In this document: piece by piece, positions 1 through 36,003 of the stretch
How the letters are laid out: each line of letters starts with the position of its first letter
How positions within the stretch are numbered: the first letter of the stretch is position 1
NCBI GenBank assembly: GCA_002288455.1
Contig: NEUS01000030.1
Span: 1 to 36,003 of the forward strand
Reading direction: 5' to 3'
Source of the DNA: Opitutia bacterium Tous-C1TDCM
Lineage (GTDB): Bacteria; Verrucomicrobiota; Verrucomicrobiia; Opitutales; Opitutaceae
Length of the DNA stretch: 36,003 bases
Translations under genes and position numbers: made by a program
The notes under the pieces: model-generated
What the model saw: only the letters and a program-made list of their open reading frames with translations
What the model was told of the DNA's origin: nothing
Databases searched by the model: none

Positions 1-183
1 CGCGTCTGGATCATCGGCGACACGCCCCACGACATCGCCTGCGCCCGCGCCATCGGCGCCCGCGCGCTCGCCGTCGCCACCGGCAGCCACTCGACCGACG
101 CCCTCGCCGCCCACGCCCCCGACGCCGTCCTGCCCGATCTTGCCGACCCCGCCGCCTTCTGGAACATCGTCACCCCTTCCTGA
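1..183 (+). CDS. HAD-family hydrolase, C-terminal part (5' end outside window)
   Basis: Only the last 60 codons are present, open from the first base and ending in TGA. They begin RVWIIGDTPHDIACA, the HAD motif IV (GD followed by D, binding the Mg2+ of the phosphohydrolase site), followed by the usual helix and ARALAVATG strand. The end DAVLPDLADPAAFW is typical of phosphoglycolate-phosphatase-like or beta-phosphoglucomutase-like HAD enzymes of subclass I. The substrate cannot be read from this fragment. The next gene, rpiB, lies 73 nt downstream on the same strand, so the two could share a transcript. Family assignment is secure, function is not. Confidence 0.75.
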   Translation, partial: RVWIIGDTPHDIACARAIGARALAVATGSHSTDALAAHAPDAVLPDLADPAAFWNIVTPS

Positions 184-211
184 TTTCCCCCTATTCATTC
201 TTCGGGTTTCA

Positions 212-245
212 CAACTCCGAACTCCGAACCCCAAACTCCGAACTT
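212..245 (+). repeat. Short tandem ACTCCGAA repeat in the rpiB leader
   Basis: The gap before rpiB contains three to four direct copies of the octamer ACTCCGAA, separated by 0-3 bases. It resembles the other low-complexity intergenic repeats in this window (7-10 bp units) and has no coding signature. No role is assigned. Confidence 0.5.
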
Positions 246-256
246 CATTTTCCGCC

Positions 257-694
257 ATGCCCTCCTATTCCATCGCCATCGGTTCCGACCACGCCGGCTT
301 CGCTTACAAAGAAGCCATCAAGGCCATGCTCCTGGCCGACGGCCACACCGTCCGCGATTTCGGCACGCATTCCGACGCCGCCTGCGATTACCCCGACTTT
401 ATCCGTCCCACCGCCGAAGCCGTGGCCCGCGGGGAATTCGACCGCGGCATCGTGCTCGGCGGTTCGGGCAACGGCGAAGCCATCGTCGCCAACCGCGTGA
501 AGGGCATTCGCTGCGGTCTTTGCTGGAACGAACAGCTCGCGATCTGGAACCGCTCCCACAACGACGGCAATTGCCTCTCCATCGGCCAACGCACCGTGTC
601 CGAAGCCGAAGCCCTCGCCATCGTGAAAGTCTGGCTCGCCACCGCATTCGAAGGCGGCCGCCACCTCGCAAGGATCCAGAAAATCGACGCCTGA
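257..694 (+). CDS. rpiB: Ribose-5-phosphate isomerase B (RpiB/LacAB family)
   Basis: 145 aa, the normal RpiB length. It interconverts ribose 5-phosphate and ribulose 5-phosphate in the cytoplasmic pentose phosphate pathway. Visible motifs are SDHAGFAYKE (D11, H12), the phosphate/anion-hole loop GGSGNGE (69-74 region) and RSHNDGN (H101, N102, D103). The loop carries Ser70 and Glu74 instead of the Cys of E. coli-type enzymes. This is the Mycobacterium-type arrangement, where Glu is the catalytic base (established for that family). The start ATG was chosen because homology begins at MPSYSIAIGSDHAG; the frame is open further upstream but low-complexity. No Shine-Dalgarno is visible. It is followed by a repeat-rich gap. 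Confidence 0.95.
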   Translation: MPSYSIAIGSDHAGFAYKEAIKAMLLADGHTVRDFGTHSDAACDYPDFIRPTAEAVARGEFDRGIVLGGSGNGEAIVANRVKGIRCGLCWNEQLAIWNRSHNDGNCLSIGQRTVSEAEALAIVKVWLATAFEGGRHLARIQKIDA

Positions 695-739
695 GGCCGA
701 TGGAGTTGAGAGTTGAGGGCTTAGCCCAAAAGACCCGGT

Positions 740-881
740 TGAACCACAGAGACACGGAGAACACAGAGACAAACCGGCTGAAAAACTTGGATTTGGGCTC
801 ACCCGCGGGGTGTATCGGTCGTTAGAGCCACCAATGGCTCCAACTCCGTTTTTCAGAGTGCTCTGTGCCTCTGTGGTGAAC
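740..881 (-). repeat. 142-bp dispersed element, copy 1 (inverted orientation)
   Basis: Read on the minus strand, this starts TTCACCACAGAGGCACAGAG and ends GTGTCTCTGTGGTTCAA. It has the same length and ends as the element at 3638-3779 in the opposite orientation. Its two ends are imperfect inverted repeats of each other (both arms contain CCACAGAG and CACAGAG). The first 20 and last ~30 positions match the other copy almost completely; the middle is divergent. It lies 45 nt after rpiB. It looks like a non-autonomous palindromic (REP/MITE-like) element. No transposase is present. Confidence 0.85.
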
Positions 882-898
882 ATTGAAGTGCCGAGGTT

Positions 899-931
899 AG
901 GCTGAGAGTTGAGAGCGGAACCGCTTCCGCA
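899..931 (+). repeat. Half copy of the GAGAGTTGAG repeat family
   Basis: The sequence GGCTGAGAGTTGAG followed by GCGGAACCGCTTCC matches the left part of the longer repeat at 18043-18163 (GGCTGAGAGTTGAGCGC). The right half with GGATCGATCTCTCAAC is absent here. A related shorter piece, GAGTTGAGAGTTGAG, sits at about 704-718. The 695-1112 gap thus holds only repeats and no gene. Confidence 0.55.
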
Positions 932-960
932 TTCCGTCCTTCGGATCGCCGTCTCCGGTT

Positions 961-1031
961 TCCGGTTTCCGCATTCCGGTCTTCAGCATATCCGGTCTCC
1001 GCATTCCGGTCTTCAACATCTCCGGTTTCCC
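961..1031 (+). repeat. 30-bp tandem repeat, about 2.4 copies
   Basis: The 30-bp unit TCCGGTTTCCGCATTCCGGT plus CTTCAGCATA is repeated directly at 961 and 991 with three mismatches, and begins again at 1021. A decayed copy can be followed upstream to about 930. The unit is a multiple of three, so both strands stay open and give misleading ORFs. No coding signature was found. Confidence 0.8.
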
Positions 1032-1112
1032 ATCCCCTCGCCGCTTGCGCCGCCGGGCGAAGTGCGTTGCGTGACCTATCCGCCCGCGGTTCGTCCTGCG
1101 GTTCAGAACTCA

Positions 1113-1733
1113 ATGCCTCGCCTTTCCTACCAACACGTCTTCGAACCCGGGACCGATCCCAGCGCGCCGCCGCTCCTGTTGCTCCACGGCACCGGCGGCA
1201 ACGAACACGATCTGCTGCGCCTCGGCCGCACCGCCTCTCCCGGTTCCGCGCTGCTCAGCCCGCGCGGCGATGTCGTCGAGGGCCAAGGCGTGCTGCGCTT
1301 CTTCGCCCGTCTCGGCGAAGGCGTCTTCGATCCGGCGGAAATCACGCGCCGGACCCATGCGTTGGCCGACTTTGTCCTCGCCGCCGCCGTGCGCTACGGG
1401 CTCCAGCCGCTCCAACTCATGGCCGTCGGCTTTTCCAACGGCGCCAACATCGCCGCCACCATGCTGCTGCTGCGCCCCGACGCCCTCGGCGGCGGCGTGC
1501 TGCTGCGCTCCATGCTCGTGCTCGACCAGCCGGCGCTGCCCGGCTCGCTCGCCGGCCGCCGCGTCCTCCTGCTCAACGGCACGACCGACCCGCTCGTCAG
1601 CCCCGACGACCCCGCCCGCCTCGCCGCGCTGCTCCGCGCCGGCGGCGCGGACGTGAAGACGGAAATCATCCCCGCCAGCCACCAACTGACGCCCCAGGAT
1701 GTCGCCGCGGCCCAGCGCTTCCTGCGTCCTTGA
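1113..1733 (+). CDS. Alpha/beta-hydrolase, phospholipase/carboxylesterase family (YpfH/MhqD-like)
   Basis: 206 aa, typical for this cytoplasmic serine-esterase family. The oxyanion segment is LLHGTGGNEHDLL (24-36), the nucleophile elbow GFSNGAN has Ser108, the acid is Asp159 in NGTTDPLVSP, and His190 lies in ASHQLTPQD, giving a complete Ser-Asp-His triad in the right order. There is no signal peptide. The start is the ATG in front of MPRLSYQHVF. The frame stays open further upstream only through the repeat region, which is not protein-like. It is followed after 16 nt by an aldo/keto reductase and then a UPF0173 hydrolase, probably one transcript. Relatives hydrolyse short acyl esters or act in quinone stress (MhqD). 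The exact substrate is unknown. Confidence 0.88.
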   Translation: MPRLSYQHVFEPGTDPSAPPLLLLHGTGGNEHDLLRLGRTASPGSALLSPRGDVVEGQGVLRFFARLGEGVFDPAEITRRTHALADFVLAAAVRYGLQPLQLMAVGFSNGANIAATMLLLRPDALGGGVLLRSMLVLDQPALPGSLAGRRVLLLNGTTDPLVSPDDPARLAALLRAGGADVKTEIIPASHQLTPQDVAAAQRFLRP

Positions 1734-1749
1734 TTCCCGGATACTCCGC

Positions 1750-2736
1750 ATGCTCTACCGCCGCCTCGGCCGCTCCGGCCTCAAAATCAGCGCCCTGTCT
1801 TTTGGCGCCTGGGTCACCTTCGGCAAACAGATCGGCGATCCCGTCGCGCGCGACCTCATGCACGCGGCCTACGACGCCGGCGTTAACTTTTTCGACAACG
1901 CCGAAACCTATGCCGACGGCCAGGCCGAGCGCGTCATGGGCACGATCCTCAAGGCCTCGGGCTGGCGCCGCAGTTCGTACCTTGTTTCCAGCAAGGCCTA
2001 CTTCGGCTGGGAGGAAGACAAACCCAACCAGACCGGCCTCTCGCGCAAACACCTCGTCGAGGCCTGCCACGACGCCCTCCGCCGCCTCCAGGTCGACTAT
2101 CTCGATCTCTATTACTGCCACCGGCCCGATCCCGAAGTGCCGATCGCGGAAACCGCCCACGCCATGCACGACCTCATCGTGCAGGGCAAAGTCCTCTACT
2201 GGGGCACCAGCGAATGGAGCGCCGCCCAGATCGGCGAAGCCCAGCGGCTCTGCACCGAACGCCATCTCCACCCGCCCGTCGTCGAGCAGCCGCAGTACAA
2301 CCTGCTCCACCGCTCCCGCGTCGAAAAAGAATACGCCTCGCTCTACCGCACGCCGACCGGCCTCGGCACCACGATCTGGTCGCCCCTCGCGTCCGGCCTG
2401 CTTACGGGCAAATACACCGCCGGCGTCCCCGCCGACTCCCGCCTCGGCGATCCGAGCCTCGCTTGGCTGCGCGACCTCCTGCTGAAAGATCCGTCCACCC
2501 CGCGCAAACTCGCCGCCGTCGGCGCCCTTGCCGAAATCGCCCGCCAACTCGGCACCTCGCTCCCGCGGCTCGCCGTCGCCTGGTGCCTCGCCAATCCCAA
2601 CGTCAGCTCCGTCATTCTCGGCGCCTCCCGCGTCGCGCAATTGCAGGAAAATCTCGGCGCGCTCGATCTCGTTCCGCAGCTCACGCCGGAACTGCTCGCC
2701 CAGATCGACCGGATCTCCGCGCCCGTCGCCGCCTGA
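1750..2736 (+). CDS. Aldo/keto reductase, Kv-beta/YghZ-like subgroup
   Basis: 328 aa NADPH-dependent (beta/alpha)8-barrel oxidoreductase, cytoplasmic. The catalytic tetrad is complete: Asp49 and Tyr54 in FFDNAETYADG, Lys82 in VSSKAYFGW, His124 in YYCHRPDPEV. The segments GKVLYWGTSEWS, EQPQYNLLHR and IWSPLASGLLTGKY mark the potassium-channel-beta/YghZ branch, whose members reduce aldehydes such as methylglyoxal. SSVILGASRVAQLQENL near the C-terminus is the cofactor-binding end. The ATG used gives MLYRRLGRSGLKIS, the standard family N-terminus. It is 16 nt after the esterase gene and 19 nt before the UPF0173 gene. The real substrate cannot be inferred. Confidence 0.92.
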   Translation: MLYRRLGRSGLKISALSFGAWVTFGKQIGDPVARDLMHAAYDAGVNFFDNAETYADGQAERVMGTILKASGWRRSSYLVSSKAYFGWEEDKPNQTGLSRKHLVEACHDALRRLQVDYLDLYYCHRPDPEVPIAETAHAMHDLIVQGKVLYWGTSEWSAAQIGEAQRLCTERHLHPPVVEQPQYNLLHRSRVEKEYASLYRTPTGLGTTIWSPLASGLLTGKYTAGVPADSRLGDPSLAWLRDLLLKDPSTPRKLAAVGALAEIARQLGTSLPRLAVAWCLANPNVSSVILGASRVAQLQENLGALDLVPQLTPELLAQIDRISAPVAA

Positions 2737-2755
2737 CGCCTCCGTTCGCCCGCGC

Positions 2756-3436
2756 ATGCGCCTGACGTTCTTCGGCCATTCCTGTTTCCTCCTCGAGACG
2801 GACCGCGCCCGGCTCCTCTTCGATCCCTACTTCACCGGCAATCCGCTCGCCCCGGTCGCGGCCGACGCCGTCGGCTGCGACTACATCCTCGTTTCCCACG
2901 GCCACGAGGACCACACCTGCGACGCCCTCGCGATCGCCCGCCGCTGCGACGCCACCCTCGTCGCCAACTACGAGATCGCCGAGTACTTCGCCGCCCAAGG
3001 CGCCAAGACGCACGGCCTCAACCCCGGCGGCGGTTTCAATTTTCCCTTCGGCCGGGTTAAGCTCACGCTCGCCCACCACACCTCCAGCGCCGAGGCGGGC
3101 CTGAAACCGATCTACCTCGGCGTCGCCTGCGGGCTGCTCGTTTCCGCCGACGGCAAGAACGTGTACCACGCCGGCGACACCGCGCTCTTTCTCGATCTCC
3201 AACTCATCGGCCGCGCCGGTCTCGACGCCGCCCTCATTCCCATCGGTGACAACTACACGATGGGCCCCGACGACGCCCTCGTCGCCCTCGATTTCCTCCG
3301 GCCCAAACTCGCGATCCCGATGCACTACAACACGTGGCCGGAAATCGCGCAGGACGGAGCCGCCTTCGCCACCCGCGCCGCCGCCGCCGGCCACGCCGTG
3401 CGCCCGCTCCTTCCCGGCGAATCGATCGTCCTCTGA
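2756..3436 (+). CDS. UPF0173 metal-dependent hydrolase (metallo-beta-lactamase fold)
   Basis: 226 aa, the usual length of the YtkL/UPF0173 family. The N-terminus MRLTFFGHSCFLLE is diagnostic, and the metal motif HxHxDH is seen as SHGHEDH (His48, His50, Asp52, His53). Further ligands are expected in VYHAGDTALF and IPMHYNTWP. The fold binds two metal ions and hydrolyses esters or phosphodiesters; the physiological substrate of this family is not known. It is cytoplasmic with no signal peptide. Third gene of the apparent esterase/aldo-keto-reductase run, starting 19 nt after the stop of its neighbour. No Shine-Dalgarno is visible before the ATG. Confidence 0.9.
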   Translation: MRLTFFGHSCFLLETDRARLLFDPYFTGNPLAPVAADAVGCDYILVSHGHEDHTCDALAIARRCDATLVANYEIAEYFAAQGAKTHGLNPGGGFNFPFGRVKLTLAHHTSSAEAGLKPIYLGVACGLLVSADGKNVYHAGDTALFLDLQLIGRAGLDAALIPIGDNYTMGPDDALVALDFLRPKLAIPMHYNTWPEIAQDGAAFATRAAAAGHAVRPLLPGESIVL

Positions 3437-3563
3437 ACCTGGATACGGCCAGCCGCATCGACCGCGGACAGCGCCGATCCGGAAGCGCCCCCCGGGCCGC
3501 GGCGACTCGCTCTCCCGAGCTCCTATCATAACGTCGACCTTGGACTTTCGGAATTGGATCGGC

Positions 3564-3597
3564 CATCCGTGCCCATCCGTGAACTCCGTGGTCACAC
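3564..3597 (+). repeat. Triple ATCCGTG short repeat
   Basis: Three near-direct copies of a roughly 10-bp unit, CATCCGTGCC, CATCCGTGAA and a shortened CTCCGTGGT, followed by CAC. The sequence at 22161-22196 is the same design with CAGTG in place of CCGTG, and inverted pieces occur at 19071-19143. Together with the 142-bp element at 3638-3779 it fills most of the 476-nt gene-free gap 3437-3912. I see no gene there. Confidence 0.6.
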
Positions 3598-3637
3598 ATG
3601 CCGACGTGGGATTGCGCCCGAATTCGGCAATTCACTT

Positions 3638-3779
3638 TTCACCACAGAGGCACAAAGCACACAGAGAACAGGCATTGGTGGCAAAGGTGGCTCGAACAAC
3701 CGAGTCCCCCGCAGGAAAGCCCAACTCCAGACTTCTTCACCCGGCTCGTCTCTGTGTTCTCCGCGTCTCTGTGGTTCAA
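3638..3779 (+). repeat. 142-bp dispersed element, copy 2
   Basis: Starts TTCACCACAGAGGCACAAAG and ends GCGTCTCTGTGGTTCAA. It is the same length as the element at 740-881, in opposite orientation, with near-identical ends and a diverged centre. Arms are imperfect inverted repeats. In one frame both copies are open and encode a similar string (FTTEAQST, GGSN, LCSP, LCGS), which is a by-product of the repeat and not evidence of a protein. Confidence 0.85.
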
Positions 3780-3878
3780 TGGCATTTTCCTGGGTTCAGT
3801 CCCGCTCCGCCGCGTGGCCGCGAAACCGGTTATTCCGGTTTTCTCCTCTGAAAAATCGACTTCTTGCCGGGTCGTCCG

Positions 3879-3895
3879 TTGACACGCCGTTGTCA
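3879..3895 (+). promoter_or_regulatory. Possible operator: TGACA-N6-TGTCA palindrome with TTGACA
   Basis: A perfect 5-bp inverted repeat (TGACA at 3880-3884, TGTCA at 3891-3895) lies 18-34 nt before the GTG of the next gene. It includes a consensus -35 hexamer, TTGACA (3879-3884). No convincing -10 follows at the right spacing, so the element could be a repressor/activator site, or the start of the gene could lie further downstream. Confidence 0.3.
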
Positions 3896-3912
3896 CATTT
3901 CAACGTACGGGC

Positions 3913-4494
3913 GTGCGGTTTCGTCGCGCATTTCCCGTCGTTCGCAGCGTTTTCGGCCTGCTGGCCGCGCTCTTCGCGCCGACGCTGGCCGCCGCCCCGC
4001 AGCTGGAATTGCCGCCGGCGCTGGAATCGAGCCGCCTCATCACGAACGAGGAACTGCTGGCCTCCGCGCAAAAGCTGCTGCCGCGCGGGGCGTTTCTCGG
4101 TCCGCTGCTCGACGCCCGTTACGCCGTCATCAAGCACGACTGGCTCGTGAAGCGATTCATCCCGTCGTACCGCCGCGCCGTCGCGTCGCTCCAGGCCGAG
4201 CTCAAGCACGCCGGCGATGAAAGCGCGGATTGCGACGACTTCGGCATGTTCCTCCGCCACATGGCCGCGCTGTCCGGCATGCTCGCCGGCGGCGCCCAGC
4301 CCTCCGCGGCGCAGGTCATCGTGTTTCAGGAAAATTCGTTCTCCGGCGTCGGCCGCACCCGCGAACGCCACGCCGTCGGCCTCTTCCTCACCGAACGCGG
4401 CTGGCAGGTCCTCGAACCGCAGAACGCCGACAAACTCGTCCCGCTGGAATCCTACGTCAACCGGACCGGCATCCAGTACATCAGTTTCCACTGA
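3913..4494 (+). CDS. Exported protein of unknown function with Cys-His-Glu (transglutaminase/papain-like) pattern
   Basis: 193 aa from a GTG start. Residues 1-28 form a signal peptide: MRFRR, a hydrophobic stretch with GLLAALFAP, then cleavage near TLAAA. The mature part is mostly helical. In the C-terminal half, DCDDFGMFLRHMAAL (Cys107), RHAVGLFLTERGW (His153) and VLEPQN (Glu168/Asn171) occur in the order and spacing of the catalytic Cys, His and acid of bacterial transglutaminase-like cysteine peptidases (C93-like) and related lectin-tail domains. That is a motif-level inference; I do not recognise the family. It is 32 nt upstream of a small exported repeat protein on the same strand, probably co-transcribed. 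An operator-like palindrome precedes it. Confidence 0.7.
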   Translation: MRFRRAFPVVRSVFGLLAALFAPTLAAAPQLELPPALESSRLITNEELLASAQKLLPRGAFLGPLLDARYAVIKHDWLVKRFIPSYRRAVASLQAELKHAGDESADCDDFGMFLRHMAALSGMLAGGAQPSAAQVIVFQENSFSGVGRTRERHAVGLFLTERGWQVLEPQNADKLVPLESYVNRTGIQYISFH

Positions 4495-4526
4495 TCCGTT
4501 AACCAACCGACCACCGTCACCTATCG

Positions 4527-4889
4527 ATGAATACGAAATCCGTCCTCCTCGCCGCGCTGTCTCTCGGAGCCGTCGCGTTTGCCCAGGCCCAATCCGCCGC
4601 CCCCGCCGTCAAAGCCACGCCGTCCGCCCAGGCCGCCGCCGAAATCCCGCAGAAACTCGACAAGTTCATGGTCACGGGCTCCATGGCCGAACCGAAAGCC
4701 GAACCCGAGAAACTCGAAAAATTCATGGTCACCGGCTCGATGGCCGAGCCCCAGGGCAAAGCCGAGGAATTGCCGAAGTTCATGGTCACCGGCTCCCTCG
4801 CGGAACCCACCGGGGAGACCGCCAAACTCGAGAAGTTCATGGTCACCGGCTCCATGGCCGCCCCGCGCCAGGCGCAGGCCAAACGCTGA
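4527..4889 (+). CDS. Small exported protein with four FMVTGS repeats (TonB-box-like)
   Basis: 120 aa. MNTKSVLLAALSLGAVAFA (1-19) is a signal peptide with an AFA cleavage site, followed by an Ala-rich spacer. From residue 43 to 113 come four repeats of exactly 19 residues with the consensus KLEKFMVTGSMAEP. FMVTGS sits at 47, 66, 85 and 104. The repeat core closely resembles LEVFTVTGS at residues 44-52 of the TonB receptor in this window, and the TonB box of known receptors (for example DTLVVTA in BtuB). There is no cysteine, no globular domain and no transmembrane helix after the signal. I do not recognise a family. A strong terminator ends the transcript 29 nt downstream; the upstream partner is the exported Cys-His protein. 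A role as TonB ligand or decoy, or as a repeated peptide precursor, is inference. Confidence 0.8.
   Translation: MNTKSVLLAALSLGAVAFAQAQSAAPAVKATPSAQAAAEIPQKLDKFMVTGSMAEPKAEPEKLEKFMVTGSMAEPQGKAEELPKFMVTGSLAEPTGETAKLEKFMVTGSMAAPRQAQAKR
4653..4865 (+). repeat. In-frame 57-bp tandem repeat, 3.7 copies
   Basis: Coding repeat of the small exported protein, with a 57-nt period starting at 4653, 4710, 4767 and 4824. The core TTCATGGTCAC is identical at DNA level in all four, while the 3' part of each unit (coding xxAEPE-type linkers) varies. Preservation of the core codons against variable linkers suggests selection on the peptide. Confidence 0.85.
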
Positions 4890-4917
4890 ACCGCGTCCGC
4901 CGCTTCTTCCGCTTCAA

Positions 4918-4948
4918 CCCCGGCCCGCAAGGCCGGGGTTTTTGTTTT
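4918..4948 (+). terminator. Rho-independent terminator after the FMVTGS-repeat gene
   Basis: Perfect 8-bp GC stem CCCCGGCC / GGCCGGGG (4918-4925 and 4931-4938) with loop CGCAA, followed by TTTTTGTTTT. The U-tract is on the plus strand only, so it stops transcription from 4527-4889 and not from the minus-strand genes that converge on it. Confidence 0.92.
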
Positions 4949-4980
4949 CCCCTTTTTCCAATCTTGCCGCGCAGCCCGCC

Positions 4981-5014
4981 GGATCGGCTCTCAACGCTCA
5001 ACCCTCAACTCCCG
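4981..5014 (+). repeat. Right-half fragment of the CTCTCAAC repeat family
   Basis: GGATCGGCTCTCAAC followed by GCTCAACCCTCAACTCC matches the right end of the repeats at 18132-18147 and 29021-29036 (GGATCGATCTCTCAAC). The left half is missing. It lies between the terminator at 4918-4948 and the end of glpQ. Confidence 0.55.
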
Positions 5015-5023
5015 ACTCTATCT

Positions 5024-6031
5024 TCACCGCGCCGCGTCGACCCATGCCTTCGTCCGGTCCGTGAAATCCGTGAACACACCGTCCGCCTTCGCGTCGCGGA
5101 ACAGCGCCGCGTGCAACGCGTCCAGCGAGGGACAGCCTTTCGGCAAATCGTCCGCGCGCACCGTGTACGGATGCACCGCCAGCTTCACCGCGTGCGCGCG
5201 CGCGACGAGTCCCGTGTGCTTGGCCGCGCCGCTCTCGTCCCAGGTCACGATCCGGGAAATCGCCGGCCCGATGCCGTCGACCAACCCCGCCAACGCCCGC
5301 AGGCCCTCAGCCGTGACCTGCGCTGCGTAGTCGGTGCCGTCCACCTCCTTCGCCCCCGCGCCGATCAGGAAGATCAACCGGCCCTGCCAGCCGAGTTCGC
5401 CGCGCAGGCGTTTCACTTCCGTCAACTCGAAGCACTGCAGAAAACAAAGGTCCGCCTTCGTCGCATACCCGTGGCGCGCCAAGATCGGCAGCACGGCCTT
5501 GCTGATGTCGCGCCCCTGCCCGCGGTGCCACGTCGGCTGTTTCAATTCCGGATAGATGCCGGTCTTCCGGCCCGTGCTCGCGTTCAACCCCGCGATCAGC
5601 TGCAGCTCTTCTTCCAAGGTCGAAATCTGGTAGCTCGCCGGGGCCTTGCCCGACGGATACCGCCGCGCGAAGACGGCCGCGCCGGTCTTCGCGTTGAACC
5701 GTTCCCGCACCTGCAACTGCTTCATCTCCGCCACCGTGAAATCGAGCGCGTAGTAGCGGCCGTCGGCGCGTTTGCGCTCCGGGAAACGCGCCGCCACATC
5801 CGTCGTCGTGTCGAGGTGGATGTCGTGCAGCACCACCGGCACGTTGTCTTTCGAAAGCACGAGATCCTGCTCGATGTAGTCGGCGCCGAGCGCGTGCGCA
5901 TAGGCCTTGGCCTCGAGCGTGTGCTCCGGCAGGTAGCCGCTCGCGCCGCGGTGGGCGATGACAAGCGGACGGGGTTCGGCGGCGACGGCCGCGGCCGCGC
6001 CGCAGACCAGGGCAATCAGCAGGTGTTTCAT
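5024..6031 (-). CDS. glpQ: Periplasmic glycerophosphodiester phosphodiesterase GlpQ
   Basis: 335 aa. Residues 1-18 (MKHLLIALVCGAAAAVAA) are a signal peptide. The GDPD TIM-barrel follows: AHRGASGYLPEHTLEA with His27 and Arg28, EQDLVLSKDNVPVVLHD with Glu54, Asp56 and His69, PELKQPTWHRGQG typical of the large periplasmic GlpQ type, and DGVFTDFTD at the end. It hydrolyses glycerophosphodiesters (for example glycerophosphocholine or -ethanolamine) to glycerol 3-phosphate and an alcohol. Its ATG overlaps the glpT stop by four bases (ATGA), so translation is coupled, and its product is the GlpT substrate. This is the last gene of the minus-strand operon that starts with the TonB receptor. The large insert and length match E. 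coli GlpQ (about 358 aa). Confidence 0.95.
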   Translation of the reverse strand: MKHLLIALVCGAAAAVAAEPRPLVIAHRGASGYLPEHTLEAKAYAHALGADYIEQDLVLSKDNVPVVLHDIHLDTTTDVAARFPERKRADGRYYALDFTVAEMKQLQVRERFNAKTGAAVFARRYPSGKAPASYQISTLEEELQLIAGLNASTGRKTGIYPELKQPTWHRGQGRDISKAVLPILARHGYATKADLCFLQCFELTEVKRLRGELGWQGRLIFLIGAGAKEVDGTDYAAQVTAEGLRALAGLVDGIGPAISRIVTWDESGAAKHTGLVARAHAVKLAVHPYTVRADDLPKGCPSLDALHAALFRDAKADGVFTDFTDRTKAWVDAAR

Positions 6032-7419
6032 GTCGAAGTTATGTTGGCCGGCGCCCGGTGCCCCAGCGTCATCGCGCTGAACACCATCGTCAGCAGGCAG
6101 CAGACGATCATGGTGCCGAACACGCCGCCCCAGCCCCAATGGTCGGCGATCCAGCCGACGCCCGTGCCCGCGATCGCGGAACCGAAAACGTAGCCGAAGA
6201 AGCCGGTGAATCCCGCCGCCGTCCCCGCCGCCTTCTTGGGCACCAGGTCGAGCGCGTGCAGGCCGATGATCATGATCGGACCATAGACGAAAAACCCGAT
6301 CCCGATCAGCGCCGAGATATCGATCCAGAGCGGTCCGTTGCGGTTGAGGCCGTACACCACCAGGCCGACCAGCGTCAGCGCCATGAACAGAATCGTCGCC
6401 GGCGCGCGGCGGCCTTTGAAGATCTTGTCCGACACCCAGCCGCACAGAATCGTCCCGGGGATGCCCGCGAATTCGAACGCCGCCCACGCCACGCTCGATT
6501 GCTGGAACGAGAAGCCCTTCGCCGTCTGCAAATACGTCGGCACCCAGTCGACGACGCCGTAACGCACAAAGTAGACGAACGCGTTCGCCACCGCGATCGC
6601 CCAGAGGTAACGGTTGTTCAGCACGTAGCCGAAAAAGATCTCCTTGAACGTCAGCGTCCGCTCGTGCGCCGCCGAATAGTCCGGCGGAAAATCCTTCTTC
6701 TGCTCCTCGATCGACGGCAGGCCGCAGCTCTGCGGCGTGTCCCGCAGCAGCCACGCGATCAGCAGCGCGCACAGCGCCGCCACCGTCGCCGGCACGTAGA
6801 ACTTCGCACCCCAATCCCCGAACAGCACGACGCCGAGCAGCGCCAGCTTCGCCACGAGTCCGCCGCCGATGTTGTGCGCGACGTTCCACACCGCGACGGT
6901 GACGCCGCGCTCCCGCGTGCTCCACCAGTGCACCATCGTCTTGCCGCAAGGCGGCCAGCCCATGCCGTTGAACCAGCCGTTCAACGTCTGCAGCACGACG
7001 ATCGCCGTCAGCGAACCGTAGATCGCGGGAATCGTCCCGAAGGCGAACGTCACGCCTGCCGTCAGCAGCAGGCCGAGCGTCATGAACCACCGCGGGTTGC
7101 TCCGGTCCGACACCGAACCCATGATGAATTTGGAAACGCCGTAGGCCACCGACAGCCCCGTCATCGCCGACCCCAGCGCCGCTTTCGAATACTCGGGGTG
7201 CTCCTTCAGGATATCCGGAATCGCCAACGCGAAATTCTTCCGGACGAGATAGAAGGCGGCGTAGCCGACAAAGATGCCGATGAAGACCTGCCAGCGCAGG
7301 CGGCGGTATTCGGCATCGACTTTATCCGCCGGCAACGGCGGCACGGCGGGGGCGGGTTTGAGCAACGAGATCAAAGCGGGGTAACGCTGGAGGACGGCCG
7401 GGGCGGGCCGCGCCCGCAA
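6028..7419 (-). CDS. glpT: Glycerol-3-phosphate transporter GlpT (MFS, organophosphate:Pi antiporter)
   Basis: 463 aa inner-membrane protein with 12 hydrophobic segments. GYAAFYLVRKNFALAIP, SKFIMGSVSDRSNPR, GWFNGMGWPPCGKTMVHWWS, LLRDTPQSCGLPSIEE, FVYFVRYGVVDWVPTYL and PKKAAGTAAGFTGFFGY follow E. coli GlpT almost word for word. They include the two substrate-binding arginines (R60, and R in YFVRYG). It imports glycerol 3-phosphate in exchange for phosphate. The TTG at 7419 is one base past the stop of the upstream gene. A second TTG at 7374 would give MISLLKPAPAV, which aligns better with the E. coli start MLSIFKPAP, so the N-terminus is uncertain by 15 residues. The stop overlaps the glpQ ATG. 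Confidence 0.95.
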   Translation of the reverse strand: MRARPAPAVLQRYPALISLLKPAPAVPPLPADKVDAEYRRLRWQVFIGIFVGYAAFYLVRKNFALAIPDILKEHPEYSKAALGSAMTGLSVAYGVSKFIMGSVSDRSNPRWFMTLGLLLTAGVTFAFGTIPAIYGSLTAIVVLQTLNGWFNGMGWPPCGKTMVHWWSTRERGVTVAVWNVAHNIGGGLVAKLALLGVVLFGDWGAKFYVPATVAALCALLIAWLLRDTPQSCGLPSIEEQKKDFPPDYSAAHERTLTFKEIFFGYVLNNRYLWAIAVANAFVYFVRYGVVDWVPTYLQTAKGFSFQQSSVAWAAFEFAGIPGTILCGWVSDKIFKGRRAPATILFMALTLVGLVVYGLNRNGPLWIDISALIGIGFFVYGPIMIIGLHALDLVPKKAAGTAAGFTGFFGYVFGSAIAGTGVGWIADHWGWGGVFGTMIVCCLLTMVFSAMTLGHRAPANITST

Positions 7420-7420
7420 C

Positions 7421-8242
7421 TCAAAGTTTCAATTGCTCGCGCAGCCACGCGGGCCGGTTGGTCGTGATGCTGTCGACCCCGAGCCCGATCCACCGCTGCG
7501 CCACGGCGACGTCGTCGACTGTCCACACATGCAGCTCGAGCCCGGCGGCGCGGATCCGGGCGACATCGTCCTTCGTCAGCGGCCACGTGTGCTGCAAATC
7601 GAGCCCGGTGAGTTTCGCCGCCTTTGCCTGCGCGATGACTTCGCCCAGCGTCGGCTGTTTCTTCGCCTTCGGATTCGGCTCCGCCTTCGGATCCGGCGCC
7701 TTGAAACCGACGAGGTACTGCGTCGGCAATTTCGGCAACTGCCGCCGCACCGCCTTGAGCGATTCGTAATTGAAGCTGATGACCGTGACCGTGCGTTCGT
7801 CGGCCCGCGCGGCCGCGAGCACCTGCTTCAATTCCGGCACGATCTCCGGCCCGATCTTGATCTCCACGAAGATCCGTTTGCCGGCCGGAATCTCGGCCAA
7901 CTGCTCGGCCAGCAACGGCAATTTCTCCCCGGCAAACTGCGGCGCCTTCCACGTGCCGGCGTCGAGCCGGCGCACTTCCGCCAAGGTCAGCTCGGCAATC
8001 GCGCCGGGCGCGCCCGTCGTGCGTTTCACGGTCGCATCGTGAATCACGATGACGCCGCGATCCTTGGTCAGATGGATGTCGGTCTCGACGGCGTCGGCGC
8101 CTTGCCGCCACGCCAACCGCTGCGCCGCCAGGGTGTTTTCCGGCGCCTCGAAGGAGGCGCCGCGGTGGGCGACGATCTGGACGGGCGCGGCCGCCGCCGA
8201 CAGGGCAACGGTGAAGAGCAGGGGAAATCCGAGACGGTGCAT
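7421..8242 (-). CDS. Exported glycerophosphodiester phosphodiesterase (short, UgpQ-like type)
   Basis: 273 aa. A signal peptide (1-19, ending SAAAA) is followed by a compact GDPD domain: VAHRGASFEAPENT with His26 and Arg27, VETDIHLTKDRGVIVIHD with Glu53, Asp55 and His68, FVEIKIGPEIVPEL, and VWTVDD with TTNRPAWL at the end. It is the second GDPD in the operon but of the short UgpQ-like class, normally cytosolic; here it carries an export signal. It probably hydrolyses glycerophosphodiesters in the periplasm, with a head-group preference different from GlpQ (inference). It starts 28 nt after the TonB-receptor stop and ends one base before a possible glpT start. The leader before its ATG is pyrimidine-rich with no Shine-Dalgarno. 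Confidence 0.9.
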   Translation of the reverse strand: MHRLGFPLLFTVALSAAAAPVQIVAHRGASFEAPENTLAAQRLAWRQGADAVETDIHLTKDRGVIVIHDATVKRTTGAPGAIAELTLAEVRRLDAGTWKAPQFAGEKLPLLAEQLAEIPAGKRIFVEIKIGPEIVPELKQVLAAARADERTVTVISFNYESLKAVRRQLPKLPTQYLVGFKAPDPKAEPNPKAKKQPTLGEVIAQAKAAKLTGLDLQHTWPLTKDDVARIRAAGLELHVWTVDDVAVAQRWIGLGVDSITTNRPAWLREQLKL

Positions 8243-8270
8243 AGGATTGCGGGAGGAAGAAGGTCGCGGC

Positions 8271-11200
8271 TCAGAACCGCTTGGAAACTTCCATCGTGAA
8301 CTGGCGGCCGCGCGGATTGGCGGAACCGGAAACGTAGCCGTACTGCTCGTCCGCCAATTCGGGGTCGGAGTCGAAGACGTTGTTGATGCCGCCGCGGAGC
8401 GTCACGCCCCGCAGCCATTTCCGGCTGTCGCCGCGCTCGAAACGGTACGAGATCCAGGCGTTGTGCCGAATGGTCGGCTCGACGCGCAGGAGGTAGCGGG
8501 TGATGCCGTTGTCGTTGAAGACCTGGATATAGCTGGGTTGGCCGAGGGCATTGTAAATCGGCAGCGTCGTCGCGGCCGACGTGTCGACGAAGGAACCGAA
8601 GTAGCTCGCGAACCAACCGGCGGAAACCGGCCCCTGGCGCCACGACACGGAGGCGTTGGCGCGCCACTTGGTGCGGCCGTTGCGGCCGAGCTCGTCCAGC
8701 ACCGGCGACCGTTCGTCCGCCTTCGACCGGCGCAGGACGTAGTGCGTCGCCTCGCCATTGAACGTGAACTGCCCGAAACGCGTGCGCGGGGCGCGCCACT
8801 GCACGCCGAACTCGTAGCCTTGGATGTCGCGACCGCTGAGGTTGAGGTAATCGTCGACCACGCTCTCCACCTCGCCGACCGGCGCCCGGCGGCTGTTGTT
8901 GTTCGGCTGGCGCGCATTGTAGGCGGCGAACGCCGCGCGGTCCGTCGCCGCGACCGGCTTGCGCGTGATCTTCGTCGAACCCTTGTACGCGGCGGTGCCG
9001 GAACCGAGGTCGATCTGGTCGATCGGCGTGCCCTTCGCGAGTTCGGCCTGCGTCGCGAGGTCGAGCAGCACTTCGTCGCGGTCGATCGCGGCGCCGGCGC
9101 CTACATTTTCGATGACGCTGTTCTGGTTCAGCTTGAAGTAATCGAACGACACGGAGAGCCCGCGCACCTTCGGCACTTCGAGCACGAAGCCGGCGACCCA
9201 GGTCTTCGCCTCCTCGGGCTGCAGGTTCTGGTTGCCCTGGCGGAACACGGTCCGCTGCGCCGTGCCGTCGGACGGCAACGCGGTGACTTCGAAACGGTAC
9301 GGATCGTCGGCGCCGATCTGGCGGCGCAGCGGCGTGATGTTGGTCTGCACCAGATTCGGGGCGCGGAACGATTCCGCCGCCGAGCCGCGCAGCTTCAGCC
9401 ACGACGCCGGTTTCCAGACGAGGCTGGCCTTCGGCTTCGTCGTCTGGCCGTGGATCGAGAAATGCTCGAAGCGGCCCGCGAGCGTGAGCTCCAGCGCCTC
9501 GACCAGCGGCACGCGGCGGTCGCGCGTCACGAACGGCAGCGCCGTCTCGACGTACGCCGCGTAGATCGTCTGGTCCGCGTCGATCGGCACGTTGGAACTG
9601 AGCGCGAGGAAGTCGTTGTCGCCTTCGCGCAGGAACGGAAACTCGCTGCCCGAACCCGGGGGATTCAAGCCCACGTAGGCGGCGCGTTTGTCGGAGTACG
9701 TCTCGTAGCGCACCTCCGTGCCCGCGGCCACGCCGATGTCGCCGGCGGTGAAGAAGCGGCCGATGCGGCCGTTGAACTTCGCGTCCCACATGAAGAGATT
9801 CGTCCGGCCGAAACGGTCTTCGTCGGCATAGAGCGGATCCAGTACCGCGGCCGGATTGTCGAAGGCCTTGTCCACCGTGATCTGGTTGTTCTGGATCTTG
9901 AACGTGACCGGGAAGGGATTGAAGGCCGTCGCATCCGTGCGGGCCAGCGCGCGCCGCAGCACGGACTCGCGCACCTGGAAATGTTCGAACTCGTGCGACT
10001 GCGCGCCGGACGCCACGACCGCGGATTCCCATTCCCACGTCTTGCCGAGCTTGCCGCGCAGGCCGCCGAGCAGGCGCCACGCGTAGCTCTTCACTTCGGT
10101 CACGCGCGGCTTGAAACCGCCGCCCGTGTTCTGGCCGGGCGCGATGCCGGTCCAGAGGGATACATCGGCCGGCGCGCCCGTCAGCCGCGGCGTGCCGTCG
10201 GCATTGGGCTGGCCCGTCGGATGGTAGAAGCGCACGCCGAACGGATTGTAGGGATTGGCCGCCGGCAGGTAGATGCCCTGGTCGTCCGTGTTCTTGAAGT
10301 TCACCGGCTCGCGGCCCGTGCGGCTGTACGCGCGGTAGAAGAGCAGGTCGCCGAAAAGGTGCAGGTCGTTCCGCAGCGGCCGGTCGATGAAGGTCGCGAA
10401 CTGGATGCGGTCCGTCGCGGGCACGAGCATCTTCCACTTGTTCCAGTTCGAGAAGGCCGCGACCTCCGGATTGTCGATGTTGGCCGAAGGCGCCGTCTGC
10501 TTGAACATCACCCCCGCCGCCGAGGGCCAGAGGTAGAACATGCCGTTGGCCGCCATCGTCGCCACGCCCGCCGGCGGCGTCGTGCTCGTGGTGATACCGG
10601 TGTTGCCGGCCGGCCGCGAGCCGACGAAGGTGCGCGCGTCGGCCTGGATAAAGCCGCGCTGCCACTGGCCCCATTGGTTGACGGCGTTGGCGTTGCGGAA
10701 ATCGTTGTCGAGGGCGAAGACCCCGCCCGTCGTCGAGGCCGGATCCGGCAACGGCAGGCCGTTCCACGGCGCCGGCAGCGCGCGGCTGGCGCGGAAATCG
10801 GAATTCCTGGAGAAATCGCGGTCGTGCGCCGCGAGCGCGTCGCGGTGGAAATAGTCGAGCGACACGGAGACGTGCAGCGGTCCCCGCTTGAAGCCCTCGA
10901 AGGCGGTGACGTTGAACTCGTTCGCCCCGCCGTGCTGCGTCATCGAGCCCTTCACGGTTACACCGCGGCCGATGTAGTTGCGGGAAACGAGATTGTTGAT
11001 CACGCCGGCGGCGGCATCGGATCCGTAGATCGCGGACGCGCCGTCGCGCAGGATCTCGACGCGGTCGACCATCGCGCGGGGGATGGTGTTGATGTTGACG
11101 GCGAGCGAAGGCACGCCGTTCTCCGCCATCGAGACCGGATGCGGCGCCATGCGCCGGCCGTTGAGCAACGTGAGCGTGCTGCCGGAGCCGATGCCGCGGA

Positions 11201-11543
11201 GGTCGACCGAGGCGACATCGCCGCGGGCGAGCTGCGGGCCGTTGTTGATCTCGGTGATCGCCGAGATCTCGGCGGCGCCGATGGTGTCGAACAATTCCGC
11301 CATCGTCGCGGCCCCGCGCGCCTCGAGTTCGGCGCGCTCGATCACGGAAACCGGCAGCGCGGTCTCGGCATCGGTGCGGCGGATGTTCGAGCCGGTGACC
11401 GTAAACACTTCAAGCTGCAGCGGCGCCTCCGCGCCCGGCGCCGGCGGCGGCGCGGCCGGCTTCGGCGGCACAGGGGTTTGCGCCGCAGCGACGGCGGCCA
11501 GGGTCGACAGGGCTAAGAAACGGGCGGAAGTTTTGATTCGCAT
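8271..11543 (-). CDS. TonB-dependent outer-membrane receptor, probably for glycerophosphodiesters
   Basis: 1090 aa. A signal peptide (1-20, LALSTLAAVAA then AQ) and a Pro/Ala linker lead to the TonB-box/plug start LEVFTVTGSNIRR (44-56). The plug domain shows VDLRGIGSGSTLTLLNGRR, VDRVEILRDGASAIYGSDA and AAGVINNLVSRN. A long 22-strand barrel follows with late landmarks SFRAPNL, LQPEEAKTW, GINNVFD and the terminal KRF, where the last Phe is the outer-membrane insertion signal. It moves a substrate across the outer membrane with TonB/ExbBD energy. Being first in an operon with two exported glycerophosphodiesterases, GlpT and GlpQ points to glycerophosphodiesters or deacylated phospholipids as substrate (inference). 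The ATG at 11543 gives the signal peptide; the open frame upstream adds nothing recognisable. No FecR-type signalling domain. Confidence 0.93.
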   Translation of the reverse strand: MRIKTSARFLALSTLAAVAAAQTPVPPKPAAPPPAPGAEAPLQLEVFTVTGSNIRRTDAETALPVSVIERAELEARGAATMAELFDTIGAAEISAITEINNGPQLARGDVASVDLRGIGSGSTLTLLNGRRMAPHPVSMAENGVPSLAVNINTIPRAMVDRVEILRDGASAIYGSDAAAGVINNLVSRNYIGRGVTVKGSMTQHGGANEFNVTAFEGFKRGPLHVSVSLDYFHRDALAAHDRDFSRNSDFRASRALPAPWNGLPLPDPASTTGGVFALDNDFRNANAVNQWGQWQRGFIQADARTFVGSRPAGNTGITTSTTPPAGVATMAANGMFYLWPSAAGVMFKQTAPSANIDNPEVAAFSNWNKWKMLVPATDRIQFATFIDRPLRNDLHLFGDLLFYRAYSRTGREPVNFKNTDDQGIYLPAANPYNPFGVRFYHPTGQPNADGTPRLTGAPADVSLWTGIAPGQNTGGGFKPRVTEVKSYAWRLLGGLRGKLGKTWEWESAVVASGAQSHEFEHFQVRESVLRRALARTDATAFNPFPVTFKIQNNQITVDKAFDNPAAVLDPLYADEDRFGRTNLFMWDAKFNGRIGRFFTAGDIGVAAGTEVRYETYSDKRAAYVGLNPPGSGSEFPFLREGDNDFLALSSNVPIDADQTIYAAYVETALPFVTRDRRVPLVEALELTLAGRFEHFSIHGQTTKPKASLVWKPASWLKLRGSAAESFRAPNLVQTNITPLRRQIGADDPYRFEVTALPSDGTAQRTVFRQGNQNLQPEEAKTWVAGFVLEVPKVRGLSVSFDYFKLNQNSVIENVGAGAAIDRDEVLLDLATQAELAKGTPIDQIDLGSGTAAYKGSTKITRKPVAATDRAAFAAYNARQPNNNSRRAPVGEVESVVDDYLNLSGRDIQGYEFGVQWRAPRTRFGQFTFNGEATHYVLRRSKADERSPVLDELGRNGRTKWRANASVSWRQGPVSAGWFASYFGSFVDTSAATTLPIYNALGQPSYIQVFNDNGITRYLLRVEPTIRHNAWISYRFERGDSRKWLRGVTLRGGINNVFDSDPELADEQYGYVSGSANPRGRQFTMEVSKRF

Positions 11544-11626
11544 GGTCTGGGAACCAAAGGGCTGCGCTGGCGTCCGGGGGGCGGCGAGGAAAAACATCCG
11601 CGGCATATTTATTACCCCGCTTTGCC

Positions 11627-11641
11627 CCGGTTTGTAACCGG
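11627..11641. promoter_or_regulatory. CCGGTT-TGT-AACCGG palindrome between divergent genes
   Basis: Perfect 6-bp inverted repeat with 3-nt spacer in the 221-nt gap between the divergent TonB-receptor operon and the E1 dehydrogenase. It sits about 85 nt before the receptor start, next to the only AT-rich stretch of the gap (TATTTATTA at 11606-11614), which could serve as a minus-strand -10 region. A dimeric regulator site is plausible but unproven. Confidence 0.35.
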
Positions 11642-11764
11642 TCCGTCACTTGTGCGCCGCCCGCGCCGCGCCGCCGAAATCGCGCGCCGCGCGGCCCGCG
11701 GTCCGCCGCGAATCTCCCGCCTTGCCCGGCGCGCGGCGCCCCCTCACGTTGCGCGCCAAAGTTC

Positions 11765-13822
11765 ATGGCCTTCCCTCCCCTTCCCTCGATTCTTGCGGTC
11801 CGCGATCTGCGCGCCGCCGAACTCGAATCCGGCGCCGCCGACGGCCTCCTCCGCGCCTACGCGTGGATGCAGTTCGCCCGCCTGGCCGACAACCGCATCC
11901 TCGACCTCTTCCGCCAGGGCCTGATCAAGGGCACGGTCACCGGCGGCCAGGGCAACGAGGGCCTCATCGTGCCGCTCGCCCTGCTCGCCGACAAAGCCGT
12001 CGACGTCGTCTCCTTCACGCACCGCGGCCTCGGCGGCCACCTCGTCTGGAGCGGCCACCCCTGCGACCATTTCAACCAGTATTTCGCCAACGCCGGCAGC
12101 CCCACGCGCGCCCGCGAAGGCAATATCCACCACGGCGACCCGGCCGCGCGCTCCCTGCCGATGATCAGCCACCTCGGCGCCATGCTCTCGACCGTCGCCG
12201 GCGCCACCGACTCGCAGCGCCGCCTCGGCCGCCCCGCCGTCGGCTTCGCGTTTTTCGGCGACGGCGGGTCCAGCACCGGCGATGTCCACGAGACGCTCAA
12301 CCTCGCCGCCCTCCTGTCGCTGCCGGTGCTGTTCGTGATCGAGAACAACGCCTACGCCTACTCCACGCCCACCAGCGAACAGTTCGCCCCCGGCATCGAG
12401 CTCTGGCGCCGCGCCGCCGGCTACGGCATCGAGGCCTTCGCCCTCGACTGCGGCGACACCGCCCGTGTCGCGCGCACCCTCGCCGCGGCGATCGCCAAAG
12501 TCCGCACCTCCGGCCGCCCGCTGCTGATCGAGGCGCACACCCTCCGCCTCCGCGGCCACGCCGCCTACGATACCGGCGACTACCTGCTCCCCGGCGAAGC
12601 CGAGGGTTTCTTCGCCCGCGATCCCCTCCCCCGCTTCCGCACCGCCCTCGCCGCCGAGGTCGGCGCCGACCGCCTCGCCGCCGTCGATGCGGAACTCGCC
12701 GCCTTTCTCGAAGCCTGCGTCGCCGTCTCCCTTGCCACCCCGCGGCCTTCTCCCGCCGGCATGGCAGCCGATGTGTTCGCGCCGGTACCCGCGCCCTTGC
12801 CGTGGGTGCCTTCGCTCCGCTCCGACTCCGCCGCCCCGCCCGCACCGCCGGAAAACCTCACCGCCGCCCAGGCCCTCAACCTCGGCCTGCGCAAGATCCT
12901 CGCCGAACGCCCGGAATCGCTCGTGCTCGGCCAGGACATCGGCACCTACGGCGGCGCCTTCAAGGTGACCGAACACCTGCTCCGCGATTTCGGCCGTCCC
13001 CGGGTTTTCAATACGCCGCTCGCCGAAAGCGCCTGCACCGGCTACGCCATCGGCCTCGCCCTCAACGGCCACCGCCCGATCGAGGAATTCCAGTTCGCCG
13101 ATTTTGTCACCGAGGCCGCGACCCAGCTCACGCTCAACGCCGCCACGATGCGCTTCCGCTCCGGCGCCGCCTGCCCCCTCGTGCTCCGCCTGCCCTGCGG
13201 CGGCGGTCTCACCTTCGGCTCCTTCCATTCGCAGGAACTCGAGTCGCTCCTCCTCTCCATGCCCGGCCTCAAGGGACTTTATCCCAGCACGCCGCAGGAT
13301 GCCTTCAACGCCCTGCTCGCCGCCTTCGAGGACGACAACCCCGTGCTCCTCTTCGAACACAAGGCGCTCTACCGCCGCGGCCGCGGCCCCGTCGCCTGGG
13401 ATCCCGATTACCGCTCCGTCTGGCAGCCGCGCCACGTCCGCCGCGGCGATTTCGCGACTCTCGTCACCTACGGCGAAATGGTCCAGGTCGCCACCGACGC
13501 CGGCGCGTACCTGGAAAGCGAATACGAGACGACCTTCGACGTGTTCGACCTGCGCGCCCTCGCGCCGCTGCGGCTCGAAGCCGTCGCCGCATCCCTCGCC
13601 CGCACCGGCCGCCTCGTGATCCTCCACGAGGGCCGCCGCACCCACGGCTTCGGCGCCGAACTCGTCGCCCGCCTGACCGAGGAAAACTTCGCCGCCCTCA
13701 AGGCCGCGCCGCTGCGGCTCGCCGCCCTCGATCTGCCCGTGCCCTTCGCCCCCGAACTCGAGGCGGTCTTCCGGCCCGACCGGGAAAAGGTCGTCGACGC
13801 CATCGTCGCCTGGATGGGCTGA
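11765..13822 (+). CDS. Fused E1 alpha-beta component of a thiamine-diphosphate 2-oxoacid dehydrogenase
   Basis: 685 aa. The N-terminal half is E1-alpha: GGQGNEG, THRGLGGHL, then the ThDP motif from GDGG (165-168) to ENN (193-195) with the standard 30-residue span, and LRLRGHAAYDTGDY. A Pro/Ala linker around 330-360 leads to E1-beta: GQDIGTYGGAFKVTEHL, ESACTGYAIGLALNG, FADF, GSFHSQELE with the active-site His at 488, PGLKGLYPSTPQDA and HEGRRTHGFGAELVARL. It decarboxylates a 2-oxoacid and passes the acyl group to a lipoyl E2. The branched-chain (2-oxoisovalerate) type is most likely from the fused layout known in Bacteroidetes, but substrate is not certain. No E2 or E3 gene is in the window. 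pdxJ begins 13 nt after its stop. Confidence 0.92.
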   Translation: MAFPPLPSILAVRDLRAAELESGAADGLLRAYAWMQFARLADNRILDLFRQGLIKGTVTGGQGNEGLIVPLALLADKAVDVVSFTHRGLGGHLVWSGHPCDHFNQYFANAGSPTRAREGNIHHGDPAARSLPMISHLGAMLSTVAGATDSQRRLGRPAVGFAFFGDGGSSTGDVHETLNLAALLSLPVLFVIENNAYAYSTPTSEQFAPGIELWRRAAGYGIEAFALDCGDTARVARTLAAAIAKVRTSGRPLLIEAHTLRLRGHAAYDTGDYLLPGEAEGFFARDPLPRFRTALAAEVGADRLAAVDAELAAFLEACVAVSLATPRPSPAGMAADVFAPVPAPLPWVPSLRSDSAAPPAPPENLTAAQALNLGLRKILAERPESLVLGQDIGTYGGAFKVTEHLLRDFGRPRVFNTPLAESACTGYAIGLALNGHRPIEEFQFADFVTEAATQLTLNAATMRFRSGAACPLVLRLPCGGGLTFGSFHSQELESLLLSMPGLKGLYPSTPQDAFNALLAAFEDDNPVLLFEHKALYRRGRGPVAWDPDYRSVWQPRHVRRGDFATLVTYGEMVQVATDAGAYLESEYETTFDVFDLRALAPLRLEAVAASLARTGRLVILHEGRRTHGFGAELVARLTEENFAALKAAPLRLAALDLPVPFAPELEAVFRPDREKVVDAIVAWMG

Positions 13823-13835
13823 CCCCCGCGCCCCC

Positions 13836-14564
13836 GTGACCAAGCTCTCCGTCAACATCAACAAAATCGCCCTCCTGCGGAATTCCCGCGGCCGCGATTT
13901 CCCGAGCGTCGCCTGGTTCTCCGAACGCTGTCTCCGGCTCGGCGCCCACGGCATCACGCTCCACCCGCGCCCCGACCAGCGCCACGCCCGCTACGCCGAC
14001 GTCGCCGCGCTGCGCCCGCTCACCGCGCGTTTTCCCGGCGCCGAACTCAACGTCGAGGGCTATCCGACGCCGGAGTTTCTCGACGTCGTGGTCGCCGGCC
14101 GCGCCGACCAATGCACGCTCGTGCCCGACGCCCCCGGCCAACTCACCTCCGACCACGGCTGGGACCTCGTCGGCGACGCCGACCGCCTCCGGCCGATCTT
14201 GGCCCGCCTCCGCGCCGCCGGCATCCGCTCGAGCCTCTTCGTCGACTTCGACGCCCCCGACCTCGCCCGGGCCAAGGACCTCGGCGCCGACCGCGTCGAA
14301 CTTTACACCGAGCCCTACGCCGTGCACTTCGGCGGTCCCGAGCAGAACCGCATGCTGGACGGGTTCGCCCGCGCCGCCGCCGCCGCCCAAGCCGCGGGCC
14401 TCGGCGTGAATGCCGGCCACGATCTCAATTTGCAGAACCTCGCCGCGTTCCTCGCCATCCCCGGCATCCTCGAAGTCTCGATCGGCCACGCCCTCGTCGT
14501 CGAATGCCTCGAAGCCGGCGTCGACCGCACCCTCGGCGACTACCTGAAAATCGTCGCCGCATGA
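13836..14564 (+). CDS. pdxJ: Pyridoxine 5'-phosphate synthase PdxJ
   Basis: 242 aa with a GTG start. It condenses 1-deoxyxylulose 5-phosphate and 3-amino-2-oxopropyl phosphate to pyridoxine 5'-phosphate in vitamin B6 synthesis (cytoplasm). Visible: LSVNINKIALLRNSRG at the N-terminus, GITLHPRPDQRHARYADV with His43/Arg45 and His50, the catalytic Glu in LNVEGYPTPEF, LVPDAPGQLTSDHGW, ELYTEPYA and the end GVNAGHDLNLQNL and EVSIGHALV. The HPRPDQRH and EGYPTPEF forms are those of the Bacteroidetes-type branch, in contrast to HLREDRRH in E. coli. The stop overlaps the kdsC ATG (ATGA). First of a tight run pdxJ-kdsC-lptC-lptA-lptB-hprK. Confidence 0.95.
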   Translation: MTKLSVNINKIALLRNSRGRDFPSVAWFSERCLRLGAHGITLHPRPDQRHARYADVAALRPLTARFPGAELNVEGYPTPEFLDVVVAGRADQCTLVPDAPGQLTSDHGWDLVGDADRLRPILARLRAAGIRSSLFVDFDAPDLARAKDLGADRVELYTEPYAVHFGGPEQNRMLDGFARAAAAAQAAGLGVNAGHDLNLQNLAAFLAIPGILEVSIGHALVVECLEAGVDRTLGDYLKIVAA

Positions 14565-15082
14565 GCGCCGCCCGGCTCCCCGTCCCCGCCGCCCGCTGGG
14601 CCGCGATCCGGCTCTTCGCGATGGACGTCGACGGTGTGCTCACCGACGGCACCGTTTTGATTTCGTCCGACGGCACCGAAGCGAAATCCTTTTCGATCCT
14701 CGACGGCATGGGCCTGCGCCGCCTCGACCAAGCCGGCATCGCGACCGCCTGGATCAGCGGCCGCCCCTCGCTCGCCACCACCGCCCGCGCCACGGAGTTG
14801 AAGATTCCCCATCTCATCCAAGGCCGCGTCGACAAACTCGTCGCCCTCCGCGAACTCGCCGACCGGCTCGGTCTCTCCGCCGCGCAATGCGCCTACATGG
14901 GCGACGATGTCATCGACACGCCCGCCATCGCGTGGGCCGGCGTGGGCATCGCGCCCCCCGAAGCGATGCCCTGCGCCCTGGCCGCCGCCGCTTGCATCAC
15001 CGTCCGCCCGGCCGGCCGCGGCGCCGTGCGCGAAGTTTGCGAACACCTGCTCGCGGCCCGGGTCGCACCGTCGCAACCCTGA
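14561..15082 (+). CDS. kdsC: 3-deoxy-D-manno-octulosonate 8-phosphate phosphatase KdsC
   Basis: 173 aa, standard KdsC length (HAD subfamily C0, no cap domain, tetramer in known members). It removes phosphate from KDO 8-phosphate to give KDO for the LPS core. HAD motif I is FAMDVDGVLTDG (nucleophile Asp22, acid/base Asp24), motif II is TAWISGRPS, the Lys of motif III is in GRVDKLVALREL, and motif IV is YMGDDVIDTPAI. It begins with ATG overlapping the pdxJ stop and ends TGATG, sharing one base with the lptC start. Its place before lptC-lptA-lptB matches the kdsC-lptCAB order of Proteobacteria. No export signal. Confidence 0.95.
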   Translation: MSAARLPVPAARWAAIRLFAMDVDGVLTDGTVLISSDGTEAKSFSILDGMGLRRLDQAGIATAWISGRPSLATTARATELKIPHLIQGRVDKLVALRELADRLGLSAAQCAYMGDDVIDTPAIAWAGVGIAPPEAMPCALAAAACITVRPAGRGAVREVCEHLLAARVAPSQP

Positions 15083-15615
15083 TGCGGTCCCCCGCCCCAC
15101 TTTGTTTCCGCCTCCTGCTTTTCGCCTGCGGCCTTGCCGTGGGCGGAACCGGAATCGGCTGTTCGGATCCAGCCGCGACGGCCGCACCTGCGGCCCCGGT
15201 CGCACCGGTTGCTCCGGCCGCGATTCGCGCCGCCGACCCCGCCGGCGAACGGGTTTCCACCCCGGCCTTCAACTGGGTGCTGCCGCTCTTCACCGACAAA
15301 GAAGGCTTCCGTTCGATGACGCTCCGCGGCTCCGAGGTCCGCCCCGTCGGCCGCGACATCGCCGTCACCGATCTCAGCATCACGACGTTCTCCGGCGACG
15401 CCGCCGCCCGCGTCGACAGCATTCTGCTCAGCCCCGCCGCGATCTTCTACCCCAAGGAAAACCGCGCCGGCGGCGAGAAGTCGGTCCGCTTCATCCGCGG
15501 CGACATCGAGATCAACGGCTCCGACTGGACCTACGACCACGCCGCGAAAAAACTTTCGCTCCGCCGCGCGGTCCGCGTCACGTTCCAAGCCCAACTCAAC
15601 GACATCCTGAAATGA
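15082..15615 (+). CDS. lptC: LptC-like LPS export protein (periplasmic bridge)
   Basis: 177 aa. N-terminal signal/anchor (LLLFACGLAVGGTGIG, then Cys27). This might be a lipobox, but the -3 residue is Gly, so an uncleaved anchor is equally possible. An Ala/Pro/Val linker leads to a beta-rich LptC domain with VLPLFTDKEGFRSMTLRG, LSITTFSGDAAARVDSILLS and FIRGDIEINGSDWTYDHAAK. In known systems LptC docks LPS from the LptBFG ABC transporter onto LptA. Sequence similarity to model LptC is low and the call rests mainly on fold pattern and the kdsC-?-lptA-lptB position. The start shares a base with the kdsC stop and the stop overlaps the lptA ATG (ATGA). Confidence 0.8.
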   Translation: MRSPAPLCFRLLLFACGLAVGGTGIGCSDPAATAAPAAPVAPVAPAAIRAADPAGERVSTPAFNWVLPLFTDKEGFRSMTLRGSEVRPVGRDIAVTDLSITTFSGDAAARVDSILLSPAAIFYPKENRAGGEKSVRFIRGDIEINGSDWTYDHAAKKLSLRRAVRVTFQAQLNDILK

Positions 15616-16279
15616 TTCCCGCCGCCCCGCGCCTCTTCGCTCTCGCCCTGTGCGCGCTGTCGTTTGCCCGGGCCGCCGAAACCGCTCCGGCCAAACCGCC
15701 CGCCGCGCCGCCGGTTCCGACCGAGATCCTCAGCGGCGCCGCCGAGGCCGTCAGCACGGAGAAGGAGACGACCTTCACCTTCAGCCAGGGCGTCACCGTC
15801 ACCGGGACCAATTTGCAGCTGACGTGCCGCGAACTCGTCGTGGTCGCCCTGCGCTCCGGCGACGTCGCCGCGACCCTCGGCAAACAGGAAAACTTCAAGT
15901 CCCTCGTCGCCACCGGCGGCGTGCGCATCATCCAGAACGACCGCGAAGCCACCGCCGAAAAAGCGGAAATCTTCCCCGGCGAGGACATGGTCGTCCTCTC
16001 CGGCAATCCCGTGATCCGCGGCACCAAGGACCAGTGGGAGCAATCCGGGGTCGGCCAGCGCCTCATTCTCTACCGTGGCCAGCGCCGCGCCGTGTTCGCC
16101 GGTCCCGAGGGCACCCGCAACCGCCTCCTCCTGCCGCCGCTCAAGGACCTCGGCTACGACAAGGAAAAGGAGAAACCCAAGCTCGGCGAGTCGACCTCTG
16201 CTTCCTCCCTTGCCCCGGCCGCCGCGGCGCCCGAAACGCCCGCTCCGGTCATCACCTTGCCCCTCGCGCCCCCGCCGAA

Positions 16280-16283
<4 letters not shown>
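15612..16283 (+). CDS. lptA: LptA/OstA-like periplasmic LPS-transport protein
   Basis: 223 aa. Signal peptide 1-21 (ALCALSFARA, cleavage near RAA), a Pro/Ala spacer, then the OstA beta-jellyroll repeats: TEILSGAAEAVSTEKETTF, FSQGVTVTGTNLQLTCREL, VATGGVRIIQNDREATAEKA and MVVLSGNPVIRGTKDQWE, whose form matches the LptA/OstA domain. A low-complexity tail (Ser/Ala/Pro rich, ~190-223) is unusual compared with E. coli LptA. It should form the filament carrying LPS between LptC and LptD. The ATG overlaps the lptC stop and the stop overlaps the lptB ATG, so translation is coupled. Confidence 0.88.
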
Positions 16284-17020
<737 letters not shown>

Positions 17021-17034
17021 CCCGTCCCCGCCCC

Positions 17035-18033
17035 ATGCAAAAAGCTGTCCACGGCATCACGGTCGCCCATTTCTTCGAAGCCCACCGCGAGAAACTGAAA
17101 ATGGAGCTGGTGGTCGGCCAAAAAGGCCTCAACCGCCTGATCCACGAGGGGACGATCAACCGTCCCTCCCTCGCGCTCACCGGTTTCTTCAAATACTTCG
17201 CGAACAAACGCATCCAGGTGATCGGCGCCGCCGAGATGGCCTACCTCAAAACCCTCTCGCAGCCCACGCAGACCGAGATCCTCCGCAAGATGGTGAAACG
17301 GAATATCCCGTGCCTCATCCTGACGCGGAACTACCACGCCACGCAGCCGATGCTCGACGTCGCGGAAGCGATGAACCTCCCGCTTCTCCGCACGCCGATG
17401 ATCACGAAACATTTCGTGAATCTCGCCACCCTCGCGATCGACAACGAGTTCGCCCCCCAGGGCACCGAACACGCCACCACCCTCGATGTGAAGGGCGTCG
17501 GCGTCATGATCCGCGGCGACTCCGGCGTCGGCAAAAGCGAATGCGCCCTCGCCCTGATCGAGCGCGGCCATTCCCTCGTCGCCGACGATCTCACGATCAT
17601 CCGGCTCCTCGACGAACGCGAACTCATCGCCTCCAGCCGCGCGCTCAACTTCGGCTACATGGAATGCCGCGGCATCGGCATCATCAACATCGGCGAAATG
17701 TTCGGCGTGAAATGCGTGCGCCTCGACAAGCGCATCGACCTCGTCGTTTCCCTCAAGGAATGGACGCCCGACGTCATCGAGGAACGCACCGGCCTCGAGG
17801 AAAACTACTACCCGATCCTCGGGATGAAGATTCCCCACATCGAAATCTACGTGCGCCCGGGCCGCGATATCGCCCGCCTCGTCGAAGTCGCCGCCCTCAC
17901 CCAGGCCCTCAAGAAAATGGGCCACGACCCCGCCCGCGATTTCAACGACCGCCTCATCCGCCACATGCGGGACCAGGAAGCCCAGCCCAAGCCGACCCGC
18001 ATCCGCCCCGTCGAACGCAGCGATTCGCCCTGA
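17035..18033 (+). CDS. hprK: HPr kinase/phosphorylase HprK
   Basis: 332 aa, close to the usual 310-330. It phosphorylates a Ser of HPr (or an HPr-like protein) and reverses the reaction, linking carbon state to regulation. An N-terminal DRTGG-like domain (VAHFFEAHREKLKMELV, NRPSLALTGFFKYF) precedes the kinase domain with P-loop GDSGVGKSE (161-169), LVADD (strand with Asp), the signature MECRGIGIINI and the C-terminal YPILGMKIPHIEIYVRPGRD. No HPr or PTS gene is in the window. It follows lptB by 14 nt, where Proteobacteria have rpoN-hpf-ptsN. The leader before ATG is CCCGTCCCCGCCCC with no Shine-Dalgarno. Confidence 0.96.
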   Translation: MQKAVHGITVAHFFEAHREKLKMELVVGQKGLNRLIHEGTINRPSLALTGFFKYFANKRIQVIGAAEMAYLKTLSQPTQTEILRKMVKRNIPCLILTRNYHATQPMLDVAEAMNLPLLRTPMITKHFVNLATLAIDNEFAPQGTEHATTLDVKGVGVMIRGDSGVGKSECALALIERGHSLVADDLTIIRLLDERELIASSRALNFGYMECRGIGIINIGEMFGVKCVRLDKRIDLVVSLKEWTPDVIEERTGLEENYYPILGMKIPHIEIYVRPGRDIARLVEVAALTQALKKMGHDPARDFNDRLIRHMRDQEAQPKPTRIRPVERSDSP

Positions 18034-18042
18034 GCCGAACCG

Positions 18043-18163
18043 ATGCAGTTGGGAGAACTTGGCTGAGAGTTGAGCGCAAAACCGTGCGGTTCTTCACGCC
18101 GCGTGCGGCGGTTGCATTGCCGTTCTCCGCCGGATCGATCTCTCAACTCTCACCTGCATCGTT
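18043..18163 (+). repeat. About 120-bp dispersed repeat, copy 1 (GAGAGTTGAG ... CTCTCAAC)
   Basis: Left arm contains GGCTGAGAGTTGAG and the right arm GGATCGATCTCTCAACTCTC, so the ends are inverted relative to each other. The sequence is related over its whole length to 28931-29056, including the 16-bp identity GGATCGATCTCTCAAC (18132-18147 here). The centre, CCGCGTGCGGCGG, can fold on itself. It lies between hprK and rph. Confidence 0.7.
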
Positions 18164-18209
18164 CCGGCCGAGGCCCCGCCCTTCGGACCGACCGAACTAC
18201 AAGATTCTT

Positions 18210-18223
18210 GCGTCATAAGACGC
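18210..18223. promoter_or_regulatory. GCGTC-ATAA-GACGC palindrome upstream of rph
   Basis: A perfect 5-bp inverted repeat around ATAA, ending 19 nt before the rph ATG. It may be a small operator or an mRNA hairpin in the rph leader. No promoter hexamers can be assigned with confidence. Confidence 0.25.
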
Positions 18224-18242
18224 CGGGGTCTGTCTCTCGTCC

Positions 18243-18989
<747 letters not shown>

Positions 18990-19041
18990 ACCAAGTGCGC
19001 CCAGTCGGGCCGGCCAAAAGCGCCCGATATAAAGGTCCCTT

Positions 19042-19069
19042 GGATTCGGGACTTTCCGAAACCGAATCC
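19042..19069. terminator. Candidate hairpin between convergent rph and HTH gene
   Basis: GGATTCGG (19042-19049) and CCGAATCC (19062-19069) form a perfect 8-bp stem with a 12-nt loop, 52 nt after the rph stop. There is no T-run on either side, so it is a weak terminator candidate, perhaps Rho-assisted or only an RNA-stabilising hairpin. Confidence 0.4.
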
Positions 19070-19070
19070 T

Positions 19071-19143
19071 GCACCACGGACTTCACGGACGTTCCCGGAC
19101 TTAAGCTGCCTCATCCGGGCCCAGCTGTGAAATCCGTGGCCAA
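19071..19143. repeat. Inverted pair of TCCGTG repeats
   Basis: ACCACGGACTTCACGGACG at 19073-19091 is the inverse of the TCCGTGAA..TCCGTGGT design at 3564-3597, and GTGAAATCCGTGGCC at 19128-19142 is a forward copy. The two face each other over about 40 nt. No gene is present in 18990-19198. Confidence 0.5.
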
Positions 19144-19198
19144 AAATCCGAAACCCCTTCGGGCCACGACCTGAAAAGCCGGGCCGGCCGCAATCCCG

Positions 19199-19690
19199 TC
19201 AGCCCTTCGACGGATTCTGCACTCCGGGCGCCGGCACCGGCGGCGGGCCGTAGGACCCGCTTTCGGCCGCCCGGACAAAACCTTCCGTCACCGACTTCAG
19301 CTCTTCCCAACGGCGGCGGATCGTCTTCGCCTCTTCCTTGCTGATCACGTTGTCCGCCGAGGCCCGCGCGATCGTCGCCAGCATGTCGGCAAACTCTTGC
19401 AGGATGTCGTTGGTCGCCGGGATCAGCTTCTCCGTCGGCGGCAATTCCTGCGGATTGCGGATATAGAAACCGTTGGCCTGCTCGCAGACCCACTGCGCGA
19501 CCCGCGCATCCGATGTGATGCGGATCAATTGGCCCACGCGGTCGAGCGGGCTGCTCGCGCCGCTACCGCTCTCATCCTCGGGCGGCTCCGCCCATTTGTA
19601 GATCAGCGACAACGACAGTCCCATATCGGCGGCGATCTGTTTCGCGCTGGTCTTCTTGAGGACCTCTCTCATCACCTCGTGCGATTGCAT
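19199..19690 (-). CDS. Small HTH protein, phage CII/CP76-like regulator
   Basis: 163 aa. Residues 8-34 form a helix-turn-helix (REVLKKTSAKQIAADMGLSLSLIYKWAEP). A short Ser/Gly linker follows, then SPLDRVGQLIRITSDARVAQWVCEQANGFYI, resembling the second half of phage CII/CP76 regulators (TGD..L..LA..AGG), and a C-terminal helix pair with EEAKTIRRRWEELKSV. No transmembrane or export signal. It is not adjacent to any phage gene and is divergent from sucC, with 143 nt between the two starts, so it could regulate itself or sucCD (inference). The family link is by motif only. Function unknown. Confidence 0.78.
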   Translation of the reverse strand: MQSHEVMREVLKKTSAKQIAADMGLSLSLIYKWAEPPEDESGSGASSPLDRVGQLIRITSDARVAQWVCEQANGFYIRNPQELPPTEKLIPATNDILQEFADMLATIARASADNVISKEEAKTIRRRWEELKSVTEGFVRAAESGSYGPPPVPAPGVQNPSKG

Positions 19691-19833
19691 GCCCCGCGAC
19701 CGTGGGGCCCGCCCCGCGGAAACGCAATCCCGGCCCTCGGCCCCGGGCCCGGAACTTTCCGCAACGGATGCGCGGTTTTTTGCGTGCCTAACCTGCGGTG
19801 GCTCTGGCTAACTCGCCTCCTTTTCTTTCCCAA

Positions 19834-21015
19834 ATGAACATCCACGAGTATCAGGCCAAAGCGCTCTTCGAAAAATTCGGCGTGCCCGTCCCCCAGGGCG
19901 CGGCCGCCAAAACGATGGAAGAATTCGACTCCGCCTTGGCCCTGTTGCCCGAGGGCGCGACCATGGTGAAATCCCAGATCCACGCCGGCGGCCGCGGCAA
20001 AGGCACCTTCACCGACGGCTACAAGGGCGGCGTGAAATTCTGCCAGACCAAGGCCGACGCCAAGGAAATCGCCGGCAAAATGCTCGGCAACACCCTCGTC
20101 ACCGTCCAGACCGGCCCTGCCGGCCGCAAGGTCCAGACCGTGTACTTCACCGTCGCGAGCGACATCAAGAAAGAGTACTACCTCGCCGTCCTACTCGACC
20201 GCGCCTCCTCCCGCCCCGTCATCGTCGCCTCCACCGAGGGCGGCGTCGAAATCGAAAAAGTCGCCCACGACACGCCGGAGAAAATCACCAAGGTCGTCAT
20301 CGATCCCGCCATCGGCATCGCCGACTTCCAGCTCCGCCAGCTCATCTCCGCCCTCCAGCTCTCCGGCAACGAAGCCAAGAACGCCGCCAAGCTGATCAAG
20401 AATCTCTACACGATGTATTGGGAAACCGACGCCGCCATGGTCGAGGTCAACCCCCTCATCACCACCCCGACCGGCGATGTCCTCGCCCTCGACGCCAAAG
20501 TCTCCTTCGACTCCAACGCCCTCTACCGCCACCCCGAAGTCGTCGCCCTCCGCGACCTCAACGAGGAAGACCCCAAGGAAATCGAAGCCTCGAAGTTCGA
20601 TTTGGCCTACATCGCCCTCGACGGCAACATCGCCTGCCTCGTCAACGGCGCCGGCCTCGCGATGTCCACCATGGACATCATCAAACACTACGGCGGCAAC
20701 CCGGCCAACTTCCTCGACGTCGGCGGCGGCGCCTCGAAGGAAAAGGTCGTCGCGGCCTTCAAGATCATCCTCGGCGACGCCAACGTGAAGGGCATCTTCG
20801 TCAATATCTTCGGCGGCATCATGGACTGCAACGTGATCGCCGAAGGCGTCGTCGAAGCCGTCAAGGAAGTCGGCCTCAAGCTCCCGCTCGTCGTGCGCCT
20901 CGAAGGCAACAACGTCGCCGCCGGCAAAGCCACCCTCCGCCAATCCGGTCTCGCCCTCGTCAGCGGCGACACCATGGCCGACGCCGCCCAGAAGATCGTG
21001 AAGTTGGTCGCCTGA
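19834..21015 (+). CDS. sucC: Succinate--CoA ligase (ADP-forming) beta subunit
   Basis: 393 aa, normal length. TCA-cycle enzyme forming ATP and succinate from succinyl-CoA with SucD. ATP-grasp features: [20 protein letters not shown] at the start, [34 protein letters not shown] with the Mg-binding Glu-Val-Asn, [14 protein letters not shown], then the C-terminal ligase domain [41 protein letters not shown] and VRLEGNN. The ATG in front of MNIHEYQ is chosen by homology; a frame open 12 codons upstream adds nothing. The leader is pyrimidine-rich (CCTCCTTTTCTTTCCC) without a Shine-Dalgarno. It is separated from sucD by a 126-nt gap with an inverted repeat. Confidence 0.97.
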
Positions 21016-21026
21016 CGCCGCGACCC

Positions 21027-21133
21027 GGTAGCGGGTAGTGAGTAGCGGGTAGCGGGCATCAAAAAGCCCATCCGCCAAAACTGTCCGCCGCCGCCATTCC
21101 CTACTCACTCCTCGCTACCCGCTACCCGCTACT
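21027..21133. repeat. Inverted repeat of GTAGCGG heptads between sucC and sucD
   Basis: Left arm 21027-21056 holds GGTAGCGGGTAGTGAGTAGC then GGGTAGCGGG. Right arm 21101-21133 holds the inverted CTACTCACTCCTCGCTACCC then GCTACCCGCTACT. Each arm is itself a tandem of a 7-bp unit (GTAGCGG and variants), so several registers of pairing are possible. The loop of about 44 nt contains no gene. The right arm ends 8 nt before the sucD ATG and could mask or shape its leader in mRNA. Confidence 0.8.
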
Positions 21134-21141
21134 TTCAAAAA

Positions 21142-22065
21142 ATGAGCATTCTCATCACCCCCAAGACGAAGATCCTCGTCCAAGGCATCACCGGCGCCTT
21201 CGGTGCCAAACACGCCCAGCTCTCCCTCGACTACGGCACGCAGGTGGTCGCCGGCGTCACTCCGGGCAAAGGCGGCCAGGTCTTCGAATACGCCGGCCAC
21301 AAGGTCCCGATCTTCAATTCCGTCCACGAGGCCGCCGCCGCCACCGGCGCCACCGTCTCCGCCATCTTCGTGCCGCCGCCGTTCGCCGCCGACGCCATTC
21401 TCGAATGCGTCGACGCCAACCTCGACCTCGCCGTCTGCATCACCGAGGGCATTCCGATCAAGGACATGATCCGCGTGAAGCGCGCGATCGCCGGCAAAAA
21501 GACGCGCCTCGTCGGTCCCAATTGCCCCGGCCTCGTCACCCCCGGCGACGGTGAAAACTCCAAGGGCGGCTGCCGCATCGGCATCGCCCCCGGCTACATC
21601 CACAAGCAGGGCCACGTCGGCGTCGTGTCCCGCTCCGGCACCCTCACCTACGAGGCCGTCTTCCAGCTCACCTCGAAGAACATCGGCCAGACGACCTGCG
21701 TCGGCATCGGCGGCGATCCCGTCAACGGCACGTCCCACCTCGATGTCATCAAGCTCTTCAACGAGGACCCCGACACCCACGGCATCATCATGATCGGCGA
21801 AATCGGCGGCAGCGCCGAGGTCGAGGCCGCCCGCTGGATCAAGGCCAACTGCAAAAAGCCCGTCGCCGGTTTCATCGCGGGCGCCACCGCTCCCGCCGGC
21901 CGCCGCATGGGCCACGCCGGCGCCATCGTCGGCGGAGCCGAGGACACCGCCGCCGCCAAGATCGCCGTCTTCCAGGAATGCGGCATCGAGGTCGCCGTCA
22001 CGCCGTCCGACATGGCCGACGCCCTCCTCCGCGCCGCCGCCGCCAAGGGCGTGAAACTCAGCTGA
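21142..22065 (+). CDS. sucD: Succinate--CoA ligase alpha subunit
   Basis: 307 aa. Partner of SucC. CoA-binding Rossmann part: [57 protein letters not shown] and [13 protein letters not shown]. The catalytic phospho-His is His258 in [32 protein letters not shown] is the usual domain-2 signature (the common form is GDPIIGT). The ATG follows TTTCAAAAA directly after the inverted repeat. A strong terminator begins 22 nt after the stop. Slightly longer than E. coli SucD (289), mainly from an internal insertion around [13 protein letters not shown], where E. coli has GECKIG. Confidence 0.97.
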
Positions 22066-22087
22066 GTTTCCCTGCCTTCAAACCTTC

Positions 22088-22117
22088 GGGCGGACCTTCA
22101 CCGGTCCGCCCTTTTTT
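22088..22117 (+). terminator. Rho-independent terminator after sucD
   Basis: Stem GGGCGGACC / GGTCCGCCC (22088-22096 and 22103-22111), loop TTCACC, followed by six T residues. Perfect 9-bp stem and U-tract on the plus strand. Confidence 0.93.
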
Positions 22118-22160
22118 GCGCCCCGACGCCAACCCGCGATAACGCGCCGGTCTTCCGCCT

Positions 22161-22196
22161 CAATCAGTGCCCATCAGTGAACATCAGTGGTTCACC
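22161..22196 (+). repeat. Triple ATCAGTG 10-bp repeat
   Basis: CAATCAGTGC, CCATCAGTGA and ACATCAGTGG in a 10-nt register, then TTCACC. Same layout as 3564-3597, with CAGTG for CCGTG. It sits between the sucD terminator and the end of the minus-strand Rid/chorismatase gene. Confidence 0.6.
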
Positions 22197-22214
22197 TTTC
22201 CGAAATATCCGCCA

Positions 22215-23300
22215 TCACCCGCTCGCCCGACCCGCATCGAGCTCCAGCTCGAACAGCAAATCGTCGCGGCACACGACGCTGTGCGTATCCACGACAGGCA
22301 TATGCGCGAGGTCGCGCTCTTTCCGCCATGCGTCGAAGTGCTGCTTGAACTCGGGTTTCCGGTAATACGCCGTCGCCCGCGTCGTGTCGCCGAAGTTCAT
22401 CCCGCGGGCCTGCAAAATCGCCGCGATCACTTCCATCGTGAGATCGACCTGCTTGCGCGCGTCGCCCTCCCACGCCGTCTTGCCGCCGGGCTGGATGCTC
22501 GCCGTGCCCGAGATCGTCAGCCGGCGCCAACCGCCGGAATCGACCTCCATCGCGCGGCTGAACGCACTGCCGTAAGCCGGCGCCGGACACTGCAACGGCG
22601 AGCCAACCTCGCGCGCGCCCGCCCCCGCCACCCGCGGCCGCACCGCCCACGCCGCCACGGCCAAGGCCGCGCCGTCGATGTTGCGGGCCCCGATGCCCGT
22701 GCTCGCCGGCAACGAACCCGTGCGGAACTTCACGTCCCGGTAAAGCCCGGAGCGCACGCGGTTGAACTCCCCGTACCACGAAAGAATGTCCTCGTTGTAG
22801 AACCAGGTGCGCACCACGTCGCTCAACGCGAACCCCGCCTGGTCCAGCGCCCGCTCGAGGTTGCCGAACATCTGCTGCACCTGCGCTCCCGGCCCCAGCG
22901 CCAACGAGGTCGGCCCGAGTCCGCCCAGCAGACAATGCCGCGCCCCGCCGTCCTCGTACACCGAGCCGACGATCCGGTTGCCCAAACGCACGCGCTCGAC
23001 CTTCCCGCCCGCCAGCGCGAACGCCTGCACGCCCGCCAGCGGCCCGCCGTCGCAACTCGCGCCTTCCACCCACGTCACCGGCCACTGCGTCGTCCCGAGC
23101 GTCCGCGCCATCGCCCGCTCGATTTCCTCCCACGCCGCCATCGCGCCGTAGATCATCAACGACAGCACCTGCGCGTGCCGCCGCGCCAATTCGTCCGCCA
23201 GCCGCAGAAACACCGTCCCGGCCGGTTCGCCCGCCCGCGGAATTTCCGTGACGACGAATTCGGCCGCGGCCGGTCCGGCCGCCGCAGTTTGGGTTTCCAT
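22215..23300 (-). CDS. Tandem Rid-fold protein, chorismatase (FkbO/Hyg5)-like
   Basis: 361 aa from the ATG giving METQTAAAG, which has GGGAAAG 9 nt upstream (one of the few purine-rich leaders here). Two YjgF/Rid-type halves: the first runs to FGNLERALDQAGFALSDVV, RTWFYNEDILSWYGEFNRVR and SLPASTGIGARN (about 140-207). The second has GSAFSRAMEVDSGGWRRLTI, SGTASIQPGGKTAWEGDARK, QVDLTMEVIAAIL, RATAYYRKPEFKQHFDAW and ends CRDDLLFELELDA. This order (PAsTGIG, SFSRA, ISGTASI with GD and Q, late RxDLLxE) is that of chorismatases, which hydrolyse chorismate to a dihydroxycyclohexadienoate or hydroxybenzoate. Glu351 may be the catalytic acid. No signal peptide. Actual activity is unproven and a non-chorismate Rid function is possible. 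Confidence 0.78.
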   Translation of the reverse strand: METQTAAAGPAAAEFVVTEIPRAGEPAGTVFLRLADELARRHAQVLSLMIYGAMAAWEEIERAMARTLGTTQWPVTWVEGASCDGGPLAGVQAFALAGGKVERVRLGNRIVGSVYEDGGARHCLLGGLGPTSLALGPGAQVQQMFGNLERALDQAGFALSDVVRTWFYNEDILSWYGEFNRVRSGLYRDVKFRTGSLPASTGIGARNIDGAALAVAAWAVRPRVAGAGAREVGSPLQCPAPAYGSAFSRAMEVDSGGWRRLTISGTASIQPGGKTAWEGDARKQVDLTMEVIAAILQARGMNFGDTTRATAYYRKPEFKQHFDAWRKERDLAHMPVVDTHSVVCRDDLLFELELDAGRASG

Positions 23301-23499
23301 GATCGTGGCTTTCCCGGGGTGCAAGGAGTTCATCCCGCCGCTGACGCAACCTCCGCCGCGGCGGTTACCCGCGGATCCCGGCGCTTCGCGTAGTGCTCGC
23401 GGTAATACGTTTCCCACTGCGCCCGATTAGCCCGCGTTCATCCCGGGCCGCCGTGGTAGCGCGCCGCGCTGCGGCGACGTCACCGCCCGCAACCCCGCC

Positions 23500-25146
23500 A
23501 TGTTCTTCCCCGGCATTCTCCCCTGCGCCGCCGCCCGGACCCGCGCCGCCGCGCATCGTTTGCTCTTCCGCGGTCTGCGCATCAGCGCCGCTTACCTCGC
23601 CGCAATCGCCGCGCAGTCGTGCTTCGCCGCCCCGGCGGAACCCGCGCCCGCCGATCTCTTCGCCCAGGCCTCCCCCGCGCACCCGCGCGGCCGCCTCGAC
23701 GAATTGGTCTTCGCGCAACTCGCCGCCCGCGGCTTCGCACCGGCGCATGGCGCCACCGACGCCGTCATCGTCCGTCGCCTCTACCTCGACGTCATCGGCA
23801 CCTTGCCCACCGCCGCCGAGGTCCGGCAATTCCTGCAGGACCAATCCCCCGACAAACGCCGGCAGCTCGTCGACCGCCTGCTCGAGCGCCCCGAGTACGC
23901 CGAATACTGGGCGATGAAGTGGAGCGACGTGCTGCGCGTGAAGGCGGAGTTCCCCGTCAACCTCTGGCCCAACGCCGCGCAAGCCTACCACCGCTGGATC
24001 CTCGCCGCCGTGCGATCCAATCTGCCCCTCGACCGCTTCGCCCGCGAATTGCTCACCGCCAACGGCTCCAACTTCCGCTCCGGCCCCGTCAATTTCTACC
24101 GCGCCGTCTCGAGCCGCGAACCCGCCGGCCTCGCCCAGGCCGTCGCCCTCGTCTTCCTCGGCGAACGCACCGAGCGCTGGCCCGCGGACCGCGCCGCCGG
24201 TCTCGCCGCGTGCTTCAGCCAAGTCGCCTTCAAGGGCACCGGCGAATGGAAAGAGGAAATCGTCTTTTTCGATCCCGCCAAGGCCACCGCCGCCGCGCTG
24301 GCCGCCGCGCGCTTCCCCGACGGTTGCCCCGCGACCCTCGCGCCGGAACGCGACGCCCGGCTCGACTTCGCCGCCTGGCTCACCGCCTCCGACAATCCGT
24401 TCTTCGCGCGCAACCTCGCCAACCGCTACTGGGGCTGGCTGCTCGGCCGCGGCCTCGCCGATCCCGTCGACGACCTCGGCGCCCACAACCCGCCCGTGCA
24501 CCCGGAGGCCCTGGCGTATCTGGAATCTGAATTCATCCGCTCCGGCTTCGACGCCAAAGCCCTCCTCCGCGTGATCCTCAATTCGCAAACCTATCAACTC
24601 GCCGCCGTCCCCCGCACGCCCGGTCCCGACGCGGAACGCTGGTTCGCCAGCTACGCCCCGCGGCGCCTCGACGCCGAGGTCCTGATCGACGCCATCAACC
24701 GCATCACCGGCACGACCGAGAAATACAGTTCCGCGATTCCGGAGCCGTTCACCTTCGTGCCCGAAGACCAGCGCTCGATCGCCCTGCCCGACGGCAGCAT
24801 CACCAGCGCGTTTCTCGAAAAATTCGGCCGCCCCGGCCGCGACACCGGCCTCGAGGCGGAACGCAACAACCGCATCACCGCCGCCCAACGCCTGCACTTG
24901 CTCAACTCCACGCACATCCAGCGCAAACTCGATCAGGGCCCGGGCCTGCAGGCGATTTTGCGCAGCCGCAGCGGCCCCCGCGAAACCGTCGACCAACTCT
25001 ACCTCACGATCCTCTCGCGGCTGCCCGCCCCGGAGGAACGTCGCCTCGTCGCCGCGCACGCCGCGGCCTCTCCCGACGCCCGCACCGCCGCCCTCGATCT
25101 CGCCTGGGCGCTGCTCAACAGCGCCGAATTTCTCCACCGGCATTGA
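23500..25146 (+). CDS. Exported DUF1549 (PSCyt2) + DUF1553 (PSD1) protein
   Basis: 548 aa. Signal/anchor 20-43 (AAYLAAIAAQSCFA). PSCyt2 domain about 65-215: VIVRRLYLDVIGTLPTAAEV, YAEYWAMKWSDVLRVKAEFP, AAQAYHRWILAAVRSNLPLDRF. PSD1 domain about 285-545: DFAAWLTASDNPFFARNLAN, RYWGWLLGRGLADPVDD, HPEALAYLESEFIRSGFD, VILNSQTYQLA and the end ALLNSAEFLHRH. These domains are found almost only in Planctomycetes and Verrucomicrobia (known) and have no proven reaction. The companion PSCyt1 haem domain (CXXCH) is not present in this protein or its neighbours. It is 13 nt before the DUF1501 gene, so one operon. Confidence 0.9.
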   Translation: MFFPGILPCAAARTRAAAHRLLFRGLRISAAYLAAIAAQSCFAAPAEPAPADLFAQASPAHPRGRLDELVFAQLAARGFAPAHGATDAVIVRRLYLDVIGTLPTAAEVRQFLQDQSPDKRRQLVDRLLERPEYAEYWAMKWSDVLRVKAEFPVNLWPNAAQAYHRWILAAVRSNLPLDRFARELLTANGSNFRSGPVNFYRAVSSREPAGLAQAVALVFLGERTERWPADRAAGLAACFSQVAFKGTGEWKEEIVFFDPAKATAAALAAARFPDGCPATLAPERDARLDFAAWLTASDNPFFARNLANRYWGWLLGRGLADPVDDLGAHNPPVHPEALAYLESEFIRSGFDAKALLRVILNSQTYQLAAVPRTPGPDAERWFASYAPRRLDAEVLIDAINRITGTTEKYSSAIPEPFTFVPEDQRSIALPDGSITSAFLEKFGRPGRDTGLEAERNNRITAAQRLHLLNSTHIQRKLDQGPGLQAILRSRSGPRETVDQLYLTILSRLPAPEERRLVAAHAAASPDARTAALDLAWALLNSAEFLHRH

Positions 25147-25159
25147 ACCCCGCCCCGCC

Positions 25160-26563
25160 ATGAACTCCCTGCACCACTCCGTCGATCCCCGGCTCTGGAA
25201 CTTCGACCGCGAGCTTCGCCTGCTCGGTTTCGGCGCGCCGGCCCTGTCGCGCCGCGCCGCCCTCAAACTCGGCCTGCTCGGCGCCGCCGGCCTCGCCCTC
25301 GGCCCCCGCGCCGCCTCCGCTCCGGCCGCGCCGCCGCCCGCGCTCCCGGCCCCGCGCGCCAAATCCGTCATCCAAATCTGGCTCTGGGGCGGTCCTTGCC
25401 ATCTGGATACCTTCGATCCGAAACCCGACGCCGGCTACGATTACTACGGCGCCCTCAAGACGCCGTTGGCCACCAACGTCCCGGGCATCCAGATCGGCGA
25501 ACTGCTGCCGCTGCTCGCGCAGCAGGCCGACAAGTACGCCCTCCTCCGCGGCATGACCCACGGCAGCAACGGCCACGAAACCGCCGCCTACACCGTCCAG
25601 ACGGGCCGGCCCGCCGGCGGCCGCGATGTGTTTCCCGGCGCCGGCGCCGTGGTCTCTTTGTTCAAGGGCTACGACGCCGGCTACAAGGGCCTGCTCCCGC
25701 CCTACGTCGTCCTCACCGAACTGCAGGGCCGCTTCTCCGAATCGGGTTTTCTCGGCGGCCGCTACAAGCCCTTCGCCACCGGCGGCGATCCGGGCGCCAA
25801 CCGTTTCCTCGTCGAGGGCGTTGTTTCCCCCGGGCTCACGGACGAGCGCCAACGCTCGCGCCGCGAGTTTCTCCACCGGCTCAATCTGTTCGAACGCGCC
25901 TTGCCCGCGACCGATCCGCGCCTCGCCGCCCTCGGCGAATGCGAACGCGACGCCTACGAGATGATCCTCGGCGACGCCGGCAAGGTCTTCGACCTCGGCC
26001 AGGAAACCGACGCCGTCCGCGACCGCTACGGCCGCACCACCTTCGGCCAATCCTGCCTGATGGCCCGGCGTCTTGTGGAACGCGGCGTGCCGTATGTGAC
26101 CATCAACTACAAGGGCTGGGACACGCACAAGCAGCACTTCCCGATCATGCGGCGCAAACTGCCGGAGCTCGACCGCGGTCTCGCCACCTTGCTCGCCGAT
26201 CTCGCCGAGCGCGGGCTCCTCGACCAGACGATCGTCTGGGCCGGCGGCGAATTCGGCCGCACCCCCAAGGTCTCCTGGGAATCGCCCTGGAACGGCGGCC
26301 GCGGCCACTGGGGCAAGGCCTTCTCCACCCTCGTCGCCGGCGGCGGCTTCAAGGGCGGCCAGGTGATCGGCAAGACCGACGCGCGCGGCGAAGAGGTCGT
26401 CGAACAACCCGTGCACCCGAGCGAACTCATCGCCCGCGTGTACCAGCAGCTCGGCATTCCCGGCGACGCCCGCCTCCCGCATCCCGAGGGCCGCGATGTC
26501 CGCACCTTGCCCACGGCCGCCGAGGCCGTGCCGTCGCACCGCCATCTCGCCTCGCTGACCTGA
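25160..26563 (+). CDS. DUF1501 protein, Tat-exported (alkaline-phosphatase superfamily-like)
   Basis: 467 aa. Twin-arginine-type N-terminus: LSRRAALKLGLLGAAGLAL (SRRxxLK, 30-48), then DUF1501: QIWLWGGPCHLDTFDPKPDA, IGELLPLLAQQADKYALLRG, MTHGSNGHETAAYTVQTG, VPYVTINYKGWDTHKQHF, VWAGGEFGRTPKV and GRGHWGKAFSTLVAGGGFKG with HPSELIARVYQQLG at the end. The family is related to sulfatases/alkaline phosphatases by fold; its substrates are not established. It normally stands next to PSCyt2/PSD1 genes, as here (13 nt upstream), and 11 nt before a PPC-domain protein. Confidence 0.93.
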   Translation: MNSLHHSVDPRLWNFDRELRLLGFGAPALSRRAALKLGLLGAAGLALGPRAASAPAAPPPALPAPRAKSVIQIWLWGGPCHLDTFDPKPDAGYDYYGALKTPLATNVPGIQIGELLPLLAQQADKYALLRGMTHGSNGHETAAYTVQTGRPAGGRDVFPGAGAVVSLFKGYDAGYKGLLPPYVVLTELQGRFSESGFLGGRYKPFATGGDPGANRFLVEGVVSPGLTDERQRSRREFLHRLNLFERALPATDPRLAALGECERDAYEMILGDAGKVFDLGQETDAVRDRYGRTTFGQSCLMARRLVERGVPYVTINYKGWDTHKQHFPIMRRKLPELDRGLATLLADLAERGLLDQTIVWAGGEFGRTPKVSWESPWNGGRGHWGKAFSTLVAGGGFKGGQVIGKTDARGEEVVEQPVHPSELIARVYQQLGIPGDARLPHPEGRDVRTLPTAAEAVPSHRHLASLT

Positions 26564-26574
26564 ACCCTTCGGCC

Positions 26575-28887
26575 ATGAAACGCCTCACCTGGTTCTTCCT
26601 CGCCCTCGGCGCCGGTTTGGCCGGCGCCTACCTCCTGCCGAACTCCGCCCGGGCCCAGCCGGCCGGCAACCGCAACGTCCCCCATCTCGCCTTCGCCTAC
26701 CCGGCCGGCGGGCAAATCGGCACGACGTTCACCGTCCGGATCGGCGGCCAATATCTCAACGGCACGACCGCCGCCCACTTCTCCGTCGCCGGCATCTCCG
26801 CGCGCGTGCTCGGTCACGAGCGCCCGCTCACCCAGAAGGAAATCAACGATCTCCGCGACCGGCAGCAGGTCCTCCAGGACAAACGCAACGCCGCCCGCAA
26901 AGATCCGAAACTGCCCGCCCTCACCGCCGCCGAAGACGAAGAAGTCGCCGCCATCCGTCGCGAGCTCGCCGGCCGTGGCAACCGCCAGCTCAGTCCCGTG
27001 CTCGCCGAAACCGTGACCTTGGAAATCTCGGTGCCCGCCGATCTCGCTCCCGGCGATTGCGAACTCCGCCTGCGCACCGCCACCGGCATTTCCAATCCCG
27101 TCGTCTTCGTTCTGGGGCAATTGCCCGAATTCACCGAGCCCGCGCGCATCGCCACTTCGCCCGCGGCCTCCGTGCGCCCGAGCAAGGAACTCGATCCGCA
27201 AACCAAGCGCCCGAAAACGGAACGCCGCGTCGTCCTCCCCGCCGTCGTCAACGGCCAGATCATGCCCGGCGAAGTCGACCGCTTCCACTTCACCGCGACC
27301 AAGGGCCAGAAACTCGTCCTCGCCGCCCGCGCCCGCGCGCTCATGCCGTACCTCGCCGACGCCGTCCCCGGTTGGTTCCAGGCCACGCTCGCGCTCTACG
27401 ATGCCCAGGGCCGTGAACTCGCCTACAACGACGATTTCCGCTTCAGCCCCGATCCCGTCCTCTGTTTCGAGATCCCGGCCGACGGCACCTACGTCGCCGA
27501 AATCAAAGATGCCATCTACCGCGGCCGCGAGGATTTCGTCTACCGGATCGCCGTCGGCGAATTCCCCTACGCCACCGGCGTCTACCCCCTCGGCGCCGCC
27601 GTCGGCAGCCCCGCGCGCTTCGAACTGCACGGCTGGAACATGCCCGCCGAAACGCTCGATCTGCCGACCGCCGGCCGCAGCCCCGGCGTCCTCACGGTTT
27701 CCGCCCGGCAAAAGGGCACGCTGTCCAATCCCGTCCGCATCGCGCTCGACGCCGGCACCGACGACGCCGAGGAGGAAACCGCTTCCGCCACCGCCGCCGG
27801 CCAGCGCGTCGCCTTGCCCGTCACCGTCAACGGCCGCATCGCCTGTCCTGGAAATCGTGATACCTACCGCTTCAGCGGCCAAGCCGGCCAAATCTTCGTC
27901 GCACGGATCACCGCCCGCCGCCTCGGTTCCCCGCTCGACTCGATCCTCACGCTGCAGGACGCCGCCGGCCGCAGCCTCGCCAGCAACGACGACACCGCAG
28001 ACCGCGGCGCGGGGTTGTTGCCGCATCACGCGGATTCGTTGCTCACGTTCACGTTGCCGGCCGACGGCGACTACACCGTGACGGTTGCCGACACCCAGCA
28101 CCAAGGCAGTCCCGACCACGCCTACCGCCTGTATTTGGGCCCGCCGCAACCCGGCTTCGAACTGCGCGTCGTTCCCTCCGGCCTCAATGTCCGCGCCGGC
28201 GCCAGCGTGCCAGTGACCGTGTACGCCCTGCGCCACGACGGCTTCACCGGCGAGATCATGTTGGCGTTGGCGGATTCGCCTTGGGGCTTCGCTCTCGGCG
28301 GAGCCAAAATTCCCGCCGGCCAAGACAAGGTGCAGGCCACACTCACCGCACCCTACGGGGCCCGCGACGAACTCGTCCCGCTACGGCTGGTCGGTCGCGC
28401 CGATATCGGCGGTCGCGTCATCGAGCGCACCGGCCTGCCGGCGGAAGACATGATGCAGGCCTTCTTCTACCACCATCTCGTGCCGGCCCAGGAAGGCGTC
28501 GTCCAGGTTTCCGGCCGCGGCGCTCCGTTCCGCGTCGCCGCCAAGGGGGCGCTGAAAATCATCCCGGGCGGACCGCCCGCCAAGTTGCAGATCATCGCCC
28601 CGACCGTCCGCACCACCGGCAAAATCACCTTTGAACTGCAGGATCCTCCTCCCGGCATTTCCCTCGGCCACATGGTCTCAGGCCGCGGCGACACCGTCAG
28701 CATCGAGGTCCTCGGCGATCCCGCTGCCCTCAAGCCCGGCACGCAGGGCAATCTCGTCTTGCAGGCGTTCGGCGAACGCCCGGCCGGCAAAGCCGCACCG
28801 AAAAACGCCCGCCCCACCCGCGTGCCCCTTGGCACCGTTCCGGCCGTCGCCTACGAAGTCCGGGACCACCCGGGCCCCGTGTTCTGA
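26575..28887 (+). CDS. Exported protein with two pre-peptidase C-terminal (PPC) domains
   Basis: 770 aa. Signal peptide 1-27 (LTWFFLALGAGLAGAYLL..ARA). An Ig-like N-terminal part carries FAYPAGGQIGTTFTVRIGG. A charged helical insert (LTQKEINDLRDRQQVLQDKR, about 85-130) may be a coiled coil. PPC domain 1 is about 217-330 (VNGQIMPGEVDRFHFTATKG, FEIPADGTYVAEIKDA) and PPC domain 2 about 410-524 (VNGRIACPGNRDTYRFSG, FTLPADGDYTVTVADTQHQG). Further beta domains follow to the end. No enzyme motif. PPC domains bind surfaces or polysaccharide in secreted proteases; in Planctomycetes this architecture accompanies DUF1501/PSCyt2 genes. Last gene of the three-gene operon (11 nt after DUF1501). Confidence 0.88.
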   Translation: MKRLTWFFLALGAGLAGAYLLPNSARAQPAGNRNVPHLAFAYPAGGQIGTTFTVRIGGQYLNGTTAAHFSVAGISARVLGHERPLTQKEINDLRDRQQVLQDKRNAARKDPKLPALTAAEDEEVAAIRRELAGRGNRQLSPVLAETVTLEISVPADLAPGDCELRLRTATGISNPVVFVLGQLPEFTEPARIATSPAASVRPSKELDPQTKRPKTERRVVLPAVVNGQIMPGEVDRFHFTATKGQKLVLAARARALMPYLADAVPGWFQATLALYDAQGRELAYNDDFRFSPDPVLCFEIPADGTYVAEIKDAIYRGREDFVYRIAVGEFPYATGVYPLGAAVGSPARFELHGWNMPAETLDLPTAGRSPGVLTVSARQKGTLSNPVRIALDAGTDDAEEETASATAAGQRVALPVTVNGRIACPGNRDTYRFSGQAGQIFVARITARRLGSPLDSILTLQDAAGRSLASNDDTADRGAGLLPHHADSLLTFTLPADGDYTVTVADTQHQGSPDHAYRLYLGPPQPGFELRVVPSGLNVRAGASVPVTVYALRHDGFTGEIMLALADSPWGFALGGAKIPAGQDKVQATLTAPYGARDELVPLRLVGRADIGGRVIERTGLPAEDMMQAFFYHHLVPAQEGVVQVSGRGAPFRVAAKGALKIIPGGPPAKLQIIAPTVRTTGKITFELQDPPPGISLGHMVSGRGDTVSIEVLGDPAALKPGTQGNLVLQAFGERPAGKAAPKNARPTRVPLGTVPAVAYEVRDHPGPVF

Positions 28888-28930
28888 TCTGCCGACGGGG
28901 CGGAAGCCGCGTTCCTCAGCCAAGAAATTC

Positions 28931-29056
28931 CGGCAGTTGCGTGAGCTTGGTCGGGAGTTGGGAGCAGAAGCGTTCGGTTTCTCCCGTAGCGAGCAGCGGC
29001 TTCATTTTCCGTGGTTTGATGGATCGATCTCTCAACCCTCAACTTTCAACTCTCAA
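28931..29056 (+). repeat. About 125-bp dispersed repeat, copy 2
   Basis: Related over its length to 18043-18163 in the same orientation: GCAGTTG near the left end, GGGAGTTGGGAGCAGAAG, CGGTTTCTCCCGTAGCG and GGATCGATCTCTCAAC at 29021-29036, followed by an extra CAACTTTCAACTCTCAAC. The 28888-29072 gap holds nothing else visible. Confidence 0.7.
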
Positions 29057-29072
29057 CTACCTGATCCCGGCA

Positions 29073-32000
29073 TTACACCGCCGGCGCGCGCTCCCCGACC
29101 GCGGCCGGTTTCTCGCGTTTGAAACGCAGCCGCACCCGATCAAGCCAGAGATAGACCACCGGCACCGTGTAGAGCGTGAGCAATTGGCTGACCGCCAGGC
29201 CGCCGACGATCGCAAGCCCGAGCGGCCGCCGCATCTCGACGCCCTCCCCGCTCGCCAGCACCAACGGCAACGCCCCGAGGAGCGCCGCCATGTTGGTCAT
29301 CAAAATCGGCCGCAACCGCAATTGCGCCGCCTCGAAGATCGCGGCGCGCGGCGACAGGTCGTTCTTCCGTTCCGTCGCGATCGCGAAATCGATCATCAGA
29401 ATCGCGTTCTTCATCACGATGCCGATCAGCAAAAAGACGCCGAGCAACGCGATCAGGCTGAATTCCGTATCCGTCAACCGCAGCGCCAAGAGCGCCCCGA
29501 GTCCGGCCGACGGCAGCGTCGAGAGAATCGTCAGCGGATGGATCAGGCTCTCGTACAGCACGCCGAGCACAAGATAGACCGCGACGAGCACCCCGAGCAG
29601 CAGCAGCGGCTGCGACTGCAGCGTTTTCTGGAAATTCTGCGCCGAGCCCGAAAGGCGATACTGCACTTCCGTCGGCAGCATGATTTTCGCCATCGCCGCA
29701 TCGATCCCGAGCAGAGCCTCCTCAATCGGCACGCCTTCGGCCAAGGCGAAGCCGATGTTCTCGGCGGCAAACTGGCTGCGGTGCCGCACGCGGTCGTCGA
29801 TCAGCGAATAGTCGTAGCGCGTGAACGCCGAAAGCGGCACGCGCTCGCCGGCGGCGCCGATCACTTCGACTTTCTCGAGCACGCTCGGGTCCGTCGTGTA
29901 CTGCGGCTCCAGCTCCATCACGACGCGGTACTGGTTCAGCCGGTCGTAAAGCGTGGCGATTTGCCGCTGGCTGAAGGAATTGTTCAGTACCTGCGTCACC
30001 ATCTGCGTATCCACGCCGAGCCGGCGTGCCGCCTCGCGGTCGATGTTGAGCCGCACCTGCTGCGTGCCGCCTTCGGAGGGCGCGTTGATGTCGGTCAATT
30101 CCGGCATCTCCTGCAACGCCGCCGCCACCTTGGGCGCCCACGTGCGCAGCACGCCGAGATCCCCCGCCATCAGCGTCAGGTCGAACGACGTCGCATCCGA
30201 CATGCGCGGCGGATCGATGTCCTGCGCGCCGAACAGATAGACCTGGGCGCCGGCGACGGCGGGCGCGGTCTGGCGCAGCCGGTTGACGACGTCGTTGGCG
30301 GAAACCTTGCGTTCGGCCAACGGCTTCAGGCGGATCGTGAGCCGCGCGTTGCTCAGGCCCGTCGCGCCGCCGGAAGTGCCGATCACATCCGCCACCGCGG
30401 GATCGGAGAGGATGTGCCGGCGGAACGCCTCCACTTTCGGCAGCATGACCTGGTACGAGAACGCATCGTCGCCGCGGACGAAACCGTGCAGCGTGCCGGT
30501 GTCCTGCAGCGGCAAAAAGCCCTTCGGGATCGTGACGTACAGCGTCACGTTGAGCGCCACCGTGCCGAGAAACACGATCAGCATCAGCGTCGCGTGCTCC
30601 AGTACCCAACCGAGCGAACGCGCATAGCCGCGCTTCAGCCGGCCGAAAGCCGCGTCCGTTTTCCCCCGGAACCAACCCGGTTCCTCCGTTTCCCGCGCCG
30701 CCAACCACCGCGCGCACAGGCTCGGCGTCAGCGTCAGTGACACCACCAGCGAAACCAGCATCGCCGCCGCCAGCGTGATCGAGAATTCGCGGAACAGTTT
30801 CTCGACCAACCCGCCCATGAAGAGAATCGAGACGAACACCGCCACGAGCGAAAGGTTCATCGCCAGCAACGTGAAGCCGACTTCGCCCGAGCCCTTCATC
30901 GCCGCGCGGAACGGCGACAGCCCGCGCTCGATGTGGCGCGTGATGTTTTCGAGCACGACGATCGCGTCGTCCACCACGAGCCCCGCCGCCACGATCAGCG
31001 CCATCAGCGACAGATTGTTCAGCGAGAATCCGTAAAGGTACATGATCCCGAAGGTGCCGATGATCGCGACCGGGATCGCGAGGCACGGAATCAAGGCCGC
31101 GCGCGCGCTGCCGAGGAAGAGGAACACAACCAGCATCACGAGCCCCGAGGCGATCGCCAGCGTGCGCTGGGATTCGTGCAGCGTCGCGCGGATGCCCGGC
31201 GAGCGGTCCATCACGACGTCGAACTGCGCGTCCACCGGCACCAGCGCGCGCAGCGCCGGAAGCTGCGCCTGGATCGCGTCGATCGTCGCGATGATATTGG
31301 CGCCGGGCTGGCGGCTGATCAGCAGCGCGACCGCCGGACGGTGGTTGTGGAAGCCGGAACTGTAGCGGTCCTCGACCGACTCCATGACTTTGGCGACATC
31401 CCCCAACCGCACCGGCGAGCCGTCCCGATACCGGACCACCAATTCGAGATAGTCTTCGGCTTTGCGCAATTGCCCGCTGAGCTGGACTTCCCACTGGCGG
31501 TCGCCGCGTTCCACCGTGCCGCGCGGCCGCAACGAATTGGTCGCGCCGATGGCGCGGCGGACTTCGTCCAGCGCGATGCCATAGTGCGCCAGCGCGTGCG
31601 GATTCAGCTGCACGCGGATCGCCGGCAGCGAACTCCCGCCGACCGACACCTCGCCCACGCCGTCGATCTGCGCGATTTTCTGCGCCAGCACCGTCGCCGC
31701 CAAATCGTACAGTTTGCCCGGCGCCAGATTCGGCGAACTCAACGCCAGCGCCATGATCGGCGCCTGCGACGGATTCGATTTCCGGAACGTCGGGTTCCCC
31801 GGCATGCCCGCCGGCAATTGGCCGCGCGCCGCGTTGATCGCCGCCTGCACATCGCGGGCCGCGCCGTTGATGTCGCGGCCGAGATCGAACTCCAGCGTGA
31901 TGCTCGTCGAGCCCTGGCGGCTGTCCGAATAAATGCCGGCCACTCCGGCGATGCTGCCCAGCGCCCGTTCCAACGGCGCCGCCACGGCCGCGGCCATCGT

Positions 32001-32171
32001 TTCCGGACTCGCGCCCGGCAGCGAGGCGCTGACGCGGATCGTCGGAAAATCCACCTGCGGCAACGGCGACACGGGCAGCAGCCCGTAGGCGAGCGCCCCC
32101 ACCAGCACGAGCGCCACCGCGATCAACGCGCTGGCCACCGGCCGCCGCACAAAGGGACGCGACAGGTTCAT
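29073..32171 (-). CDS. mdtC: RND multidrug efflux permease, MdtC type
   Basis: 1032 aa, full RND length with 12 predicted membrane segments and two large periplasmic loops. The N-terminus [60 protein letters not shown] and [20 protein letters not shown] follow E. coli MdtC more than MdtB. Proton-relay residues are Asp401-Asp402 in [13 protein letters not shown] and the Lys in [14 protein letters not shown]. It forms a heterotrimer with MdtB and pumps bile salts, novobiocin and similar compounds in E. coli (known). Its ATG overlaps the mdtB stop (ATGA). Last gene of the minus-strand operon, stop TAA. Confidence 0.94.
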
Positions 32172-35100
32172 CCGCGGGCCGCCTCCAGCTTGCCGGCCAC
32201 GCGCACCGGGGTCTTGCGTTTCGCTTCCATGCGCTGCCGCAGCCGGTCGAAGTAGAGGTAAACCACCGGCGTCGTGAACAGCGTCAGCACCTGGCTCACG
32301 AGCAATCCGCCCACCATCACGAGCCCGAGCGGCTGCCGCAATTCGGCGCCCGATCCGGTGGAAAACATCAGCGGCAACGCGCCGAACAGCGCCGCCAGCG
32401 TCGTCATCAAGATCGGCCGGAACCGCAGCAACGCCGCCTGCTTGATCGCCTCCGTCGGCGACAGCTTGTCGCGCCGCGTGGCTTCGAGCGCGAAGTCCAC
32501 CATCATGATGCCGTTCTTCTTCACGAGTCCGATCAGCAAAATGATGCCGATGACCGCGATCATGTCCAAGGGTCGGCCCGTGATCCAGAGCGCCGCCAGC
32601 GCGCCCACCGCCGCCGACGGCAGCGTCGACAGAATCGTGATCGGGTGGATCGTGCTCTCGTAGAGCACGCCGAGCACGATGTACATCGTCACCACGGCCG
32701 CGAGCACGAGCCACAGCGTGCTCGACAGCGAGGAACGGAAAGCCCGCGCCGCGCCCTCGAACCGGATCTCGATCGCGGCCGGCATCTCCATTTCCTGCAC
32801 CGTCCGCTCGATGGTCGCGACCGCGGCGCCGAGCGAAGCCCGCTCGCCCAGATTGAAGGAAACCGTCACCGACGGAAACTGGCCCACGTGGTTGATCAGG
32901 AGCGAAGTCGGCCGCTCCGAAACTTGCGCCACACTCGAGAGCGGCACCGGCCGCCCGCTCCGCGTGCGCACAAACAACGTCGTCAGCGCCTCCGGTCCCT
33001 GCGCCAGCCGCGGATCCACTTCCATCACCACCCGGTACTGGCTCGATTGCGTGAAGAGCGTCGCGACCTGGCGTTGGCCGAACGCACTGTACAGCGCGTC
33101 GTCGATCTCCGCCACCGTCACGCCCAGCCGGCTGGCCGCGTTGCGGTCGATTTCAAGGTAGGCCTGCAGCCCGCGGTTCTGCAGGTCGCTCGCGACGTCG
33201 GCGAGTTCCGGCTGTTCCTGCAACCGCCCGATCAGCTGCGGCACCCAATTGTGCAGCAGTTCCTCGTCCGGCGAGGTCAGCGTGAACTGGAACTGCGTGC
33301 GGCTCACGCGATCCTCGATCGTCAATTCCTGGATCGGCTGCAGGTAGAGCGCGATCCCGGGCACCTCGCGCGCCGCCTCGCGCAGCCGGTCGATCACCTG
33401 CGCCGCCGAGTCCCGGCGTTCGCCGTGCGGCTTCAGGTTGATCAGCATGCGGCCGCTGTTGAGGGTCGAGTTCGTGCCGTCCACGCCGATGAACGACGAA
33501 AGGCTGCGCACCGCCGGATCGGCCAGGATCCTGGCCGCGAGCGCCTGTTGCCGTTCCGCCATCGCGGTGAACGAGATCGACTGCGGCGCCTCCGTCACGG
33601 CCTGCAGCGCCGCGTTGTCCTGCGACGGGAAAAACCCCTTCGGCACGATCAGGTACAGCCCGGCCGTCACCACCACCGTCCCGACCGTGACGGCGAGCGT
33701 CAGGCCTTGGTGCCGCAGCACCCAGTCGAGCCAAACCCCGTAGCGCGCGATCACCGCATCGAGGAAGCCGGGCTTCGCATGCACGCCCGGTTCCGGCTCC
33801 GGCAACATGCGCGCGCACATCATCGGTGTGAGCGTCAACGAAACCACCAGCGAAATCAGAATCGAGACCGCCAGCGTGATCGCGAATTCGTGGAACAGCC
33901 GGCCCACGACGTCGCCCATGAACAGCAGCGGGATCAGCACCGCGATCAGCGAGACCGTCAACGACACCAGCGTGAACCCGATCTGCGCCGCGCCCTTGAG
34001 CGCCGCCTCCATCGGCAGGTCGCCTTCCTCGCGGTAACGCGCGATGTTCTCGAGCATGACGATCGCATCGTCGACGACGAAGCCCGTCGCGACCGTCAGC
34101 GCCATCAGCGTGAGAATATTGAGCGAATACCCGGCGAGGTACATCACGCCGAAGGTCCCGATCAGCGACAAGGGCACCGCGATGCTGGGGATGATGGTCG
34201 CCGCCACGTTGCGCAAAAACAGAAACGTCACGAGCACCACCAGCAGCACCGCGAAGACGAGCTCGTGCTCCACCGAGCGCACCGAGGCGCGGATGCTTTG
34301 GGTCCGGTCCGACAGCACGACGAGGTCCGCCGCCGCCGGCAGGCTCGCGCCGAGCTGCGGCAACAGGGCCTGCACGCGGTCGACGACCTCGATGACGTTG
34401 GCGCCGGGCTGGCGCTGCACGTTCACCAGCACCGCCGGCAGGTTGTCCGCCCATGCCGCCATGCGGCGGTCCTCCGCGGCATTTTCGATCCGGGCGACAT
34501 CGCCCAACCGCAACGGCGCGCCGTCGCGCCACGCAATGATGAGATTCCGGAATTCCTCGACCGACCGCAGCTGGTCGTTCGCATCCATCAAGATCGTCCG
34601 CACCGGGCCGTCGAAACTGCCCTTCGGCTGGTTCACGCTCGCCGCGGAAATCGCCGCGCGCACCTCGGCGAAATTGAGCCCGCGCGACGCCAATTCCCCC
34701 GGATTGATCTGCACCCGGATCGCCGGCCGCTGCCCGCCCGCGAGGCTGACCATGCCCACGCCCGGGATCTGCGCCAGCTTCTGCGCGATGCGCGTATCCA
34801 CCAGATCGTGCACCGCGGGCAACGGCATCGTCGCCGACGTCACCGCCAGCGTCAGGATCGGCGTATCCGCCGGATTCACTTTCCGGTAAACGGGCGGCGC
34901 CGGCAGGTCGTTCGGCAACAGGTTGTCCGCGGCATTGATCGCCGCCTGCACTTCCTGCTCCGCCACCGCGAGGGAAACCTCGAGCGAAAATTGCAACGTG
35001 ATCACCGACGCGCCCGCCGAGCTCGTCGACGACATCTGGTTTACGCCGGGAATCTGGCCGAAGCGGCGCTCGAGCGGCGCGGTGACCGAACTCGCCATCA

Positions 35101-35272
35101 CCGTCGGGCTCGCCCCGGGATAGAACGTGAAGATCTGGATCGTCGGGAAATCGACCTGCGGCAGCGCCGAAACCGGCAGCAGCCGGTAAGCCATGATCCC
35201 GGAAATCAGCAGCGCGACCATCAGCAGGCTGGTCGCCACCGGCCGGAGAATGAACGGACGCGACGGGTTCAT
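32168..35272 (-). CDS. mdtB: RND multidrug efflux permease, MdtB type
   Basis: 1034 aa. [80 protein letters not shown] and TLAVTS match E. coli MdtB closely. Proton-relay Asp401-Asp402 in [13 protein letters not shown] and Lys in [14 protein letters not shown]. With MdtC (downstream, overlapping by four bases) and the MdtA-like adaptor (upstream, overlapping by four bases) it makes an MdtABC-type tripartite pump. A TolC-like outer-membrane partner is not in the window. The ATG has GAAGGAG just 2 nt upstream, inside the adaptor's lysine-rich tail codons. Confidence 0.95.
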
Positions 35273-36003
35273 TTCTCCTTCTTCTTTTTCCCGCCCTTGC
35301 CTTCGCCCTTGCCCGCACCGGGCGCGCCGGGTGCTCCGGGCGTCGGCGCCGGCCCGACTCCGCCGGGACCCGTCACCAACGTCACCGGCCGGCCTTCGCG
35401 CAACCGATCGACGCCCTCGACGATCACGTTCTCGCCGCCTTCCAGTCCCTTCGTCACCGATTGCATGATCCCGTCCGCCGGCCCGAGCACGATGTCGCGG
35501 ACCGCGGCTTCGTTCTTTTCGTTCGCGATGAAGATATAGGTGCCGCGCGAGCCGAATTGCACCGCGGCCGCGGGAATCACGATGGCCTGCTTCACCGTCC
35601 GCACCTTGAGCCGGACGTTCACGAATTGGTTCGGGAAGAGCTTCTCGTCCGCATTCGCGAATTCCGCCTTCAGCCGCAGCGTGCCGGTGGCGATGTCGAT
35701 CTGGTTGTCCGCGGTGCGCAGCACGCCGTTCGCCAGCAAGGTCTGCTCGTTGCGGTCCCACGCCTCCACCGTGAGTTCCTCGCCGGCCCGCAGCGGCTCC
35801 ACCACTTTCTGCAGGTCGACTTCCGGCACGGTGAACGACACCGCGATCGGGCGGGTCTGCGTGATCATCACGATGCCCTGCGCATCGCCGGGCCGGACGA
35901 CGTTGCCGGCGTCGACGTGGCGCAAACCGACGCGGCCGGAAATCGGCGATTCGATTTTCGTGTAGGCCAATTGGCGCGCCGCGTCCTCGACCTGGGCCTG
36001 GTC
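35269..36003 (-). CDS. mdtA: RND periplasmic adaptor (MFP), MdtA-like, 5' end outside window
   Basis: Partial: the last 244 residues, beginning inside the second hairpin strand ([20 protein letters not shown]). The lipoyl-like motif [20 protein letters not shown] and GNVVRPGD are typical of MFP adaptors. They are followed by the beta-barrel ([20 protein letters not shown]), the [19 protein letters not shown] segment and the membrane-proximal domain ([10 protein letters not shown], [20 protein letters not shown]). Adaptors link the RND trimer to the outer-membrane channel. The C-terminus is odd: a Gly/Pro/Ala-rich stretch ending [14 protein letters not shown], a basic tail absent from E. coli MdtA. 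The stop overlaps the mdtB ATG by four bases. Confidence 0.93.

Follow-up and report, generated by a model that had tools for sequence, protein, structure and literature searches.

Bacteria of the Opitutaceae carry a conserved two-gene unit, in which a predicted exported papain-like cysteine protease is followed by a small, predicted exported protein that repeats, up to five times, the short tag by which nutrient receptors are gripped by the energy-transmitting protein TonB. The unit may be an undescribed way to control TonB-powered uptake, with TonB binding and proteolysis both inferred from sequence and predicted structure. The pair was found in the window, i.e. the whole stretch of 36,003 nucleotides that was analyzed, which belongs to the 4.15-Mb draft genome (85.8% complete; here G000) of Opitutia bacterium Tous-C1TDCM. 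The original prediction described a small exported protein made of four tandem TonB-box-like repeats at positions 4527-4889, and this observation proved to be correct. Its interpretation, that such a protein could bind TonB or imitate receptor N-termini for another partner, was only partly supported, as the repeats are not plain copies of receptor boxes and the protein is tied to a protease that the original prediction had missed and that any account must include.

The repeat protein and its upstream partner

We first asked whether the repeats are real. Positions 4527-4889 (+) encode a 120-residue protein consisting of a signal peptide (4527-4592, about residues 1-22, judged by inspection), an Ala/Pro-rich lead and four units of the form [KE]L[DEP]KFMVTGS[ML]A. 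The Phe residues lie at 47, 66, 85 and 104, an exact 19-residue period, and the KFMVTGS cores are encoded at 4662-4682, 4719-4739, 4776-4796 and 4833-4853 (all +). Tandem Repeats Finder detected a 57-bp array of 3.8 copies with 73% DNA match, indicating that the repeats are not a fresh duplication but are old at the DNA level and kept in protein. A stem-loop with a 10-bp stem, a 5-nt loop and a T-run follows directly at 4916-4940 (+) and is a predicted intrinsic terminator closing the two-gene unit (z -2.67; one such site was found against 1.9 expected by chance in the scan, so it is the position that carries the weight). Thirty-two bases upstream of the repeat gene ends a same-strand gene, 3913-4494 (+), that encodes a 193-residue exported protein. 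Both this gene and the terminator had been overlooked in the original prediction.

Next, we determined whether the protein occurs in other genomes, since its absence from all of them had been named beforehand as a refutation; it was not absent. The nearest copies are 94% (genome G014) and 61% (genome G007) identical. A profile of the three sequences found the protein in 12 of 252 genomes of the taxonomic family (mostly drafts, one genome per species), while the two other genomes that were hit had receptor-sized frames. A thirteenth (G028) was found as the neighbor of the protease; its three units are divergent (LEAFVITET, LRPLVAVGS, LPKILVTGS) and only the last is canonical (LPKILVTGSRL), an intermediate between receptor-type and tandem-type boxes. 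The 13 genomes belong to five genera and the copy number is 3-5; most genomes of the family do without the pair. A hydrophobic N-terminus is kept in all homologs and the linkers diverge, but the core holds: in 53 units from 12 genomes we counted L 52, K 51, F/I/V 53, M/L 53, V 52, T 52, G 53 and S 51. Within-gene comparisons of the V-T-G-S codons of these units showed 180 synonymous against 13 non-synonymous differences. For the whole gene, dN/dS for G000/G014 was 0.038/0.417 (about 0.09), and three other genome pairs gave 0.19, 0.05 and 0.33, indicating purifying selection.

In all 13 genomes the preceding gene on the same strand is an ortholog of 3913-4494. The gap, measured at 11 of these loci and at two single-box loci (see below), is 28-81 bp, and together with the terminator in the window this places the two genes, as inferred from sequence, in the same transcription unit. 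Among the eleven neighborhoods compared with the window, the other genes differ between genera and only the pair is common to all. Four further genomes (G169, G123, G089 and G174) have a diverged protease followed by an exported protein of 78-110 residues with one box near the C-terminus (LGRFEVTGSLLPH, LERFEVTGSLIKK, LDKFVVTGSLMNH, LEKFVVTGSLIPM). Thus, every genome with a close protease ortholog has an exported box protein as the next gene on the same strand, 13 of 13 in the tandem form and 4 of 4 in the single-box form. The single-box pairs of G169, G089 and G174 share a longer neighborhood, with an ECF-type sigma factor, an exported 261-285 aa protein with an NGCH motif and a response regulator upstream of the protease (identities judged by eye). 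In another genome, G100, the protease is a pseudogene (TAG stop, catalytic His to Ser, 3' end missing), the box gene is absent and a glycosyltransferase gene follows directly: the two genes decayed together.

We also looked for relatives beyond this set. For the more distant protease homologs no box neighbor was found; some of these homologs occur as tandem gene pairs whose second copy has lost the catalytic Cys and the EPQ motif (it reads ..DP..). Order-wide and phylum-wide searches found only weak, unpaired protease homologs and no pair outside the family, viral contigs gave none, and hits in Comamonadaceae were short and weak. A peptide methionine sulfoxide reductase (msrA-like) gene lies immediately upstream of the pair in the g2 genomes (G027, G028, G029) and in G100, and within about 3 kb in g47 (G227, G228), where it carries a signal peptide. 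As the repeats are rich in Met, we considered a link between the two; however, G029, with msrA adjacent, has Leu in all repeats, so the link is not required.

Comparison with TonB boxes and the predicted protease fold

To test whether the repeats correspond to TonB boxes, we compared them with the receptors of the same bacteria. The receptor encoded in the window (8271-11606, -), which is not part of the pair, has LEVFTVTGS, as the original prediction had noted; it lies at residues 65-73 (11388-11414, -), and this is the point where the curated NCBIfam receptor models begin to align. Forty-one receptor boxes, sampled from the strongest Plug hits of four of these genomes, read [K/x]-L-E-[A/K]-F-[V/T/E]-V-T-G-S (L 36/41, E 28, A or K 29, F 35, V/T/E 39, V 41, T 39, G 40, S 36, then N/R 30 and I 27), and the repeats share L-E-K-F-x-V-T-G-S with them. 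The motif is therefore the receptor TonB-box motif of this bacterial family. When we searched the 252 genomes with a profile of the four single-box proteins, the only small protein retrieved besides these was the window's own repeat protein; the rest were receptor N-termini from across the family, matched through the box columns alone. The repeat protein itself gave no Plug or barrel match, so it is not a TonB-dependent receptor.

In contrast to the single-box proteins, which have the receptor residue (E or V) at x, the tandem repeats differ consistently from receptor boxes. Position x is Met/Leu in 53/53 repeats against 1/41 receptors, the residue after GS is Leu/Met in 52/53 against 3/41, and the residue before Phe is Lys in 51/53 against 13/41. 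Repeat units within a gene are not independent, so a statistical test on these counts overstates the evidence, but the Met/Leu pattern holds in all 12 genes. Moreover, a DNA pattern for KF[M/L]VTG hit 27 times in the 13 genomes, every time in the box gene and never in a receptor. Thus the repeats obey a rule of their own that TonB binding alone does not demand: the single form looks like a receptor box, whereas the tandem form has added constraints, as expected if the strand must fit a second partner. TonB C-terminal domains are plentiful in all seven genomes examined, and in G027, G028, G007, G245 and G169 there are proteins of 400-840 residues with three or more of them in tandem in one chain, which are possible multivalent partners for tandem boxes.

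We then asked what the upstream gene encodes. Pfam, NCBIfam, PADLOC and PHROGs gave no usable family for either protein; weak PHROGs and NCBIfam hits on the acidic repeat protein of G027 look compositional. A structure model from 11 sequences was poor (pLDDT 65.6), but 22 sequences raised it to 89.5. With this model the only Foldseek hits below 0.001, five in number, were MOA (E 4e-6 to 1e-5), the fungal chimerolectin, and VIA-align gave the protease domains of PSL1a and MOA Z 12.6-14 over about 130 residues at 2.5-3.0 Å, with LapG next at 7.0. Cys107 (D-C-D; codon 4231-4233), His153 (codon 4369-4371) and the Glu and Gln of Glu168-Pro-Gln170 (codons 4414-4422; all +) are invariant in 22 homologs, and MOA uses Cys215, His257, Glu274 and Gln276 (PMC8244254); the catalytic role of the residues here is inferred. 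MOA also has an oxyanion Trp208 and two metal sites; in the sequence alignment no Trp is conserved at the counterpart position seven residues before Cys. Two other genes, in G099 and G123, pass the Pfam threshold for Agglutinin_C (PF18021) without a lectin domain being evident, and these align by profile with our protein with Cys, His and EPQ in register (hhalign probability 86%, E 4.7e-6). The gene in G000 does not reach this threshold, and therefore we call it MOA-type by predicted fold and active site, not a member of PF18021. Transglutaminase, LapG and ExoD readings were considered and dropped; the structural match to LapG was only Z 6.4-7.0, and one of 18 members matched Peptidase_C93 (PF06035) at E 0.069, with none significant.

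Possible roles of the pair

Our favored account, to which we give a probability of about 0.4, is a two-gene periplasmic unit. In this view, the second gene makes a soluble, mostly unstructured protein carrying one to five strands of the TonB-box type, which would pair with the C-terminal domain of TonB as receptor boxes do, so that the protein would act as a soluble TonB ligand (a competitor or multivalent tether) for the many TonB-dependent receptors of the cell. The protease would recognize the same extended strand, cut the box protein and so set how much of it is present or in what lengths. The pair, its conservation, the motif, the signal peptides (judged by eye), the predicted fold and the conservation of the catalytic residues come directly from the analysis. 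In contrast, binding of the box protein to TonB is an inference, which we consider somewhat more likely than not; that the protease is active, meets the box protein and acts on it is inferred at roughly even odds; and a net effect on TonB traffic is more tentative still. A soluble box can compete, since a free TonB-box pentapeptide blocks TonB action in E. coli (PMC5413942, citing Tuckman and Osburne 1992). Against this account stand the repeats' own rule, by which TonB-box mimicry is plausible but not the whole constraint, and the absence of the pair from most genomes of the family. A more far-reaching version, in which the number of boxes sets the strength of a multivalent competitor that is dialed down by its own protease, giving the cell a general throttle on TonB-dependent uptake, is unlikely on present evidence but not excluded.

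The main rival leaves TonB out. The protease would read the TonB boxes of receptors and trim their N-terminal tails to uncouple them, and the box protein would be its decoy substrate or inhibitor, holding the active site with receptor-like strands until the protease is needed. This would explain why a protease gene and a receptor-box mimic are inseparable and why the repeats carry extra fixed residues, and small genetically linked inhibitors are a recurrent theme of bacterial papain-like proteases (staphopain/staphostatin, SpeB/Spi, Bacteroides C10; PMC3462683). In addition, the S1 pocket of MOA takes a basic residue, Arg, through Glu210 (PMC8244254), and Glu103, four residues before the catalytic Cys here, is nearly invariant. 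However, receptor boxes mostly lack the Lys and almost never show the Met/Leu pattern, so that decoy and proposed target differ, the box protein has no sign of a folded inhibitor domain, and receptor trimming by such a protease has not been reported in the papers found; we consider this reading doubtful. Both accounts explain the fixed pairing, and the extra fixed residues favor direct contact with the protease in either case.

Two other readings seem weaker. The box protein could be a precursor that the protease cuts at each repeat (for example after the conserved Lys), releasing several copies of a short peptide that acts outside the cell, with the likeness to TonB boxes reflecting descent from a receptor N-terminus or serving peptide uptake. 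The near-regular period with variable copy number, the Lys before Phe, the near-identical cores between variable linkers in the tandem genes and the protease in the same unit would fit this, but the four single-box proteins and the degenerate G028 protein fit poorly, no exporter or modifying enzyme accompanies all the loci, and the box keeps receptor features that a free peptide would not need, making this reading improbable. Least likely is a functionless leftover, a receptor gene truncated after its TonB box and expanded by tandem duplication: although the layout of signal peptide, linker and box equals a receptor N-terminus, this is contradicted by the dN/dS values, the core conservation over five genera and the fixed pairing with a protease in unrelated contexts.

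Relation to known systems

What is new here is the pairing and the tandem-box design, rather than a proven function; our search, limited to open-access papers, found no description of such a pair. Cells with 60 to 150 receptors share far fewer TonB proteins, and how access to TonB is shared out is a long-standing question. A natural soluble protein made of tandem TonB boxes, inseparable from a protease, would be a direct handle on it, as it predicts a built-in competitor and its off-switch. The pair also extends the MOA-type protease fold, known from fungal defense lectins, to a conserved bacterial role in the cell envelope, as far as can be inferred from the prediction. If the rival holds, a protease that edits receptor TonB boxes would be equally unexpected.

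The box protein shares with TonB-dependent receptors (BtuB, FhuA and, here, those of the Opitutaceae) a signal peptide, a flexible lead and L-E-K/A-F-x-V-T-G-S in the place of the box, but it lacks plug and barrel, repeats the box 3-5 times in the tandem form, with Met/Leu at x and Leu/Met after GS, and has a co-encoded protease. B-group colicins and klebicin C (PMC11658791) are likewise soluble non-receptor proteins with a TonB box; those, however, are large secreted toxins that use the box for entry into another cell, whereas here an exported protein of 78-142 aa has no toxin domain that we could find, and in the tandem form the box is repeated. The protease shares with MOA and PSL1a (Pfam Agglutinin_C / Lectin_C_term) the predicted papain-like fold and Cys-His-Glu plus Gln two residues after Glu, but it is bacterial and exported, is only 14-20% identical, and consists of a signal peptide and protease domain only, without the N-terminal beta-trefoil lectin domain. 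LapG is also a periplasmic papain/transglutaminase-like protease governed by a partner, LapD, but the partner here is not a membrane receptor. In the staphopain/staphostatin and Bacteroides C10 protease/inhibitor operons a papain-like protease is also encoded with a small protein, yet staphostatins are folded lipocalin-like domains, while here we observed low-complexity repeats of a receptor motif. In PopC/Oar/PopD of Myxococcus xanthus (PMC6434023) a protease is tied to a TonB system and to a partner, and there it is the receptor Oar, not the partner, that bears the box.
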